Source: Chthonomonas sp.
GTDB taxonomy: Bacteria; Armatimonadota; Fimbriimonadia; Fimbriimonadales; Fimbriimonadaceae
Reading direction: 5' to 3'
NCBI GenBank assembly: GCA_016788425.1
Contig: JAEURQ010000002.1
Location: forward strand, 496,001-560,000
Length of the DNA stretch: 64,000 bases
Of this stretch, positions 1 through 64,000 are shown piece by piece. The translations under genes and the position numbers were made by a program. The notes beneath the pieces are model-generated. The model did no database searches, was not told where the DNA came from, and worked only from the letters and a program-made list of their open reading frames with translations. Every line of letters begins with the position of its first letter. Position 1 is the stretch's first letter.

Positions 1-651
1 GGCAAGAGCCGCGGTGGTCGCCAGCTTAGCGGCGGCGACATCGCTTTCCTTGCCGGTAAAGGTCTCGATCACCTTCACGTTGGGGTTGGCCGCAAGCGCG
101 CCAGCACGGAAGCCTTTGAACGTCGAGCGGATGCTCGGCACGTCGGGACCGCCGATCATGGCGACTTTGCCCGATTTCGTCATGCTGCCGGCCACATAGC
201 CCGCGATGTAGAAGCCTTGCTCTAAGTAGAACCGAAATGCGCCGGAATTCTTTGAAGATTTGCCGCCGCTGGAGGTGACAAACACGGTATCGGGAAAGTC
301 TTTGCTCACCTCGACCGCGGGCTCGTTGTATTCGTATCCGTGACCAATTACGAGGCTATAGCCCTCTTGACCAAATGCGCGAAGGTCGTCGCGAATCTTG
401 GTGCCGGTGGATTCTCGTTGCGTGATTTTCGCGCCGAGGTCGCCCTCAATCTGAATCAGGCCGTCGTTGGCCATTGCGTTCCAACCAGAGTCGCTCACGG
501 GACCGGGCGTCAGCAAGGCAACTTTGAACTCCTTGTCCGACTTAGCACCGCCGCCACCCGATGCCGCGGGCTGCTCTTCGGTCGGCTTGTTTCCGCAACC
601 TGCGATCGCGGCCAGAACAGAAAGGGCGATAAGTCCAAATCGAATGGTCAT
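1..651 (-). CDS. BMP family basic-membrane-type substrate-binding lipoprotein (3' end beyond window)
   Basis: The frame is open from the ATG at 651 to the window edge, giving 217 residues with the C-terminus missing. The N-terminus is a lipoprotein signal ending in AAIAGCG, followed by an Ala/Gly linker. The body (VALLTPGPVSDSGWN, then a DDLRAF and GYSLVIGHGYEY region) matches the PnrA/Med-like periplasmic binding fold that captures nucleosides or similar ligands for an ABC importer. The permease and ATPase genes are not in the window. A TAAAAC box lies 6 nt before the start. The family assignment is firm; the ligand is unknown. Confidence 0.8.
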   Translation of the reverse strand, partial: MTIRFGLIALSVLAAIAGCGNKPTEEQPAASGGGGAKSDKEFKVALLTPGPVSDSGWNAMANDGLIQIEGDLGAKITQRESTGTKIRDDLRAFGQEGYSLVIGHGYEYNEPAVEVSKDFPDTVFVTSSGGKSSKNSGAFRFYLEQGFYIAGYVAGSMTKSGKVAMIGGPDVPSIRSTFKGFRAGALAANPNVKVIETFTGKESDVAAAKLATTAALA

Positions 652-666
652 AGTCGAGTTTTACCC

Positions 667-1173
667 TTAGTCCCAGCTCAGGCGACTCTCATCGCGCCAC
701 AGTCCCCACACGTGGGATTCTTCCCATTCCTCAGAAATCTCGACGCCCGCGTTGCGGAGGGCCAGATGAATCAGCGCGAAGTGATATCCGTCGTGCCAAA
801 GCATGTGCTGAAGAAAATACAGCGGGTGATCGTACGCGCCACACACCGTGGCACCTTCGGCCAAAAGGCGCTTAGTGAGGCTGACCACCGCCGCCGCGCT
901 CGCGTCAAGGTTGGTGCGCATTTCGTCAAGCGAGTCGATGGGCACCCATTCTTCTTCGGAAACCTGGCGGTAGTTGCGGCCAAAGGAATCCAGCTCGGTG
1001 CTGCCCGTGCTGCTCAGCCAAAACCGGCGCGTATTTTGCAGGTGGGCAAGCTGCTCATCGAGCGGCATGCCGTCGGCGCTCGGCTTCACGTGGCGGTTTT
1101 CCGGCGTGATCAGACTCACAAGATTGTCGATCATTTTTTGGTTGCGCATGTAGGCGTCAAAGAGTTGGTCCAC
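667..1173 (-). CDS. DinB-family protein
   Basis: This 168-residue protein starts at a GTG at 1173. The helical HMLWHDGYHFALIHLAL segment near residues 125-142 carries the histidines that bind a metal in the DinB/YfiT-like four-helix bundle. Members of this family are putative metal-dependent enzymes, often thiol transferases, and the substrate cannot be read here. A TAAGTT box (1180-1185) ends 6 nt before the GTG. It faces the divergent ferredoxin gene across a 40-nt gap. Confidence 0.7.
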   Translation of the reverse strand: MDQLFDAYMRNQKMIDNLVSLITPENRHVKPSADGMPLDEQLAHLQNTRRFWLSSTGSTELDSFGRNYRQVSEEEWVPIDSLDEMRTNLDASAAAVVSLTKRLLAEGATVCGAYDHPLYFLQHMLWHDGYHFALIHLALRNAGVEISEEWEESHVWGLWRDESRLSWD

Positions 1174-1200
1174 AGTCGCAACTTACCCAACCCGCGCGGG

Positions 1201-1206
1201 TATAGT
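1201..1206 (+). promoter_or_regulatory. -10-like box TATAGT of the ferredoxin gene (predicted leaderless)
   Basis: TATAGT ends 7 nt before the ATG at 1214, so transcription would begin at or next to the start codon. No Shine-Dalgarno sequence fits between. The divergent DinB gene has its own TAAGTT box at 1180-1185 on the other strand. Confidence 0.55.
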
Positions 1207-1213
1207 CCCGGCC

Positions 1214-1537
1214 ATGGCAATGCACACCGTCACCGTTCCAGGAAAGGGCTCGTTTGAAGTTGAGGAAGGCACAAAGTTGGTCCTCGCGATTGAGCAAAAC
1301 GGCATCGACATTTCGCACCGTTGCGGGGGCAACGCGCGCTGCACCACGTGCCAAGTGCACTTCTCCTCGGAAGAACCTCCGATGGGCGAGGCCGAACTGA
1401 ATTGCCTGACGGAAGATGGCGACCTCGGCAAATACCGCCTGAGCTGCCAGATTCGGGTGGATCGCGACATGACGGTCGCGCCGCAGATGCTCGCCAGCGA
1501 CAAGGGTTGGGAGCCGGGACCGGAAATCGAACCCTAA
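1214..1537 (+). CDS. 2Fe-2S ferredoxin
   Basis: This 107-residue [2Fe-2S] ferredoxin carries one-electron equivalents in the cytoplasm. Cysteines C37, C43, C46 and C78 form the cluster site; the C-x5-C-x2-C spacing is that of adrenodoxin-like rather than plant-type ferredoxins. A second in-frame ATG lies two codons downstream (1220), but the upstream one sits 7 nt after the TATAGT box and is preferred. accB follows 18 nt later with its own box. The redox partner is not identifiable from neighbours. Confidence 0.88.
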   Translation: MAMHTVTVPGKGSFEVEEGTKLVLAIEQNGIDISHRCGGNARCTTCQVHFSSEEPPMGEAELNCLTEDGDLGKYRLSCQIRVDRDMTVAPQMLASDKGWEPGPEIEP

Positions 1538-1555
1538 GGGAGTACACTACACGGC

Positions 1556-2008
1556 ATGAGCGACTTCAAGGACAACGTCACCGAGCTGGCCCAACTGATG
1601 CAAGAGTTTGGGCTCGAAGAAGCGAAGCTCAGCGGCGAAGATTGGTCGGTCGAGCTCGCTCGCGAACCCAAAACGCGCGCGACCATGACGATGGGCGTCG
1701 CGCCCAGCCCCGCCACCGGCGAGGCTCCGGCGGCGAAGCCCAAAGAAAAACCAAAAGCATCCGCCGCGCCCAAGGGCGTGCCCGTCGCCAGCCCCATGAT
1801 GGGCATTTACTACTCGTCGCCAAGCCCCGGCTCGCCGGTGTTTGTCAAGGAAGGCGATACCGTCATCGCCGGACAAGTGGTCGGCCTTATCGAAGCGATG
1901 AAGGTGTTCAACGAAATTACGGCTGCCATGGCGGGCACCGTCACCAAGATCGCCGCCAAAAACGGCGACATGTTGCAGCCCGGCGAACCGATCCTGTTTA
2001 TTGGTTAA
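1556..2008 (+). CDS. accB: Biotin carboxyl carrier protein of acetyl-CoA carboxylase
   Basis: This 150-residue protein carries the biotin that shuttles carboxyl groups in acetyl-CoA carboxylase, the first step of fatty acid synthesis. It has an N-terminal helix typical of AccB, an Ala/Pro/Lys-rich linker (about residues 50-78) and a C-terminal biotinyl domain with the EAMKVFNEI motif, whose lysine is biotinylated. Length and order match the family. accC is not adjacent, which is unusual because accB-accC are often paired. TACACT (1543-1548) ends 7 nt before the ATG. Confidence 0.93.
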   Translation: MSDFKDNVTELAQLMQEFGLEEAKLSGEDWSVELAREPKTRATMTMGVAPSPATGEAPAAKPKEKPKASAAPKGVPVASPMMGIYYSSPSPGSPVFVKEGDTVIAGQVVGLIEAMKVFNEITAAMAGTVTKIAAKNGDMLQPGEPILFIG

Positions 2009-2033
2009 GGGTTCCGAGTAAACTCCGGTTTCC

Positions 2034-3650
2034 ATGACGAAACTGGTTCGCCTTTTTGTCGCGGCTTCGGCCGCCTCGCTCCTCCTTGTCGGCTGTGGTA
2101 AGTCCGAAAGTGGCGGCGGATTCTCCAAGCTCAGCAATCAGGGCAAGGAAAACACGTTCCGCTACACCATCGTGACCAGCCCCACGACGCTGGACCCGCA
2201 CCGTGTGGAAGATGGCGACACCATCGACATGCTCAGCCAGGTCTATGAAGGTCTGGTCGCGTGGAGTCCCAAGTCCGAAGTCGAACCCGCGATCGCCGAA
2301 AGTTGGGAGATTAAGGACGGTGGCACGACCTACGTGTTCAAGATTCGCGAAGGCGTGAAGTTCCACGATGGTAAGGCGCTCACCGCTGAGGACTGCAAGT
2401 GGTCACTGGAGCGTGCTTGCAACCCCAAGCTTGCCTCGCCGGTCGCCGTTACCTACCTTGACGCCATTGTCGGCGTTCGCGAAAAGTTTGCCGGAACCGC
2501 GCCGGATATCAAGGGCGTCACCGTCACCGGCCCCTTCGAACTCACCGTCAAGATTGACAAGCCTCGCCCCTACTTCCTGGCGAAGCTCACCTACCTCACC
2601 AGCGCCGTACTGCCCAAGGACAGCGTCGCGGTGGATAAGGAAATCGCCGGTCCGTTTGACATGATCGGCACCGGCCCGTTCAAAATGGCCAGCTACGTAC
2701 CAGATTCTCTGGTCAAGCAAGTCGCATTCAAGGACTACTGGGGCGGCGAACCCAAGCTCCTTGAGATCGAGCGCCCGGTCGTCAAAGACGCCGAAGCCCG
2801 CCTCAATAAGTACCGCAGCGGCGAAGTGGACTTGGTCCAACTCGAGCGACAACAGATCGATCCGTTCCTCAAGGACCCCAAGTACAAGGATCACGTCAAG
2901 TATTTCGATCGCCCCGCCATTTGGTATGTGGGCTTCTCGCCGAAGGGCTATAAGCCGTTCGCCGACGTGCGCGTCCGCCGCGCCTTCGCCATGGCCATCA
3001 ACCGCGACGTCATCGTGAACGAACTGCTCGGCGGCGTCAACAAGATCGCGACTGGCATTCTGCCACCAGGCGTGGCTGGTGCCCGCGAAACCGTGCCCGG
3101 GATTACGTACAATCCCGCCGAAGCCAAGAGCCTCCTCGCGTCGGCTGGTTTTGCCGATGGCAAGGGTCTGCCGCCGCTGGAATTCAACTTCCGCGATAAC
3201 CGACCCGACATCAAATCCGCCGCCGTCCGTATCGCCGAAGACCTTAAAACCAACCTCGGGGTGAGCGTCAACATCCGCAGCATGGAGTGGGGTGCCTACC
3301 TCGAAAAGCGCAATCGCGGCGAGTTGCAACTGTTCCACATGCGCTGGGGTGCCGACTATCTCGACCCGGAAAACTTCCTGAGCTTGCTCCTGACCACCAA
3401 TGGCGCGGAAAACAAGATCGGCTATTCGAACCCGAAAGTTGACACGCTGTGCGCGCAAGCCGACGTGATGGACAACGGTCCGGATCGCTGGTCGCTGTAC
3501 GCCCAGGCCGAGGATTTGATCCTGCAAGATGCGCCGTGGTTGCCGCTCTACTTCCAGCGCGACGCGGAACTCATTAATCCCCGCGTGACCGGGCTGCGCG
3601 AGTCGCTGTTTGGTCACCTCCCGCACACCACCGTCGAGCTGAAGAACTAG
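2034..3650 (+). CDS. Oligopeptide/dipeptide-type ABC substrate-binding lipoprotein
   Basis: This 538-residue family 5 solute-binding protein (OppA/DppA type) has a lipoprotein signal peptide with lipobox LLVGC near residue 20. Family features include the TSPTTLDPHRVEDGDT entry motif, DGKALTAEDCKWSLER, and the FADVRVRRAFAMAINRD segment. It captures peptides or similar solutes outside the inner membrane. The AraC-type regulator follows after one base, suggesting the regulator controls or senses this system. No permease genes are nearby; an Opp/Dpp-type ATPase stands alone at 10571. TAAACT ends 9 nt before the ATG. Confidence 0.88.
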   Translation: MTKLVRLFVAASAASLLLVGCGKSESGGGFSKLSNQGKENTFRYTIVTSPTTLDPHRVEDGDTIDMLSQVYEGLVAWSPKSEVEPAIAESWEIKDGGTTYVFKIREGVKFHDGKALTAEDCKWSLERACNPKLASPVAVTYLDAIVGVREKFAGTAPDIKGVTVTGPFELTVKIDKPRPYFLAKLTYLTSAVLPKDSVAVDKEIAGPFDMIGTGPFKMASYVPDSLVKQVAFKDYWGGEPKLLEIERPVVKDAEARLNKYRSGEVDLVQLERQQIDPFLKDPKYKDHVKYFDRPAIWYVGFSPKGYKPFADVRVRRAFAMAINRDVIVNELLGGVNKIATGILPPGVAGARETVPGITYNPAEAKSLLASAGFADGKGLPPLEFNFRDNRPDIKSAAVRIAEDLKTNLGVSVNIRSMEWGAYLEKRNRGELQLFHMRWGADYLDPENFLSLLLTTNGAENKIGYSNPKVDTLCAQADVMDNGPDRWSLYAQAEDLILQDAPWLPLYFQRDAELINPRVTGLRESLFGHLPHTTVELKN

Positions 3651-3651
3651 C

Positions 3652-4779
3652 TTGAAGGAACTCGTCGTCACCCTGAGTCTCGATCGTCCGGCCGATGGCC
3701 CGGTCTGGACTCAGGGGGGTCCGCGCGGCCAGCTTTGCCCGAGTCGCGAACCGGCCTGGCGCGGCGAAGGCGTGTTGCGGGCCAAGCTGCCCGTTACGGG
3801 CGGAAAACTCGACTCGCTCTGGCTCAATTTTGCGGTTCCCGAACCGCATGGCCGCGAGGCCACGCTGTTTGAGGTCGCGGTTTTCCGGAGCGGTCAACGC
3901 GTGTTCCGCAAATCCATTCGCACCACGCACCTGCGCGTCGCGGGAAGCAGCGGCGACGGCATCGCGCAACACGCGGTCGGATGCGTGGCCATGGCGAATT
4001 CGCCGCACTGGCCCGTGCACGATTTGAACCTGCAGGTGGGCCGCGTGGAGGGCGCTGACGAAATTCACATTACGCCCCGCTGCCCGTTGCTGGTCTTTGA
4101 CCTTTACGCCGAACTCCGCAGCGAAGTGGGCTGTCCGTTCCACTCGCATTCGGCGGGCGTTTCGCTGGCCGAACTCGGTTCGGTCATTCGCATCGGCGAT
4201 CGCCGCCGCTTCGACGAAGCTCTCGCGCAACTCCGTCGCTCGCTATCACAATCCGCCGATCTCGATGAGGCGCGCGGGCTCGCCCTGACGTTTCTGGCGG
4301 TCATCGCCGCCGCTCTCCTGGAGCTTGGCGCACCGCGGAGCCTGCACCGCCACCAGCTTGACATGGCCCGGCAACTCGACGGCCTGACCAGCCTTGAAGC
4401 GGTGATTACCCTTACGAGCGACGAAGCGACCAAGCTGCTCGCCGAGGTGGTGCCGGTGGAACTCGACGACACGCCGCCGCAGATTGCCGCCGCGCTGGAG
4501 TTTCTGGATCGCCAGTTCGCGCAGCCCCTCAACGATTCCGATGTCGCCGACCAAGTCGGCCTGAGCACGTCGCACTTCCGCTACCTGTTCCGGCAGGCGA
4601 CCGGCGAGCCGTTCCAAAAGTACTTGTTGCGGCTGCGCTTGGAAAAAGCTCGGCTGCTGCTGCAAGACCACAACCTCACGGTCAGCGAAGTCACCCACAT
4701 GGTCGGCTTTGTCAGCGCCGCTCACTTCACGCGCTCGTTTTCGCGCCGGTTTGGATACTCGCCGTCGCAGGTGCGCTAA
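3652..4779 (+). CDS. AraC-family transcriptional regulator
   Basis: The protein has 375 residues with a TTG start one base after the stop of the binding-protein gene, so it is probably translationally coupled. The C-terminal ~85 residues hold the double helix-turn-helix of the AraC/XylS family (DSDVADQVGLSTSHFRYLFRQ, then VSEVTHMVGFVSAAHFTRSF and the FGYSPSQVR end). The ~260-residue N-terminal part is not a sensor domain I recognise. Coupling to the transporter gene suggests a regulator of uptake or catabolism of the same ligand. The start is less sure than the domain call. Confidence 0.82.
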   Translation: MKELVVTLSLDRPADGPVWTQGGPRGQLCPSREPAWRGEGVLRAKLPVTGGKLDSLWLNFAVPEPHGREATLFEVAVFRSGQRVFRKSIRTTHLRVAGSSGDGIAQHAVGCVAMANSPHWPVHDLNLQVGRVEGADEIHITPRCPLLVFDLYAELRSEVGCPFHSHSAGVSLAELGSVIRIGDRRRFDEALAQLRRSLSQSADLDEARGLALTFLAVIAAALLELGAPRSLHRHQLDMARQLDGLTSLEAVITLTSDEATKLLAEVVPVELDDTPPQIAAALEFLDRQFAQPLNDSDVADQVGLSTSHFRYLFRQATGEPFQKYLLRLRLEKARLLLQDHNLTVSEVTHMVGFVSAAHFTRSFSRRFGYSPSQVR

Positions 4780-4860
4780 CCCTCAAGATTCGCCGCAACC
4801 AGGCCAAAACCTAAAGTAAGACTGGTAATCCGTGCAGGGTTGCCGACCGCAGGAAATGGA

Positions 4861-5061
4861 ATGATCGCAGTAATGATCGTCGGACTCGTAATAGGCGGAT
4901 ACTTGCTCGCAGCAGGGGGATTTTATGCATTCATGAATCTCTCGGCGCAGCCAGAGCCGGAGTATGAGGCCCTGTTCTCAACGGGTCCGGTTCAGTTTCG
5001 TGTCGTCGATGGCGGTCTTGGCAGCGAACAGGGCGACGCCGAGATCAAGCGCGCAGCGTAG
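4861..5061 (+). CDS. Small single-span membrane protein, function unknown
   Basis: A possible 66-residue protein starts at the ATG at 4861, with AGGA at 4851-4854 as ribosome-binding site. Residues 2-27 form one hydrophobic helix (MIAVMIVGLVIGGYLLAAGG) followed by a short polar tail. Its 3' end overlaps the end of the convergent lemA-like gene by 17 nt. It resembles no family I know, and short length makes the call uncertain. Confidence 0.4.
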   Translation: MIAVMIVGLVIGGYLLAAGGFYAFMNLSAQPEPEYEALFSTGPVQFRVVDGGLGSEQGDAEIKRAA

Positions 5062-5587
5062 GCATCGCGCGGCTGGGTTCAGCGTCGAAGAGTTCGGCGC
5101 GACTGACCTTTGCCAGTTTCCCCACCCAGCGGGAGGGGAACATGTCCAACTTCGTATTTAAAGCCGTCACTCGGTCGTTGTAGAACTGCTGCGTGAAGGC
5201 GACTTTGTCCTCGGCTCGACCGATTTGTCGGACGAGACTGTCGGCGATTTCCGGCGCGTTCGGATAGTCCTCCACAATTGTCAAAAATCGCGTGAGAGCC
5301 TCGCGCATGGCTAGGTTTGCCTCGGCGCACGGCCCCACGCCGTTGCATTCGGCGAGCCGCTGACGAGCTTGCAGAATCTCGCCGACCATTTCGCGCTGAT
5401 GCTCCGCATGGAGGGCGTCGAGTTCTAAAAGTTGGTCCACCAAACGGTCGCGCGTGGACAGTTGAATCTCCACTTGCTGCCACGCGTTGGTCACTCGGTG
5501 CCGCATCTGGACGAAGCGATTGAAGGTGAGCACCGCATAAAGGGCAATCACCGCGAGCAAGATCAGTCCGACCAGTCGCGCGTCCAA
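5045..5587 (-). CDS. LemA-family membrane protein
   Basis: This 180-residue protein has an N-terminal membrane helix (about residues 5-22), then the LemA-type helical domain: FNRFVQMRHRVTNAWQQVEIQLSTRDRLVDQL is replaced here by a close variant of the usual 'YNxLVxLRxxVxxAWAxIDVQLKRRxDLIPNL' pattern, and QQFYNDRVTALNTKLDMFPS is the diagnostic C-terminal signature. LemA proteins are envelope proteins of poorly known role. It begins with TTG 10 nt after the stop of the upstream lipoprotein gene, so the two probably form one leftward unit. Confidence 0.85.
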   Translation of the reverse strand: MDARLVGLILLAVIALYAVLTFNRFVQMRHRVTNAWQQVEIQLSTRDRLVDQLLELDALHAEHQREMVGEILQARQRLAECNGVGPCAEANLAMREALTRFLTIVEDYPNAPEIADSLVRQIGRAEDKVAFTQQFYNDRVTALNTKLDMFPSRWVGKLAKVSRAELFDAEPSRAMPTLRA

Positions 5588-5597
5588 GATAACGTCC

Positions 5598-6011
5598 TTA
5601 CGTGCCGTCGGCGGGCACGGTTTCAGAGATTCTCCGGATCGCGATCCACTCTTTGTAGACTTGCACTCGCCCTTGCTTGTAGTCGAGCTTCACTTCGAAC
5701 ACGTCTTTTGCCGGCAACGGCTTGCCAAGCACCTGGGTTAGGCGGACTGTGATCGGCGAATCTCCGCGCCAGATGCCAGTGTAGGGCATGGACATGAGCA
5801 CGACGACCGCCGAGCCGTCGGGTTTTAGGTCCACGCGTACTCGTTCCAAACTCTTGACGATGTCGGGCGGGGTACCCGGCTTGGCCACGCCTTTGAGCGT
5901 GGCCTCCCAACGGCCAAGAAACTCAGCCGGATTCCCGGTGGGACCGCAAGCCCAGGTACCCGCCATAATAAGGGGGATGAGCGCAATTGCGGTTGATGTG
6001 TATCGGTCCAT
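5598..6011 (-). CDS. Small exported (putative lipo-) protein, function unknown
   Basis: A 137-residue product from the ATG at 6011. It has a hydrophobic signal segment (TAIALIPLIMAG) ending in TWACGPT; the cysteine suggests a lipoprotein, though the tryptophan at -2 makes the lipobox atypical. The mature part (GRWEATLKG, then VDLKPDGSAVVVLM) looks like a small beta-rich lipocalin-like domain. Its first 35 nt overlap the first 35 nt of purL on the opposite strand, so the two divergent genes share their 5' ends. No specific function can be assigned. Confidence 0.55.
   Translation of the reverse strand: MDRYTSTAIALIPLIMAGTWACGPTGNPAEFLGRWEATLKGVAKPGTPPDIVKSLERVRVDLKPDGSAVVVLMSMPYTGIWRGDSPITVRLTQVLGKPLPAKDVFEVKLDYKQGRVQVYKEWIAIRRISETVPADGT
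5964..5969 (+). promoter_or_regulatory. -10-like box CATAAT of purL
   Basis: CATAAT ends 7 nt before the purL ATG at 5977. The intervening AAGGGGG abuts the ATG directly and is too close to act as a Shine-Dalgarno site, which supports a leaderless start. Confidence 0.45.
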
Positions 6012-8235
6012 GGGCCTGAATGACTTCGAGTTTAGCCGCATTTGTGAGCTTTTGGAGCGTGAACCGAGCTACACCGAACTCGGCATGTTCGCCGTAATGT
6101 GGAGCGAGCACTGCGGCTACAAGTACTCGCGCCCGGTGCTCAACTATTTTAAGAAATACAAGGAGGCGATGGAAGGCGATGGCCTGGAAAACGCCGGCGT
6201 GGTACCCCTCGGCGATGGCTGGGGCGTGACCATGAAGATTGAGAGTCACAACCACCCGTCCGCGGTGGAGCCTTACCAGGGAGCGGCCACCGGGGTCGGC
6301 GGCATCATCCGCGACATTTTCACAATGGGCGCGCGCCCCATTGCCAGCCTCAACAGCCTGCGCTTCGGCCCGATTCACGACGGCGGCGCCGACCCTGAGG
6401 TCGTCAAGCGCAATCGCTATCTGTTCTCTCGCGTGGTCGCAGGCATCGGCGGCTACGGCAACTGCGTGGGGGTGCCTACCGTCGGCGGGGAAGTTTCCTT
6501 CCACCCGCGCTACAGCGGCAACCCGCTGGTCAACGCGATGAGCGTCGGCATGGTCCGCATGGACGAGATCGCGACGGCGGGTGCGGGTGGTCCCGGCAAC
6601 CCGGTGATCTACATGGGTTCGGCCACAGGACGCGATGGCATTCACGGCGCGACCTTTGCCAGCGATGCCTTGGGCGAGGACAACGAAGACAAGCGTCCGA
6701 ACGTCCAAATCGGCGATCCCTTTGCCGAAAAGCTCCTCATTGAAGCCACCCTTGAAGCGCTGCGAACCGGCGCGGTTCACTCGATTCAGGATATGGGCGC
6801 GGCGGGCCTCACCTGCAGCACCATCGAAATGTCCAGCAAGGGCGGCGTCGGCATGACCATCAATCTCGACATGGTGCCCGCCCGCGAAAACGACATGAGT
6901 GGCTACGAACTGATGCTCAGCGAGAGTCAAGAGCGCATGCTGGCGGTCGCGCATCGGGGCCGCGAACAAGAGGTTCTCGACGTATTTCGCAAGTGGGGCA
7001 TCCACGCGGTGGTCATCGGGGAAGTCACGGCCAACCCGGTTGTGACGATCCGCCGTCACGGCGAGGTAATCGCCGAGGTGAACCCGAAGCTACTCACCGA
7101 TTTCTGCCCGACCTACACCTCGCCGAGCGCGGTGCCGGACTACTTCCGCGAAGCAACCAGTTTTGACATCGGGACGATTCCGGTGGCCGATCTTGCCGCT
7201 TCGCTGAAAGCCCTCATGGGCAGCGCGAACCTCAGTAGTCGCCGATGGGTGTATCAACAGTACGACCAAGAAGTGCAAACCCAAACCGCATTCGGCCCGA
7301 GCGAGGCCGATGGCGCGGTCTTGGCTCCGCGCGGAACCGAGCGCGGCCTCAGCTTCTCGGTGGATGGCAACGGACGCTGGGTGTATCTAGACCCCTATGT
7401 GGGCGGACAATTAGCGGTGTGCGAGGCCGCGCGCAACGTCGCCTGCACTGGTGCCCTCCCGACCGCGGTGACGGACGGCCTCAACTACGGCAACCCGCAA
7501 CAGCCCCATATTTACTGGCAGTTCGACGAAAGCGTGCGCGGGATTGCCGATGCGGCGGAGGCGTTGGGCACACCGGTCATCAGCGGCAACGTGAGCTTTT
7601 ACAACGAAAGCGACCTTGGCGAAGTGCTGCCAACCCCGCTGATTGGCATGCTGGGCGTCATAAAGTGCGCATCGAACCGCAAACCAAGTAAGGTCACGGG
7701 GAAGAATAGCGTCGCATTGCTACTATACTATTCCCGGGAAATTGCACCTCAGCAAGGTTTGGGGGCGTCGAGTTACCTCGCCGAAGTTCATGGCGTGGAG
7801 AACGGGCGACCACTTTCACCAGACTTGCCAAAGGAGCGTGACCTCTGCAACTTCTTGGTTGCGGCTGCCGAGCAGAACCTGTTCGAAGCCGCCCACGATT
7901 GTAGTGAAGGGGGACTGGTGTTCGCGCTAGCCGAACTCTGCGTGCTGAGTCACTGCGGAGCCAAGGCAACCACGGACATCGCCGCCATGAATGGATTAGA
8001 GCGGGCCGATGCGCGCTGGTTTGGGGAGTTCCCCGGCCAGGTAGTAGTGGCCGCTTCTGAACAGAATGTTGACGCGATATTGAAGTTAGCGTCGTCTTTC
8101 GGTTTGGAAGTTGATCGGTTTGGCACCTTCACCGGTGACAACGACGCGCTTGATGTGGACAATATTCACCTGAAGTTGGGCGAATTGTCTGAGCTTTATG
8201 AGGGGTGTATTCCCTCGGTCATGTCGGGCAAATAG
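5977..8235 (+). CDS. purL: Phosphoribosylformylglycinamidine synthase subunit PurL
   Basis: This 752-residue enzyme makes FGAM from FGAR, ATP and ammonia in de novo purine synthesis; it is the small (glutaminase-free) type that needs PurS and PurQ. The start MSAIAVDVYRSMG aligns with the family's N-terminus, which rules out the longer upstream open frame. Seen motifs: TELGMFAVMWSEHCGYK, the ESHNHPSAVEPYQGAATGVGG active-site loop, and the second half's GNVSFYNE and AHDCSEGGL. purQ and purS are not in the window. The 5' end overlaps a divergent small gene. Confidence 0.95.
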   Translation: MSAIAVDVYRSMGLNDFEFSRICELLEREPSYTELGMFAVMWSEHCGYKYSRPVLNYFKKYKEAMEGDGLENAGVVPLGDGWGVTMKIESHNHPSAVEPYQGAATGVGGIIRDIFTMGARPIASLNSLRFGPIHDGGADPEVVKRNRYLFSRVVAGIGGYGNCVGVPTVGGEVSFHPRYSGNPLVNAMSVGMVRMDEIATAGAGGPGNPVIYMGSATGRDGIHGATFASDALGEDNEDKRPNVQIGDPFAEKLLIEATLEALRTGAVHSIQDMGAAGLTCSTIEMSSKGGVGMTINLDMVPARENDMSGYELMLSESQERMLAVAHRGREQEVLDVFRKWGIHAVVIGEVTANPVVTIRRHGEVIAEVNPKLLTDFCPTYTSPSAVPDYFREATSFDIGTIPVADLAASLKALMGSANLSSRRWVYQQYDQEVQTQTAFGPSEADGAVLAPRGTERGLSFSVDGNGRWVYLDPYVGGQLAVCEAARNVACTGALPTAVTDGLNYGNPQQPHIYWQFDESVRGIADAAEALGTPVISGNVSFYNESDLGEVLPTPLIGMLGVIKCASNRKPSKVTGKNSVALLLYYSREIAPQQGLGASSYLAEVHGVENGRPLSPDLPKERDLCNFLVAAAEQNLFEAAHDCSEGGLVFALAELCVLSHCGAKATTDIAAMNGLERADARWFGEFPGQVVVAASEQNVDAILKLASSFGLEVDRFGTFTGDNDALDVDNIHLKLGELSELYEGCIPSVMSGK

Positions 8236-8244
8236 AGTAATCAT

Positions 8245-9708
8245 ATGAAGCAATTATTGAAGAATCTTGCAATCCTAGCGGTCCTCATGACCGCCGCGAT
8301 TGCCCCGGCTCAAAGTGGTGCGGCGGACGATCCCAAGGTTCAGATCGTCGAAGCGGCCAACAAGTACAAGGCCGGAGACTTAGCCGGGGCGATCGGCCAA
8401 CTCGAAGCTGCCCTCGACAAGTCGCCCGATAACGTGGAGCTTCTTTCCTGGCTTGGCTTCTTCTACATCAAGGACAACGCCAACGCCAAGGCCGTGGCCG
8501 TCCTCGAACGAGCCCAGAAGCTGCGTCCGGACGACCTTGAAGTCATGAACAATCTGGGCAACGCCTACCTCGCGGTTGGCAACTCGGAAGGCGCGCTCGA
8601 CCAGTACCGCATGGTGGTGGAAAAGAAGCCGGACCAAGCCGAAGCTTGGTACAACATCGGCGGCCTCAGCCTGCGAAAGAAGGATTACAAGGGTGCCATC
8701 GCTGCTTACAAAAAGGCCATGGAACTCCGACCCGAAGCGGCTGATCCCTTTACTGTGAACAACCTGGGCATCGCCTACGAAGGCAACAACCAGCTGATGG
8801 AAGCTGCCGACTGCTACCAAAAGGCAGTCGCCGGCCGACCGGAAGAAGTGCTGTTCAACCGTAACGCCGGGTTCGCTCTGCTCCGCCTGAAGAAGGAAGC
8901 CGAAGCCGTCCCCTACCTGGAAGTTGTCGCCAAGAGCGGTCAAGACATGGACGCCACGTTTGCTCTCGCTCAGATTTATCTGAAGCAAGGCAAGAAGGTG
9001 GACGCCCTCGAAATGTTTGAGGCGCTGGAAGCCACCAAAGGCAACCAAAGCGACTACTGGTACAACCTCGGCGTGCTTCGCTCGTCGAGCAACGACAGCA
9101 AGGGTGCCGAAGAAGCCTATCGCAAGGCCGTTTCGATGAACGCAAACGACAAGGATGCGATCAACAACCTGGGCATTATGCTCTTTAAGCAGGGCCGCTA
9201 CGAGGACGCATTGCCGTTCTTCCAACGCCTCTACAAGATGAGCCCGACGCCGTCGGCCACGCTGAACTACGCCGCGTGCTGCAGCCAAGTGGGCGACCTT
9301 AAGGGCGCCGTTGGACTGTGGAAGCAGTATCTGCAAAAGAACCCCGCTCGCAGCGATGTGCGCGTGGAAATGGCCAACGCCATGTGGCAAATGGGTGAGC
9401 GCGAAAACGCTCGCGCCCAGTACGCCTCGGTGCTGCAATCCGACCCCAAGAACGTGCAAGCGATGAACGGGCTCGGTCTGTACTACTACCAAGCCGATCG
9501 TCTGAAGGACGCCGAAACGATGTTCCGCCGTTCGATCAGTTCCAAGGCCGCCTACCTGCCGCCTTACAACAACCTGGCCGTGACCCTCGAACGCTTGAAC
9601 AAGCGCAAGGAAGCCATCGCCTTGTTGGAAAAGGCTCTTAAGATGAACCCCGATTACGCGGAAGCTCGACGCAACCTTGAGCGAATGCGTTCGGCCGCCG
9701 CTCAATAA
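8245..9708 (+). CDS. Secreted TPR-repeat protein
   Basis: The 487-residue product has a signal peptide (residues 1-26, ending in IAPAQS) and then roughly a dozen tetratricopeptide repeats, visible as recurring NLGIAYxxxxxxxxAxxxYxKAxxxxP units. TPR arrays scaffold protein-protein contacts; here the location is periplasm or outer face. TAGAGT (8233-8238) ends 6 nt before the ATG. Its TAA is followed immediately by the GTG of nadK, so the two are translationally coupled, though no functional link is evident. Confidence 0.85.
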   Translation: MKQLLKNLAILAVLMTAAIAPAQSGAADDPKVQIVEAANKYKAGDLAGAIGQLEAALDKSPDNVELLSWLGFFYIKDNANAKAVAVLERAQKLRPDDLEVMNNLGNAYLAVGNSEGALDQYRMVVEKKPDQAEAWYNIGGLSLRKKDYKGAIAAYKKAMELRPEAADPFTVNNLGIAYEGNNQLMEAADCYQKAVAGRPEEVLFNRNAGFALLRLKKEAEAVPYLEVVAKSGQDMDATFALAQIYLKQGKKVDALEMFEALEATKGNQSDYWYNLGVLRSSSNDSKGAEEAYRKAVSMNANDKDAINNLGIMLFKQGRYEDALPFFQRLYKMSPTPSATLNYAACCSQVGDLKGAVGLWKQYLQKNPARSDVRVEMANAMWQMGERENARAQYASVLQSDPKNVQAMNGLGLYYYQADRLKDAETMFRRSISSKAAYLPPYNNLAVTLERLNKRKEAIALLEKALKMNPDYAEARRNLERMRSAAAQ

Positions 9709-10578
9709 GTGCGCATTCACCTTTTGGTGAACGCTCGCCGACCCGACGCGGTCGAAGCAGCGGGACGAACAGTGGAGTTCCTTCGGGCTCGCCAAGTAGA
9801 ATTGGCGAGCGACACCGAAGGTGCTCCATTTTTGGATGTGCCAGCCTTTGGTCCGGAAGAGCTGGGCCGCGCCGACCTGATGATCGCTTTTGGTGGCGAC
9901 GGCACACTGCTGCGCGCAGCGCACTATTGTAGCCCGCACCCAACCCCGATTCTCGGCGTGTACTTTGGCCGGTTCGGGTTCGTCACGCAGTGCGACCCTA
10001 ACGAGGTCGGTGCCGCGCTCAGCAACTTTTTTGACGGGCAAGCCCGCCTCATCGAGCGCATGATGCTGAAGACGGACCTCATTCGCGACGGCCAAGTGAT
10101 CGCTACCCTGCACGCCCTCAACGAAGCTGTCGTGCAGCGCGCGGTGACCGCTCGTATGCTCTATTTCGAGGTCAAAGTGGATGGGCATCACTTGACGCGC
10201 TACCCCGCCGACGGGGTCATCGTCGCCACTCCGACCGGCTCCACCGCCTACAACCTTTCGGCGGGCGGCCCCATTTGCGACCCAGACTTAGAGGCGATGA
10301 TTCTCGCCGCGGCCAACCCGCACACGCTTTCGGCGCGGCCACTCGTGCTCCGCCCCAACTCGGTCGTCGAAATCCGCGTCGAGACGCGCGGGGACGTCGT
10401 GCTTTCTTGCGATGGCCAAGGCCGCCTCACCATGATTAGTGGCGACACCGTGCGCGTGCAACGCTCCCCGTTTGTCACCACACTTGTGAGCGTGGACGAC
10501 AGCGACTTCCTCGCCAAGCTCACCGAGAAGCTCCTGTGGAGCAAGCACGTGGACGAAGGAGCCAGCCTCGATGCTTGA
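9709..10578 (+). CDS. nadK: NAD kinase
   Basis: This 289-residue enzyme phosphorylates NAD to NADP. The GTG start abuts the stop of the TPR gene. Diagnostic motifs are GGDGTLLRAAH (about residues 65-75, diphosphate-binding), the NEAVVQR segment (about 139) and TPTGSTAYNLSAGGPI (about 175-190). Length is typical. The ABC ATPase gene downstream starts 8 nt inside its 3' end. Confidence 0.94.
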   Translation: MRIHLLVNARRPDAVEAAGRTVEFLRARQVELASDTEGAPFLDVPAFGPEELGRADLMIAFGGDGTLLRAAHYCSPHPTPILGVYFGRFGFVTQCDPNEVGAALSNFFDGQARLIERMMLKTDLIRDGQVIATLHALNEAVVQRAVTARMLYFEVKVDGHHLTRYPADGVIVATPTGSTAYNLSAGGPICDPDLEAMILAAANPHTLSARPLVLRPNSVVEIRVETRGDVVLSCDGQGRLTMISGDTVRVQRSPFVTTLVSVDDSDFLAKLTEKLLWSKHVDEGASLDA

Positions 10579-11302
10579 GGTCCGCGACGCGGTCGTCGAG
10601 TACAAAGGCGGATTCCGCGCCGTCAATGGCGTGAGTCTCAGCGTCAACGCCGGTGAAGTCGTGGCGCTGGTCGGCGAGTCCGGCTGCGGCAAAACCACGC
10701 TGGCCCGCGCGATTCTGGGCATGCAGCCGCTCACGAGCGGCGAGATTTGGCTGGATGGTGAACGCATCCGGCGCGAGGACCTCGCGCGCAAAGTGGGCAT
10801 GGTTTGGCAAGACCCCTATGCCAGCCTCGATCCCCGCTGGACGATCGGACGAAGCCTCGGCGAACCGGGCCGCATCCATGGCGACTCGGTGGATGTGCCG
10901 AACCTCATGGAACGGGTCGGGCTCGACCCAACCCTGCATGACCGTTTGCCGCGGCAGCTTAGCGGCGGTCAGCGACAACGCGTGGCCATCGGTCGAGCCT
11001 TGGCTCTGCATCCTGCGCTGGTGTTGCTCGACGAGCCCACCGCGGCGCTGGATCTTTCGATTCAGGCGCAGATTCTCAATCTCCTGCGCGACCTCCAGGA
11101 AGTCGAAAAGGCCGCCATGCTCTACATTTCGCATGACCTCGCGACCGTTCGCTACATCGCGCAGCGGGTGTGTGTGATGCGGCAAGGCATCATCGTGGAG
11201 GCCGGCCCCACCGAGTCCGTGTTCGCCAGTCCGCAGCACGAGTACACCAAGACGTTGCTTGCCGCCGCGCCCGATCTTGAGCGGTTTTTGGCGGTACCGT
11301 GA
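10571..11302 (+). CDS. Oligopeptide/dipeptide-type ABC transporter ATPase
   Basis: The 243-residue ATP-binding subunit has Walker A GESGCGKTT (about residue 36), the signature LSGGQRQRVAIGRAL and Walker B LVLLDEPTAALD. Sequence style is DppF/OppF-like, the family that powers peptide and nickel importers. It lacks partner permeases and the second ATPase usually present, so it may serve the distant binding protein at 2034 or act in a mixed complex. It overlaps nadK by 8 nt and the next permease gene by 4 nt. Confidence 0.85.
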   Translation: MLEVRDAVVEYKGGFRAVNGVSLSVNAGEVVALVGESGCGKTTLARAILGMQPLTSGEIWLDGERIRREDLARKVGMVWQDPYASLDPRWTIGRSLGEPGRIHGDSVDVPNLMERVGLDPTLHDRLPRQLSGGQRQRVAIGRALALHPALVLLDEPTAALDLSIQAQILNLLRDLQEVEKAAMLYISHDLATVRYIAQRVCVMRQGIIVEAGPTESVFASPQHEYTKTLLAAAPDLERFLAVP

Positions 11303-12156
11303 TGCGAGCGCACTTGCGAGAACTATGGCAATTCCGTGAATTGCTCCTCAGCATGATCGAGCGCGAAATCCGCATCCGCTACAAGAACAGCTTTTTCGGC
11401 TTTTTCTGGTCGCTGCTCAACCCGCTCATCACGATCGCCGTCATGACGGTGGTGTTCAAATACCTGCTCGGCAACCCGATGCCGAGCTTTAGCGCGTACA
11501 TTCTGGCGGGGTACCTGCCTTACATGTTCTTTCAACTGGCGATTATGGACTCCGCGCAGTCCGTCATTGGGGCGTTGCCAGTGGTGCGCAAAACCTATTT
11601 CCCGCGCGAGATTTTGCCGCTTGCGCCGATTCTGAGCAACTTCCTGCATTTCATCCTCGCGCTCGGGGTTTTCTTTGTGTTCCGACTGGTGGTGTGGGCG
11701 TTCAATCCCGGCGCGTTTCCGCTGACCATGAACCTGCTGTGGTTGCCGCTTCTGCTCGTCATCCAGCTAGCCCTTACGCTGGGCGTGGGGCTCATCGTGA
11801 GCGCGCTCAACACGTTTTACGAGGACGTCAAGTACATCGTCGGCGTGCTCCTCTACCTGCTGTTCTTCGTGTGCCCGATCATGTATTTCAGCGAGACGGT
11901 GGCGAACTCGCCCGTTGTTCGCGAGAACGGCTGGATTTACACCGCCTATCACGCGAACCCGATCGCGATGCTGTGCACGGCCTACCGCAAGATTCTTGTC
12001 CCGCCCAGCCGAGTGTGGGTGGACGGTCAATTCGTGGACCCACTACCCATGGATTGGGGCATGCTTGGCCTCACCGCCGGACTCAGTGTTGTGGTGCTCG
12101 TCGGCGGATACGCCCTCTTTAATCGCCTGAAGTCGCGCTTCGTGGAGCGTCCCTAA
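11299..12156 (+). CDS. ABC-2 type polysaccharide export permease (Wzm-like)
   Basis: The 285-residue product has a short amphipathic N-terminus (ELWQFRELLLSMIEREIRIRYK) and about six membrane helices typical of Wzm/KpsM/TagG permeases, which pass undecaprenyl-linked polysaccharide across the inner membrane. The FGFFWSLLNPLI segment is the family hallmark. It overlaps the upstream ATPase gene by 4 nt and the Wzt-like ATPase by 1 nt. The adjacent Wzt-like gene is the natural partner. Substrate could be O-antigen, capsule or teichoic-acid-like polymer. Confidence 0.88.
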   Translation: MMRAHLRELWQFRELLLSMIEREIRIRYKNSFFGFFWSLLNPLITIAVMTVVFKYLLGNPMPSFSAYILAGYLPYMFFQLAIMDSAQSVIGALPVVRKTYFPREILPLAPILSNFLHFILALGVFFVFRLVVWAFNPGAFPLTMNLLWLPLLLVIQLALTLGVGLIVSALNTFYEDVKYIVGVLLYLLFFVCPIMYFSETVANSPVVRENGWIYTAYHANPIAMLCTAYRKILVPPSRVWVDGQFVDPLPMDWGMLGLTAGLSVVVLVGGYALFNRLKSRFVERP

Positions 12157-12881
12157 TGGCCGACGCGCTGATCCAATTCGACCACGTCCGCAAGGAGTTC
12201 TTGCTGAGCCATAGCGGCGCGGCGAGCCTCAAAACCAGCCTATTGTGGTGGCGGAAGCGTTCACTCGAGCACTTTGTCGCGGTGGACGATGTCAGTTTTC
12301 AGGTGCGGCAAGGCGAATCGGTGGCCCTCGTTGGCCGCAATGGGGCGGGGAAGAGCACCGTCCTCAGCCTGGTCGCCCGGATCTACCAGCCGACGAGCGG
12401 CACCATCACAAGGCGCGGGAGAATGGCTCCGTTGCTTGAGCTCGGCGCCGGCTTCCACCCCGACCTCACCGGGCTTGAGAATCTGCTGTTCAACGGCGTA
12501 ATCATGGGCCTCACGCGCAAGCAGGTTCGCGAGAGAACTGAGGCCATCGTGGACTTCGCCGAGCTTCACTCGCATATTGATTCGCCGGTCCGCACCTATT
12601 CGGCGGGAATGATGGCGCGGCTCGGTTTTTCGCTTGCCGCTCACGTCGATGCCGATCTGCTGATCGTGGACGAAGTACTGGCCGTGGGCGACGCGAAGTT
12701 CGAGCAGAAGTGCTACGACCGCCTCGCCGAGTTTCGCCAAGCTGGCGGCACCATCTTCTTTGTCTCGCACAATCCCGATGCCGTGGAACGCGTGGCCGAT
12801 CGCTGCCTCTGGATGGAAAAAGGCAAGCTGCGCGCCGATGGCCCGGCGACCGAAATTTTGAGCGCGTATCGAAACGCGTAA
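12156..12881 (+). CDS. ABC-2 type polysaccharide export ATPase (Wzt/KpsT-like)
   Basis: This 241-residue ATPase carries Walker A GRNGAGKST, the tagatose-type LELGAGFHPDLTGLENLLFNG region characteristic of polysaccharide exporters, signature YSAGMMARLGF and Walker B LLIVDEVLAVGD. It pairs with the Wzm-like permease immediately upstream. It lacks the C-terminal O-antigen-recognition domain of full-length Wzt and so resembles KpsT/TagH core ATPases. It ends 20 nt before the carB-like gene. Confidence 0.9.
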   Translation: MADALIQFDHVRKEFLLSHSGAASLKTSLLWWRKRSLEHFVAVDDVSFQVRQGESVALVGRNGAGKSTVLSLVARIYQPTSGTITRRGRMAPLLELGAGFHPDLTGLENLLFNGVIMGLTRKQVRERTEAIVDFAELHSHIDSPVRTYSAGMMARLGFSLAAHVDADLLIVDEVLAVGDAKFEQKCYDRLAEFRQAGGTIFFVSHNPDAVERVADRCLWMEKGKLRADGPATEILSAYRNA

Positions 12882-12901
12882 CGTGCCAAAATAGTCGGAG
12901 C

Positions 12902-14542
12902 ATGCCAGACTCCATCCTCGTTCTCGGCTCGGGGCCGATCCGCATCGGTCAGGGGATTGAGTTTGATTATTCCTGCGTTCACTGCGTGTGGGCGCTCAAC
13001 GAAATGGGCTACCGAGCCCAGATCATCAACAACAATCCCGAGACGGTTTCCACCGATTTTGATACCGGCGACGGCCTGTTTTTTGAGCCCGTGACGCTCG
13101 ATGATGTAGTCGCCGTGGTGCGCGCCACCGGCGCGCGCGGAGTGGTTTGCCAGTTCGGAGGCCAGACCGCCATCAACCTCGCGGAGCACCTGGACGCCGC
13201 CGGCGTGAGCGTGCTGGGAACGCAGCCTCGCGCCATCGCTCTCGCCGAAGATCGTGACCAGTTCGACGCGTTGCTCAACGAACTCGGCATTCGCAAGCCG
13301 CGTGGCAAAGCCGTGACGAGCGTCGCCGACGCCCAGCGCGTTGTTGCCGAAGTCGGCTATCCCGTGCTTGTCAGGCCCAGCTTTGTGCTCGGCGGTCGGG
13401 CCATGGAAATCTGCTTCGACGACGATCAGCTGGCTCACTTTTTTGCCGAAGCCGCTGACGCCAACCCTGGCCAGCCGGTGCTGGTGGACGAATACATTTT
13501 GGGTCAGGAAGCCGAAGTTGACGTGATTTCCGACGGCAGCGACACCCTTGTGCCGGGCGTGATGGAACACATTGAACGCGCCGGCGTGCACAGCGGCGAC
13601 TCGATGGCGGTGTATCCGCCGGTGACGTTGAGCGGCGAAGTGCAAGTCGAGATGGTGCGCGCCGCGTGCCAGATCGCGCGTCGCCTTGACGTGCGTGGCC
13701 TGATGAACATCCAGTTCGTGATTCGCGACAACCAGGCGTACGTGCTCGAAGTCAACCCGCGCGCCAGCCGCACGGTGCCTTACTTGAGCAAGGTCACCGG
13801 AATTCCGATGGTGCAGTTGGCGACGCAGTGCATGATGGGCAAGACCCTAAAGGAACTTGGTTTCGTGAGCGGCCTCTGGCAGGTCGCCGCGGGTGGACGA
13901 CCCGGCTGGGTGATGCCGGTGGGCGACATGAACGCCGATGCCCTCGAAGCCACCGCCCCGTTCTACGCCGTGAAGGCACCCGTGTTTAGCTTCCAAAAAC
14001 TCAGCAAGGTCGAGCCGAGCCTCGGCCCGGAAATGAAGTCCACCGGCGAGATTATGGGCCTGGACTTCACGTTCGAGGCCGCGCTCTACAAGGCGCTCAT
14101 CGCCAGCCATGTCACGTTCAAAAGTAGCGGTTATGTCGTGCTTACGCTCGATGATCGCGACAAGATGTTCGCCGTCGAGATTGCCGAGCAGCTAAGAAAA
14201 TTCGGCATTCCCATCGCCGCCACCGCCGGAACGCACGCCGTGTTACAACAAGCCGGAATCGAAGCTCGGCTGGTCAACAAGATGCTGGACGGCGGCGAAA
14301 ATCTCGTGGACCTGATCCGGGCTGGGCAAGTCCGCCTAATGATCAACACGCCCACCCATGGCAAGCAGAGCACCATCGAGGCAAAACTCATTCGCCGCAC
14401 CTGCATCGAAACCGGAATCGCGTGCCTGACGAGCGTTGACACGGCCCGGGCACTGGCCAAAGCGTTACCCCTGTACGAGAATCCCGAGCTCTCTTCGTGC
14501 TTGCCCTACAACGCCTACCTTGCCGGACGCGTCCTGAACTAG
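12902..14542 (+). CDS. carB: Carbamoyl-phosphate synthase large subunit, C-terminal half only
   Basis: The 546-residue protein begins with ILVLGSGPIRIGQGIEFDY, which matches the start of the second half (about residue 554 onward) of 1073-residue E. coli CarB. It holds the carbamoyl-phosphate ATP-grasp domain (EDRDQFDALL, RPSFVLGGRAME, MEHIERAGVHSGDS, EVNPRASRT) and the allosteric MGS-like domain (from about residue 420). The carboxy-phosphate half is absent: the sequence upstream is an intact transporter gene. An insertion of about 25 residues (SGLWQVAAGG...) lies before the YAVKAPV segment. AATAGT ends 6 nt before the ATG. A separate N-terminal-half gene elsewhere is expected. Confidence 0.9.
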   Translation: MPDSILVLGSGPIRIGQGIEFDYSCVHCVWALNEMGYRAQIINNNPETVSTDFDTGDGLFFEPVTLDDVVAVVRATGARGVVCQFGGQTAINLAEHLDAAGVSVLGTQPRAIALAEDRDQFDALLNELGIRKPRGKAVTSVADAQRVVAEVGYPVLVRPSFVLGGRAMEICFDDDQLAHFFAEAADANPGQPVLVDEYILGQEAEVDVISDGSDTLVPGVMEHIERAGVHSGDSMAVYPPVTLSGEVQVEMVRAACQIARRLDVRGLMNIQFVIRDNQAYVLEVNPRASRTVPYLSKVTGIPMVQLATQCMMGKTLKELGFVSGLWQVAAGGRPGWVMPVGDMNADALEATAPFYAVKAPVFSFQKLSKVEPSLGPEMKSTGEIMGLDFTFEAALYKALIASHVTFKSSGYVVLTLDDRDKMFAVEIAEQLRKFGIPIAATAGTHAVLQQAGIEARLVNKMLDGGENLVDLIRAGQVRLMINTPTHGKQSTIEAKLIRRTCIETGIACLTSVDTARALAKALPLYENPELSSCLPYNAYLAGRVLN

Positions 14543-14555
14543 GTACCTTTCTGCC

Positions 14556-15041
14556 ATGCCGGATGAGTTTGACGATCAGCTAAACCAGCCGCCTGCGTTC
14601 TTTCCGTACGAAGAGGACGAGGAGGAACAGGTTGAATCTGAGCCGGTAGAAGTGACTGTCGAGGGTCTTTACGTCGCCGAAACCAATGGCTCGGTGCAGC
14701 GGTTTGTCATGCTCGCCGACGAGTCCGGTCGCCGGGTGCCGATCATCATCGGCTTGTTTGAAGCGACCGCTATCAGCATGGCGTTCGAGGGCGAAAAGTC
14801 CGACCGCCCGATGACCCACGACCTTATGCGCACGCTGCTGCATCGCCTGGGCGGAAGCCTGGTGCGCGTCCTCATCGACGACATTTGGACGAACACCTAC
14901 TACGCGAAGCTGTTCATCGAAGACCGCAGCGGCCAGTACGAAGTGGATTGCCGGCCATCCGATGCGATTGCGTTGGCGTTGCGCGTGGGTTGCCCGATCT
15001 GGGTGAAGGCGCAAGTGTTTGACAAAACGGCCGACGGCTAA
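14556..15041 (+). CDS. Bifunctional nuclease family protein (DUF151)
   Basis: This 161-residue protein has an acidic N-terminus (residues 1-30) and then the DUF151 fold: VTVEGLYV, VPIIIGLFEATAISMA, RPMTHDLMRTLLHRLGG and SGQYEVDCRPSDAIALALRVGCPIWV, all family hallmarks. Plant and mycobacterial relatives have been reported to degrade DNA and RNA, but the bacterial role is unclear. TACCTT ends 6 nt before the ATG, 13 nt after carB. Confidence 0.88.
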   Translation: MPDEFDDQLNQPPAFFPYEEDEEEQVESEPVEVTVEGLYVAETNGSVQRFVMLADESGRRVPIIIGLFEATAISMAFEGEKSDRPMTHDLMRTLLHRLGGSLVRVLIDDIWTNTYYAKLFIEDRSGQYEVDCRPSDAIALALRVGCPIWVKAQVFDKTADG

Positions 15042-15050
15042 AAAAATAGA

Positions 15051-15075
15051 GGCGGATTGAGTAAACCAACCCGCC
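15051..15075 (+). terminator. Hairpin after the DUF151 gene, possible terminator
   Basis: GGCGG at 15051-15055 pairs with CCGCC at 15071-15075, extended by TTG/CAA across one mismatch. It lies 10 nt after the stop codon. No T-run follows, so intrinsic termination is doubtful. Confidence 0.3.
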
Positions 15076-15234
15076 TTGCAATTCGGAAGGCAATTTGCCT
15101 CACCAGAACGTGCTTTGCTCTGCTTCTAATTGTCCGGAAAGGGCCAGTTTGTGACAACCTTTTCACAAGATTTACAAAATTGTGTGGTTTTTTCGTCAAA
15201 AGAGTAGAGGAATGAACCGAAAACTCTGGGGAGG

Positions 15235-15915
15235 ATGGATCTAAAGAGCGCCATGTATCCTGGCGAACACCCCGTTTTGCTATGGCTGAAGGAGCAAGGA
15301 CCGAAGGTTCTTGCCGCCGCCGCTTTAATCGGCATGGGCTGGATGATCAGCTCGATCGCGCACCCAAGCGACGCCAAAAACCCGGGGTTCAGCAAGCAAC
15401 AGGCGCTGGATGTCGAATCCGCCAAGAGCGTGATGCGCGACCAGGATTCGCCGCCCGAAAGCAGGTTGCAAGCGGCCAAGAATTTGCTGCCCTACGCGGA
15501 CAAAATTGAAGGAGCGGTGGTGTTTGAGATTCTGCTGGCCGAGCCAGAAGAAGAAGTGGCGATGGCCATTGCCGAACTCACGCGCAAGTTTCCAGAGCAC
15601 CCGGACCTGGTGAAGGCGTACATTCGTCGCACCAAGCCGCGCGGTCAAGTGCGTCGCCGATTCTGCCAACTGTTTATGGGTACGAATCGCCCAGAGTTCC
15701 TCGACATGCTTCGCAAGTTCACTTACGATCCCAATTCGGACACGCGCATTGCTGCCTACTCCGCGCTTGGATCGTCGCCTTCGCCGCGAGCCGGACGCAT
15801 CCTCATGCTGCGCATGCCGTACGAAGAGCAGAAGGGCACCCGCCAAGCGTTGCTCAACGCGCTTGCCAAGCACAAAACCAAGCAAGACGCCAACAAGGTG
15901 ATCTGGGGCAGCTAG
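15235..15915 (+). CDS. Membrane-anchored helical-repeat (HEAT-like) protein
   Basis: A 226-residue product with one N-terminal membrane helix (about residues 25-44, VLAAAALIGMGWMISSIA) and then paired helices in HEAT-like periodicity (AAKNLLPYAD, AIAELTRKFPEHPDLVKAYI, DTRIAAYSALGSS). Such folds bind partner proteins; no enzyme motif is seen. GGGGAGG abuts the ATG at 15235, and the next in-frame ATG is 15253, so the exact start is open. It ends by a 4-nt overlap with the convergent deoC gene. Confidence 0.65.
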   Translation: MDLKSAMYPGEHPVLLWLKEQGPKVLAAAALIGMGWMISSIAHPSDAKNPGFSKQQALDVESAKSVMRDQDSPPESRLQAAKNLLPYADKIEGAVVFEILLAEPEEEVAMAIAELTRKFPEHPDLVKAYIRRTKPRGQVRRRFCQLFMGTNRPEFLDMLRKFTYDPNSDTRIAAYSALGSSPSPRAGRILMLRMPYEEQKGTRQALLNALAKHKTKQDANKVIWGS

Positions 15916-16883
15916 GCCATCGGGTGGCGATTGTACGCCGAATACTGGCCCGTCAAGTAGTGCTCTAACTGCCGCTCGATATCACTGAGTAGCGTCGAAG
16001 CGCCGATGCGGAAGAGGTCGGGCTGTTGCCATCGTGGCCCCAACTCCTCGCGCATGAGCGTGAGAAAGTCCAGCGACTGCTTCGCCGTGCGGATTCCGCC
16101 GGCCGGTTTGAAGCCCACCTTAAAGCCCGTCCGATCCTCGTAGTCGCGGATCATTCGGCACATCACGAGGCCAAAGGGAATGGTCGCGTTGACCGACTCC
16201 TTGCCGGTCGAGGTCTTGATAAAGTCCGCCCCGGCCATCATGCACACCAGGCTCGCGCGCGCGACATTCGAGAGCGTGCCGAGCTCACCCGTGGCCAAAA
16301 TCGCCTTCACGTGGGCTTCGCCGCATGCCTCGCGGAACTGCTGCATCTCGTCGTAAAGGGCTTGCCAATCTTGGTTGAGCACGTGCGCCCGGGTGATGAC
16401 GATGTCAATTTCCGACGCGCCAGATTGGACGCTCGCCTTGATTTCGTGAATGCGCTCGCGGAACGGCGACAACCCCGCCGGAAAGCCGGTGCTCACTGCG
16501 GCGACGGGGATGCCGCTGCCGGCCAGATTCTTCACGCAAGCCTCCACGTAGTTGTGATACACGCACACGGCGCCGGTGCGAATCGGCCCGACCCCGAGCG
16601 CGTCGAGCAAGTCTTGCCGCACGGGTTGCTTGGCCTTGGCGCACAGGCGGTGGACATTGCTTTCGGTGTCGTCGCCGCTCAGGGTGGTTAGGTCAATGCA
16701 CTCAACCGCCCGCAAGAGCCAAGCCGCTTGCCATGCCTTCTTAACCGTTCGGCGACCGCCCAAGGTAGCGGCGCGGCGCTCCACGGCACTGCGATTAATG
16801 ACCGTTTCTTCCACCCAACTTTGGTCAAGTGGCATGCCCGCGTTCCGCGTGACAGGGGCAACATGCGACCGGGTGTGAATCAT
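15912..16883 (-). CDS. deoC: Deoxyribose-phosphate aldolase
   Basis: The 323-residue class I aldolase splits 2-deoxyribose 5-phosphate into acetaldehyde and glyceraldehyde 3-phosphate in deoxynucleoside breakdown. ADFIKTSTGK carries the Schiff-base lysine, and VGFKPAGGIRT the second active-site lysine. The ~60-residue N-terminal extension relative to E. coli (259 aa) marks the long DeoC subtype. TAAACT (16890-16895) ends 6 nt before its ATG. Its stop codon overlaps the stop of the convergent helical-repeat gene. Confidence 0.92.
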   Translation of the reverse strand: MIHTRSHVAPVTRNAGMPLDQSWVEETVINRSAVERRAATLGGRRTVKKAWQAAWLLRAVECIDLTTLSGDDTESNVHRLCAKAKQPVRQDLLDALGVGPIRTGAVCVYHNYVEACVKNLAGSGIPVAAVSTGFPAGLSPFRERIHEIKASVQSGASEIDIVITRAHVLNQDWQALYDEMQQFREACGEAHVKAILATGELGTLSNVARASLVCMMAGADFIKTSTGKESVNATIPFGLVMCRMIRDYEDRTGFKVGFKPAGGIRTAKQSLDFLTLMREELGPRWQQPDLFRIGASTLLSDIERQLEHYLTGQYSAYNRHPMA

Positions 16884-16889
16884 AACCGT

Positions 16890-16904
16890 AGTTTACGCTA
16901 AGAT
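16890..16904. promoter_or_regulatory. Back-to-back -10 boxes of deoC and the cytochrome-dehydrogenase gene
   Basis: TAAACT on the minus strand (16895-16890) serves deoC, and TAAGAT on the plus strand (16899-16904) serves the divergent gene. Only 3 bp separate the two boxes, and each ends 6-7 nt before its start codon. The two promoters would exclude each other sterically. Confidence 0.5.
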
Positions 16905-16911
16905 GCGAAGC

Positions 16912-18375
16912 ATGCGACCAATTTGGTTGATCGGACCCCTGGCGGTGTTAGCCGCCCTTGCCTGCGCCCCGAAAGAAGAAGCTTCGGCCAAAGAGCCGGC
17001 CAAAAAAATCCAAGTTCAGGGCCGCAGCGTCACCGCGATTTACGACACGAACTGTGGCAACTGCCACGGTCGGCGAGCCGAAGGCGGTGGCGGCGGCACG
17101 CCCTCACTCCTTACGCTCGATAAGTACCACCAAAAGTGGGATAAGCCGTTCTTCGATGCGATTAAGAACGGCGTGAAGGACATGGGGATGGAGCCCTTTG
17201 GCGAGAGCATGGACGACGCCACCGTGTGGGCCATGGTCGTGCACATTCGCGAACTTCAGCGCGATGCGTTGCGCGAGGAGACAAAGCCCAAGGCCACGGG
17301 CGGAATGTACGAATCGGGCGGCATCAAGTACCGCATCGAAGAGGTGGTTGACACCAAGCAAGGCTTGCGCACGCCCTGGTCGCTGGACTGGCTGCCCGAT
17401 GGTCGGATGCTCGTATCCAACCGCCCCGGCGGCATCTCGGTGCTCACGGGCGGCAAAGCTACCGGAACCATTAACGGATTACCACCCACGGTGGAGATGG
17501 GTCAAGGCGGCCAAATGGAGGTCGCGGTTCACCCCGACTACAAAAAGAACGGCTGGGTATACCTCTCGTTTGCCGATCCCAAATCGAACGGCGCGATGAC
17601 GCGACTGGTTCGCGGGAAGCTGAAGGCAAACGGCGGCGACTTCGATTGGGTGAGTCAGCAGGATATCTGGACTGCGCCCGATCGCCAATATGTGCGAAGC
17701 GGCGTGCACTTCGGTTGCAAGATCGTGTTCGACGGCACGGGTCACATCTTCTTTAGCACCGGCGAGCGCGGCAGCGGCGAACTCGCGCAGGACCTCACGC
17801 GCACCAACGGCAAGATTCATCGCCTGAACGAGGATGGGTCGGTGCCCAAGGACAACCCATTTGTGGCGCGCCAAGGCGCGCTGGGCTCCATTTGGAGCTA
17901 TGGCCACCGCAACCCGCAGGGTCTGGCGCAGGGTCTCAGCGGTGAACTCGTGGACACTGAGCACGGTCCGCGAGGCGGCGACGAAATGAACGTCATCGAC
18001 AAAGGAGCCAACTACGGCTGGCCGAAGATCGCATTTAGCATCAATTACAACGACACCGTGTTGACCACGGCCTACCCCTCGGCGGACCAAAACTTCAAAA
18101 TGCCCGCCTTCCGTTGGCTTCCCAGCATCGGCGCGAGCGGTCTGGCGGTGGTGAACTCGCCGAAGTTTAAGGCGTGGCGTGGCGACTTTGTGGCTGGTGG
18201 TTTGGCCGGTGGAAACCTCGATCGCATTCGCCTAAAGGACGGCAAGATGGTCTCTCAAGAAACGATCTTGCGCGACATGGGCCGAGTGCGCGACGTGCGT
18301 GTGGGACCCGATGGCGCGATCTATGTGGTGCTCAACGGGGCTGATAGAATTGTCAGGATCGTCGCTCAAAGTTAG
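16912..18375 (+). CDS. Cytochrome c / glucose-sorbosone-type dehydrogenase fusion lipoprotein
   Basis: The 487-residue protein starts at the second ATG (16912), 7 nt after TAAGAT. A lipoprotein signal (LAALACAP) is followed by a cytochrome c domain with CGNCHGRRAEGGGG (heme motif CxxCH, about residues 45-60) and then a six-bladed propeller of the PQQ-dependent GSDH/sorbosone dehydrogenase family (RTPWSLDWLPDGRMLVSNRPG, GHRNPQGLA, EHGPRGGDEMNVID, GANYGWP). It probably oxidises a sugar or alcohol at the cell surface and passes electrons to the attached heme. The exact substrate is unknown. Confidence 0.85.
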   Translation: MRPIWLIGPLAVLAALACAPKEEASAKEPAKKIQVQGRSVTAIYDTNCGNCHGRRAEGGGGGTPSLLTLDKYHQKWDKPFFDAIKNGVKDMGMEPFGESMDDATVWAMVVHIRELQRDALREETKPKATGGMYESGGIKYRIEEVVDTKQGLRTPWSLDWLPDGRMLVSNRPGGISVLTGGKATGTINGLPPTVEMGQGGQMEVAVHPDYKKNGWVYLSFADPKSNGAMTRLVRGKLKANGGDFDWVSQQDIWTAPDRQYVRSGVHFGCKIVFDGTGHIFFSTGERGSGELAQDLTRTNGKIHRLNEDGSVPKDNPFVARQGALGSIWSYGHRNPQGLAQGLSGELVDTEHGPRGGDEMNVIDKGANYGWPKIAFSINYNDTVLTTAYPSADQNFKMPAFRWLPSIGASGLAVVNSPKFKAWRGDFVAGGLAGGNLDRIRLKDGKMVSQETILRDMGRVRDVRVGPDGAIYVVLNGADRIVRIVAQS

Positions 18376-18429
18376 GGAATAATGCCCAGTATTTTTAAGC
18401 TAAACATGGCATTTGATAAGCAGGTTCGT

Positions 18430-18435
18430 TAAACT
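18430..18435 (+). promoter_or_regulatory. -10-like box TAAACT that selects the third of three ATGs
   Basis: Three consecutive ATGs occur at 18437, 18440 and 18443. TAAACT ends 1, 4 and 7 nt before them. The common spacing in this window is 6-9 nt, so 18443 is the likely start. Confidence 0.45.
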
Positions 18436-18442
18436 AATGATG

Positions 18443-19282
18443 ATGAAAAAGTTTGCAGTAATCGGTTTGGCTTTGGCCGCCCACTTTGCCCTGGCTGGCG
18501 ATCCGCCTTCGGTGCAAATTGCCAAGCGGGCAGTGGAGGACGAGATTTCCCGTCGCGAGGGCCGCGGCTACGATGTCGTGTTTACCAAGGCGAACAAGCG
18601 GGATGCTGGGCGCGACCGCGTTGATGTGACGGGCGCCGGATATATTGTTCGGCGTGGCGAAGACCGACGCAACTTCACGTTTGATGTTTCGGTGGATACT
18701 TATCGGCAACGCGCGCTCTCGACTCGTTACGACTTAGATCGGGAACAAATCGGCTGGAGCGAGCAACAATCGCGCGAGGCGGTTGAAGACCGAGTGATCG
18801 CCGACATCCGCCGTAAGCATGGAAACAACACGCGAATCACGTTCCGAAAGTCGTCGCTTCGCCGCGATCGCGATCAGGATATCTCGACCGGTAACGGCAC
18901 GTTCCAACTCGGTAAGGAACTTCGCGACTTTGACTTCACGGCAACTGTGGACAACACTCGGGGTCGCATCTCGCGCTACGATCTAAACCTCGGTCGCGAG
19001 CAGCCGGATCGTCCGAAGCCGCCGACTCCGCCGATCATCAAGAGTCCGGAAGACGCCGCTCGCGAAGCCGTTCGCGCTCGCATTGCCCGGGATTTTGGTA
19101 ACCAGTACGATCTGCGCTTCTGGCAGCCGTCGCGCAAGGATGCGGGCAACCTGCTTTATGAAGTGACCGGCGAAGCCGAAGTCACGAGCGCGGGTGGCAC
19201 CCGTCGCAAGTTCAAGTTCCGCTGCCTGGTCAACAAAAAGGACTATGTAGTGAGCGAAACCACGATCAACTACGACAACTGA
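18443..19282 (+). CDS. Secreted protein with three tandem copies of an unknown domain
   Basis: The 279-residue product has a signal peptide (KKFAVIGLALAAHFALAG) followed by three copies of a ~75-residue unit, at roughly residues 20-95, 97-170 and 185-279. Each unit reads AVxxxI..., then F, a basic/Asp stretch, V/STG-x-G-x-x, a glycine-rich turn, RxFxFxxxV and a final Y-x-L/N. Linkers are charged; a Pro-rich PKPPTPPI linker precedes copy three. I do not recognise the family; the layout resembles PepSY-like or other small alpha/beta repeats. The protein is strongly basic-acidic mixed and likely periplasmic. Confidence 0.7.
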   Translation: MKKFAVIGLALAAHFALAGDPPSVQIAKRAVEDEISRREGRGYDVVFTKANKRDAGRDRVDVTGAGYIVRRGEDRRNFTFDVSVDTYRQRALSTRYDLDREQIGWSEQQSREAVEDRVIADIRRKHGNNTRITFRKSSLRRDRDQDISTGNGTFQLGKELRDFDFTATVDNTRGRISRYDLNLGREQPDRPKPPTPPIIKSPEDAAREAVRARIARDFGNQYDLRFWQPSRKDAGNLLYEVTGEAEVTSAGGTRRKFKFRCLVNKKDYVVSETTINYDN

Positions 19283-20453
19283 GGTATCGGTGGACGTCGC
19301 CGAGGAGATAAAAGCTCCCGGTGACCAGCACGGTGCAATTTGGCGGCAGGTCCTCAAGACCCGCCGCCAAAGTTGTGTTTGCCACTGTGTCGGGGATGTG
19401 CTCGCGAAGCAAGGCGGCGGTCTCCTCGACCGCGCGGGCGCGGTGAAAGTCGATCGGCACGACCCGTGCCTCGGCGCAAAACGGTGCCAGCGCGGCGAAC
19501 ACCTCGCTGGGGTTGTGACCGTGCAGCACGTTGGTGATCAGCACAAGGTCGTGGTGCCCGTCCTGCGCGAGGCTTTCGGCGAGCGCTCGGGCCGAATCGG
19601 CGTTGTGCGCGCCGTCCAATATCCAAAGGCGGCCATTAATCTCGCGGTGCTCGTACCGGCCCGGACAGGTGGCGGTGGCGGCGGCCCGTTGAACGCTCGC
19701 CGGATCAGCTGTGTAACCAGCCGCCCCAAAGAGCGCCAACGCGACCGCGAAGTTGTGCGGCATCATGCTCCCCCTTAGTTTCGTTGGCGTGTGCGCAGGC
19801 GGCTCTGGGCGCACAATCGGCGCGCCGCGCTCGTCGGCTATCGCGCGGATGACGCGCTCCGCGGCTTCGGGGAGACTCCCGAGGACCACCGGCACGCCTG
19901 GCTTGATGATGCCCGCTTTTTCGGCGGCGATGAGCTCGATGGTGTCGCCCAAAATGGCTTGGTGGTCGAGGCCAATGCTCACAATCGCGGTGGCCGCCGG
20001 GACGCAAATGTTGGTCGCATCGAGCCGCCCGCCCAGCCCCACCTCAAGAGCAACGGCTTGGCAATGCTGCTCGGCCCAAAACTTGAACCCGATAGTGGTC
20101 TTCAGTTCAAACTCAGAGGCTTCTAGTTCCTCGACGAGCGGTTCGAGTTCGGTCACGATCCGCGCAAAGTCAGCCTCCGGAATGTAACCATCCGGCCCTT
20201 GCACTCGCTCGCGCGGGTCGTAAACAAACGGGCTGAAAAACGCGCCCTCGCGGGCGACGTGCTCGCGCAGAAGACTCTGCACAAACGCCGTGGTTGAGCC
20301 TTTGCCGTTCGTGCCCGCGATATGCAGAAACTTGCGCTCGGGGCCGACTTCCAGGCTCGCGCGGCGGGCGAACTCGTGCATCCGGTCCAGCCCCATGCGC
20401 CACCCGCGCGGGGCCAATCCGTGCACGTAGGCGAGGGCCTCGGCGTAATTCAT
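19266..20453 (-). CDS. folC: Folylpolyglutamate synthase / dihydrofolate synthase
   Basis: This 395-residue Mur-ligase-family enzyme adds glutamates to folates (and may form dihydrofolate). The ATP loop is HIAGTNGKGSTTAFV (about residues 43-57); EVGLGGRLDATN is the second diagnostic motif, and GLDHQAILGDTIELIAAEKAGI follows. Its ATG lies directly next to the stop of the M14 peptidase gene, so it is the last gene of a leftward unit. Its 3' end overlaps the convergent triple-repeat gene by 17 nt. Confidence 0.93.
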   Translation of the reverse strand: MNYAEALAYVHGLAPRGWRMGLDRMHEFARRASLEVGPERKFLHIAGTNGKGSTTAFVQSLLREHVAREGAFFSPFVYDPRERVQGPDGYIPEADFARIVTELEPLVEELEASEFELKTTIGFKFWAEQHCQAVALEVGLGGRLDATNICVPAATAIVSIGLDHQAILGDTIELIAAEKAGIIKPGVPVVLGSLPEAAERVIRAIADERGAPIVRPEPPAHTPTKLRGSMMPHNFAVALALFGAAGYTADPASVQRAAATATCPGRYEHREINGRLWILDGAHNADSARALAESLAQDGHHDLVLITNVLHGHNPSEVFAALAPFCAEARVVPIDFHRARAVEETAALLREHIPDTVANTTLAAGLEDLPPNCTVLVTGSFYLLGDVHRYLSCRS

Positions 20454-22982
20454 CTATTGCATCGAGCCCAAGAACAGCGCGTTCAGATACAGCTTCCAGA
20501 GGCCGGGATATTGCGCCCGCCACGTCGGATCCTGCGAGAACAGCACGACCTGGCCGCGGCCGAGCGATTTGCTCAGCAACCACGAAGTCCCGGCGAGTTC
20601 CTTGTCGCTGTCGGGGAAGGTCCATCCTGAGAGCCAGCGCGTGGTCTTGGGGTCGGCGGCCAGATCAACCACCCCGCCGCCCTCTGGCGTCTTGTAGAAG
20701 GAATCGCCTTCGAGCGGCACGCTCATGGTGATCGGCGCGTATCCGTTGCGTGGGTAGCCGTAGCTCAGCCAATGGTAGGCATCCAGGCTTGCCCGGAAAA
20801 AGGTGCCCGGCAGGCTTTCGGCGGTGGATTTCGACTCGACTTTCCCGGCGTTGCTTTCGCCGGTCGCCCAGCTGCCGCCACCGAGGCACACCAGGGTGCC
20901 GCCCGCCGAGACCCACTCCTTGAGCTTGCTCGGGAACGCGTTCATCGCCCCTTCCGGAACGACGATCGTGGTGAATCCGCTCAGGTCGCCGCTCAGCGCC
21001 GAGGTCGTGATACTTTCGAACGGGAACTTAAACTCTTGTTCCATCAGGTACCAGGTCGCGCCCCCGGCCAAGCGACCCGCATCGCCAAAGGCAATGCCGA
21101 TGCGCGGCGCAACCAGTTGCATAACAGACCCGCTCCCCGGGCCGTTGCGGCCCTCGTCGGGGTAACTGGTGGCGAGAGCCTGCACGGTCGGCGCGCCCTC
21201 TTCCAACAACGCCTGCAGCGACTTTTGATCGTTACGTGCCTTGAGGATTAAGAATGTGCCCGGGGCAAGAATTTCGCCACCGGCCTTGATTTCGCGGGTG
21301 ACCACGGAAATCTTTACGCCGCGTTGCAGCAACCGAGCGGCGGCGAGAATATCTTCTTGGTCGGTGTAGCGGAAGAAGTAGCCCACCGGCGAGAGCGGCA
21401 GCGGCGCGTCGAGGCGTGGCTGATTCATGCTGGCCACCTTCGGCGCGTCCTCGCACCACCAAGCTTTGAGGTTAAAGCTATACGGAAGCGACCACGCCGT
21501 ACTGTCATAGAACTCGTAGCTGTCCAATTCCGGGTCGGGTCGGTCGTTTTTGAGATTCTTCGCTAGGCTGATTTGGCGCTTGATAAACTCCGGCTCAAAC
21601 TCGGCGGTCGGTTCCAAGAGCGCTTTGGCCAGCGGCCCTTGCGACTGCGCCATGTCAATCACCAACGAACCGGCGGGGAACTTGGCGGTTTCCTTCGCGC
21701 CGGTCCAATAGTTGTGGGCGTTTGCCTGCGACCAAGAATTCGCGGCAAAGCTCGACTTTATGCCCGACCGATCGAGCAACGTCGCCATCCGGCGAAGTTC
21801 GCGCGGCTCGGCGCTGGTCACCACGACGCGCTTCATGGGGCCGGCATGAGCGCCCGAAACGGCGCGTTCTTTGTAGGTTTTGTAGCTGGAAAGTAGCTCC
21901 TCGCGCTTGTCGGCGGCGCTCATCACCACCGCGATCGCCGAGGCCAAGTGCTTTTCAATGCCATCCGCGAGCGTCAGGATCGTTCCATCGGAGCGACGCT
22001 GCGACACCACGCGACCGCCGTCGGTTTCGTGCGTCATGCCGATGGCGCCCATCAGCGTTGTGTGCGAGTCGAGGTAGCACACGTTGAAAAAGTCAAATTG
22101 GTCGCGGATGTAGTACGTCCAGCCTTGCTTGTCGAACGTCTTGCCGGTCGCCCGCCCGAAGATGTCGGTCCACTTTTCGTACCGCGCGCGATCTACATTG
22201 GCGTTCACCGATTGCTGGACGGGCGGAAAGAAGTACGTCTCCACCTGACCGTGCTGGTCCACATAAACTTGGGGGTTCCACTGCAGAAACATGCGCACTT
22301 CTTGGCGGGTTTCGGCCTGGCTCATCGCCACGCGGTCGCGATTCATGTCGAACCGATAGTGGTTCGCCCGGCCCATGAAGGCGCTCGGCACGCTGCGATC
22401 GTACGAGCCGCGCTCGGGGTTGCCTTGCGGAATCGAGTTGTAGGCCGTAATGTAGCGGTCGTGGCCGTCGGGGTTGTACACGGGGTTCAGGATCACGACG
22501 ACGTTCTCCATCGCGGCCATCACCTTGGGATCACGAGAAGCGACCAAGTTATACATAAGTTCCATGGACGATTCGAACGACGCGGTCTCGTCGCCGTGGA
22601 TGCACTGGTTGATCCACACGATGGCGGGCGATTTGCGAATAATTTCTGCCGCTTTAGCCGAGCCCGGCTCGGCGTTGACGCTCGCGATATCGCGCTGAAT
22701 CTGGCTCAGATTCTTGATGTTTGCCGGGGAAGAGATGGCGAAAACCCGCAGCGGACGTCCCTCGGTGCTCCGCCCGTAATCCATGCGCACGACGCGATCG
22801 GGCGCAGCGTTGGCGATGGCGGTGACCACCTTTTCTTGCAGCAGCACGTCGGTGTGGCGCGTGCCGATGGCGAATCCGAGCACCGATTGCGGGGTCGGAA
22901 TCTCCGCCGCGTAAGGCGGCCGCTGATGATAGTCCTTGTCCGCGAAAAGCAGGGAAGTGGCGAGGGCAAATGCGCCGAGCAT
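20454..22982 (-). CDS. M14-family zinc carboxypeptidase-like secreted protein
   Basis: The 842-residue product starts at the ATG at 22982, 6 nt after TATACT; the frame is open further upstream but without signal-peptide or family features. A signal peptide (LGAFALATSLLF) precedes an M14 domain: GRSTEGRPLRVFAISSP, then the zinc pair in IHGDETASFESS (HxxE), NPDGHDRY, and a later histidine in DSHTTLMGAIG. The C-terminal ~200 residues include VVVPEGAMNAFPSKLKEWV and GGTLVCLGGG, as in glutamine-amidotransferase-like folds often fused to such peptidases. It probably trims peptides or peptidoglycan stems outside the cytoplasm. Confidence 0.85.
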   Translation of the reverse strand: MLGAFALATSLLFADKDYHQRPPYAAEIPTPQSVLGFAIGTRHTDVLLQEKVVTAIANAAPDRVVRMDYGRSTEGRPLRVFAISSPANIKNLSQIQRDIASVNAEPGSAKAAEIIRKSPAIVWINQCIHGDETASFESSMELMYNLVASRDPKVMAAMENVVVILNPVYNPDGHDRYITAYNSIPQGNPERGSYDRSVPSAFMGRANHYRFDMNRDRVAMSQAETRQEVRMFLQWNPQVYVDQHGQVETYFFPPVQQSVNANVDRARYEKWTDIFGRATGKTFDKQGWTYYIRDQFDFFNVCYLDSHTTLMGAIGMTHETDGGRVVSQRRSDGTILTLADGIEKHLASAIAVVMSAADKREELLSSYKTYKERAVSGAHAGPMKRVVVTSAEPRELRRMATLLDRSGIKSSFAANSWSQANAHNYWTGAKETAKFPAGSLVIDMAQSQGPLAKALLEPTAEFEPEFIKRQISLAKNLKNDRPDPELDSYEFYDSTAWSLPYSFNLKAWWCEDAPKVASMNQPRLDAPLPLSPVGYFFRYTDQEDILAAARLLQRGVKISVVTREIKAGGEILAPGTFLILKARNDQKSLQALLEEGAPTVQALATSYPDEGRNGPGSGSVMQLVAPRIGIAFGDAGRLAGGATWYLMEQEFKFPFESITTSALSGDLSGFTTIVVPEGAMNAFPSKLKEWVSAGGTLVCLGGGSWATGESNAGKVESKSTAESLPGTFFRASLDAYHWLSYGYPRNGYAPITMSVPLEGDSFYKTPEGGGVVDLAADPKTTRWLSGWTFPDSDKELAGTSWLLSKSLGRGQVVLFSQDPTWRAQYPGLWKLYLNALFLGSMQ

Positions 22983-22988
22983 TCCGCC

Positions 22989-22994
22989 AGTATA
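22989..22994 (-). promoter_or_regulatory. -10-like box TATACT of the M14 peptidase gene
   Basis: TATACT on the minus strand ends 6 nt before the ATG at 22982. It fixes the start of this gene against a longer open frame upstream. Confidence 0.5.
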
Positions 22995-22998
22995 ACGC

Positions 22999-23730
22999 TT
23001 ACTTGCCTTCCAAAAAGGGGTTGGGCCGCTCGAGTAATCGCTGCAGCCAAAGCTCATCATGGGCCGCGTGGAACTCATCCGGAAGCGGCGCGACGCCGTA
23101 GAAGCACTCGGGTTCGCCAACCCGCACCGCCCAACCCGCATCGCCGTAGCTGTAGTGCCAATATTCGTCGCGGCAATTGGAGAACCCCTGCGCGAGCATT
23201 GCCTGCACCAGCATCGAGCGGTTCGCCTGAGCCTCGTTGGTGAGGCCGAGGGTGTAGGTGGGCGCGGCGATGAATCGCGGGTACGGAGAGGTCACGTCAA
23301 GCTCCTCGTTGTCGTCGTTAACTAGCGCCACATCCACCGCCGCGCCGGTGCAGTGGCCCGGCGGAGCCGGCTGATCCCACGGAGCCACCCAGCGATTGAT
23401 GCGGCGTCGCAACACGGCGGGCGGCAACTCGCCAAACACCTCGATCGCGCAGCGCGTCATCCATTCGTAAATCTTGCGCTGCCGGTCAAGCGAGCGCCAG
23501 GCATCCCACACCGAAAGGTACACGCCCTCCGGCAGGCTGGCGGCTGCCGCCTCGATCTTGGCGCAGACGCTCGCGCGGAGCCAAGGAATGACCTGCGGGC
23601 GCAATACGCGCACGCTGGGGCACGCCTCAGCGAGACTCAGGAGCGGCTCGCCGTTCTCTCGTTCAGGAATGCGGTTGAGCGCGGCTATCGGCTCGGGGCG
23701 ACCCTGCGTTCGGTCCCAGCGCGGCCTCAC
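22999..23730 (-). CDS. D-alanyl-D-alanine dipeptidase (VanX/DdpX family)
   Basis: This 243-residue M15D zinc peptidase has the GHCTGAAVDVAL motif (zinc His and Asp of HxxxxxxD) near residue 126 and EYWHYSYG (catalytic Glu and zinc His) near 187. VanX-type enzymes cleave D-Ala-D-Ala, either for cell-wall dipeptide recycling or glycopeptide resistance; no vanHA-like ligase genes are nearby, so recycling is more likely. No signal peptide is evident. Its start overlaps the end of the export-protein gene by 4 nt. Confidence 0.87.
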   Translation of the reverse strand: MRPRWDRTQGRPEPIAALNRIPERENGEPLLSLAEACPSVRVLRPQVIPWLRASVCAKIEAAAASLPEGVYLSVWDAWRSLDRQRKIYEWMTRCAIEVFGELPPAVLRRRINRWVAPWDQPAPPGHCTGAAVDVALVNDDNEELDVTSPYPRFIAAPTYTLGLTNEAQANRSMLVQAMLAQGFSNCRDEYWHYSYGDAGWAVRVGEPECFYGVAPLPDEFHAAHDELWLQRLLERPNPFLEGK

Positions 23731-24770
23731 CGGCGACGCGTCACCTTGCCGACTTCAATCCGGTCGCCGGGGACCAGCTTCACGTCGCCGACATAACCTT
23801 GCAGGATTTTTTCCAGGTTGTACGTGCCTTTGAGCTTGCCATTGCCGCGGGCAGCGGATTCGTAAATCTTGACTTCCCTGACCTTGGCGTCGGGGATCAA
23901 GCCGCCCGCCATCTGAATCGCTTGCGTCAGCGTGAGGCCGTCAACAAACTCCATCGCGCCCGACTTGACGGTCTGGCCCGACATGAACACGAATCGTCGC
24001 ACGGGGTTGAGTTCGATGATCAGGCGATCGCCCGGCACGAGTTCCGCGTCGGTCTCGTCTTTGCTGAGGTCGAGATTGCGCGGGGACTGACTCTCGCGTT
24101 CGAGCCGCACGCGCATCGAATTGCCGAGGGCGTCGAAGCCACCGGCCGCCTTAATGGCGAGGCGCGCGGTCAGGCCGTCGCTCCAGGTTTGCACGCCGGG
24201 CTTCACCACTCCGCCGAGCACCGAAATCGTGCCGGTGCGCGTGATCACAAGCGGGAAAAACACCACGTCGCCGGGCTTGATTTCCGGGTTCTCGCGAGGG
24301 AACTCGTAAATGGCTTTCTTCTGCGACTCGCTGATGATTTCAATCGCCATGAGGTTCGCCGCCGAAGTCGGTTCGGCCAGCTTAATCACGTCGGCGAGCT
24401 TCATCTTATCGGTGAACGGAATCTCGCTCGCCAGCTTTACCGCGCCCTCAAAGCGCACCGGTTTGCTCGGCGTGGCCTCGTTTGGGAACGTGATCGTGAT
24501 GGTGGCCTGAGTCAACACGCGATGCAAGAGCAATTGGTCGCGGATCTTAAGGCCCGATTCGGCGGTGGTCAATCCGCTGACCTTCACCGCGCCGATGAAC
24601 TTCATGACAATCAGCCCGTCGCGGGTGATCTTGTAGGGGCCGTTGAGGCTTGGCTCCTCCTCGCAGGTCAGGCGAACCGTGTCGCCCGGCGCGATAATCC
24701 GCTCCTTCGTCTGGGCCGGCGCAACCAACGCCAGGATCAGGAGCAGGAATAGGGCAAATTGACGCAGCAT
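23727..24770 (-). CDS. Polysaccharide export protein with SLBB-type domains
   Basis: The 347-residue product has a signal peptide (FALFLLLILALVAPAQ) and a Wza-like export domain (IIAPGDTVRLTC, KITRDGLIVMKFIGAVKVSGLT), followed by soluble-ligand-binding beta-grasp segments: VLGGVVKPGVQTWSDGLTARLAIKAAGG and VFMSGQTVKSGAMEFVDGLTLTQAIQMAGG. Such proteins form the periplasmic or outer-membrane part of polysaccharide secretion. No lipobox is visible, unlike Wza itself. It leads the leftward unit with the VanX-like gene. Confidence 0.85.
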   Translation of the reverse strand: MLRQFALFLLLILALVAPAQTKERIIAPGDTVRLTCEEEPSLNGPYKITRDGLIVMKFIGAVKVSGLTTAESGLKIRDQLLLHRVLTQATITITFPNEATPSKPVRFEGAVKLASEIPFTDKMKLADVIKLAEPTSAANLMAIEIISESQKKAIYEFPRENPEIKPGDVVFFPLVITRTGTISVLGGVVKPGVQTWSDGLTARLAIKAAGGFDALGNSMRVRLERESQSPRNLDLSKDETDAELVPGDRLIIELNPVRRFVFMSGQTVKSGAMEFVDGLTLTQAIQMAGGLIPDAKVREVKIYESAARGNGKLKGTYNLEKILQGYVGDVKLVPGDRIEVGKVTRRR

Positions 24771-24864
24771 ATGCCTTTACAGACGAGCCACCTAGCCCGG
24801 TAGTTGCGGATGGTTTGCCAGGACAAGGTGTCACCCATGTCTCCGGAACAAATTGTTTGGAGTT

Positions 24865-24940
24865 TGGCGCGCTCGAGAGGACTCGAACCTCCGACCCTCA
24901 GCTCCGCAAGCTGATGCTCTATCCACTGAGCTACGAGCGC
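24865..24940 (-). tRNA. tRNA-Arg (anticodon GCG)
   Basis: The cloverleaf has acceptor stem GCGCTCG/CGAGCGC, D stem GCTC/GAGC, anticodon stem TCAGC/GCTGA around loop TTGCGGA, and T loop TTCGAGT. Positions 34-36 read GCG, which decodes CGC and CGU. The 3' CCA is encoded (24865-24867). A TACTAT box on the minus strand at 24952-24957 is a likely -10. The GCG anticodon is unusual because most bacteria use ACG modified to ICG. Confidence 0.93.
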
Positions 24941-24965
24941 GTTCCGAGCAAGGATAGTACCCGAA

Positions 24966-26072
24966 TTAATCCCCGACGTGGGCGTAGCGGTCGCGCAGCG
25001 CCGGCCACGATTCCTCGTCAATTGCGGTCCGAATCTCCTGCATCAGCCGGGCGTAAAACGCCAGATTGTGCAAGGTTGCCAGCCGCGCGGCAAACGGCTC
25101 GTTGGCCTTGAACAGGTGGCGGAGGTACGCCGCCGAATATCGCTCGGTGCTGGGAAACACGGAGTCCGGATCGTGCGGGCCAAAGTGCTCCGCCCAGCGC
25201 GCCCCGGCCGCGTTCACGCGCCCCCGCAGAGTGTAAAGGCACTGGTGCCGCGCCATGCGCGTGGGCAACACGCAGTCGAACATGTCCACCCCGCACGACA
25301 CCGCATGCAAAATATCCTGGGGATGGCCCACGCCCATGAGGTACCGCGCCTTGTCGGCGGGCAACAGCGGCGCGGCGAGTTGCACCACCGGGTACTGCAT
25401 CTCGGTCGGTTCGCCCACCGACACTCCGCCGATCGCAAACCCATCGAACGGCTGATCGCTCAAAAACGCCGCCGATTCGCGCCGAAGGTCTTCGTGAACG
25501 CCGCCCTGCACAATGCCAAAAATCGCCTGCGCTTCGCCGCGCGCCGCCAAGTTGCGGGGCGCCCATTCGTGAGTGCGCACCATCGCCGCGGCGGCCTCAT
25601 CGCGAGTGCAAGGGTAGGGCGGGCAAACGTCGAGCGCCATCGAGATGTCCACGCCGAGCCGGGCCTGAATCTGGATTGACTTCTCCGGCGTGAGCATGAC
25701 TTCGTGTCCGTCGAGATGGCTTTTGAATAGCACGCCCTCGTCCGAAATTTTGTTCATCTTGCTCAGGCTCATGGCCTGATAGCCTCCGGAGTCGGTGAGG
25801 ATCGCCCCGCGCCACGACATGAACTCGTGAAGGCCCCCGGCTCGCTCCACCAGTTCGGAGGTCGGCCTTAAATCCAGGTGGTAGGTGTTCGCCAGAATGA
25901 GTTCGAAACCGAGCGCCTCAACATCTTCGGAGCCGAGCGTTTTGACCGAGCCTTGCGTGCCCACCGGCATAAAGCACGGCGTCTCAACGGTGCCGTGCGG
26001 TGTGTGGAGACGCCCACGGCGAGCACCGGTGTGCGGACAGAATTTGAGGAGTTCGTAGCGAACGTTGGGCAA
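24966..26072 (-). CDS. tgt: tRNA-guanine transglycosylase lacking the zinc-binding cysteines
   Basis: The 368-residue enzyme exchanges guanine 34 for preQ1 in the queuosine pathway. Present: base Asp94 (ILTDSGGYQ), substrate-binding Asp148 and Cys150 (MALDVCPPYP), VGEP loop and nucleophile Asp266 (MFDCVLPTR). The structural zinc site is CxCxxC plus His in characterised TGTs; gapless alignment with E. coli places Ser304, Phe306 and Thr309 at the three cysteines, while His335 (LHNLAFY) remains. The TTG start is 2 nt after the stop of the PagL-like gene, so translation is probably coupled. Confidence 0.9.
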   Translation of the reverse strand: MPNVRYELLKFCPHTGARRGRLHTPHGTVETPCFMPVGTQGSVKTLGSEDVEALGFELILANTYHLDLRPTSELVERAGGLHEFMSWRGAILTDSGGYQAMSLSKMNKISDEGVLFKSHLDGHEVMLTPEKSIQIQARLGVDISMALDVCPPYPCTRDEAAAAMVRTHEWAPRNLAARGEAQAIFGIVQGGVHEDLRRESAAFLSDQPFDGFAIGGVSVGEPTEMQYPVVQLAAPLLPADKARYLMGVGHPQDILHAVSCGVDMFDCVLPTRMARHQCLYTLRGRVNAAGARWAEHFGPHDPDSVFPSTERYSAAYLRHLFKANEPFAARLATLHNLAFYARLMQEIRTAIDEESWPALRDRYAHVGD

Positions 26073-26074
26073 GG

Positions 26075-26626
26075 TTAGAACTTCACTCCGACCAAAAGCT
26101 GCATCCAGTTTTGGCCTTGGTTCGGTTTACGGAACCCGCCGTTGCTGATGTGCAGGTAGCGCGCGCCGAGCCACATTTCGCGGCTCCCCATCGGAATCAC
26201 GTAGCCCGCGCCGAAGGTGGGCGTGCTGTTGAAGTGCAGGTTGATATCAGGTCCAAGGCGGCTGATGTACTGAAGTCCCCAACCCGCTTCCCAATACCAA
26301 CGGGCCGAGCCGGGTTGACCTTGCTCAAAGCGGCCCATGGCGAGCACCCCGAGGTTCGTTTGGATGTCGTCGGTGCGATTGGGGCGGCCGCCGGTGGAGT
26401 GCATGTAGTAGCCCTCCCACACCAATTTGGCTCGATTTTGGCGGAAACTCAGGCGCTTGTCGGGTTTCGCGAATTGCACGTGCAGGCCGTAGCCATTGCG
26501 CAAGTCTTGCGACCCGAGAATCTGCCACGATTTGCCGCCGGACAGATAAAAAATGGGGCGATCATAGTCGCCCGCCTTCGCCACCATCGGGGCCAAAATC
26601 GCTCCGGCCAGCCACCACCGCGTCAT
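26075..26626 (-). CDS. PagL-like lipid A 3-O-deacylase / acyloxyacyl hydrolase family protein
   Basis: This 183-residue outer-membrane beta-barrel candidate has a signal peptide (RWWLAGAILAPMVAKAG) and alternating amphipathic strands. The C-terminal YLHISNGGFRKPNQGQN segment matches the PagL signature with catalytic His and Ser, and the protein ends in a hydrophobic-Phe strand (LLVGVKF) typical of outer-membrane barrels. It would remove an acyl chain from lipid A. TACAGT ends 8 nt before the ATG at 26626. It precedes tgt by 2 nt without obvious functional link. Confidence 0.75.
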   Translation of the reverse strand: MTRWWLAGAILAPMVAKAGDYDRPIFYLSGGKSWQILGSQDLRNGYGLHVQFAKPDKRLSFRQNRAKLVWEGYYMHSTGGRPNRTDDIQTNLGVLAMGRFEQGQPGSARWYWEAGWGLQYISRLGPDINLHFNSTPTFGAGYVIPMGSREMWLGARYLHISNGGFRKPNQGQNWMQLLVGVKF

Positions 26627-26711
26627 AGTCAAAGACTGTACCTGCACCGCTTTTCCGGTGCCAGACGTCAAAGGATTTGAGCCTAAGCGGATGGATGAAT
26701 TCTGCCGACGC

Positions 26712-26717
26712 TATAAT
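26712..26717 (+). promoter_or_regulatory. -10 box TATAAT upstream of infC
   Basis: A consensus TATAAT lies 41 nt before the infC start codon. This gives a leader of about 35 nt, in contrast to the leaderless pattern elsewhere. No good -35 match is seen at 17 bp. Confidence 0.5.
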
Positions 26718-26744
26718 GAAGACGAAACACATGATGATTTCCCT

Positions 26745-26761
26745 GGAGGTTAGTCACTATT
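26745..26761 (+). promoter_or_regulatory. infC ribosome-binding site and AUU start
   Basis: GGAGG at 26745-26749 is followed 9 nt later by ATT at 26759-26761. AUU is the conserved discriminating start codon of infC, through which IF-3 represses its own translation. Choosing it adds 18 residues ([17 protein letters not shown] and flanks) before the first internal ATG. Confidence 0.75.
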
Positions 26762-27409
26762 CCGCCTAAACGTGGTGGATTCCGCCGTCCCCCTCGCCGC
26801 GAAGAGGGACCCATGATCAATGGGCGGTTGCTGCGGATGAAAGAAGTTCGCGTGCTCATGGCCGATGGCGAACAAAAAGGCGTGATGACATCGCGCGACG
26901 CCCTCGAACTGGCTCGCTCGGTCGATCTCGACCTCGTGCTCGTTGCTCCCAACGCCGACCCCCCGGTCTGCCGCGTCATCGACTTCGGTAAGTACAAGTA
27001 CGACCAAGAGAAGCGGGACAAGGAGAACAAGAAGCACAAACAAGAATTAAAGGGTATAAAGATAACTCCCCGAATCGCGGAACACGACCTTGGACACCTT
27101 GCCAAAACGGCATCCAAGTTCTTCGCGGAAGGGGATAAAGTGCGGGTCGTCTGCATGTTTCGCCAGCGGGAGCTAGTTCACCCGCAGATTGGCAAACAAA
27201 AGATGGACCGCTTTGCCGAGCTTTGTGCCGATGTGGCCGTGGTCGAACGACCGGCGAACCTTGAAGGTCGCCAAATGTCAATGATCATGATGCCGAAGGT
27301 CAAGGGCAAGGGACCGAAACAAGATGCCAAAAATCAAGACGAACAAGACGGCGGCGAAGCGATTCAAGATCACGGGGTCGGGCAAGATCACGCGAAGGAA
27401 GTCGAGTAA
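26759..27409 (+). CDS. infC: Translation initiation factor IF-3
   Basis: The 216-residue IF-3 prevents subunit joining and checks the start codon. The N-domain follows a basic tail; [21 protein letters not shown] is represented here by [21 protein letters not shown]-like sequence, and the C-domain includes [14 protein letters not shown] and [11 protein letters not shown]. The start is ATT with a strong Shine-Dalgarno. The C-terminus is extended by about 37 acidic/Gln/Asp-rich residues, and the last 86 nt overlap rpmI in another frame. Order infC-rpmI-rplT is the classic operon. Confidence 0.93.
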
Positions 27410-27518
27410 CAGCCACCTCTTCGCAGCCAAAAGCGGCGGCCAAAAGCGCCGTCTGGAAGGCGAACCGGAAGTGCACAAGACGATGCGCAAGCGCATTCGT
27501 CGCCTCCTGGTTCTCTAG
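27324..27518 (+). CDS. rpmI: 50S ribosomal protein L35
   Basis: This 64-residue protein has the L35 pattern [21 protein letters not shown] and the [15 protein letters not shown] middle. It starts inside infC, overlapping its last 86 nt in a different frame, so it must be translated by re-initiation or from an internal site (AAGGG about 14 nt upstream). Confidence 0.95.
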
Positions 27519-27616
27519 GCGAAGAAACCATCCCTTACCGCTACCGCCCATTTGAGGCTGGGACCCGGTCATGACCTGAGCAAACCGCTCAACGAACAAA
27601 CAGAGGAACAACAACA
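27519..27616 (+). other. rpmI-rplT spacer, possible L20 autoregulatory leader
   Basis: The 98-nt gap contains a GGTCATGACC palindrome within a GAGGCTGGGACC...GAGC hairpin-forming stretch, then the ribosome site AGAGGA (27602-27607) 9 nt before rplT. L20 represses its own operon in several bacteria by binding a rRNA-like leader, and this spacer is the natural place to look. The link is inference only. Confidence 0.25.
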
Positions 27617-27964
27617 ATGGCAAGAATTAAACGTGGCCTAATGCGCCACAAGCGCCACAAGAAGATCATCGACCGAGCCAAGGGCTACTGGGGTCGTAAG
27701 AAGAACGTCTTCCGCCGTGCTCACGAGCAGGTGATGAAGTCGGGCCAATACGCCTTCCGCGACCGACGCGCCAAGAAGCGAGATTTTCGCCGACTGTGGA
27801 TCGCTCGGATTTCCGCCGCTTGCAACCTGAACGGCGTGAAGTACAACCGACTGATCGACGGCATGAACAAGAAGGGAATTGCGGTCAACCGCAAAATGCT
27901 CAGCGAGTTGGCTATCGCCAACCCCGCCGCCTTCACCGAAGTGGTGAAGCAGGCCACGGCTTAA
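27617..27964 (+). CDS. rplT: 50S ribosomal protein L20
   Basis: The 115-residue protein begins MARIKRGLMRHKRHKK and contains the KGYWGRKKNVFRRAHEQVMKSGQYAFRDRRAKKRDFRRLWIARI-type core of L20 (quoted only in part in other fields). L20 nucleates early 50S assembly and often represses this operon. Its leader ACAGAGGAACAAC (27600-27612) is identical over 13 nt to that of groES. Confidence 0.97.
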   Translation: MARIKRGLMRHKRHKKIIDRAKGYWGRKKNVFRRAHEQVMKSGQYAFRDRRAKKRDFRRLWIARISAACNLNGVKYNRLIDGMNKKGIAVNRKMLSELAIANPAAFTEVVKQATA

Positions 27965-27986
27965 GACGCCTCGTCGTCTCGTTGAG

Positions 27987-28021
27987 AGCTCTCTCGGAAT
28001 GATTCCGGGGGAGCTTTTTTA
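27987..28021 (+). terminator. Intrinsic terminator of infC-rpmI-rplT
   Basis: Arms AGCTCTCTCGGAA and TTCCGGGGGAGCT pair over 13 bp with two G-U steps around a TGA loop, and a T-run follows (28015-28020). It lies 23 nt after the rplT stop and reaches into the 3' end of the convergent gene. Confidence 0.9.
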
Positions 28022-28579
28022 TCGGGTCAGGGTGTGCCGGTACTGCGACATTCCTTCGTCGAGGGGGGCGTGCTGCTCGGCCAATATGAGGGCGGCGAAG
28101 AGGGCCCAGTGAATGTGGCGCGGTTCTTCGTCCATAAGTTCCAGCCACACGCGAGTTTCCACTGATTCGGGTTCGCGGAAGGGTTCAACACGGAGAATGG
28201 GTTGGCCATCGGCAGTAAGGAAAGCGACCCGACCCTTGCTCATGCCCTTTTGAATTGTGGGGACCTGCGGGTCGAGAAGGTGCACGAGTTCGTCGGGACA
28301 GCAAGGGTGGAGCACGATCAGGCGCGGCTGATTGTCGCCCGCAAGGGAGAAGTGGGTGATCTCCGGAACTCGCCAAAGGAGCTCGTGCTCTTGCATGGTG
28401 CGCACGCGTTGCCGCACCGAGTATTGGCCGAGAGGAAGCTCGTGGAGGGCATGATTGATCATGCCGAATTGCGGGGTGCTGGATGCGAGAGGGTCGGGCC
28501 GCCACGTATCCCGGAGAATGATTTCCCCGGCGGGACCGGGGGACAATTTCTCCAAGTATGGGTTCAAGATGACGTCCAC
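28019..28579 (-). CDS. Hypothetical protein
   Basis: A 186-residue product starting at a GTG (28579). It has no signal peptide, membrane segment or motif I recognise; features are LGQYSVRQRVRTMQEHELLWRVPEI, CCPDELVHLLDP and a C-terminal helix (HIHWALFAALILAEQHAPLDEG). Codon use and GC resemble the neighbours, and its stop coincides with the T-run of the rplT terminator, which supports a real convergent gene. Function unknown. Confidence 0.6.
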   Translation of the reverse strand: MDVILNPYLEKLSPGPAGEIILRDTWRPDPLASSTPQFGMINHALHELPLGQYSVRQRVRTMQEHELLWRVPEITHFSLAGDNQPRLIVLHPCCPDELVHLLDPQVPTIQKGMSKGRVAFLTADGQPILRVEPFREPESVETRVWLELMDEEPRHIHWALFAALILAEQHAPLDEGMSQYRHTLTR

Positions 28580-28752
28580 TGACTTCTTTTAACATCCTTA
28601 CGTAAAATTTCACTCCGGGGTTTTCCCCGGTGGGTTGAACCTGGTAAGGCCACGGGCTTAGGGTGCCCTTAACATTGCCTTAGTGAGTCCTTAACGACGG
28701 GCTAACGTTGCCGATGGATCATTTGGTGTGGGAGTTCTCCCGTGTCACCGTT

Positions 28753-29706
28753 ATGAAAAAGGCCTTTACACTCATTGAGCTGCTCGTTGTTATCGCGATT
28801 ATCGCGATCCTGGCGGCGATCCTGTTCCCGGTTTTCACCCAAGCCAAACTCTCGGCAAAGAAGACTCAAGACCTGTCGAACATGAAGCAGATCGGCACCG
28901 CGATTGCCATCTACCTCAACGATAACGACGACACCTACCCGTCGGCGTATTGGTACCCGAACGACAACAACTCGGCGGGCGGCTACGTCCACTGGTCGGG
29001 TTCGATCATGCCGTACATCAAGAACAAGCAGATATTTGTGAGCCCGAACGACAAGCTCAAGGGTATGGCACCGACCAACTTCCGCACCTCGACCAACAAC
29101 GACGGCGCTGGCGTTCCCGGCGGCCAAACTTCGCAAGATCCGACGATTCAAGACAACCAAGCTCCGCGCCTCAGCTACACGGCCAACGCCGCGCTGATGC
29201 CGCGCAAGCGCCGCTCGGCTGACCCCGCCAACGTGGTTTCGCAAACAACCGTCGAAGGCGTGTCGCAAACGATTCTGCTGGCTCCGCTGACCGACGTGGT
29301 TGGTTGTATCAACGACACCTCGACGGCATCGGGCGTGGCTTTCAAGTCGCACCGACCGGCCAACGCGTTCTTGCTCGGCTCGGCTAGCAGCAGCGCCGCA
29401 TTCGTGGGCGAAAACGCCACCGAATACACTCAGGCCAACTTCTGGGCCGTCACCACGGCTCGCGTCAAGTCGGACATCGCCGCTTGTATCGCCGGCACGA
29501 TCAACGCAACCCAAACGCACATGCGCTACACCTCGCCGGAGCGATTCGGCAACGGTGCGAACTACACCCTGGCTGATACCTCGGCGAAGTTCTACACGCT
29601 CGATGCAACCCTGAGCCCGACCAAGTACCTGTGGGGCACCCAAGCCTACTCGGCTGGCGGAAAGCTCATCTACAAGTCGGGCAGCACGACCGAGCCCGTC
29701 AACTAA
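28753..29706 (+). CDS. Prepilin-type N-terminal cleavage/methylation domain protein (pseudopilin-like)
   Basis: The 317-residue product begins MKKAFTLIELLVVIAIIAIL, a type IV prepilin signal cleaved between Ala4 and Phe5 with the conserved Glu5 of the mature protein. A long amphipathic helix (FPVFTQAKLSAKKTQDLSNMKQIGTAIAIYLND) and a large globular part rich in Asn/Ser/Thr follow, as in the expanded DUF1559-like pseudopilin families of Planctomycetes and Armatimonadota. Likely assembled by, or anchored through, a type II secretion/type IV pilus system whose other parts are not here. The upstream 173 nt hold a GGGG/CCCC hairpin (28616-28631). Confidence 0.88.
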   Translation: MKKAFTLIELLVVIAIIAILAAILFPVFTQAKLSAKKTQDLSNMKQIGTAIAIYLNDNDDTYPSAYWYPNDNNSAGGYVHWSGSIMPYIKNKQIFVSPNDKLKGMAPTNFRTSTNNDGAGVPGGQTSQDPTIQDNQAPRLSYTANAALMPRKRRSADPANVVSQTTVEGVSQTILLAPLTDVVGCINDTSTASGVAFKSHRPANAFLLGSASSSAAFVGENATEYTQANFWAVTTARVKSDIAACIAGTINATQTHMRYTSPERFGNGANYTLADTSAKFYTLDATLSPTKYLWGTQAYSAGGKLIYKSGSTTEPVN

Positions 29707-29728
29707 CAGCTTCATTCAAAGCTTTCTT

Positions 29729-29760
29729 TGGCCACCCTGCAGAGGGTGGCCACTTTTTTT
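29729..29760 (+). terminator. Intrinsic terminator of the prepilin-like gene
   Basis: TGGCCACCCT and AGGGTGGCCA form a perfect 10-bp stem around GCAG, followed by a 7-nt T-run. It begins 23 nt after the stop codon. Confidence 0.93.
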
Positions 29761-29765
29761 GTGAC

Positions 29766-30530
29766 CTAGGGAATGGTGCTTTTGTTGACGTCGCCAAACA
29801 GACCCAGCTTCTTGGGCGCGGTTTGGCTGAGCGGTGGGCGCGTGACGTATGCCTGATTCGAAGGCACGGCGCGGGCGTCGTTGTAGACCAAAATCTCGTC
29901 GATGAGGCCATCGAACGGTTGCCAGTGGCGGTTGGCTTGGGTGCGCTGGACGTTGCCAATGGATACGCCGGGATCCCACTGAATGTCGAGGCCACTAAAC
30001 GGGGTTTCGCTGGTGAAGCTCTGCGCCATGAGCTCGTCGTTGACGTACAGGCGCATGCGCCCGCGGTAAGCGTCGAAGCTGGCGACGAGGTGGCTCCATT
30101 GGCCGATCGTGGCCGGCGCTTGGATAAAGTTGCCGCCCTTCTCGCTGTTGATGGCGAAGTGCCACACGCCGTCCTTGCGCAGGCAAAGGCAGTAGGGATC
30201 AAGGCCATCGCGGTCGTCGCCGCGGAAGAAGATTTGCGAATTGGGCGAGTAGCGTCCTGGTAGCGAGCGCGGAAACGCCCAGAGCGAAATGGTGAACGAC
30301 TCGGTGAAGGCGAGCTTCGGATGGTCGGCAACCTGCACTGTGGCGGTCTCGCTCATAAAGTCGAACCCGCTGCCGCGCACGCCTTGACCATATCCCACCA
30401 GGTCATGAGGCAGAGACCGGATGTTTTGGACCGACTCGGCGGTGGTGCGCTCGGCGCCAAAGGCGGCCACCAATTCGGCGGACGAGAGCGCGACGACGCC
30501 CAAAGCTGCGATCGACAAGACAACTCGCAT
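29766..30530 (-). CDS. Secreted LamG/concanavalin A-like lectin domain protein
   Basis: The 254-residue product from the ATG at 30530 has a signal peptide (VVLSIAALGVVALSSAEL) and one LamG-type jelly-roll domain: ESFTISLWAFPRS, WHFAINSEKGGNFIQAPATIGQWSHLVASFD, RMRLYVNDEL, FDGLIDEILVYNDARA. Such domains bind glycans or surface proteins. It is divergent from the dockerin protein gene, and the palindromic operator at 30638 lies between them, so joint control is possible. Confidence 0.82.
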   Translation of the reverse strand: MRVVLSIAALGVVALSSAELVAAFGAERTTAESVQNIRSLPHDLVGYGQGVRGSGFDFMSETATVQVADHPKLAFTESFTISLWAFPRSLPGRYSPNSQIFFRGDDRDGLDPYCLCLRKDGVWHFAINSEKGGNFIQAPATIGQWSHLVASFDAYRGRMRLYVNDELMAQSFTSETPFSGLDIQWDPGVSIGNVQRTQANRHWQPFDGLIDEILVYNDARAVPSNQAYVTRPPLSQTAPKKLGLFGDVNKSTIP

Positions 30531-30637
30531 GATACGGTTTGGACGTTCAACGGAACCCAAGCGTTACTACCTTACTTGCCCCGTATTTTTACCTGACATG
30601 ATAAGGTTTTCTTTACAAGGTTGCTTAATTTGAGAAA

Positions 30638-30659
30638 GTTGTGATAACGTTATCACAAC
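30638..30659. promoter_or_regulatory. Perfect 22-bp palindrome, LacI-family/cre-type operator candidate
   Basis: The half-site GTTGTGATAAC is followed directly by its exact reverse complement. The centre TGATAACGTTATCA fits the degenerate CcpA cre pattern TGWNANCGNTNWCA and the CG-centred operators of LacI-family regulators. It sits 17 nt before the start of the dockerin protein gene and 107 nt from the start of the divergent LamG gene. No LacI-type gene is in the window. Confidence 0.6.
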
Positions 30660-30676
30660 GACTTTTGGACAACACT

Positions 30677-32239
30677 ATGAAAAGACTTTCCCTTCTCGCC
30701 GTTCTCATCGCTCCGGCGGCTTTCGCTCAAGTAAACCTGTACCCGAACGCTTCTCAGTTCTGGGATGTGACCACTGTGAACGATGTTCCCGTGTCGGTGG
30801 GCCTCAACACCAGCCAGTACTTTTTCATGACCGGGACCGACATCGGCACGATGACGCTCATCGGCGGTAACAACGTAACGACCGGTCGCGCCAACATCAG
30901 CGAAGACGGCACTAAGATTAGCGGCAATCTGAATAGCAGCTACACGTTCCTGGACAACGCCGTTCACAGCGCCATGGCTCGCTACGATCGAACGACTTCC
31001 TCGTGGACCGAATTCGGCCACCTGAACTACCACGGTTCGAGCGGAACGAAGGAAGCCTCGAACAGCTGGGGACTTTCGGGCGACGGCAACACCATCGCCG
31101 GTCAAGGCTACTACCAAACCCTGCCCGCGGGTAGCCCCTCGGCTCGCGCCAACGCTGCCGTTGCCACAACGGCTGGTGCCACGAACATGTATCCGACCAT
31201 CACGAATAACGGTCGCATCGCGGCCATCAACTTCGACGGAACGGTTGCCGCGGGTTGGCGCGAAGGGACTTCGCCCAATTACTTCTGGGTGAAGACCGCC
31301 GGTGTGTGGAGTGCTCCGCAACTCATTACGGCGATGGTGGCGGGCGTGCCGACCAACCTGACGGCGATTGCTGACATGGATGGCGAAGGTCGATTCATGA
31401 CCGGTAACGGTGGAACCAGCGGCAAGTTCTGGGTGTACGATCGCCTGAACGGCACCGCCGAAGTGGTGACCCCGCCGATGACCGGCTCGATCACGGTCTT
31501 CTCGATCAGCAAGGCGGCCGACATGGTCACCTACCGCGTGGTTCCGCCGGCCGGCAACCCGTTCTTCGAGGGTCGAACCTTTATCTGGACTCGCGAAACC
31601 GGTTCGGTGCTCCTCAACGATCACCTGGACGGCTTCTCCGTAGATCGCCAAACGGCGAGCATGAACAACCTGTGGGGCATGTCGCCAAACGGCGAATGGC
31701 ATGTCGGCTATAGCTGGATTGCGGCAAACCAAGCGACCCTCGCTAAGGTGTCCACTAACTATCGAGGCACCGCCTCGCTCGGCAGCTATCCGGCCACCCT
31801 GCAAAGCTCGGTTCCGACCACGTTCGAACTCCGCCAAATGGATGGCACCTTGGTTTCCACTTGGACGCAAAACCTCGGCCCCGACGGTCGCTTCCTCAAG
31901 ATGCTGTCGCCGACCTTTGCGAGCGGTCAGTACAAGCTCTGGGTCAAGGCTTCGCACTGGCTCTCGAAGACAGTAACGGTGGACTTCGCCGATCGCGGTG
32001 CAATCGTGATCCCGGCGCTGGTCAATGGCGACGTGGATGGCAACAACATCATCGACGTGGCCGACTACTCGGCTCTGGCGTTGGCATTCGATGCCGTACT
32101 CGATGAAGACGTGAACACGGCTGGCAACCAGTCGTCGCCGAACTGGCTCGACGCCGCCGACCTCGATGCGAGCGGTGTTGTGGATATCGCCGACTATACG
32201 ATCCTGGCCACGAACTTTGATGGCGTCGGCGAAAACTAA
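30677..32239 (+). CDS. Secreted propeller-like protein with C-terminal dockerin-type repeats
   Basis: The 520-residue product has a signal peptide (RLSLLAVLIAPAAFAQ), a large Gly/Asn/Thr-rich middle with repeated WGLSGDGNTIAG and NNLWGMSPNGEWHVGYSW-like blades, then two calcium-binding dockerin-type segments at the C-terminus (GDVDGNNIIDVADYSALALAFD and DLDASGVVDIADYTILATNFDG). Dockerins bind cohesins in cellulosomes, but no cohesin is in the window; in other phyla they mark surface or extracellular assemblies. The palindrome upstream suggests regulation by a LacI-type repressor. Confidence 0.8.
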   Translation: MKRLSLLAVLIAPAAFAQVNLYPNASQFWDVTTVNDVPVSVGLNTSQYFFMTGTDIGTMTLIGGNNVTTGRANISEDGTKISGNLNSSYTFLDNAVHSAMARYDRTTSSWTEFGHLNYHGSSGTKEASNSWGLSGDGNTIAGQGYYQTLPAGSPSARANAAVATTAGATNMYPTITNNGRIAAINFDGTVAAGWREGTSPNYFWVKTAGVWSAPQLITAMVAGVPTNLTAIADMDGEGRFMTGNGGTSGKFWVYDRLNGTAEVVTPPMTGSITVFSISKAADMVTYRVVPPAGNPFFEGRTFIWTRETGSVLLNDHLDGFSVDRQTASMNNLWGMSPNGEWHVGYSWIAANQATLAKVSTNYRGTASLGSYPATLQSSVPTTFELRQMDGTLVSTWTQNLGPDGRFLKMLSPTFASGQYKLWVKASHWLSKTVTVDFADRGAIVIPALVNGDVDGNNIIDVADYSALALAFDAVLDEDVNTAGNQSSPNWLDAADLDASGVVDIADYTILATNFDGVGEN

Positions 32240-32269
32240 GCGACAAAACTTTCTCTGAAGAAGCAAGTT

Positions 32270-32302
32270 GCCCGGCTCACGAAAGTGGCCGGGCTTTTTT
32301 TG
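32270..32302 (+). terminator. Intrinsic terminator of the dockerin protein gene
   Basis: GCCCGGC(T)CAC pairs with GTGGCCGGGC around a GAAA tetraloop with one bulged T, followed by a 7-nt T-run. It ends 22 nt before the stop of the convergent CsbD gene. Confidence 0.92.
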
Positions 32303-32323
32303 CCAGGGAAGGTTTTGGCAAAT

Positions 32324-32776
32324 TTAGTCGACTTGTGGGCGGGCCGGTTCGGGCTGCTTTTCGTCAGGCGAACCGTCGGAATCGTACTTGTCTACGGCTT
32401 CCACGGCGGCGGCCGATGCCGCTCCACCCACCGCGCCGCCAGCAATGGCGCCGCCGATGGTGCCTAGCGCGCCCAACGCCGAACCGGCGATCGCGCCGAC
32501 CACGGCTCCGGCAACGCCGCCACCTTTGAGCGCGGCTTCACCGTCGGCCGAGAGGTTGAGCAGGCGATCCTTGTTGTTGTTGACGTCGTCAACGAAGTGA
32601 TTAACGCGGGTTTCAGCCTCTTCCAACGTGATGCCGTAGGTGCGCTGAATCCGGCCAACGAGTTGGTCCTTCTTGCCATCGATCTCGGTGAGATCGTTGT
32701 CGGTGAGGTCGCCAAAATGCTCCTTGGCTTTTCCTTTGAGAGTCGTCCAATGTCCTTCAATTTCGTTCCAATTCAT
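32324..32776 (-). CDS. CsbD-like stress protein with C-terminal glycine-zipper segment
   Basis: The 150-residue product starts at 32776 with GGAGG 7-11 nt upstream. Residues 1-60 are a CsbD-type domain (MNWNEIEGHWTTLKGKAKEHFGDLT, then KKDQLVGRIQRTYGIT), found in general-stress proteins of unknown mechanism. Residues about 85-130 form an Ala/Gly-rich zipper (AGAVVGAIAGSALGALGTIGG) that may insert in or associate with membranes, then an acidic tail. This fusion is unusual because CsbD proteins are usually only ~60-70 residues. Confidence 0.85.
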   Translation of the reverse strand: MNWNEIEGHWTTLKGKAKEHFGDLTDNDLTEIDGKKDQLVGRIQRTYGITLEEAETRVNHFVDDVNNNKDRLLNLSADGEAALKGGGVAGAVVGAIAGSALGALGTIGGAIAGGAVGGAASAAAVEAVDKYDSDGSPDEKQPEPARPQVD

Positions 32777-32858
32777 TTGTTTCCTCCGTGCTTTCGCAAC
32801 AGTTTTTGGAACGCCCCCGGTTACACGAGGGTCGCATTGAAAATTTCTTATGAAGGGT

Positions 32859-33815
32859 TTAGCTGCGACGCCGCCGGATGCATGCAAATGCCGCCAGGCC
32901 CAGAGCCCAGAGCGATGAGGGTTCGGGGGCGACGATATTGACCATGCTCCAACGACCGCTGTCCGGCAGATTGTGATTAATCGAGTAGGTATCGACGACC
33001 GAAGGAGTGGGATTCAAGGCGATCTGGCTAATCTGAGTCGTGCCGGCGACTGATCTTCCGACCACCCAAAGACCATCATGTCCGGCGACCGTGGCGGGCT
33101 CGGCGTTGGCGGACCAAGTCGTGCTCGGGACCGTGATGCCGGTAAATCCGGTCACGAGGCCCGTCGCGGTGATGTTCATGGTGGTGAGACGTGGGGTGGG
33201 TGACCCACCGCCCGTCCCGTAAAAGGCGGACGCGCGATAGTTGAAGCCCGATCCGGTGATGGCCATTTGGCCGACCGCATCAAAAACGTTCTCCGTGGTT
33301 TGCAAGGAGTCGATCAGAACTCCACTGCTGGAGTACGTTGAGCAAACGAATTTGTTTGTGGCCGTCACCTTGCCCATCAACACCAGGATGCCGTTCGGCA
33401 TCCGCTCGATTTGCGAGTACACCACAGTTGAACTGGTGGTGCCGATGGTCGCCGACGCTCCGGTTGACATGTTGAATTCGCGAATGGAACTGCCCACCAG
33501 ACCCAGCAGGAAGGTGCTGGAATTCCCGGCAATTGCGTTCGAGGTGAAACCAGGCAGCACCGAGGATTGAAGGAGCAGCTCACCTGTCGAATAGTCGTAG
33601 CGGGCGTAACGGTTGGTGGAATTCTGCACCCAGATGCCGCCGGACGAACTGAACACCTGCGATGGCGTGCTCGGTCCGAAGGAACCGAGGGACGCCCGGT
33701 TGATCGGATCAATGCGGCTCACGCGACCATCGCCGGACGGCAGCAACATCAGATCGAACGAGGCGTTCGCGGACGCCGCGGCGGCCAAGGCGAAGATCAC
33801 GGTCCATTTCTTCAT
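32859..33815 (-). CDS. PEP-CTERM sorting domain protein
   Basis: The 318-residue exported protein has a signal peptide (KKWTVIFALAAAASANA), a beta-propeller-like Ser/Thr/Gly-rich body, and the C-terminal APEPSSLWALGLAAFACIRRRRS tail: PEP motif, hydrophobic helix, Arg-rich end. In the known system an exosortase cleaves at PEP and attaches or releases the protein at the surface. TAGAAT (minus strand) ends 6 nt before the ATG. No exosortase gene is in the window. Confidence 0.88.
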   Translation of the reverse strand: MKKWTVIFALAAAASANASFDLMLLPSGDGRVSRIDPINRASLGSFGPSTPSQVFSSSGGIWVQNSTNRYARYDYSTGELLLQSSVLPGFTSNAIAGNSSTFLLGLVGSSIREFNMSTGASATIGTTSSTVVYSQIERMPNGILVLMGKVTATNKFVCSTYSSSGVLIDSLQTTENVFDAVGQMAITGSGFNYRASAFYGTGGGSPTPRLTTMNITATGLVTGFTGITVPSTTWSANAEPATVAGHDGLWVVGRSVAGTTQISQIALNPTPSVVDTYSINHNLPDSGRWSMVNIVAPEPSSLWALGLAAFACIRRRRS

Positions 33816-33891
33816 AGAAATATTCTAGCGGATCGGTTGCTGATTGGCCGTCAAACCCCGCAAATCTCTGAGGGTGCGGACACTTTGAGAT

Positions 33892-33966
33892 TGGAGCCGA
33901 CAACAGGACTCGAACCCGCGACCCGCTGTTTACAAAACAGCCGCTCTACCACTGAGCTATGTCGGC
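33892..33966 (-). tRNA. tRNA-Thr (anticodon UGU)
   Basis: Acceptor stem GCCGACA/TGTCGGC, D stem GCTC/GAGC, anticodon stem GCTGT/ACAGC with loop TTTTGTAA-type context giving TGT at 34-36, T loop TTCGAGT, and encoded CCA at 33892-33894. TAAAAT on the minus strand about 12 nt upstream is a possible -10. Confidence 0.95.
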
Positions 33967-34036
33967 CCTCCACTTAAATTTTAGCACGCGGCAAGGAAAT
34001 CCTTACCGCGTGCTGACCCAGTTGCCTGGGAAGTAG

Positions 34037-34444
34037 TTACTTCGTCTTGCGAGCGCGCGAGCGAACGAGGCGGCTGCCCTTAGCGTCGCTCACCAGCTTA
34101 TAGCCGGCGGGGATCTTGCTCAAAGCGGCCTCGAGTTCGGGCGACAGCGGCATGGCGGCCGAGGCCTTGGCCTTGCTGGCACCGCGACCCTTGCGGCTGC
34201 GGAACGACTTCACCGCAGTTTGCGCGGCATCCACAGAATCAATCTTCTTGATGTCCTTGCCGCTCAGCGAGAACAGACCAGCGCTCGGCGGAATGTGGAC
34301 GAACAGCGAACCTTCCGAACTCAGAACGCGAACGTCAAAGGGAAGGGTGACGCGCTTTGCGCCGACTTTGAGCGATAATGCACCGACTTTCGGCGTCGCT
34401 TTTAACTTCAGAGCTTTCTCAATTTTTTCAACAGATTGTGCCAT
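34037..34444 (-). CDS. Small basic protein, function unknown
   Basis: The 135-residue product (AGGAG 7-11 nt before the ATG) has an N-terminal KIEKALKLKATPKVGALSLKVG part, a central HIPPSAGLFSLSGKDIKKIDSVDAA segment and a strongly basic linker (SFRSRKGRGASKAKASA) before a C-terminal PLSPELEAALSKIPAGYKLV region with a basic tail. The Lys/Arg/Ala-rich low-complexity pieces recall nucleoid-associated or RNA-binding proteins, but no family is recognised. Classic ribosome-binding site, high GC like neighbours. Confidence 0.6.
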   Translation of the reverse strand: MAQSVEKIEKALKLKATPKVGALSLKVGAKRVTLPFDVRVLSSEGSLFVHIPPSAGLFSLSGKDIKKIDSVDAAQTAVKSFRSRKGRGASKAKASAAMPLSPELEAALSKIPAGYKLVSDAKGSRLVRSRARKTK

Positions 34445-34472
34445 AAGGTACTCCTACAACCAATAAGTTACC

Positions 34473-35303
34473 CTAATTTGTGATTGCGCAACTGATGTTA
34501 TCCAAAAGGCGAACTCCGCCCAATCGTGCGCAAACAATCAAGCGACTCTTTTCATCCGGTTGGTCAATAGGTTGCATCGAATCTGGATTCACCAACTCCA
34601 AGTAGTCAACACCAAAACCTTGAGAAGTTAGTTTGATTCGAGCTTTCTCAAGTTCAATACTGCTTGATTTTGTGCGTTGAATTGCCGCTGCACAGTCGAC
34701 AAGTGTCGCATAAATTGCGCCTGCCTTTTGACGATCTTCGGGGTTCAGATATTCGTTGCGGCTCGAACGCGCCAGACCGTGAGATTCGCGAACAATTTCC
34801 ACAAATTTTAGTTCAATGGGTAACCAAAGATCAGTGACCATGGCTTGAATCACCGCACATTGTTGTAAATCCTTAAGCCCAAAGTAGGCTCGATGCGGCT
34901 GACACATATGGAACAACTTGCCCACAACAGTTGCCACGCCCGCAAAATGTCCGGGCCGAACGGCTCCTTCAAAGAGACTCGTGATTTCGGCAACACTAAT
35001 GGTCACCAACCTTAATGGATAAACTTCCTCCACCGGGGGCGCAAAGATTATATCCACGCCAACGCTTTCCGCCAGAGACACATCAACGCCCTCTTGCCGC
35101 GGATATTTGGTGAAATCTTCATTGGGGCCGAACTGCGTCGGATTGACAAACAGTGACACAACAACTAGCTCATTCTCGTCGCGAGCCCGACGCATGAGTT
35201 CGAGGTGCCCCTCGTGCAGTGCGCCCATGGTCGGCACAAGCCCGATGCTCTTGCAACCGGCAATAGCCGAGCGCAACTCGCTCACCGATCGCACAATTCT
35301 CAA
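34473..35303 (-). CDS. panC: Pantothenate synthetase
   Basis: The 276-residue enzyme joins pantoate and beta-alanine with ATP in coenzyme A synthesis. PTMGALHEGHLELMRRAR (HIGH-type motif), SLFVNPTQFGPNEDF, RPGHFAGVATVV, YFGLKDLQQ and SRNEYL are all present. The TTG start overlaps the panB stop by 4 nt (coupled). GC is only about 48% by hand count, against about 62% in panB and surroundings, which suggests acquisition or replacement from a lower-GC source. Confidence 0.95.
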   Translation of the reverse strand: MRIVRSVSELRSAIAGCKSIGLVPTMGALHEGHLELMRRARDENELVVVSLFVNPTQFGPNEDFTKYPRQEGVDVSLAESVGVDIIFAPPVEEVYPLRLVTISVAEITSLFEGAVRPGHFAGVATVVGKLFHMCQPHRAYFGLKDLQQCAVIQAMVTDLWLPIELKFVEIVRESHGLARSSRNEYLNPEDRQKAGAIYATLVDCAAAIQRTKSSSIELEKARIKLTSQGFGVDYLELVNPDSMQPIDQPDEKSRLIVCARLGGVRLLDNISCAITN

Positions 35304-36088
35304 AAACTATTCTCCGGACGCGGGAAGGTGGATTCCCGCACATCGGCGGCGTAGTTGGCCACCGCATCTTGCATCAGGAGCGCCGCTTCCAAGTAACGCC
35401 CTGCATGCTTAAACTTGTGCTCCGTCAGCCCCAACAGATCGTGAAACACCTGGATCTGTCCGTCGCAACCCACACCCGAACCAATACCGATGGTGGGCAC
35501 GGCGAGTTGCCGCGAAACCTGAGCCGCAACGTCGGCCACCACGAGCTCGATGACAATGGCAAACACCCCCGCCGCCTCCAACGCTTGCGCCTCACGAAGC
35601 AACGTCTCGGCCGCATCGGCCTGCTTGCCTTGCACCTTATGGCCGCCAAAAACATGCACGCTTTGCGGGGTCATGCCAAGGTGACCCATCACTGGAATTC
35701 CGGCTTTAATAATCGCCTTGATCTCCTCGGTATAGGTCCCCTCCAGCTTCACCGCCTCGGCCCCGGCTCGAACCAATTCCACCGCCGAATCCACGGCTTG
35801 GGCGATGGAAGAATTGTAGGTGCCTAGCGGTAAATCGGCGACCAAAAGCGCGCGTTTGCAACCCGCGCGTGCCGCCATAGTGTGCCGCACCATATCGGCT
35901 AACGTCACCCGAACCGTGTTGCGCTGACCGTAAACCACGCTGCCGACGCTGTCTCCGACAAGGATAAAGTCAACTCCCGCGGCATCGGCAATGCGCGCCG
36001 AAGCCTCGCTGTAAGCCGTCAGGCTCACAATCTTTTGGCCGTTAGCCTTAAGTTGGGGAAGGGAATGTGCGGAGATACGCTCAGCCAC
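35300..36088 (-). CDS. panB: 3-methyl-2-oxobutanoate hydroxymethyltransferase
   Basis: The 262-residue enzyme makes ketopantoate, the first committed step of pantothenate synthesis. Motifs: VSLTAYSEASARIADAAGVDFILVGDS, GVLADMPFGSY is replaced by ADLPLGTYNSS, and VMGHLGMTPQS. The start chosen is GTG at 36088, 6 nt after TATACT (36095-36100); the longer frame upstream has no family similarity. panC is the coupled partner. Confidence 0.93.
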   Translation of the reverse strand: MAERISAHSLPQLKANGQKIVSLTAYSEASARIADAAGVDFILVGDSVGSVVYGQRNTVRVTLADMVRHTMAARAGCKRALLVADLPLGTYNSSIAQAVDSAVELVRAGAEAVKLEGTYTEEIKAIIKAGIPVMGHLGMTPQSVHVFGGHKVQGKQADAAETLLREAQALEAAGVFAIVIELVVADVAAQVSRQLAVPTIGIGSGVGCDGQIQVFHDLLGLTEHKFKHAGRYLEAALLMQDAVANYAADVRESTFPRPENSF

Positions 36089-36094
36089 GCGGGC

Positions 36095-36100
36095 AGTATA
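36095..36100 (-). promoter_or_regulatory. -10-like box TATACT of panB-panC
   Basis: TATACT ends 6 nt before the GTG at 36088 and decides the start of panB against an open frame that runs 84 nt further upstream. Confidence 0.5.
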
Positions 36101-36105
36101 CCGAC

Positions 36106-36558
36106 CTATCCAAGTTCGGCTACGGCGCGGGCGACTTCGGCGACATGCCCCGGCACCTTCACGTTGCGCCATTCGCGCGCAATGTTGCCCTCGCGATCAA
36201 GCAGATAAGTCGAGCGTTCGACGCCCATGTAGGTGCGGCCATACATAGACTTTTCAACCCAAACGCCCAGCGCCTCACAAAGTGCTTTTTCGGTATCGGC
36301 CAGCAGAGGAAAGTTGAGCGAATGCTTGCTCGCAAACTTCGCCTTGCTCTTGACCGGATCGGGGCTCACGCCGAGCACCTGGGCGTTGCCAAGCCCCTGC
36401 AAGTTGTCCCGAAAGTCACACGCCTCCTTGGTGCAGCCGGGAGTGTCGTCTTTCGGATAGAAGTAGATCACGGTGGGGCGCCCAATCAGGTCTTGGTTTG
36501 TCCAGGTTTTGCCATCCTGATCGACCAGCGAAAATGCAGGGAAAGGTTTGTTGCTCAT
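36106..36558 (-). CDS. bcp: Peroxiredoxin of the Bcp type
   Basis: The 150-residue thiol peroxidase reduces hydroperoxides with thioredoxin. YPKDDTPGCTKEACDFRD holds the peroxidatic Cys and the second Cys five residues on, as in E. coli Bcp; GVSPDPVKSKAKFASKHSLNFPLLAD and STYLLDREGNI follow. Its ATG overlaps the stop of the BSP peptidase gene by 4 nt. A thioredoxin gene is present in the window at 60458. Confidence 0.92.
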   Translation of the reverse strand: MSNKPFPAFSLVDQDGKTWTNQDLIGRPTVIYFYPKDDTPGCTKEACDFRDNLQGLGNAQVLGVSPDPVKSKAKFASKHSLNFPLLADTEKALCEALGVWVEKSMYGRTYMGVERSTYLLDREGNIAREWRNVKVPGHVAEVARAVAELG

Positions 36559-37232
36559 CGCGATTTCGCCTCGTTTGCCGCGCGGTACTCACCCCATAAC
36601 GCATCGGCATCTTTCCCGGTCAGCTCTTTGAAAATGGGCATCGGGTCGTCGCCTTTGCGTAGCGCGCGATCGAGCTTGGGCACCAGCGAGAGGTTGTACT
36701 TTTTGCCGACCCAAGCGAGCCAGCCGGCGGTGGTTCGGTAGGCGTCGCGATAGCTAGCCTTTTCCCAATTCACGCGGCTACGCGGGGCTTCGGGTTCGTA
36801 GCGCCACCAGCGAATGTAGTCGGCAATTCCCTCGACCAGCCAACCCGTGTCCACCTTGTTGCGCGGGTAGGCCTGAATCAGGTGCGTAAGTTCGTGGATG
36901 ACCATGCCGAGGTCGTCGGGGTGCGCGGTGACCCATTCCACGCTAAACGAAATCTCGTTACCGCTCGCATAGGCCGGGGCACCTTGATCCTTACGGAACA
37001 CAAAATTTATGCTTTTGAGCGGTTTGTAATCTTCTGTTGCGAGCAACTGGCAAATGTGCGGGTACCACGCGGTCGCGAGGTTTTTTGCCTCTTCGCCCCA
37101 CGGTTCTAGACTCGGAGCGGCCTTCGTATCCACTGAAATCGGAGGGCAAACCTTAGCTGGCGCGAGCGGATAGACATAACGATCCAGGTCCGAGGAGAGC
37201 AACGCAGTGGCCAAGGCGAGAGCAAGTGGCAT
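36555..37232 (-). CDS. Basic secretory protein (BSP) family putative metallopeptidase
   Basis: The 225-residue product has a short hydrophobic N-terminus (PLALALATALLSS) and the MVIHELTHLIQAYP zinc motif (HExxH), followed by WLVEGIADYIRWWRY, the hallmarks of the BSP family related to plant defence-associated proteins. A metallopeptidase activity is implied by HELTH but not proved for the family. TAGGAT ends 5 nt before the ATG. It is followed by the peroxiredoxin gene with 4-nt overlap. Confidence 0.82.
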   Translation of the reverse strand: MPLALALATALLSSDLDRYVYPLAPAKVCPPISVDTKAAPSLEPWGEEAKNLATAWYPHICQLLATEDYKPLKSINFVFRKDQGAPAYASGNEISFSVEWVTAHPDDLGMVIHELTHLIQAYPRNKVDTGWLVEGIADYIRWWRYEPEAPRSRVNWEKASYRDAYRTTAGWLAWVGKKYNLSLVPKLDRALRKGDDPMPIFKELTGKDADALWGEYRAANEAKSR

Positions 37233-37259
37233 GCCCTATCCTACACTCTGGGCGAGGAG

Positions 37260-37667
37260 TCAAGTTCCCGGCAAGTCTTCGCTGCGATCCATCAGCAGGG
37301 CCTGCATCAGATCCACGCGGAGCACCACGCCCATGAAGTACTCGTCTTCGACAATCGGCAAAATCGTGAGCCCGCTGACCAACATTTTGTGCAACGCGTT
37401 GCTGATTTCGGCATCCACATGCTCGGTCACCGGATTGAGCGTGGCGTACTTAATGGCGGGTTCGTGAGCCAAACCGCTAAGGTTGCCCTGCGCATGAATC
37501 GCGCGGGCCAAATCGCCCTCCGTCATCACCGCCAGCGGCCGATTCTCGTCGTCAACAAACACCAGCGCTGGGAACTGGTAGATGTCCATTTTGTCCACGG
37601 TGTCGCGGATGGTACTGGTGCGACTGAGCACCGGCAAATGGGCATGCAACACTTCGCGAATCGTCAC
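37260..37667 (-). CDS. CBS-domain pair protein
   Basis: The 135-residue protein has two CBS motifs: residues ~8-60 (TVDKMDIYQFPALVFVDDENRPLAVMTEGDLARAI) and ~80-128 (MLVSGLTILPIVEDEYFMGVVLRVDLMQAL). CBS pairs bind adenosine nucleotides or related ligands and sense energy state, usually as modules of other proteins. Here it is a stand-alone sensor with GTG start. Partner unknown. Confidence 0.85.
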   Translation of the reverse strand: MTIREVLHAHLPVLSRTSTIRDTVDKMDIYQFPALVFVDDENRPLAVMTEGDLARAIHAQGNLSGLAHEPAIKYATLNPVTEHVDAEISNALHKMLVSGLTILPIVEDEYFMGVVLRVDLMQALLMDRSEDLPGT

Positions 37668-37759
37668 TGCACTATTGTGACCTCACAACGTGCTTGAGGT
37701 TTGGCGAATCCGCCTAAAGAAGCCCCCGCTCGCGGGCCGAAAATGGACATGTCAACAAG

Positions 37760-38047
37760 ATGTCCTACACTTTCCGCAGCCGAATCCGACCCAGCACCAA
37801 GCGCCAGGCCCATGTTTGCCCGGTGTGCTCCACGGTCACGAGTCGGCAGATCGCGGAGTGCAAGGTGTGTGGCTGGCATGGCAAGTTCGAAGCCGCTCAC
37901 CCGCAGGTGGCTCAGGCCATGGATTCGCTGGTGGACCAGTGTCCGAATCTGCAGGAACTATTGCCTTACCAATGGCCGGCCGGCAACTGGTTTCAGCGGC
38001 TTTGGAGGCGTTTCACACGCCGCCAGAAAATTGACATTCGCGCATAG
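37760..38047 (+). CDS. Small protein with zinc-ribbon-like cysteines
   Basis: A 95-residue product with CPVC and CKVC pairs (AHVCPVCSTVTSRQIAECKVCGWHGKF, about residues 18-44 in outline), suggesting a zinc ribbon. The C-terminus is basic (RLWRRFTRRQKIDIRA). It ends 49 nt before dnaB. No specific family is recognised; codon use and the paired cysteines support it as real. Confidence 0.55.
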   Translation: MSYTFRSRIRPSTKRQAHVCPVCSTVTSRQIAECKVCGWHGKFEAAHPQVAQAMDSLVDQCPNLQELLPYQWPAGNWFQRLWRRFTRRQKIDIRA

Positions 38048-38081
38048 TCTTTGCCACAAGTAGTCCACCGTGGCTCGTCCC

Positions 38082-38087
38082 TATAAT
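38082..38087 (+). promoter_or_regulatory. Consensus -10 box TATAAT of dnaB
   Basis: TATAAT ends 9 nt before the ATG at 38097. It supports this ATG rather than an in-frame upstream start at 38070 that would lie before the promoter. Confidence 0.55.
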
Positions 38088-38096
38088 GGACGATTC

Positions 38097-39446
38097 ATGG
38101 CGATTGACCCCTATTTGCCTCCCCAAAACCTCGAAGCGGAAATGTGCGCGATCGGGTCCATGCTCATGTCCGAGCGGGCGCTCGACGAAGTGCTCGAGAT
38201 TCTGAGCGAAGAAGACCTCTACAGCCCCGCGCACAAGGAGATTTTCAAGGCCGTGCGCCAGTTGGTGCTCAACCAGCGAGCGGTGGATATTCTCACGCTC
38301 ACGCACGAGCTCAGCGAGCGCAAGTCGCTGGGCAACGTCGGCGGTCAGGATTACCTGATGCAGCTCGTGGAGGCCGTGCCGAGCCCCACCAACGCGCCCG
38401 ACTACGCCGCGATCGTCAAGGACAAATCCACCGAGCGCCGCTTGCAGCAAATCGGCCATGAGATTGTCAAGATCGCCCAAGACCCCGAGCAAACTTCCCG
38501 CGAAAAGGTGGACCGCTCGGAAAGCATGGTGTTTGACCTTGGCCGCGAGAGCATGGGGCAAGACCTTCGCCCGGTGCAGACCTTCGCCAAAGACTTCTTC
38601 ACTGAAGTGGACAACTTCTTTGCAACGGGCCAGCCGATCCTTGGGGTTCCCTCCAAGTTTCACGATCTTGACAACATGACGGGCGGCTTTTACGGCAGCG
38701 ATTTCACAATCGTCGCCGCGCGCCCGGCCATGGGAAAGACTTCGCTCGTGTTGAACTTTGCCCTCAACGTGGCGCGGGCAGGCAAGGGCAATGTCGCGGT
38801 GTTCAGTCTGGAAATGAGCGGTCAGCAGCTCGTTCGCCGGATGCTCTCCATGATTTCGGGCGTCAGCATGAGCGTGCTCAAGCAGGAGCGCCTGCACGAT
38901 AACGACTATCACAAGCTCGCCGACGCGTGCGAGACCTTGTACGGCCTCCCGATCTACATTGACGACAACAGCGACATCTCGGCCATGGAAATGATGGGGA
39001 AGTGTCGTCGCCTCGCGCAGCAGGGCGGCCTGGCGATGATCGTCGTGGACTACCTTCAGCTCATGCGGAGCAGCAAGCGCACCGAAAACCGGGTGCAAGA
39101 AGTCTCCGAGATTGCGCGCGAACTCAAGCGGATGGCGAAGACGCTCAACGTGCCGCTTCTCGCCCTCTCGCAGTTGAGCCGAAACGTAGAAAACCGCGAC
39201 GACAAGCGACCGCAACTCAGCGACATCCGCGAATCGGGTTCGATCGAAGCCGAAGCTGACCTTGTCATGTTCATCTACCGGCAGGCCTATTACGCCGACA
39301 AGGAGAACAACGCCGAGCGAGATTGGGATCCAGACGAAGTGCAGGAAAGCGAGATCATCATCGCCAAGCACCGAAACGGCCCGACCGGCAAGGTGGTCCT
39401 CGGGTTCCAGCCCAACTATGCGCGGTTTGTGAACTTGAAAACCTAA
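38097..39446 (+). CDS. dnaB: Replicative DNA helicase
   Basis: The 449-residue DnaB hexamer unwinds the replication fork. The N-terminal domain starts PPQNLEAEMCAIGSMLM; the RecA-like C-domain has Walker A ARPAMGKTS, FSLEMSGQQLVRRML, Walker B IVVDYLQLM and the SDIRESGSIEAEADLV motif. Length is standard and there is no intein. The primase gene lies at 57715, about 19 kb away. Confidence 0.96.
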   Translation: MAIDPYLPPQNLEAEMCAIGSMLMSERALDEVLEILSEEDLYSPAHKEIFKAVRQLVLNQRAVDILTLTHELSERKSLGNVGGQDYLMQLVEAVPSPTNAPDYAAIVKDKSTERRLQQIGHEIVKIAQDPEQTSREKVDRSESMVFDLGRESMGQDLRPVQTFAKDFFTEVDNFFATGQPILGVPSKFHDLDNMTGGFYGSDFTIVAARPAMGKTSLVLNFALNVARAGKGNVAVFSLEMSGQQLVRRMLSMISGVSMSVLKQERLHDNDYHKLADACETLYGLPIYIDDNSDISAMEMMGKCRRLAQQGGLAMIVVDYLQLMRSSKRTENRVQEVSEIARELKRMAKTLNVPLLALSQLSRNVENRDDKRPQLSDIRESGSIEAEADLVMFIYRQAYYADKENNAERDWDPDEVQESEIIIAKHRNGPTGKVVLGFQPNYARFVNLKT

Positions 39447-39494
39447 ACAAATCGGGGACACGTATCCCGGCGAGAATGCGTCTACATAAGTGAG

Positions 39495-40727
39495 ATGGAA
39501 CTCACAACGCTTTTGGCAACGATTGCCCTCGGCGGCAACAACAAAATGGCAGCTGCCTTTGCCGTCCCCGAGCTGAATCGCATCGCGCTCACTCCGGCGA
39601 TTGATGGTCGCCTCGACGACGAGGAATGGGACGCGCTCAGCGAAACCCCCGAACTCAAGTCCTACTTGCAATGGGAGCCCGGTGCCCTCTACCTGGCCTC
39701 GGTCGCGCCCGAAGGCAAAGACGTCGTGTTTAGCCTCGACATGGATGGCGACGGCTGGCTGGTCGGCAAGAACAATTTGGAAGTCCGCCTCAGCTGGGCC
39801 GATGGCGACGTGAAGGCGAGTTGCCGCACGCTCGATGCAACACGCGCCCAAGAGCCGAGTTGGGTCAGCGCTCCCTGGATTGAGCAAACCATGACCGCGC
39901 GCGCCCTGAACGCCGGCGGCATGTGGAGTGTCGAAGTCAAACTTCTTCCCATCGAGATTCCGAGCTTCGAAATGGGGCGCACCATCGGCGTTCGCGCCGA
40001 CGCTTTTGGCCCTGGTGAATCCACCAACGCCACTGATCTCATCCGCCGGGTTTCGCCGGTGACGATGCGCTTCGATCGGAGTCGCGGCCTGCCGAACGGC
40101 ATGGAATGGGAGCCCGAAACCCTCGCCCGCAACGTCACGCCGAGCGACAACTTCCGCATTCGCATGAACTTCCGGCGGCCCAAGGACGCCGAATTGGAGC
40201 GCGTGTATTGCCGCACCATGGGCCTCGGTCGCGCCAGCACCGTCGCCTTCGAAATGCCGTTCCCCGAGTTCGACCGCAAGGGTCGCAGTTTTGTGGACTA
40301 CAGCACAAAGGTTGCCCGCACGGCCACACACGGCTATCGCGTGATGGAAACCAAGATTCGTGGCGCCCAGCAAGAGGACATTACGATCCAAACCAGCTAC
40401 GCCGTCCGCCCAACGTATGGCGTCGAGGGCAAGGTGTCCGGAGAGCCGGTGATGAGCCCCGACGTGCAGGTGATTGATGCGAACGTGATGGTGAAGAGCT
40501 ACACCGATACGCGTCTTCGCGGCAAGATTTCGCTAAGTTTGCCAAGCGGGTGGGCCGCCAAAAAGGGTGGCGAAGCGAACCTGATGATCCATCAGATTCG
40601 CGGCGTGCAAAAGCTGCCGGTCAAGCTCGTGGTTCCCGCCGGAACTCAGGGTCTGCACACTGTGATGGTGGACGTGAGCTACAACGGCGAGACAACCTCC
40701 ACGCCGATGTATGTGCTGATTCGCTAG
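39495..40727 (+). CDS. Protein with N-terminal CBM9-like/carbohydrate-binding domain
   Basis: The 410-residue protein opens with ALTPAIDGRLDDEEWDAL, the beginning of the family 9 carbohydrate-binding-like fold often found in secreted proteins (residues ~28-190, including AIDGRLDDEEWD and a VEVKLLPIEI strand). The C-terminal part is beta-rich (KISLSLPSGWAAKKGG, LVVPAGTQGLHTVMVDVSYNGE) and recalls alpha-galactosidase NEW3-like bundles. A classical signal peptide is not clear. It ends 4 nt inside the convergent TPR gene. Ligand unknown. Confidence 0.7.
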   Translation: MELTTLLATIALGGNNKMAAAFAVPELNRIALTPAIDGRLDDEEWDALSETPELKSYLQWEPGALYLASVAPEGKDVVFSLDMDGDGWLVGKNNLEVRLSWADGDVKASCRTLDATRAQEPSWVSAPWIEQTMTARALNAGGMWSVEVKLLPIEIPSFEMGRTIGVRADAFGPGESTNATDLIRRVSPVTMRFDRSRGLPNGMEWEPETLARNVTPSDNFRIRMNFRRPKDAELERVYCRTMGLGRASTVAFEMPFPEFDRKGRSFVDYSTKVARTATHGYRVMETKIRGAQQEDITIQTSYAVRPTYGVEGKVSGEPVMSPDVQVIDANVMVKSYTDTRLRGKISLSLPSGWAAKKGGEANLMIHQIRGVQKLPVKLVVPAGTQGLHTVMVDVSYNGETTSTPMYVLIR

Positions 40728-41581
40728 TGGCTCAGCCCGCCTAACTTGAATAAGCGGCGAAGGTTTTCGCGCTCGTAAGCGCCGACTTCCTTCGCCGCTT
40801 TCAGTTCAATTTCCGCCTCGTCCGTCTGCCCTTGCTTGTGCAAGTACTCGGCCAGAATCACGCGGTACCACAGCTTATCGGGCTCTAAGTCGGTCGCCAT
40901 GCGGACAGCTTTGATCGCTTCCAGCGGGCGACCCGTTGCCCAAAACGCGAGGCTTGCCTGAATATAGAAATAGTCGTCGCCGGGCGAAAGCTCGATGGCG
41001 GCGCGGAACGCGGCCAGTGCCTCGTCGAACCGGCCCAGTTCCAGCAGAATGTCGCCCATCCAATAGTGATAAAAGCTTTGATCCGGCGCGAACAGCACGG
41101 CGCCCTGAATCGCGCGTAGCGCGCGCTCGCGGTAGCCGCGGCGACGCAGCTCTTCGGCGAGCTTGAGGTACGGAAACGGGTTCTCAGGTTCAAGTTTCAC
41201 GGCTTCCTCAAGGTGGGCAAGGCCCTCGCTGGTGCGACCCTCGCGGGCGTAGATTTCTCCAAGCGCAAGCGATGCTTCCATGTCGCCGCCGTTCTCGCGG
41301 ATGATCCGGCTAAACTGTCGAACCGCCTGCGGGCTTTGCCCCAGACATTCCAGCGCCGTCGCCAAGCCGCGACGAGCCGAAAGCGACTCCTTGGGCTGGG
41401 TTTCCAAAACTTTGCGGAAGTGGCGCGCCGCCCGATCGTAATCGCCTTGCAACAGGCTCGCCTCGGCCAGTTCCTGCAGGTTGTCGGGACTGTCCGCGAG
41501 CGCGCTGTCGGTTTCCTCTTGCTCGGCCTGCGGAATCGCCAGGCCAAACAGGTCCACAATTTTTTGGTACTCGGGGTTCAT
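40724..41581 (-). CDS. TPR-repeat protein
   Basis: The 285-residue cytoplasmic protein (no signal peptide) contains about seven tetratricopeptide units, for example DSPDNLQELAEASLLQGDYDRAARHF and GLAHLEEAVKLEPENPFPYLKLAEEL. Probably a scaffold. It is convergent with and overlaps the CBM9-like gene by 4 nt at the stops. Confidence 0.82.
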   Translation of the reverse strand: MNPEYQKIVDLFGLAIPQAEQEETDSALADSPDNLQELAEASLLQGDYDRAARHFRKVLETQPKESLSARRGLATALECLGQSPQAVRQFSRIIRENGGDMEASLALGEIYAREGRTSEGLAHLEEAVKLEPENPFPYLKLAEELRRRGYRERALRAIQGAVLFAPDQSFYHYWMGDILLELGRFDEALAAFRAAIELSPGDDYFYIQASLAFWATGRPLEAIKAVRMATDLEPDKLWYRVILAEYLHKQGQTDEAEIELKAAKEVGAYERENLRRLFKLGGLSH

Positions 41582-41655
41582 CGGGAAGCGAAAGTTTACC
41601 TTTGCCCCTTTCAGACTCCCATCAATCGGCCAGTGTTAGGATAAGATGGCAAATG

Positions 41656-42030
41656 ATGAGTACGCGAATCCTCACGACTGTGGCCGCTGTGGCCGTTCTT
41701 GTGGCCGCCTTGCCGCTGGCCACCGCCCAACAAAAGAAGAAGCCCGTGGCCGCCAAGATGTCCGCCGCCAAATCGACGTTCCAAAAGGACGTTGTTGACT
41801 TCACCACTAAGTTCTGCGTGAGTTGCCATACCGGCAAGAACGCCGCCGATGGCGTGGACATCCCCAAGAACGTCAAGGAAGCCGACGTCAAGGTGAAGTA
41901 CGCCAAGCTCTACCGCAAGCTAGCGCGGTACGCGGGTAGCAAGCAAATGCCGCCGCGCGATGCCAAGCCGCAACCCAAGGATGCCGAGCGAACTGCCTTT
42001 ACAAAGTGGATCAGCACGAACATTAAATAG
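41656..42030 (+). CDS. Secreted small c-type cytochrome-like protein
   Basis: The 124-residue product has a signal peptide (RILTTVAAVAVLVAALPLATAQ) and one heme motif CVSCHTGK (about residue 55), with MPPRD later supplying the likely axial Met region as in 'planctomycete-type' cytochromes. ATGs stand at 41653 and 41656; TAAGAT ends 8 nt before the second, which I prefer. It could serve the sugar dehydrogenase at 16912 or respiration. Confidence 0.8.
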   Translation: MSTRILTTVAAVAVLVAALPLATAQQKKKPVAAKMSAAKSTFQKDVVDFTTKFCVSCHTGKNAADGVDIPKNVKEADVKVKYAKLYRKLARYAGSKQMPPRDAKPQPKDAERTAFTKWISTNIK

Positions 42031-42071
42031 GCCGAACAAGGCCCGAAATTCATCGTAGAAATGTGATGAAA

Positions 42072-42098
42072 TTAGCAGTCGCAAGGGTATACTGCTAA
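42072..42098. promoter_or_regulatory. CIRCE-like HrcA operator of groESL
   Basis: TTAGCAGTC, nine spacer bases, then TACTGCTAA: the geometry (9-N9-9) is exactly that of CIRCE (TTAGCACTC-N9-GAGTGCTAA), with 8-bp perfect arms and compensating changes. It covers the -10 box TATACT (42088-42093), so HrcA binding would block transcription. No hrcA gene is in the window. Confidence 0.8.
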
Positions 42099-42150
42099 AA
42101 CTTGGTTGCCGCGGCGAGCCCGCGACAACCATCTTCACAGAGGAACAACG

Positions 42151-44060
<1,910 letters not shown>

Positions 44061-44079
44061 GTCACCGGGACTTAGATAG

Positions 44080-44121
44080 AACTGGCCCCTCATCACGATG
44101 ATGAGGGGCCAGTTTGCTTTT
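44080..44121. terminator. Bidirectional intrinsic terminator between groEL and the DUF5658-like gene
   Basis: A perfect 16-bp stem (AACTGGCCCCTCATCA with its complement, 44099-44114) around CGA, followed by TGCTTTT on the plus strand. It lies between two convergent genes and can serve both. Confidence 0.88.
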
Positions 44122-44479
44122 AGCTATGGGTTCCGATGAGGAACCAAGCGAGCCAAATGCTGAAGTAGACCGCCGAGCCGATGAGGCAGGTGCGGCGCAC
44201 GAAGGCGCTGTTTTGTGGCCAGTACCACACCATGGTTGCCCAGCACGTGATGAGCGTGAGCGCCTTGACAAACACGAAGGCCCATTCGCTGTGTTGAATG
44301 ATGGGCCGCATCACGGGGTTCAGCTCTTCGATTTTGCCGTGAGCATGGAGAACCGCGGTCGAGATCAGGTCAAGGAAGCCAATCGCCATCAGCAACAACA
44401 GCGCGCGGGTGGGCAGTATTCGCCGATACAGCGCGGGCAGTTGTGCGAGTGTTTTCATATCCTTGGGTGGGGCCGCCAT
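44120..44479 (-). CDS. DUF5658-like small membrane protein
   Basis: The 119-residue product has about three hydrophobic helices (ALLLLMAIGFLDLISTAVL, FVFVKALTLITCWATMVWYW, IGSAVYFSIWLAWFLIG) and the ELNPVMRPI motif typical of DUF5658 proteins. Function unknown. ATG choices are 44479 (GAGG 3 nt before) and 44458. It overlaps the 3' end of dacB by 110 nt (or 89) in another frame on the same strand. Confidence 0.7.
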   Translation of the reverse strand: MAAPPKDMKTLAQLPALYRRILPTRALLLLMAIGFLDLISTAVLHAHGKIEELNPVMRPIIQHSEWAFVFVKALTLITCWATMVWYWPQNSAFVRRTCLIGSAVYFSIWLAWFLIGTHS

Positions 44480-45743
44480 CTTCCTCTACTGTTCGCATCA
44501 ATTTATCGGCCAAATCGCGCTGGGCGGAAGAAGAAGTGATCCCGTGGTTAAACACTACGCTAACAATCCTCCGCTCGCCAACCGCATTTTTAACGTATCC
44601 GCTCAGTGAAACTACCGAATTTAGCGTCCCGGTCTTGCCGTGGAAGCTCGCCCCCGGGTTGCGGCCCTTGAGCGTACCAGCCCCCGCGGAGACCAGGCAG
44701 TCGTAAAACGTCTCAAACCAAGGTTGTCCCTGCGCCCATTGCAAAATCTGCGCAATGCCGCGCGTGGTGACGAAGTTGTGGCGACTCAGACCGCTGCCGT
44801 CAATCGGGCGAAAGTCTGAAGGGTCGGCGAGAATGCCGGCGTAAAACGCACCCATTCGTTGGGCGGCCTGGCTATATTCCTTCCCGGCTTCGAGCGGCGC
44901 GAGTTTGGCCGCGCTCATCATGAGGAGGTGCTCGGCGTGATGGTTGTCGCTGTCCACAAGGCACTCCTTGGCCACCTCGCTGAGCGGCTTGCCGGTCAGC
45001 GGACTCCACTTGAGATCGGCTGGAAGCTCCTTAAGCGCCCCGCCCCATTTTCCGCCGAGGTAAGCGGCGGCCGTTTTCAGCGGGTTGGGCTGCGCCAGGG
45101 TGTCGATGCTGGCTTCGTCCTGCGGAAGCTTGCCGCGCACGATGAGGGTGGCGAAGTGCGGGTCGAACTCGCTCTTGGGACCCGCCTCATCCGGACGTCG
45201 AATCACCTTGATGCCGAGTTCGCGCGCAAGCGGAACGACCGCTCCGGCGCGGCTGCGAGCCTCAAAGCCGGCTTCGTCTACGGTGAACGCCGTAATCTTG
45301 GGCGCGTACCGGTTGGGCAGGTCATCGTATTCCCAACTCGGCCCGTAACCGGGGTTGTAGGCGAGCCGCGCCCACACCGTCATGTTGCTCCGCACGCCCA
45401 GGTTCTTGCCGACCGTGCGCAGGGTTTCGCCGGTGAGTTCAGGATCGCCGGGGGCGTCCACGATCACGCGATTGCCGACCCGCGCGAACCTGGTGACAGG
45501 CTTGTAATCGGGGCCGAGCGTGGCAAACGCGAAGATGTTGGTGAGCAGTTTTTGGTTGCTCGCCGGAACGACGCGAATGCCGCTGAGCCGCGAGTAGAGC
45601 TCGGAGCCGCGCTCGTCGGTGACGGTCACGCTCACCAGAGCACCGCTCAGCGCGGGGTTCGCGAGAATCTCGTCGATGCGCTGGCTGAGCGGCGGAGTTT
45701 GCCAAAGCGAAGCGGCGAGCAAAAGCGACTTGACGACGAGCAT
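44370..45743 (-). CDS. dacB: D-alanyl-D-alanine carboxypeptidase/endopeptidase, PBP4 (DacB) type
   Basis: The 457-residue S13-family enzyme trims peptidoglycan stem peptides. A signal peptide (VVKSLLLAASLWQT) precedes SASNQKLLTN-type SxxK (PASNQKLL), SDNHHAE (SxN) and HGKTGTL (KTG). The ATG at 45743 is chosen because the upstream frame is unrelated. After the KLMR end of the domain the frame continues about 30 residues into the downstream gene. Confidence 0.9.
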   Translation of the reverse strand: MLVVKSLLLAASLWQTPPLSQRIDEILANPALSGALVSVTVTDERGSELYSRLSGIRVVPASNQKLLTNIFAFATLGPDYKPVTRFARVGNRVIVDAPGDPELTGETLRTVGKNLGVRSNMTVWARLAYNPGYGPSWEYDDLPNRYAPKITAFTVDEAGFEARSRAGAVVPLARELGIKVIRRPDEAGPKSEFDPHFATLIVRGKLPQDEASIDTLAQPNPLKTAAAYLGGKWGGALKELPADLKWSPLTGKPLSEVAKECLVDSDNHHAEHLLMMSAAKLAPLEAGKEYSQAAQRMGAFYAGILADPSDFRPIDGSGLSRHNFVTTRGIAQILQWAQGQPWFETFYDCLVSAGAGTLKGRNPGASFHGKTGTLNSVVSLSGYVKNAVGERRIVSVVFNHGITSSSAQRDLADKLMRTVEEDGGPTQGYENTRTTARAVSANTAHPRAVVADGDWLP

Positions 45744-45753
45744 AGGTTCCGTT

Positions 45754-46587
45754 TTACCGGACTTTCGGGCCCGAGAGCGGGGCGGTGTGCACTCGCCAGA
45801 ACATCGGTTTGAACGGGAGCCGCAGCAGCGCGCCCAGACGGTTGATGCACCACGCCGCCGCCATCGCCGCTCGCCCATGGTGGATGCGGAAGTAAAGCTC
45901 CTTGCCGCGGTTATACATCGCCACGCTCCACCACCGATTGCCGCTGGAACTCGCCCCGAGCGCGTGCTCAAAACGCGCCTCGGGGATGTACAAAATGCGG
46001 CCATGTTTGCGTAGGCGACGGCATAACTCGGTGTCTTCGCAGTACAGGAAAAAGCGCTCATCGAACGGCTCAACCGGGCGAAACATCAGGCACGCGCCCA
46101 TAACCTGCTCGACCTCCATAGTTCGGTCGGAGCGAATCCAGTAGGTGTCCATAAAACTCCCCCGGAACAGTTTTTCCAAGAAGAGTTGTTCGCACAACAG
46201 GCGTCCCAAAGTCAAACTTCGGCACGCTGATGGTGAGAGCGAGCCGCCGGTGACCAGCCCGCCGCCGACGGCAACCACGCCGGGCACCATCTCATCAAGC
46301 AATCGGGCGATAGCACCAGGTTCGGCCGCCGCATCGGAGTTCAGCAACAGCGCGATCTCGTGCCGCCGCCGAGCCAAGCCTTGGTTGTTGGCCGCGCCAA
46401 ACCCGCGGTTGTCGGGGTTCGCGACGAGTTCGACCATGGGAAACTCGGACCCGACCATGTCCGCCGAACCGTCGGCAGACGCGTTGTCCACAACGATGAC
46501 CTGGTCCACATCGGCCAAGGATTCCAGGCACCGACGCAGCAGGTCGCGCGTGTTATAGCTCACCACCACCACCGTTACCTGCAGCAC
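45754..46587 (-). CDS. Family 2 glycosyltransferase (rhamnosyltransferase-like)
   Basis: The 277-residue GT-A enzyme has VVVVSYNTRDLLRRCLESL, VIVVDNASADGSADMV, NRGFGAANNQG, LLNSDAA (DXD-like) and RFFLYCEDTELCRRLR, as in WbbL/rhamnosyl transferases of surface-glycan synthesis. It has a GTG start and is divergent from greA. Placed next to dacB by an 10-nt gap, it probably acts on envelope polysaccharide. Confidence 0.85.
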   Translation of the reverse strand: MLQVTVVVVSYNTRDLLRRCLESLADVDQVIVVDNASADGSADMVGSEFPMVELVANPDNRGFGAANNQGLARRRHEIALLLNSDAAAEPGAIARLLDEMVPGVVAVGGGLVTGGSLSPSACRSLTLGRLLCEQLFLEKLFRGSFMDTYWIRSDRTMEVEQVMGACLMFRPVEPFDERFFLYCEDTELCRRLRKHGRILYIPEARFEHALGASSSGNRWWSVAMYNRGKELYFRIHHGRAAMAAAWCINRLGALLRLPFKPMFWRVHTAPLSGPKVR

Positions 46588-46611
46588 GCCGAGGTTGTAC
46601 CCCGAAGGTGC

Positions 46612-46617
46612 TAAAAT
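46612..46617 (+). promoter_or_regulatory. -10-like box TAAAAT of greA
   Basis: TAAAAT ends 7 nt before the ATG at 46625 and decides the greA start against an in-frame one at 46595. Confidence 0.5.
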
Positions 46618-46624
46618 AGCCGGG

Positions 46625-47098
46625 ATGGCCGACGAAATTTTGTTGACCCAGGAAGGCTACAACAAGCTCGAAGAAGAGTTGATTCACCTGAAGGGGCCGA
46701 AGCGACTCGCGATTGCCGACGCGATCCGCGAGGCGAAAGCGCATGGCGACTTGCGTGAAAACGCCGCCTATCACGAAGCGAAGCTCAACCAGACCCGCAA
46801 CGACAGCCGCGTGGCGGACCTCGAAAAGGTGTTGCAAATCGCGCGCGTCGTGCAACGTCCCGAGAACGCGGGCGCGATGGCGCACCTCGGTAGCAAGGTG
46901 AAGTTGCACGACAAGAAGTGGGATGAAGAACTGGTCATCAGCCTCGTCGGCAGCTTCGAAGCCGACCCGACCGCCGACTTGATTTCGATCACCTCGCCGC
47001 TCGGCGGCGCAATTCTGGGCCGCAGTGTCGGCGACGAAGTGGAGGTAGAAGCCCCGAGTGGAACGCAGCAATACAAGATTCTGGAAATTAGCGAGTAG
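46625..47098 (+). CDS. greA: Transcription elongation factor GreA
   Basis: The 157-residue factor stimulates cleavage of backtracked RNA by RNA polymerase. The coiled coil includes LTQEGYNKLEEELIHLKGPKR and the tip HGDLRENAAYHEAK with its acidic pair; the C-domain has ISITSPLGGAILGRSVGDEVEVEAPSG. Length is standard. The following lipoprotein gene starts 41 nt inside its 3' end. Confidence 0.96.
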   Translation: MADEILLTQEGYNKLEEELIHLKGPKRLAIADAIREAKAHGDLRENAAYHEAKLNQTRNDSRVADLEKVLQIARVVQRPENAGAMAHLGSKVKLHDKKWDEELVISLVGSFEADPTADLISITSPLGGAILGRSVGDEVEVEAPSGTQQYKILEISE

Positions 47099-47744
47099 CC
47101 TCGCGCTCTTGGGAATTCTCGCGGGTTGCGGCTCAAGCGAGCCCACCGTGGAGAATAACGAGACCGTGCGGGCGGCCAGTAAACCGGCGGGGCCAGCGGC
47201 TCCGACCGAGCTTGAAGTGCAGGTTCCCGGAACGCCGAGTTCCGATGCGCTGGCTCTGCTCTACGGCACGGCCATCGTCCACGTGGGTGACAACTCCGAA
47301 CTCGCGTTTCAGCAGTTCCCGCGGCCGAAGGGCGCGGTGGAAAGCTCCGATGAGCCGCCGGTGAAGATCGTTGGCGCCAAGACCGCGGTGTGGGACAAGG
47401 ACCAAGAGTCGTTTGCCGTGCTGAGCCTCGACGAACGGGTTCTGGTGGCCGTGCACACCAAGCCGCTCGCAACTTCGGTGCAGGTTCTGCTCGATCGCTA
47501 CACCAAAAAGTTTGGCCAGCCCGAGTTTGTCAGCCGGGGCCAAGTCGAATACCGCTTTTGGGACACGCCGGAACTCGGGCAAACCCTTATGCTGTGCTGG
47601 GCGCCGAACGCCTCTAACACCACGCTGGTGACGGCTGCGGTGGGCCTCACGCCGGTCATGCGTGAGTTCCGGATGGATCCTTCCAGCGCAGAAGCCGACG
47701 CCATGCGGGCCAGCAACTTGCTTTCGGCCCAAACACCAAAGTAG
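47058..47744 (+). CDS. Lipoprotein of unknown function
   Basis: The 228-residue product starts at a GTG with GGAGG 12 nt upstream, both within greA. Lipoprotein signal WKLASSLALLGILAGCGSS. The mature protein has a Ala/Pro spacer and an alpha/beta part (IVHVGDNSELAFQQFPRPKG, VQVLLDRYTKKFGQPEFVS) but no recognised domain. The overlap with greA (41 nt, different frame) implies coupled translation. Confidence 0.7.
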   Translation: MERSNTRFWKLASSLALLGILAGCGSSEPTVENNETVRAASKPAGPAAPTELEVQVPGTPSSDALALLYGTAIVHVGDNSELAFQQFPRPKGAVESSDEPPVKIVGAKTAVWDKDQESFAVLSLDERVLVAVHTKPLATSVQVLLDRYTKKFGQPEFVSRGQVEYRFWDTPELGQTLMLCWAPNASNTTLVTAAVGLTPVMREFRMDPSSAEADAMRASNLLSAQTPK

Positions 47745-47945
47745 GCGCATCGGAAACGTTTTTACGCAAACCCGCGTCATCTAATGTATCCAATCTACTG
47801 CGGATTGGAAATCTACAAAAGCAGGAGGTGGTGCGTAAAAAATGGATAGTAACAAACGTAACCAGGGAGGTCGAGGGTTTTAGCCGACCAACGACCGCGT
47901 TCGTGGGCGTGCGATGAACATTGCTCTCCCTGGACAAAATCAGAA

Positions 47946-47976
47946 GTGCCCCTCAACCGAGGGGCGCTTTCGTTTT
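47946..47976 (+). terminator. Intrinsic terminator upstream of kdsB
   Basis: GTGCCCCTC and GAGGGGCGC pair around AACC, followed by TTTCGTTTT. It lies before, not after, kdsB, and so must end transcription from the lipoprotein gene or from the orphan unit. Confidence 0.75.
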
Positions 47977-47979
47977 CGC

Positions 47980-47985
47980 TATACT
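47980..47985 (+). promoter_or_regulatory. -10-like box TATACT of kdsB
   Basis: TATACT ends 7 nt before the GTG at 47993, just after the terminator. It marks an independent promoter and selects the GTG, from which the protein begins with the usual KdsB N-terminus. Confidence 0.55.
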
Positions 47986-47992
47986 GCGATTT

Positions 47993-48721
47993 GTGAATTG
48001 CGTCATCGTCATTCCCGCCCGCATGGGCTCCACGCGCTTTCCCGGCAAACCGCTCGCTGACCTCGGCGGCAAGCCGATGGTGCAATGGGTGGTGGAGGCG
48101 GCGCGACGAGCCGAGATCACCGACCGCGTGGTGGTCGCAACCTGCGACCAGGTGATTGTGGACGCGTGCGCCGCATTTGGCGCCGAAGCCATCATGACCC
48201 GCGACGACCATCCGAGTGGCACCGACCGTATTGGCGAAGTGAGCGAGAAGATTCCTGCCGACGTGTACGTCAACGTGCAGGGCGACGAGCCGCTTATCCC
48301 GGTTGAGACCATCCGCGCCTGCGCCGCGCCGCTCTTGGCTGACGCAAGCATCTTGATGGGCAGCGTGTTCTCGGAGTGCAAACCTGAGGAGGAGGATGAC
48401 CCCAGCGTGGTGAAGGTGGTCACCGACCGCGCAGGTTTTGCGCTGTACTTTAGCCGCCATGCGATTCCGTTTCCGCGCAACCCCCGACCTCAGGCCCTGC
48501 GCAAGCACGTCGGAATCTATGCCTATCGCCGCGAGGTGCTGCAAGACTTTTGCCGGTGGCCGATGGGCACGCTGGAGGAGGCGGAGAGCCTGGAGCAGCT
48601 GCGATTCTTAGAAAACGGTGTGCGCATCAAGATGAGCGAGGGAAGCGGCTCGGCCATTGCCGTGGACACGCCCGAGCAGGCGGAGCAGGTGCGCCAAGTG
48701 TTGGCCGGAGGACGATCATGA
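47993..48721 (+). CDS. kdsB: CMP-Kdo synthetase (3-deoxy-manno-octulosonate cytidylyltransferase)
   Basis: The 242-residue enzyme activates Kdo for the LPS inner core, which implies an outer membrane with LPS. Motifs: VIVIPARMGSTRFPGKPLADL, VATCDQVIVDA, MTRDDHPSGTDRIGEV and NVQGDEPLI. GTG start. Its stop overlaps the next start (ATGA). No other Kdo genes are in the window. Confidence 0.95.
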   Translation: MNCVIVIPARMGSTRFPGKPLADLGGKPMVQWVVEAARRAEITDRVVVATCDQVIVDACAAFGAEAIMTRDDHPSGTDRIGEVSEKIPADVYVNVQGDEPLIPVETIRACAAPLLADASILMGSVFSECKPEEEDDPSVVKVVTDRAGFALYFSRHAIPFPRNPRPQALRKHVGIYAYRREVLQDFCRWPMGTLEEAESLEQLRFLENGVRIKMSEGSGSAIAVDTPEQAEQVRQVLAGGRS

Positions 48722-50898
48722 TTCTTATGGATATGCAGGTGGGTTCGACCCTCGAATTTGACTACGTTAACCGAAGCGGGCTGGTGGTTCGCTCGCAGGG
48801 AATTGAACTTGTGAGTGGCAGCTTCCTACAGTTCTATGCCCCCGGATGGACCAAGGGCTACTACAGCAGCAATTGGAATGACCAAACCATCACTCGCCGG
48901 CCGGATGGCTCGCTCTTGGTGACGTTCAAGTCGGGCGACGGCAAGGCCGAAGGCACCCAAACTTACTGGCCTTCGCCCATGGGCTTTCGGATTGATTGCA
49001 ACTACCTATGGCGTGGCGACGAGCCGTGCCTCGTGGAGAGCACCATCGGTCTGCTCAAGTTACGCCCCTTCACCAAGTTTTCCGCGGGTCAAAAGCCACA
49101 AGACTTTGGCCCGGCGCGAAAGGGAGACGAAGTCGCTCGCCGTTTGGCCGCCGACCCGCAACGTAGCTTTGTGTTTTCCGGACCCAGCCGCGAAGTGACC
49201 GTCTCCAGCACGTTGCCGTTCATCGCCTTCGATGCTCGCGGTTACGAACAGGAATGGGCCCGGCGACAAGACTTGCTCTGGCTCGGTCACCCCGCGATTG
49301 AACTCAAAAAGGGCGTCCCGGTCAGCTATTCGGTGACGGTCGAGCACCCGATTCGCATGGCACCGATGCTGCGAGACAAAGCCATTTCGGCCACGTTTGC
49401 GCCTCTGAAGCAGGCCGTCAAACCCTGGGAACCGCGCGGCGTGCGCGACATGCAACTCTCCGGGAAACCCAAGCTGGAGTGGCGCGGCCTTCACCTCTTC
49501 GTAGGGCCGCAAAGCGAGGCGGTGCACGCCAAACTGGCGCGCGACGTCTTGCCGAAACTCAAGATCAACAAGGTGTTGCTGCAGTGCGAGCAATCGCGGT
49601 GGAGCAGCCTCAAAACCGACACACTCAAGAACTTCACTGATCTCGCCAGCCTCAAACGGATTTTTGATACCTACCGCAAGAACGGCATCGAACCGATTCC
49701 GCTGATTCAAAGCTTCGGGCATATGGAGTGGTTCTTCGCGGGTGGCCAAAATCGCGACCTCGCGTTCAATCCGCTGGTGCCCTACGCGATCGATCCGCGC
49801 AAACCCGAAGCCGTGGCCGCGATCCTGAAAATCTGGGACGAAGCGATTAAGGTACTCAAGCCCAAAGAGATTCACTTTGGACTCGACGAGGTGGATATGC
49901 GCGGCGCGCCCGACGACCCGGCACTCACCACCGAGTTGTGGCGCAAGATGATCCCGCAGCTTGCCGCCTATGCCGATAGTAAAAAGCTCCCGTGGATGCT
50001 GTGGGGCGACCAGATGCTCGGTCCGGGCCAAGCACCCGATGCCGCGCTAGGCGACAGCGTCGCCGAAGCCGCCAAGCGGCGTGAGGTTGTGCCCAAAACC
50101 GCCACCATTACCGATTGGCACTATCTGAACAACCCGAATCCGGCGGTCTACAACAATGTCGCCCTTTGGAAACAGTGGGGCTTTCGCCAGATCGGATCGG
50201 TGTGGAACCGCCCCGACAACGTGTACGGCTACACCCACGCCATCATCAACCATGGCGAGCGCGGAATGCTGCAGACCACCTGGGCCGGTTACTACCTGAG
50301 CGAGCGCAGCATGCTCGACAACTGGGGTCAATACGCCAGCACGGTGCTGCTCGCGGATTACTCGTTCTCCGGTCGCAAAGAGCGCCCAAAAGACTTGCCC
50401 TACAAGCCCGAGACTGTGCTGCGCGACCTCTGGTTCGGCGGCGAACGACGCACTCTCGCGGGGTCGGCGGTGATATGGGACACAAGCGCCGCGCCAACCG
50501 ACGTGCCTGAGGGTCAAATCGTGTTGCAAAAGCCGTTGCGGTTTTACGACACCTACCAGGGTGGCGAGCCGTTCACCAGCTATACGTTCGACCTCCCCAA
50601 CGAGGTCAGCGAGATCAAGATTATGCTCCGCGCCCGGAATCCGGTCGTCGAAGGGAAGTCGGTGCTTCTGGCAACAATCGGCGAAGAGGACGAGTCTGTG
50701 CACTACGGCTGGGACGTGCGGGTCAAGGACGATCTGCGACCTCTATTCCGGGCACAGAACGGGCCGGACGGCACAAGCGTCGTGACGATCCGATTCGAAA
50801 CCGGCAGCGGGCCCAACCTCGTGCTCAAACAACTCGATGACGAGGCCGCGCTGGAAATCATGGCGATCACGCTCGTCCCGCACGGTAAAAGTCGGTAA
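48718..50898 (+). CDS. Family 20-like glycoside hydrolase (putative beta-N-acetylhexosaminidase)
   Basis: The 726-residue protein starts at the ATG overlapping the kdsB stop. A ~280-residue beta-rich N-part precedes a TIM-barrel with IHFGLDEVDMRG (HxGxDE catalytic pair, about residue 385), PLIQSFGHMEW and WHYLNNPNPAVYN. A C-terminal beta domain follows. Known GH20 enzymes remove GlcNAc/GalNAc from glycans. The AmpG-like permease just downstream suggests a role in muropeptide or GlcNAc recycling. No signal peptide is seen. Confidence 0.75.
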   Translation: MILMDMQVGSTLEFDYVNRSGLVVRSQGIELVSGSFLQFYAPGWTKGYYSSNWNDQTITRRPDGSLLVTFKSGDGKAEGTQTYWPSPMGFRIDCNYLWRGDEPCLVESTIGLLKLRPFTKFSAGQKPQDFGPARKGDEVARRLAADPQRSFVFSGPSREVTVSSTLPFIAFDARGYEQEWARRQDLLWLGHPAIELKKGVPVSYSVTVEHPIRMAPMLRDKAISATFAPLKQAVKPWEPRGVRDMQLSGKPKLEWRGLHLFVGPQSEAVHAKLARDVLPKLKINKVLLQCEQSRWSSLKTDTLKNFTDLASLKRIFDTYRKNGIEPIPLIQSFGHMEWFFAGGQNRDLAFNPLVPYAIDPRKPEAVAAILKIWDEAIKVLKPKEIHFGLDEVDMRGAPDDPALTTELWRKMIPQLAAYADSKKLPWMLWGDQMLGPGQAPDAALGDSVAEAAKRREVVPKTATITDWHYLNNPNPAVYNNVALWKQWGFRQIGSVWNRPDNVYGYTHAIINHGERGMLQTTWAGYYLSERSMLDNWGQYASTVLLADYSFSGRKERPKDLPYKPETVLRDLWFGGERRTLAGSAVIWDTSAAPTDVPEGQIVLQKPLRFYDTYQGGEPFTSYTFDLPNEVSEIKIMLRARNPVVEGKSVLLATIGEEDESVHYGWDVRVKDDLRPLFRAQNGPDGTSVVTIRFETGSGPNLVLKQLDDEAALEIMAITLVPHGKSR

Positions 50899-50914
50899 AG
50901 TTGGCTTAACACTC

Positions 50915-52813
50915 ATGGAAGATCAAACTCCGGTCCCCGTGCCCGCTCCGGCGGAGCGTCCAAAAATCAACTTTTGGACGTTCCTGCCGCTGATGTACTT
51001 CATGCAGGCCATCCCGGTGGTGCTGGTGCAAGGCGTGGCCGCGATCATGTTCAAGGACCAGGGGGTCGAGAACCAGGAGATCACGCGTTGGATTGCGCTC
51101 ATCGGTCTCCCGTGGGCGCTGCAAATGTTGCTCGGGCCGCTGGTGGAATTCAACAGCACGAAGCGCAACTGGATCGTGGTGGGGCAGTTCACCATCGCGG
51201 TGGGCATCTGTCTCACCGCGTTCGCGCAGAAGCTTCCGCACTCCTTCACCATCAGCCTGGTGATTCTCGGCGTCACGGCCATCACCAGCGCGCTGACCAA
51301 TATCGCCGCCGACGGCTACTACATGATCCTGGCCACCAAGGACGAGCAGGCCCGCTATGTCGGCGTTCGGACGACATGCTTTCGCCTGGGGGTGCTGTTC
51401 TGCAAGAGCCTGCTTGTGGTCATCGCCGGGCTCCTCATTTCGTTTACACCGCTGAAACTGAGCGTGGCCTCGCCGGCGGGCATTGCCCTGTTGCCGAAGA
51501 CGGCTGAAGCGGAGAAGAATGCGGAGTACGTGTATCGCGACACCGTTTCGGTCGTAGTCGAAGGCGGGAAACTCGTGGACCAAGCGACAAAAATGCCCAT
51601 TGTCGTCGCCCCGACGGGTGGCAGAGCCGGTGCCGTAGAGGCTCCTCCCGGCACGTACGGCCTCCGATACGACGGCCGGAGCCTCATCGCCCAAACGGGC
51701 GGCGGTGAAAAGAATCTTGGATTCCTGTTCACGAATGGCCAAACCCTTCCCGAGAAGGCCGAGAGCAAGAGCGGCATGGAGCCACGCCTCGCGTGGACAT
51801 TCACGTTCTTGGTCGCGGCGATCGTCTACGGGCTCGGCGCCCTGTGGAGTAGCCGCGCCACGCCGAAAGTTCACGTCCCGGTCGAGGGCAACGTCAACGT
51901 CTTTCAGATCGTCAGCCTCGTCGGCCTGGGGCTCAGCGGCTACTTCATGATGAACGCGCTCCTGCGCCTCACCCTGCATGGCCTTGCGCGTGGCTTCGGC
52001 TCGGAGGGCCTCAAGGGATGGTTGCTGCCGGATAACAATCTGATGCTCGGGTTCGCCACGTTTGCCAACCCGGTCGCGGTCGAATTCTCGCAACTTCTCC
52101 TCTGCGCCGCCATCTTCCTGTTTCTCGTTTTTGTGGCCCGCCTCACGATGAAGGGAAGCGACCTCGCGGCCTCGATGGAAGACTTTTTCAAGCAACCCGG
52201 CATCGTCAGCATCTTCTTCTTCGTGCTGTTCTATCGGTTCGGCGAGGCGATGCTCACGGGCATGGTGCCGCTGTTCTACAAGGACGTGCCGAGCAAGGGT
52301 GGGCTGGCCGTGCCCAACGAGGTTCTTGGCACCATTGATGGCCTCGCCGGAGTGATCGGCATTATCCTTGGCGGAATCGTCGGCGGGCTCTTCATCTCCA
52401 AGCGCGGAGTGCGCAAGTCGTTTTGGATCCTCGCCGCCGCGATGTACGTGCCGAACCTGATGTACTTGTGGGCCAGCATCGCCCGACCCCAGCCGGGGGC
52501 GCTGTACTTTGTCGCGTTCATTGACCAGTTCGGCTACGGATTTGGCTTTGCCGGCTACTTCGTGTATCTCATGTGGGTCGCCCAGCGCGGAAAGTATCAG
52601 ACCGCGCACTACGCCATCGCCACCGGACTCGGCGCGCTAACCATCGCTTTCGCTGGTGCTCTCGGAGGAGTCGTGCAGGCTAACTTCGGCTACACCGCGC
52701 TCTTTGTGGTCGTCCTGCTGGTGAGCATTCCCGGGTTGGTGGCCATGTACAGCGTGCCGATCGACGACTCGGCCTCGAGCTTTGCCACCGAAGCGATCAA
52801 CGAGGTTGACTAG
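50915..52813 (+). CDS. AmpG-like MFS transporter with large central insertion
   Basis: The 632-residue permease has the AmpG/PAT-type profile: FWTFLPLMYFMQAIPVVLVQ, the aligned NIAADGYYMI and RTTCFRLGVLF segments, and about 12 or more helices. Known AmpG imports anhydro-muropeptides. A ~110-residue soluble insertion after helix 6 (from PKTAEAEKNAEYV to KSGMEPRLAW) is not typical. It lies 16 nt after the GH20-like gene, which fits a recycling pair. Confidence 0.8.
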   Translation: MEDQTPVPVPAPAERPKINFWTFLPLMYFMQAIPVVLVQGVAAIMFKDQGVENQEITRWIALIGLPWALQMLLGPLVEFNSTKRNWIVVGQFTIAVGICLTAFAQKLPHSFTISLVILGVTAITSALTNIAADGYYMILATKDEQARYVGVRTTCFRLGVLFCKSLLVVIAGLLISFTPLKLSVASPAGIALLPKTAEAEKNAEYVYRDTVSVVVEGGKLVDQATKMPIVVAPTGGRAGAVEAPPGTYGLRYDGRSLIAQTGGGEKNLGFLFTNGQTLPEKAESKSGMEPRLAWTFTFLVAAIVYGLGALWSSRATPKVHVPVEGNVNVFQIVSLVGLGLSGYFMMNALLRLTLHGLARGFGSEGLKGWLLPDNNLMLGFATFANPVAVEFSQLLLCAAIFLFLVFVARLTMKGSDLAASMEDFFKQPGIVSIFFFVLFYRFGEAMLTGMVPLFYKDVPSKGGLAVPNEVLGTIDGLAGVIGIILGGIVGGLFISKRGVRKSFWILAAAMYVPNLMYLWASIARPQPGALYFVAFIDQFGYGFGFAGYFVYLMWVAQRGKYQTAHYAIATGLGALTIAFAGALGGVVQANFGYTALFVVVLLVSIPGLVAMYSVPIDDSASSFATEAINEVD

Positions 52814-52816
52814 CCG

Positions 52817-54139
52817 CTACTTCCACGAATAGGTGACCGCTCGCCCCTGGCCCATGCGCTCGGGGCGAGCGTCTTTAACCACCCGCGTCCCGCGCACAAA
52901 CACATGCTGAGGCTGACCCACCAGCGTCCAGCCTTCGTAGGGGCTCCAGCCGCACTTGCTTTGCAGCCAATGGCTTTCGACTTTGAACTCTCGCCGAGGG
53001 TCTAGCAGCACGAGATCGGCGTCGTAGCCTTGCTTGATGTGGCCCTTGTTGACGATGCCGTAGAGTTCGGCAGGGCGCTCGCACCCCATGCGAACCAGCT
53101 TTTCCAGGCTCAGGCGGCCCCGCTGCGCCCAGCTCAGCATGACCGGCAACAGCGTTTGCACGCCGGGCATGCCGCTCGGACTCTCGGGGTAGGGTTTGGC
53201 TTTTTCTTCCAGCGTGTGCGGCGCATGGTCGCTGCCCAGAACGTCGAACAGGTCATTCTCAAACGCCTCAAAAATGGCAGCCCGATGCGACTCGTCGCGA
53301 ATCGGCGGGTTCATCTGGAGCAACGTGCCCAGAGTTTCGTAAAGCTCGGCGTTCAGGGTCAGATGCTGCGGGGTGGCCTCGCAGGTCACGGGCAGACCCT
53401 CCGCCTTGGCCGCGGCGAGCATCGGCAGCTCGTCTTGCGTGGAAATGTGCAGCACGTGCACCGGCCGCCCGGTCTCGCGGCACGCGGCGATCACGCGCTC
53501 GGTGCAAAGGCGAGCCGCCTCGGCGTCGCGAATATTCGGGTGCTCGCGGACGTGGGCTCCAGCGGCGTATTGCGCTTTGCGCGCCCTGAGCCGAGGCTCG
53601 TCTTCGCTGTGGATGGGGCAGGGGCGCTTGCCGTTGGCCAGCACACGCAAGAGGTGCTCATCGTCTTCGATCAACAGGTTGCCGGTGGACGACCCGGCAA
53701 AAATCTTCACGCCGGGCGTTCCCGGGAGCATTTCCAGCGCGGCGAGTTGATCAATGTTGTCGGTGGCCGCCCCGACAAAGAACCCGTAATCGCACCACGC
53801 GCGGCCCTCGGCACGCTGCAGCTTGTCATCAAGCGCAGCGGCGGTCGTGGTGGTCGGATTGGTGTTGGGCATCTCGAAAATCGTCGTCACGCCGCCCATC
53901 ACCGCGCAACGCGTACCCGATTCGAGGTCTTCCTTGTGCATCATTCCGGGTTCGCGGAAGTGCACCTGCGTGTCGATGATGCCGGGCATGGCGACCATGC
54001 CGCCCGCGTTAATCTCGTCGCGCCGCTTGTTGTAAATCGTGCCGATTTCGGCGATCTGGCCCCCCTCAATGCCGATGTCCGCGACCTGTCGGCCCGTGGC
54101 CGAAATGATCTCCGCTTCGTGAATCACCCAGTCAAACAT
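52817..54139 (-). CDS. pyrC: Dihydroorotase (type I)
   Basis: The 440-residue amidohydrolase closes carbamoyl-aspartate to dihydroorotate. IDTQVHFREPG carries the first zinc histidines, GVKIFAGSSTG the carbamylated lysine, and VLGSDHAPHTLEEK the catalytic Asp. Together with carB (12902) it is the only pyrimidine gene here. It is convergent with the permease gene, with 3 nt between stops. Allantoinase is a possible alternative, but carB in the same genome favours PyrC. Confidence 0.87.
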   Translation of the reverse strand: MFDWVIHEAEIISATGRQVADIGIEGGQIAEIGTIYNKRRDEINAGGMVAMPGIIDTQVHFREPGMMHKEDLESGTRCAVMGGVTTIFEMPNTNPTTTTAAALDDKLQRAEGRAWCDYGFFVGAATDNIDQLAALEMLPGTPGVKIFAGSSTGNLLIEDDEHLLRVLANGKRPCPIHSEDEPRLRARKAQYAAGAHVREHPNIRDAEAARLCTERVIAACRETGRPVHVLHISTQDELPMLAAAKAEGLPVTCEATPQHLTLNAELYETLGTLLQMNPPIRDESHRAAIFEAFENDLFDVLGSDHAPHTLEEKAKPYPESPSGMPGVQTLLPVMLSWAQRGRLSLEKLVRMGCERPAELYGIVNKGHIKQGYDADLVLLDPRREFKVESHWLQSKCGWSPYEGWTLVGQPQHVFVRGTRVVKDARPERMGQGRAVTYSWK

Positions 54140-54247
54140 TGGTGGTCCGACATCCCTGCGTACGGGCCCAAGCACGGGCCAGAGTGTTGCTCAGCATGCA
54201 CCTATTTTGTGCGATTGGTTGGTTTTCGTGCCGATAATTTCACTGGG

Positions 54248-54838
54248 ATGGGTGTTTTGGTCAAGGGTTTTGGGGCCGTGGTGCTGGGGGCGTGTGTCGC
54301 TTCCGCGGTGGCCCAGCAACGGTACTCCGTGTCGTATTCCGCGCCAACCGGCGACGGCGTGGCGCAGGGCCTCCCCTACGACTTGACGGACCAAACGGGC
54401 CGCCAACTCCAAGACCGCATTCCGGGGGCCGACCAATGGCGAGCAAACTTGGGTCAAGGTGCGGCCTACGAATGGGTTGGGTGGCGCAACGCCGAACCCG
54501 CGATCGAGTTCCGGTTTGCTCCGGCCACCCGCATCGACCGCATCCGCATCGGCTTCGCCCGCAACGAGTCGAGCCGCATCTATGTGCCGCCGGTGATCAT
54601 TCTCAACTGGGTGTTCTACAACATCAACCCGGCGCTGGTCGCGCCCAACAGCCGAGGATTCATCACGGTTTTGGGGCGGTGGGAAACCGAAACCTTGCGC
54701 TTGCAATTGGTGGACGGCAACACCCAGCGGTGGATTTTGGTGGACGAAATCGAGTTCTATTCCGTGCCCGAGCCTGCAAGTGTGTTGCTCTTGCCGGCGG
54801 CCGCGCTTTTGGTGATGCGCCGAAGGCGAGTATCCTAG
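54248..54838 (+). CDS. PEP-CTERM sorting domain protein
   Basis: The 196-residue exported protein has a signal peptide (KGFGAVVLGACVASAVAQ), a beta-sandwich-like body (AIEFRFAPATRIDRIRIGFARN, ETLRLQLVDGNTQRWILVDEIEFYS) and the C-terminal VPEPASVLLLPAAALLVMRRRR tail with PEP motif. GATAAT (54233-54238) ends 9 nt before the ATG. It is the second PEP-CTERM protein here. Confidence 0.85.
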   Translation: MGVLVKGFGAVVLGACVASAVAQQRYSVSYSAPTGDGVAQGLPYDLTDQTGRQLQDRIPGADQWRANLGQGAAYEWVGWRNAEPAIEFRFAPATRIDRIRIGFARNESSRIYVPPVIILNWVFYNINPALVAPNSRGFITVLGRWETETLRLQLVDGNTQRWILVDEIEFYSVPEPASVLLLPAAALLVMRRRRVS

Positions 54839-54842
54839 CGTC

Positions 54843-55541
54843 ATGTCCGACGCCCGCCCGCCCGATGTCAGCATCATCGTGCCGGCCCTGAACGAAGCAG
54901 CCACCATCGGCGAGGTAATCACGCGTCTGCTCGCGTTGCCCCTGAGCACACAGATTGTGGTCGTGAACGATGGCAGTCGCGACAAGACCGGCGATATTCT
55001 CGCGGAGTTCGCCGATCGCATCACGGTCATCACAAATCCCGAGCCCGGCGGCAAAGGCATGGCCATTCGCACCGCGCTGAAAGTTGCCACCGGGGAAGTG
55101 GTGGTGATTCAGGACGCCGACCTGGAGTACGATCCGGCGCAGATTCCGAGCTTGATCGAGCCCATTCTCGCCGGAACCGTGAACGTGGTTTACGGCAGCC
55201 GATTTATGCACGGTCTTCATCCAGGTATGGCGCTCCCCAATAAGTTGGTCAACCTCATGCTGCGCGGCGCGGTGCGCCTGTTGTTTGGCACGCGAATTAC
55301 CGACGAAGCGACCTGCTACAAAGCCCTGCGACGAGAACTCCTGCAAAGCATGGACTTGCAGTGCCACCGGTTTGAGTTCTGCCCCGAGGTCACGGCGAAA
55401 GCTCTGCGACTCGGAGAGACCATTCGCGAAGTTCCGATTACCTACGAGCCGCGCAACTTGAAAGCGGGGAAGAAGATTCGCTGGACGGACGCGCCCGAGG
55501 CATTCGCGACGCTGTGGAAGTATCGGAAGTGGCGCAAGTAG
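54843..55541 (+). CDS. Family 2 glycosyltransferase (dolichol-phosphate mannosyltransferase-like)
   Basis: The 232-residue enzyme has VSIIVPALNEAATIGEVI, VVVNDGSRDKTGDIL, QDADLEYDPAQIPSLI (DXD-type), and GSRFMHG, as in DPMS-like transferases that build lipid-linked sugars. TATCCT ends 6 nt before the ATG and overlaps the stop of the preceding gene. Membrane-anchor helices are absent. Confidence 0.88.
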   Translation: MSDARPPDVSIIVPALNEAATIGEVITRLLALPLSTQIVVVNDGSRDKTGDILAEFADRITVITNPEPGGKGMAIRTALKVATGEVVVIQDADLEYDPAQIPSLIEPILAGTVNVVYGSRFMHGLHPGMALPNKLVNLMLRGAVRLLFGTRITDEATCYKALRRELLQSMDLQCHRFEFCPEVTAKALRLGETIREVPITYEPRNLKAGKKIRWTDAPEAFATLWKYRKWRK

Positions 55542-55546
55542 ACCGG

Positions 55547-55552
55547 TACACT
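55547..55552 (+). promoter_or_regulatory. -10-like box TACACT of the Cys-rich small gene
   Basis: TACACT ends 7 nt before the ATG at 55560. It lies in an 18-nt gap, so this small gene has its own promoter right after the glycosyltransferase stop. Confidence 0.5.
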
Positions 55553-55559
55553 ATCGGCT

Positions 55560-55775
55560 ATGGCGCGATGGAACTTTGAGGGCGTACCTCGCCGTGAGCT
55601 GAAAGAAGCTCTGCGGCGACGAGAAATCGTCAACCAATACGTGCGCCGCAACGCCTGCATGCTGTGCATGCGCGAGGGCGTCATGGCCTGCGGCCTTTGC
55701 GAATATTGCTACGCCATGCTCGACGGCGAAGAACTGAACGCGGCCGTTGATTGGAACACGGGATTTCGACCCTGA
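55560..55775 (+). CDS. Small cysteine-rich protein, function unknown
   Basis: A 71-residue product with five cysteines in NACMLCMREGVMACGLCEYC (CxxC-x8-CxxCxxC in outline) that suggest a zinc or iron-sulfur site; the N-terminus is basic (RRELKEALRRREIV). It has its own TACACT box and lies just before the tRNA-Gly terminator. No family is recognised. Confidence 0.6.
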   Translation: MARWNFEGVPRRELKEALRRREIVNQYVRRNACMLCMREGVMACGLCEYCYAMLDGEELNAAVDWNTGFRP

Positions 55776-55776
55776 T

Positions 55777-55804
55777 AAAAGAAAAGAGCCGCCTATTGGC
55801 GGCT
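55777..55804 (-). terminator. Intrinsic terminator of tRNA-Gly
   Basis: On the minus strand AGCCGCC and GGCGGCT pair around a 4-nt loop and are followed by CTTTTCTTTT. It begins 11 nt after the encoded CCA. Confidence 0.85.
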
Positions 55805-55814
55805 TCTCCAAACT

Positions 55815-55889
55815 TGGAGCGGGAGACGAGATTCGAACCCGCGACATTCTCGTTGGCAACGAGATGCTCTACCACTGAGCTACTCCCGC
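55815..55889 (-). tRNA. tRNA-Gly (anticodon GCC)
   Basis: Acceptor GCGGGAG/CTCCCGC, D stem GCTC/GAGC, anticodon stem TCTCG/CGAGA with loop TTGCCAA (GCC), T loop TTCGAAT, CCA encoded at 55815-55817. Decodes GGC and GGU. Confidence 0.96.
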
Positions 55890-55899
55890 AAGTAGAAAG

Positions 55900-55928
55900 A
55901 TAGTACCAACCTTTCCCGTCCCGCGCAA
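55900..55928 (-). promoter_or_regulatory. Promoter of tRNA-Gly
   Basis: -35 TTGCGC (55928-55923), 17-bp spacer, -10 TACTAT (55905-55900) with TG one base upstream, and the tRNA 5' end 10 nt after the -10. The tRNA-Arg gene has the same TACTAT box. Confidence 0.7.
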
Positions 55929-55963
55929 GGGGGTCGGGGGCAAAATTCGCCATAATCATTGTT

Positions 55964-56719
55964 GTGACCGACCTTGCCGCAATTCGCCCGAAGCTAGAAG
56001 ACCTGCTTCGCACCTGCGGCACCATCGCCTTGGAGGTTCGCGCCAACCACGATCGCCGCGTAAAGCCGGACGGTTCGCTGGTGACCAAGGCCGATCAGCA
56101 GATTGAGGATTTTCTGCATGCCGAGCTCCCGAAACTCGTGCCCGGCACCCGCGTGTGGGGCGAGGAGCACGGCCACCAATCTCCCGGCGAGTCAGGTTTG
56201 TGGCTGGTTGATCCGGTGGATGGCACCACCAACTATTCGTTTGGATCGCCGCTGTGGGGCACGAGCATCGGCCTGTTGCAGCAAGGCACCATCACGCTTG
56301 GCGGCATGATTCTGCCCGAGCTTCGCGAAATATATTCGGCTCACTCGCAAGGAGGCGCGACCCTCAACGGCAAGGCGTTGCCGCCGGTCCGCCCCGGAGA
56401 CATTGATCGCACCGAACTCGTGAGCTACGCCGAGGACACCCTACTGGCGTATCCAACGGCCGATATTCCCGGCAAAATGCGCTACAACGGCGCGTTCGTG
56501 GTGGAAGCCGCGTTCATGGCCAAGGGAGCGTTTCGCGGCCTCATCAGCCAGCGGGCAAACCTCTACGACATCGCGGCCAGCGTGGTGATTTTGCAGGAAT
56601 TGGGCGCGGAGTTTCGCCAAGTAACCGGCGAGGCCATTGATCTGGAATGGGTGGCGCAACACGGACGCATGCCGGGGCCTTTTGTGATCTTCCCGGCCGG
56701 CAATACGTTCCGCGTTTAG
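55964..56719 (+). CDS. Inositol-monophosphatase-family phosphatase
   Basis: The 251-residue Mg-dependent phosphatase has LVTKADQQIEDFL, WLVDPVDGTTNY (metal-binding DPxDGT) and YDIAASVVILQELGA (in place of the usual WDxAAG). It could act on inositol phosphate, histidinol phosphate or another sugar phosphate. GTG start, with CATAAT ending 7 nt before. It overlaps the stop of the convergent sigma-factor gene by 4 nt. Confidence 0.88.
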   Translation: MTDLAAIRPKLEDLLRTCGTIALEVRANHDRRVKPDGSLVTKADQQIEDFLHAELPKLVPGTRVWGEEHGHQSPGESGLWLVDPVDGTTNYSFGSPLWGTSIGLLQQGTITLGGMILPELREIYSAHSQGGATLNGKALPPVRPGDIDRTELVSYAEDTLLAYPTADIPGKMRYNGAFVVEAAFMAKGAFRGLISQRANLYDIAASVVILQELGAEFRQVTGEAIDLEWVAQHGRMPGPFVIFPAGNTFRV

Positions 56720-57582
56720 CGGCAGAGAATCGAGGCTAGCTCGTCGCGCACGCGCGTCGAGCGCAACTTACGCAGACCTTTTTGCTCAAGCTGGCGCACG
56801 CGCTCGCGGGTCATGCCGAGAATGCGCGCGATGTCTTCGAGTGTGTGGCACACGCCATCATCGAGGCCAAAGCGCAGGCTCATCACGCTCTTTTCCTTTT
56901 CGCTGAGGTCCGAGAGTGCGGTTTGCACAACCGACTGAATCGCGAAGTCGCGCGTCACTTGGTCATCGGCTTCATGCTCGTCGGAAATCACGTCGAGCAG
57001 GCTGAGCTCGTGCTGGTCGGTGGACGATGTCTCCATCGAGATGGCTTGCGGGAGGTTCTGATAGAACTCCTCGACGCGGGCCAGGTTCTCACCGCTCGCG
57101 TAGGCGAGCTCTTCGAAGCTCGGCTCCCGCTGCAACTGATTGATCAGCGACGTGCGGAATCGGCTGAGCTTGCTAAACGAGGCAAGCGTGTGGATCGGAA
57201 TGCGGATCGTGCGACCGTGATCCATCACGGCGCGGGACACGGCTTGGCGAATCCACCATGTAGCGTAGGTGCTAAACCGGTTGCCGCGATCAATCTCAAA
57301 CTTATCGAGGGCGCGGATGAGGCCCAGGTTGCCTTCTTGGATCAAGTCCACCAGGGTCAGGCCGCGATTGGAGAACTTCTTCGCGATGCTGATGACCAGG
57401 CGATAGTTGCTCTCAATGAGGCGGTGGCGCGAGGCCAGGCATCCATCCTTGGCGCGTGAAATAAGAGTTCGCTCTTCGTCCGCCGAAAGGGGCGGAAACT
57501 TTCGAACTCGTTGGAGCCAAGCCGGCACCTGATCCGCAATTAGACCTGGTGCCTCGTCGGCGATGTAAGCGTGAGCAAGCAC
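56716..57582 (-). CDS. RNA polymerase sigma-70-type factor (RpoD/SigA-like)
   Basis: The 288-residue sigma factor has region 1.2-2 (RHRLIESNYRLVISIAKKFSNRGL, DLIQEGNLGLIRALDKFE, FSTYATWWIRQAVSRA), region 3 (HTLASFSKLSRFR) and region 4.2 helix-turn-helix (TLEDIARILGMTRERVRQLEQKG). Region 1.1 is missing. Short size fits a group 1 or 2 factor. GTG start with AGGGAG 7 nt before. It lies downstream of dnaG as in the classic rpsU-dnaG-rpoD operon. Whether it is the main sigma is uncertain. Confidence 0.9.
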   Translation of the reverse strand: MLAHAYIADEAPGLIADQVPAWLQRVRKFPPLSADEERTLISRAKDGCLASRHRLIESNYRLVISIAKKFSNRGLTLVDLIQEGNLGLIRALDKFEIDRGNRFSTYATWWIRQAVSRAVMDHGRTIRIPIHTLASFSKLSRFRTSLINQLQREPSFEELAYASGENLARVEEFYQNLPQAISMETSSTDQHELSLLDVISDEHEADDQVTRDFAIQSVVQTALSDLSEKEKSVMSLRFGLDDGVCHTLEDIARILGMTRERVRQLEQKGLRKLRSTRVRDELASILCR

Positions 57583-57714
57583 AATAATCTCCCTTATAAA
57601 TCAGTGTACAACCATCGTCTGGTGAAAACAAGGGCAGATTTTAGAAAGATTTTAGAATATCGTTATAGCAGGCTAAAACACGGGAGAAAGCTGGCAATTG
57701 TGCTGGTCACAATT
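57583..57714 (-). other. AT-rich dnaG-sigma intergenic region
   Basis: The 132-nt gap is notably AT-rich and contains TACACT and TATAAG-like boxes before the sigma GTG on the minus strand, plus a duplicated GATTTTAGAA-type sequence. It probably holds a separate promoter for the sigma gene, with a leader of about 30 nt. Confidence 0.35.
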
Positions 57715-59460
57715 TTAGGCGTCACGGCCTGCATCTTTGAGTTGACGCCACCGCTCGGTGAAGTCACGCACGCCTTCGCCTTCGAACTTGCCCTCCAGCC
57801 GCTGGCGCTTGAGAAGGATTTGGCGGCGCTTTTGGACGAGGATGTTCATCGCCCCAATGACGTCTTGTTCGCGAATCGGAACCACGCCGATCGGGCGTTC
57901 GCGTTGCAGAGCCAGGTCGCCGAGCAAGCTCTCGACTTCCTCGTTGCCTAGTTGGCCTAGCCACTCTGATACCGGCCCGCTCGGGGCTTCGTCGCCAAAG
58001 GCTTCCAGGCAGGCCAGCTGCACAGCCGTTGCTTGCGGAGAACTGAAAATATCCGATTCGTCCAGCACTTCCCAAGCGAGCGGGCGGAGTTCTTCGATGA
58101 GCAACGCCTCCAGAATCATCTTTTCTGCGCCCGGCAACGGTGCCGACTTCATGTTGGCGACGGCGCGGGGCGCTTCGTCGCCGGCCCGCTTTTGCGGACG
58201 GAGAACCTGGTACGCCTCTTTTCGCAAGGCCCGGTACGCGGCGTGCGGATCGCGAATATGCGGATAGGTGGCCGCGAGTTGCTGCAGGTGGGTCTCAAGT
58301 TCCAGGTTGTTGCGGCACAGCTTGAGCGCGCCGTAAACATTCGCCCAGTAGCCGTCGGAATCCACGCCGTACTGCATCTTCAAGCGCTCGAGCGCGTACT
58401 CCACCGGAGAGAGTCCGCCGCCCGCCGCCCGAATCACCGCCTCCGCCCCGACCTCCTTGAGCAAAGAATCGGGGTCTTGCCCTTGCGGCAGCAGCGCGAC
58501 CTTGACGTTGAGGCCCTGGGCGATGAGGATTTCGCTCGCCCGTTCGGCGGCCTTTTGGCCCGCCTCATCGCTATCGTAGAGAATCGTGACGTTCTTCGCC
58601 CAGCGTTGCAGAAGCCGCGCTTGGTCTTCGCTGAGCGCGGTGCCAAGCGAGGCGACGGCGGTGGTCAATCCGGCGCGGTGGCAGGCGATCACGTCCATGT
58701 AGCCCTCCACCAGCACGGCCCGATCTTGGTCGGCGATATCGGCCTTGGCGCGGTTGAGCCCGTAGAGAACCTTGCGCTTGCTGAAGAGGGGCGTGTCGCC
58801 GCTGTTGATGTATTTCGGCTGACCTTGCCCGAGAATTCGTCCGCCGAAGGCGACAACCTGGCCGCGCTCGTCACGGATCGGGAACATCAGCCGGTCGCGA
58901 AACTTATCGAGGTAGCCCGAACGTGCGTCGCCGTCCACCAAAAACAGTTCTTGCGCCTCGGCCAGAGAAGCGCCGCTCTTCTTGAGAAACGTGGCGAGCT
59001 CGTACTCGCCCGGACTGTAGCCAAGGTCCCAAGCCTGGCGCACGAGGTCGGTCAGCCCGCGCCGCTCGCAATAGTCGAGCACACCCTTGGCCGAGTTGAT
59101 GCGCTCAGCGAAAAACTGCGTCGCCAAGTCCATGGTGCGGCGATACTGGTTCTTGCGGCCCTGCTCTTGGGCTTGGCCCTTGCGGAGCTCGATCCCGGCG
59201 CGCTGGGCGAGGAGTTCCATCGCTTCGCGGAACTCGACCTTCTCGGTCTCCATGACCCAGGTGAAGACGTCGCCGCGCGCGCCGCACGACCAGCAGCGGT
59301 ATCCGCCGGTGTCATCGGACACCTGCATGGAGGGGTCCTTATCAGGATGAAAAGGACAAAGGCCCCACCAGCCTTTGCCCTTTTTCTTTAGGTTGACGCG
59401 TTCTTGGACGAGTTCAACAATGCTAATCCGCGCGCGGATCTGATCGCGATCGTCCGACAC
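57715..59460 (-). CDS. dnaG: DNA primase
   Basis: The 581-residue primase lays RNA primers for replication. CHC2 zinc finger CPFH...CWSC (about residues 35-62), the ISIVELVQERVNLKKKGKG start, and the TOPRIM core VLVEGYMDVIACHRAGL and YDSDEAGQKA are present; the C-terminal helicase-binding part follows. GTG start 8 nt after the stop of the Gly-rich gene. Confidence 0.95.
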   Translation of the reverse strand: MSDDRDQIRARISIVELVQERVNLKKKGKGWWGLCPFHPDKDPSMQVSDDTGGYRCWSCGARGDVFTWVMETEKVEFREAMELLAQRAGIELRKGQAQEQGRKNQYRRTMDLATQFFAERINSAKGVLDYCERRGLTDLVRQAWDLGYSPGEYELATFLKKSGASLAEAQELFLVDGDARSGYLDKFRDRLMFPIRDERGQVVAFGGRILGQGQPKYINSGDTPLFSKRKVLYGLNRAKADIADQDRAVLVEGYMDVIACHRAGLTTAVASLGTALSEDQARLLQRWAKNVTILYDSDEAGQKAAERASEILIAQGLNVKVALLPQGQDPDSLLKEVGAEAVIRAAGGGLSPVEYALERLKMQYGVDSDGYWANVYGALKLCRNNLELETHLQQLAATYPHIRDPHAAYRALRKEAYQVLRPQKRAGDEAPRAVANMKSAPLPGAEKMILEALLIEELRPLAWEVLDESDIFSSPQATAVQLACLEAFGDEAPSGPVSEWLGQLGNEEVESLLGDLALQRERPIGVVPIREQDVIGAMNILVQKRRQILLKRQRLEGKFEGEGVRDFTERWRQLKDAGRDA

Positions 59461-59468
59461 GCCGTCCG

Positions 59469-60308
59469 TTACTTACCGGCGGCGACGACGATGCCCGTGA
59501 TCACGTGCGGCTTGTTCGGTTCCATTCGGCTGAATCGGAACGCTACCTTCCCGCGCTGCAGATACTTGACGACGAACGAATCGCCGGCTAGATCGTAGCC
59601 ATCGGGTTGGAAGTACTTGTTCGACAGCGTCTTGAAGTTGTCGCCAAACTTGATACCGCGGCTGGTGCGCACGTTTGGATCGTTGATGCCGATCGCTTCG
59701 ATTTGCACGACACGGTTGAACTTGTCGATGACGAACGAGTAGCGGGCATTCTTGCGCTTGTAAACCCACTTGGTGAACTGCACGGAAGTTGCCGTGGTCG
59801 AACCACCGCCGCCGCTACCGCCGTTCCCACCGCCGGGGCCACCGGGAAGGGGAGGCGAGCCGCCATCGCGACCACCGGCGTCGGCCGGCGACATGTCGCC
59901 CGCACCGGCATTGGCTTGTCGCCAACCGACGTTGCTAAACGGATCGCCAATAAAATCTTCGCCTGAACCAGGTCGGGTCACGGCTCCCGGAGGTGCCATA
60001 TCGCCCGAGCCGGGGCTACCGCCGCCAGCCGGAGCACCGCCGCCCTTCGGCGGGCGGGTGAGGCCTTGTTCGCCACCGCCACCGCCGCCGCCTGCGCCAC
60101 CGGCTCCACCGCCGGTGCCGAGCGTAATCGCGAGGATGTCATCGGGCGGGCCGAACTTGTTGATTACCTTGAGGCCGGGGGAATACAGCGGGATCCCAAC
60201 CAGCGCCGTTTCGGCGACGCGGCCAATGCGCTTGGTGCGCGGTTGGGCGTCAATGGTCAGGGTCGAAGCCACGAGGGCTAGGCTCAAAACAGCCGGGAAT
60301 AACTTCAT
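59469..60308 (-). CDS. Exported glycine-rich protein of unknown function
   Basis: The 279-residue product from the ATG at 60308 (GGAGG 13 nt upstream) has a signal peptide (LFPAVLSLALVASTLT), then a segment PGLKVINKFGPPDDILAIT, a long Gly/Pro/Ser-rich linker (about residues 68-165), and a C-terminal TKWVYKRKNARYSFVIDKFNRVVQIEAIG domain of ~100 residues that repeats KFGDNFKTLSNKYFQPDGYD. The two ends look like one small domain split or duplicated (GLKVINKFGPPD with FKTLSNKYFQPDG). Codon use is normal. Confidence 0.75.
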   Translation of the reverse strand: MKLFPAVLSLALVASTLTIDAQPRTKRIGRVAETALVGIPLYSPGLKVINKFGPPDDILAITLGTGGGAGGAGGGGGGGEQGLTRPPKGGGAPAGGGSPGSGDMAPPGAVTRPGSGEDFIGDPFSNVGWRQANAGAGDMSPADAGGRDGGSPPLPGGPGGGNGGSGGGGSTTATSVQFTKWVYKRKNARYSFVIDKFNRVVQIEAIGINDPNVRTSRGIKFGDNFKTLSNKYFQPDGYDLAGDSFVVKYLQRGKVAFRFSRMEPNKPHVITGIVVAAGK

Positions 60309-60457
60309 AATTCGATTACACGCCTCCTTGCGGCGATTCCAAAGAGTCAGACGCCCCCACCCGCCCTTTTTGTTACACGCGTTTTTCCCGGGCCGGGTAT
60401 ACCCATGCGACATCTCCGCGTTCCTATACGTCGGAATATTCACAGGTACAAAAACTC

Positions 60458-60775
60458 ATGGCAGCTTCTGTAACAACTTCACAATGGGACACCGAGGTTC
60501 TTAACTCGGACGTCCCCGTTCTTGTCGACTTTTGGGCTACCTGGTGTGGTCCGTGCCGCATGATTGGCCCCAGCATTGACGAGCTTTCCAGCGAGTACGC
60601 GGGCAAGGCCAAGGTGCTTAAGCTCAACGTGGACGAGGAAGGCGATATCGGCGCAAAGTATGGCGTCATGAGCATTCCCGCTCTGCTCGTGTTCAAGGGC
60701 GGCCAACTGGTCGAACAGAATGTCGGCGCGATGCCGAAGCCGCAAATCGCGGCCATGCTCGACCGCCACATCTAA
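60458..60775 (+). CDS. trxA: Thioredoxin
   Basis: The 105-residue thiol-disulfide carrier has the active site W29-C-G-P-C33 in VDFWATWCGPCRMI, the cis-Pro loop GVMSIPALLVFKGG and standard length. It is divergent from the Gly-rich gene and ends before a bidirectional terminator. It can reduce the Bcp peroxiredoxin encoded at 36106. Confidence 0.96.
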   Translation: MAASVTTSQWDTEVLNSDVPVLVDFWATWCGPCRMIGPSIDELSSEYAGKAKVLKLNVDEEGDIGAKYGVMSIPALLVFKGGQLVEQNVGAMPKPQIAAMLDRHI

Positions 60776-60782
60776 GTCCCAC

Positions 60783-60817
60783 AAAAAGAATGCCCCGGCG
60801 AACCACTGCCGGGGCAT
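60783..60817. terminator. Terminator between trxA and flgE
   Basis: ATGCCCCGGC and GCCGGGGCAT form a 10-bp stem. The T-run (TTCTTTTTG) is on the minus-strand side, so it mainly ends the flagellar unit, and trxA only weakly. Confidence 0.8.
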
Positions 60818-60839
60818 TGTTGCGTTAGCCGCTAGGGCC

Positions 60840-62171
60840 TTAACGCTTCATGTTGATCAGGTCTTGCAGCATTTCGTCGACCGTGGTGACAACCCGCGTG
60901 TTGGCTTGGAAGCCACGCTGCGTGATGATCAGGTCGGTGAACTCGTTCCCGATGTCCACGTTCGATTGCTCAAGGAAGCCCGAGTTGACGACCCCGCGAC
61001 CACCCGAGCGCGGCGTTCCGACGACGGGGATGCCCGAGTTGTCGGTGTTGCGCCACAGGTTGCTGCCTTGGCGTTCCAGACCGCCCGGGTTAGGGAAGAT
61101 CGCCATGGCGATGTTGCCCAGCGAGCGGGTCAGACCGTTGGTGAAGAGACCGGTCACGACGCCGTCGGTGCTAACCGAGAAGCTCGAGAGCGATCCGGGC
61201 GGGAAGCCATCTTGCTCGTCCAGATTCACCTGCGATTCGGGAGCGGTAGCGGAGCCGGTTTTCAGCTGAGTGACCTTGCTCATGTCAAGCGAGAACGGAA
61301 AGTCCAGCGAGTTGCCCGGCGTCGGCACAGTGACGGTGCGGATCGCGTCGCCATTCAGCACGTTCCCGTTGACGTCAAAGTCAAGCGCGGCCCCTTCGGG
61401 TGAAGCGCCATCTGACTGCGCGATTTCCACACCGTTGCCGTCCATGACGCGCCATTGCCATCGCGAGTTGACGCCCGGAGCTGCCGGAGTAAACGGCGCT
61501 TCTTGACGATTGAAGAACTCGACGCTGACATCGTGGCTCCCGCCTTGGCCGTCAAACACGCGGAACTTTGTGGTCCAGTCGGCGACGCCCGGCGCGGTGC
61601 GCGGGTCGCTGCCGACTGCGTGGTAGCCCGAGAGGTTGCCGGCGAGGGCCGACTTGGTGGTTGCCTGCACCGCGTTGAGGCGTCCGATCGGGATGTTCAC
61701 CCGGCTCGAGGCGTCAATCGGGATGCTCGTGCTTTGCGAGCCTTGGCGAATGAAGTCCCAACCGAGGACGCGCTCGCCCGTCGCCCGGTGAACCATGTCC
61801 CCGTTCGAGTCGAGGTCAAAGGCGCCGTCGCGAGTGTAAGCCACACGGCTGCCATCTCCCGTCATGAAGTACCCGTTGCCCTGGATAGCCAGGTCGGTCG
61901 GGCGGTTGGTAGCGTTAAGCGATCCTTGCTCGTTATTGACGTCCGTGCCAGCCACCAACACGCCAAGACCGAACTGGATAGGGTTCGTCCCGCCGAGGCT
62001 CCCGGTCGGGCGACCAGCGCCGCGAATGGTTTGGGCCAACATGTCTTGGAACGTGACGCGGCTACCCTTGTAGGCGGTCGTGTTCACGTTGGCAACGTTG
62101 TTGCCGATGATGTTCATGCGCGTTTGTTGCGCTTTGATGCTGGCGACGCCAGCGAGCATTGCTTGTAGCAT
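60840..62171 (-). CDS. flgE: Flagellar hook protein FlgE
   Basis: The 443-residue hook subunit starts with MLQAMLAGVASIKAQQTRMNIIGNNVANVNTTAYKG and ends with the paired amphipathic coil (GNEFTDLIITQRGFQANTRVVTTVDEMLQDLINMKR in outline). The AIQGNGYFMTGDG motif and variable middle domain fit the FlgE/F/G family. It is the last gene of the leftward flagellar unit. Confidence 0.93.
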   Translation of the reverse strand: MLQAMLAGVASIKAQQTRMNIIGNNVANVNTTAYKGSRVTFQDMLAQTIRGAGRPTGSLGGTNPIQFGLGVLVAGTDVNNEQGSLNATNRPTDLAIQGNGYFMTGDGSRVAYTRDGAFDLDSNGDMVHRATGERVLGWDFIRQGSQSTSIPIDASSRVNIPIGRLNAVQATTKSALAGNLSGYHAVGSDPRTAPGVADWTTKFRVFDGQGGSHDVSVEFFNRQEAPFTPAAPGVNSRWQWRVMDGNGVEIAQSDGASPEGAALDFDVNGNVLNGDAIRTVTVPTPGNSLDFPFSLDMSKVTQLKTGSATAPESQVNLDEQDGFPPGSLSSFSVSTDGVVTGLFTNGLTRSLGNIAMAIFPNPGGLERQGSNLWRNTDNSGIPVVGTPRSGGRGVVNSGFLEQSNVDIGNEFTDLIITQRGFQANTRVVTTVDEMLQDLINMKR

Positions 62172-62240
62172 AGTGGTTCTCTGTTACTGTCCTAGGTTGG
62201 AAAGGGAACCGGGCTCGGCCATTCGGGCCTTGCGTTGCTC

Positions 62241-62306
62241 TCGAACACCGGGGTGTTCGATCCAGCGGTTTTCAGTTCTGTTTCCGGTCGTCGCTGGCGA
62301 GCCAGC
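62241..62306. repeat. Two perfect inverted repeats in the flgE leader region
   Basis: TCGAACACC-GG-GGTGTTCGA (62241-62260) and GCTGGC-GA-GCCAGC (62293-62306) lie in the 150-nt gap before flgE (62172-62321). They may be operators or RNA hairpins in a longer flagellar mRNA; no T-run follows. Confidence 0.4.
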
Positions 62307-62321
62307 TACAAATTGTTGGCG

Positions 62322-62708
62322 CTAAACGATGACGGCGCTATCGATGTTGGTAAACACGTTGTCCTTGAGTCCGGCCTTGTCCACGGCGGTGATGACCGTC
62401 CGGTTCTTGACCGAGACCACGAGGGCCACGTCGTCGACCATGACCAGCGATTCGCGCGCACCTTTGGCGGCGGCCTGATCCACCCCCTTCATCACTCGCT
62501 CCCATTCGCCTTGACCGAGTTCGATGTTGCGGCTCGCCAGACGGGTCTGGGCGTGGCCACTCACCTTGAGGCGGTCGGCAAGAAGGGATTGAAACTCGGC
62601 GCCTTGCTGAGCACGATCGACCGGCGTGGTCGGCGCACTTGTGGCCGGGGTGACGCCCCGGGTGGCCAGCATGTCGCTAAGTTTCGAGTTCTGAATCGGG
62701 TTACTCAT
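62322..62708 (-). CDS. Small flagellar operon protein (TIGR02530-like)
   Basis: The 128-residue protein has LKVSGHAQTRLASRNIELGQGEWERVMKGVDQA and MVDDVALVVSVKNRTVITAV, the pattern of the small protein encoded between flgD and flgE in many Gram-positive-type flagellar operons. Its role in hook assembly is not established. Lies 2 nt after flgD. Confidence 0.85.
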   Translation of the reverse strand: MSNPIQNSKLSDMLATRGVTPATSAPTTPVDRAQQGAEFQSLLADRLKVSGHAQTRLASRNIELGQGEWERVMKGVDQAAAKGARESLVMVDDVALVVSVKNRTVITAVDKAGLKDNVFTNIDSAVIV

Positions 62709-62710
62709 GG

Positions 62711-63367
62711 TTAGTTGCTAAACGAAAGCACGTTCGAGAGCGAGACTTTGACGTTAGTTCCAAGACGATCCTTCATGGTCAGATAGACCGTGCCCTTTTC
62801 GAAAGACACCTTGTCCACCGTGCCATCAAATTCCAGCGGCGAGCCGTCGGCGTTCTTTTGCGTCGGGTGATAGGCAGTTGCCTTTTTGCCGATGAGGTTG
62901 GCCGCGCTGGCCGCATCCAGAATCTGCTGAACGCTCGACGAAACCGCCGAATCACCCACGGCGCGGATGTGTTCGGATTGGATTTCGACAATCCCGCCAT
63001 TGCTTTCTTGCACTTGCAGGAAGCGGTCGCCGTTGCGGATGATGAGTCCCCGCACCACGCCTTGCACGTAGTCGGTGTCGCCAGCGGCGGCATTGGGTCG
63101 GGTGGCCGTAATGGATTTGCCGATCAGCTGGTTCGCCTGCGTAATCTCGTCGTTATTGGAGATTTTATCGAGGCCTTGAACCGTACCGAGCTGCGCCATT
63201 TGGGCGAAGAAGTCGCGGTCGTTCATGGGTTCCAGCGGGTTTTGGTTGGCCAACTGTGTGGTCAACAGCCGCAGGAACGTCTCCATGTTCAGTTCCGAGG
63301 TCTTGCGGGGAGTGGTCGCGCCGAAATACTGCGCGCCATTTACCGGGGTTACTGCGATGTCAGGCAT
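62711..63367 (-). CDS. flgD: Flagellar hook-capping protein FlgD
   Basis: The 218-residue protein caps the growing hook. ETFLRLLTTQLANQNPLEPMNDRDFFAQMAQLGTVQGLDKI is the diagnostic N-terminal region, followed by an SLBB/Tudor-like beta domain with GVVRGLIIRNGDRFLQVQ. It lies 12 nt after fliK. Confidence 0.93.
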   Translation of the reverse strand: MPDIAVTPVNGAQYFGATTPRKTSELNMETFLRLLTTQLANQNPLEPMNDRDFFAQMAQLGTVQGLDKISNNDEITQANQLIGKSITATRPNAAAGDTDYVQGVVRGLIIRNGDRFLQVQESNGGIVEIQSEHIRAVGDSAVSSSVQQILDAASAANLIGKKATAYHPTQKNADGSPLEFDGTVDKVSFEKGTVYLTMKDRLGTNVKVSLSNVLSFSN

Positions 63368-63379
63368 GGTTGAGGTTCC

Positions 63380-64000
63380 CTAGATGAGGTAGTCGAGGCC
63401 CATGGACGTAGGCGAGGTATAAGCTCGGGCGACCGGGGCGAGGGCGTGGCTCGGAGGAGCGAAGTGTCGAGCCAGTTGTTGCTGGCGGGCGAAATCTTGG
63501 TGCGTCGCGGTTTGGTGCTGACCTTGCTGGTTGCCGGAATGGCCGCCGGTGCTCACGTTGAGCGAGCCCAGGCTAAGGCCGCGGCTCTCAACCTGCTGCA
63601 CGAGTTGCTGCTTATTGCTTTCCAGCGACTGCGCGACTTGCTGATTGGTGGCCTGAATCTCGGTGCGGACCTGGCCGTTGTCAAGCTTCACGCTCATCGT
63701 GATCTGGCCCAATTCGCGCGGTTCCAGATGGATGGTCAACGCACCTTCTCGGCGAAACGCGAGGAAAGTCTCGGCGCGGTCCACGATTTGACGGTGCAGT
63801 TTGGCATCGTCAATCGGGGCTTGCGGCTTTTCCTTAGGCTGGCTCGCTTCGGTGCGCGTCGGCGCTACGCCTTCGCGGGTCGTCAAGTCAGCCTTTGGTT
63901 CGTCAACCGGCTTGGAATCCTTGCTTGTTTCCTTGGTTTCGAGGGTGAGGAGTCCGTCCTTAATTGGGGTGGTCTCGCTGCCCTTGAGTTGGAAAACTTC
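63380..64000 (-). CDS. fliK: Flagellar hook-length control protein FliK, C-terminal part (5' end beyond window)
   Basis: The frame is open from the window edge; 206 C-terminal residues are visible. The FliK C-domain LTIHLEPRELGQITMSVKLDNGQVRTEIQATNQQVAQSLESNKQQLVQQVESRGLSLGSLNV (positions in outline) matches the conserved core LxPxxLGxVxVxL..., and a Gln/His-rich tail follows. It controls hook length and export switching with FlhB. Gene order fliK-flgD-small-flgE is standard. Confidence 0.88.
   Translation of the reverse strand, partial: EVFQLKGSETTPIKDGLLTLETKETSKDSKPVDEPKADLTTREGVAPTRTEASQPKEKPQAPIDDAKLHRQIVDRAETFLAFRREGALTIHLEPRELGQITMSVKLDNGQVRTEIQATNQQVAQSLESNKQQLVQQVESRGLSLGSLNVSTGGHSGNQQGQHQTATHQDFARQQQLARHFAPPSHALAPVARAYTSPTSMGLDYLI

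Follow-up and report, generated by a model that had tools for sequence, protein, structure and literature searches.

The groESL operon in the window, the whole stretch of 64,000 nucleotides of Chthonomonas sp. DNA analysed here, is preceded by an inverted repeat that resembles CIRCE, the operator of HrcA, with altered bases in both arms. It raises the question of which protein recognizes such a site: an ordinary HrcA, an HrcA whose recognition has changed, or some other repressor that shares the geometry, the last two having been proposed in a preliminary description of this DNA. The comparisons below suggest that the site is very probably a CIRCE operator that is bound by the HrcA of this genome, is fused with the groESL promoter and tolerates C or G at base 7. 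Conservation, position and paralogous sites all lend good support to a CIRCE-type operator over the predicted groESL -10 box.

The probable operator and the predicted promoter of groESL

The inverted repeat is real: positions 42072-42098 carry TTAGCAGTC-GCAAGGGTA-TACTGCTAA, with the core TTAGCAGT-N11-ACTGCTAA (Table 1). Compared with the CIRCE consensus TTAGCACTC-N9-GAGTGCTAA, as given in the portions covered of two reports (PMC545781, PMC7464140), the site showed three mismatches. It was the sole match with at most three mismatches to this consensus within the 64-kb window, and none of 100 dinucleotide shuffles of the window gave any such match. The CIRCE spacing and the TTAGCA/TGCTAA bases were retained, and the differences lay at 3 of the 18 arm positions: the two base-7 positions and the one that opens the right arm. 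The base-7 pair was swapped symmetrically (C to G on the left, G to C on the right), whereas the ninth pair was broken, with C at 42080 opposite T at 42090 (consensus G), so that one of the three changes is uncompensated. The preliminary description had stated that both arms differ from canonical CIRCE, which these mismatches bear out, and that a 9-N9-9 palindrome is kept; this holds for the symmetric base-7 pair, but the palindrome is actually 8-N11-8.

That description had also placed the site over the groESL -10 box, and the -10-like TATACT indeed overlaps the right arm. Together with the weak -35-like ATGAAA it scored 9 of 12 against the promoter consensus. A 301-base stretch contained two promoter-like matches, compared with a shuffle mean of 0.2, and the second of them lay inside groES. 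Further 5' of groES, the window encodes a small protein (41656-42030) with a weak Cytochrome_CBB3 match below the Pfam cut-off and a CVSCH haem-binding-like motif.

Table 1. Operator, predicted promoter elements and genes of the groESL locus (window coordinates)
Feature	Position	Strand	Remark
Weak -35-like ATGAAA	42066..42071	+	16-nt spacer to TATACT; -35 not conserved in the family
Left CIRCE arm TTAGCAGTC	42072..42080	+	Base 7 is G (canonical C)
9-nt spacer GCAAGGGTA	42081..42089	+	Last four bases, GGTA, conserved at groES1 in the family
Predicted -10 hexamer TATACT	42088..42093	+	Spans spacer end and right arm; consensus match
Right CIRCE arm TACTGCTAA	42090..42098	+	GAGTGCTAA in canonical CIRCE; C21 is the partner of the left-arm G
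groES (Cpn10), 103 aa	42151..42462	+	Start 52 nt past the operator
groEL (Cpn60), 532 aa	42462..44060	+	groESL operon

Related sites in the genome

The 2.67-Mb genome contained a single HrcA match, with a PF01628 C-terminal domain of 118.5 bits (cut-off 22.2) and sequence similarity to the solved HrcA structure 1stz (E 4e-23). Two other groE genes were also preceded by the variant core: a site with one mismatch to TTAGCAGT-N11-ACTGCTAA was located 26 nt 5' of the second groEL (groEL2), and a site with two mismatches was located directly 5' of the second groES (groES2), on the other strand. In the whole genome, two sites with at most one mismatch were found (the window site and groEL2) where a uniform model predicts 0.03, and four with at most two mismatches where it predicts 0.7. 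Three of these four lie directly 5' of groESL1, groEL2 and groES2, which argues against chance. With up to three mismatches the core was hardly enriched (nine places, compared with six for a reversed control).

The preliminary description had advised a search for the same variant near dnaK and hrcA. No site with up to four substitutions occurred in the 3.6 kb searched around hrcA, and no CIRCE was seen in about 280 nt upstream of dnaK; the companion sites are those of groEL2 and groES2. A genome-wide exact search for canonical CIRCE was likewise negative.

Some additional sequences were observed. A site with two mismatches, TTGGCACTC-N9-GACTGCTAA (L005:1501-1527), directly follows a TAGAAT box, some 270 nt upstream of a DUF2130 gene; it may be an extra HrcA target or a chance match, 0.7 being expected at this threshold. 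The dnaK gene (L124) is preceded by a HAIR-like sequence, CGTGAGT-CTACAAG-ACTCAAG (G000:C4:486292-486312, L342), ending 27 nt before the dnaK match. The HAIR pattern showed no genome-wide enrichment (59 places at up to three mismatches, compared with 163 in the reversed control), so this assignment is based on position. It would place dnaK under an HspR-type repressor, with the groE genes carrying CIRCE. A second HAIR-like site, with one mismatch, was set aside as it lay inside a long open reading frame.

Distribution of the base-7 forms in the phylum

We compared 291 genomes of the phylum, 85 from the family of the window (f1) and 206 from outside it, and named the sites by base 7 of the left and right arms. 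Exact G/G cores were found in 15 genomes, all of them in f1 (15/85 versus 0/206). Exact C/C sites were present in 111 genomes, 4 of the 85 in f1 and 107 of the 206 outside, and exact C/G sites in 54, of which 30 were in f1 (30/85 versus 24/206). An HrcA match was found in 82 of the 85 f1 genomes. In the whole sample, any of the three exact forms occurred in 150 of 254 genomes with an HrcA match and in 9 of 37 without one (p 8e-5, hand tally); the nine assemblies that hold an exact site nonetheless count against the HrcA reading. None of the three forms was found in the 19 genomes of six families classed as lacking HrcA (f22, f23, f25, f29, f30 and f39), a class that for some of these families is inferred from absence among the matches listed.

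Probable fusion of the operator with the groESL1 promoter in the family

The f1 upstream regions comprised 71 that best matched groES1 and 39 that best matched groES2, representing, among the matches listed, about 69 genomes for groES1 and about 39 for groES2 out of the 85. Two regions were left out of the groES1 logo and tests (L222, with five mismatches, and L301, the C/C site at a second groES of G157), and one was left out of the groES2 tests (L340, with six mismatches). Outside base 7, at most two mismatches at the 14 core bases were found in 68/71 groES1 and 33/39 groES2 regions. The base-7 pair of these 68 groES1 sites was mostly C/G (52), followed by G/G (11), C/C (2) and others (3), and the G/G sites belonged to the genera g1 (that of the window), g19, g20 and g32. 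The 33 groES2 sites were more varied, with G/G in nine, A/C and G/C in six each, G/A and C/G in four each, C/A in three and A/G in one.

In the logo of 69 groES1 sites, not only the arms but also the end of the spacer was conserved, with G15 in 66 sites, G16 in 65 and T17 and A18 in all 69. A variable position 19 followed, and then A20 (69), C21 (65) and T22 (69). The conserved stretch GGTANACT is likely a -10 box inside the operator. TANACT was present in the right arm of 65/69 groES1 sites, as opposed to 0/38 groES2 sites (p 8e-25), and C at position 21 in 65/69 and 18/38, respectively (p 6e-8). G19 was kept in 4 of the 69 groES1 sites versus 29 of the 38 groES2 sites. The loss of G19 and the C at position 21 fit a -10 box, which probably explains the change in the right arm. 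The left arm carried C in 56/69 groES1 but only 12/38 groES2 sites, indicating that base 7 is not wholly free; in the window and a few relatives the left arm has G too, and symmetry is restored.

No -35 box was conserved in the family, as none of the 40 upstream logo columns of the 69 groES1 sites exceeded 0.23 bits. With a strict rule (a -35/-10 pair scoring at least 9/12), the -10 of the best promoter fell at positions 17-22 in 14 of the 69 groES1 sites and elsewhere in 5, and 50 sites had no such pair, so that it is the conserved -10 by itself that argues for a merged promoter. The same rule placed the promoter upstream of the site in 16 of the 38 groES2 regions and elsewhere in 4 (missing in 18). 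Of 29 canonical sites from other families, 24 had it upstream, 3 had it downstream (L144-L146), 1 had it at position 25 and 1 lacked it. G15 of the groES1 sites might serve as the G in an extended -10 element, which is no proof. Judging from these alignments, the groESL1 promoter of f1 has apparently shifted into the operator. G arms also have causes other than promoter overlap, since among the exact C/G sites listed outside f1 none had TA at positions 17-18 (read by eye with the C arm first, whatever the gene direction).

Other arrangements were also seen. In three genomes of family f11 (L144-L146; G020, G021 and G023), the spacer of a canonical CIRCE holds TTGACA, and a -10-like hexamer follows 17-18 nt later, outside the site; on account of this TTGACA, f11 seems to have merged the groESL -35 box with the operator. 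The groES1 upstream region of G131 (L222) seemingly has one extra spacer base (TTAGCAGTC ... AAACTGCCAA) and so departs from the otherwise constant 27 bp.

The G form in other bacteria

The exact variant core was scanned in about 85,000 species genomes and gave at least 118 matches, where about 60 chance matches would be expected in the whole collection; the counts that follow are among the 118 matches listed. A heat-shock-type gene or hrcA started within 600 nt downstream in 103 of them: groES in 45, hrcA in 18, rpoH in 17, clpB and htpG in 6 each, lon in 4, groEL in 3, hsp20 in 2, and dnaK and an ftsH-like gene in 1 each. The 600-nt limit was our own rule, ten representative loci were checked against Pfam, and the queries for rpoH, htpG, clpB, hsp20, lon, ftsH and a second hrcA were drawn from the same 118 loci and thus match themselves. 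The remaining 15 loci had no gene assignment, in some cases since the locus ends near the site. Furthermore, the inner pair C9/G19 was as in CIRCE in 89/118 loci, though it had been left open in the query. The gene context and this inner pair point to the G form as a recurrent form of CIRCE. The genome of the window does not stand alone in having G at base 7, which recurs at the heat-shock genes of many other bacteria; the 80 titles listed included Clostridia, Chloroflexi, Patescibacteria groups, Lysobacterales, Cloacimonadota, Acidobacteria and Armatimonadetes.

Of 50 genomes with the G form, at least 20 also held a C/C (6) or C/G (14) site, so the same HrcA probably meets both letters. Base 7 therefore looks exchangeable as far as the sequences tell. 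The 17 listed loci with the G form before an rpoH-like sigma factor gene included several of Lysobacterales (L028, L016, L022, L050 and L056), and a locus of Competibacteraceae (L044) had the same arrangement.

The HrcA recognition helix and alternative explanations

The N-terminal winged helix of HrcA carries the motif A-T-x-R. We aligned HrcA sequences translated from the open frames around tblastn hits in three sets, family, other-phylum and foreign, the last being the HrcAs next to G-form sites; the helix was recovered in 31/31, 29/30 and 18/18, respectively, one other-phylum HrcA having no residue aligned there. A42 and R45 were invariant in all 78 (31/31, 29/29 and 18/18), and T43 was retained in 76 of the 78. 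Residue 41 was S in 27, A in 2, G in 1 and P in 1 of the family HrcAs (n=31), S in 21, P in 7 and Q in 1 of the other-phylum ones (n=29), and P in 8, S in 8, A in 1 and L in 1 of the foreign ones (n=18). P41 was also present in genomes with C/C sites (L171, L173 and L174, from G224, G223 and G221). Residue 41 thus varies in both kinds of lineage and does not separate the users of C from those of G. The helix of the single HrcA in the window's genome, checked as the preliminary description had advised, is ordinary (SSATVRN at residues 40-46). In the wing, residue 66, which is R in the remaining aligned HrcAs, was C or S in 5/18 foreign HrcAs (L013, L034, L060, L077 and L092), the four of these with listed titles being of Chloroflexi/Dehalococcoidia type. 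The residue differences appear to be differences between lineages, and none told C users and G users apart among the HrcAs sampled.

These data bear on the proposal that the recognition surface of HrcA has changed in this lineage so as to prefer G at base 7, with operator and repressor co-evolving. The restriction of exact G/G sites to f1 within the phylum, the rarity of exact C/C sites there, and the higher share of residues other than S at position 41 in the foreign HrcAs (10/18 versus 8/29 in the other-phylum set) are in its favor. However, S41 is kept in most HrcAs of the family itself, most of its groES1 sites have C in the left arm, and many G-form genomes mix both letters. With A42 and R45 unchanged and residue 41 uninformative, an HrcA of altered specificity is not needed, and we regard it as improbable. 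The other proposal of the preliminary description, that another repressor recognizing half-sites of this geometry occupies the window site, fares worse and is very improbable, given the one HrcA match with its ordinary helix. Three genomes of the family lack an HrcA match, and one of these (G099) has a C/G site, but the three assemblies are just 68-77% complete, and HrcA was found in every one of the 70 family assemblies with a completeness of 90% or more and a contamination of 5% or less. The variant, moreover, precedes hrcA itself in 18 of the 118 listed loci.

An inverted repeat 5' of groES could also fold in RNA and act as a hairpin in the groESL leader instead of a DNA operator. Use of the predicted -10 would put the transcription start near 42100, past the repeat, which would then not be transcribed, and both the conservation of GGTA and the asymmetry of the C/G arms in most relatives fit DNA recognition better than a stem; a leader hairpin is accordingly hardly credible.

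Proposed mechanism and significance

The preferred reading remains a CIRCE operator fused with the groESL promoter and bound by the genome's own HrcA. The sequence and position of the site, its conservation, the paralogous sites, the presence of HrcA and the recurrence in other phyla are observations; we infer that HrcA binds the site, that the -10 is used, that repression works by exclusion, that heat induces the operon and that the promoter caused the change in the right arm. As the operator and the promoter are fused, HrcA and RNA polymerase would compete for the same 27 bp. HrcA is inactivated by heat or by scarce GroE in other bacteria, and on its inactivation the groESL operon would fire. 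The right arm would read ACTGC, not AGTGC, because its first bases double as the end of the -10 box (TANACT). If either C or G at base 7 suits HrcA, the left arm would be free to keep C, as in most sampled relatives, or to change to G, as in the window, restoring symmetry.

A broader proposal, to which we give somewhat better than even credence, is that the G form is a second natural form of CIRCE that works with ordinary HrcAs in many phyla, and that f1 has a 27-bp merged operator-promoter in which the -10 dictates one arm, with an occasional matching change in the other half-site. Should base 7 be exchangeable, HrcA sites can escape searches with the TTAGCACTC form, possibly including those at rpoH of Lysobacterales, htpG of Clostridia and lon of Patescibacteria. 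The merged promoter-operator of the family would offer a natural series (C/C, C/G and G/G) of repressor tolerance to a promoter-imposed change, and, if the reading is true, an operator half-site evolves here under the constraint of RNA polymerase.

Comparison with known systems

In the literature searched, most subscription papers lying outside its scope, we found no description of a G-form CIRCE or of the merged promoter, and a literal search for TTAGCAGTC/GACTGCTAA returned no HrcA title among the matches listed. In the portion covered of one report, the CIRCE signal is called highly conserved, and genomes were searched with the TTAGCACTC form (PMC545781). The window site has three changes, whereas working CIRCEs of Mycoplasma gallisepticum were inferred to have at most two mutations, according to the part covered of that study (PMC5138195).

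A precedent for an open base 7 comes from Waddlia chondrophila, of a different phylum. Its HrcA ChIP motif, TAGCA-N15-TGCTAA, specifies neither base 7 nor the inner bases; HrcA shifts a synthetic fragment of the motif, and the sites are active in an Escherichia coli reporter, while the G/G form is not described in the part of the report covered (PMC4989314). In Campylobacter jejuni, the region protected by HrcA at Pgro and Phrc overlaps the core promoter and the start site, similar to the arrangement proposed for the window; the part of that paper covered describes no conserved merging of a -10 box and the right arm, and also gives the HspR operator HAIR as CTTGAGT-N7-ACTCAAG (PMC7464140). HspR/HAIR likewise serves chaperone genes and has a HAIR-like counterpart before dnaK in the genome of the window, but its sequence is unrelated to the window site and it is absent from groESL.

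The closest relative is CIRCE/HrcA itself. The window site shares with it the TTAGCA outer arms, the spacing, the position before groES, the presence of HrcA and the recurrence at groE genes, and differs from it in the G at base 7 of both arms, the broken ninth pair and the likely -10 box in the right arm. On this comparison, the site is most likely a natural variation of the textbook operator rather than a new system.
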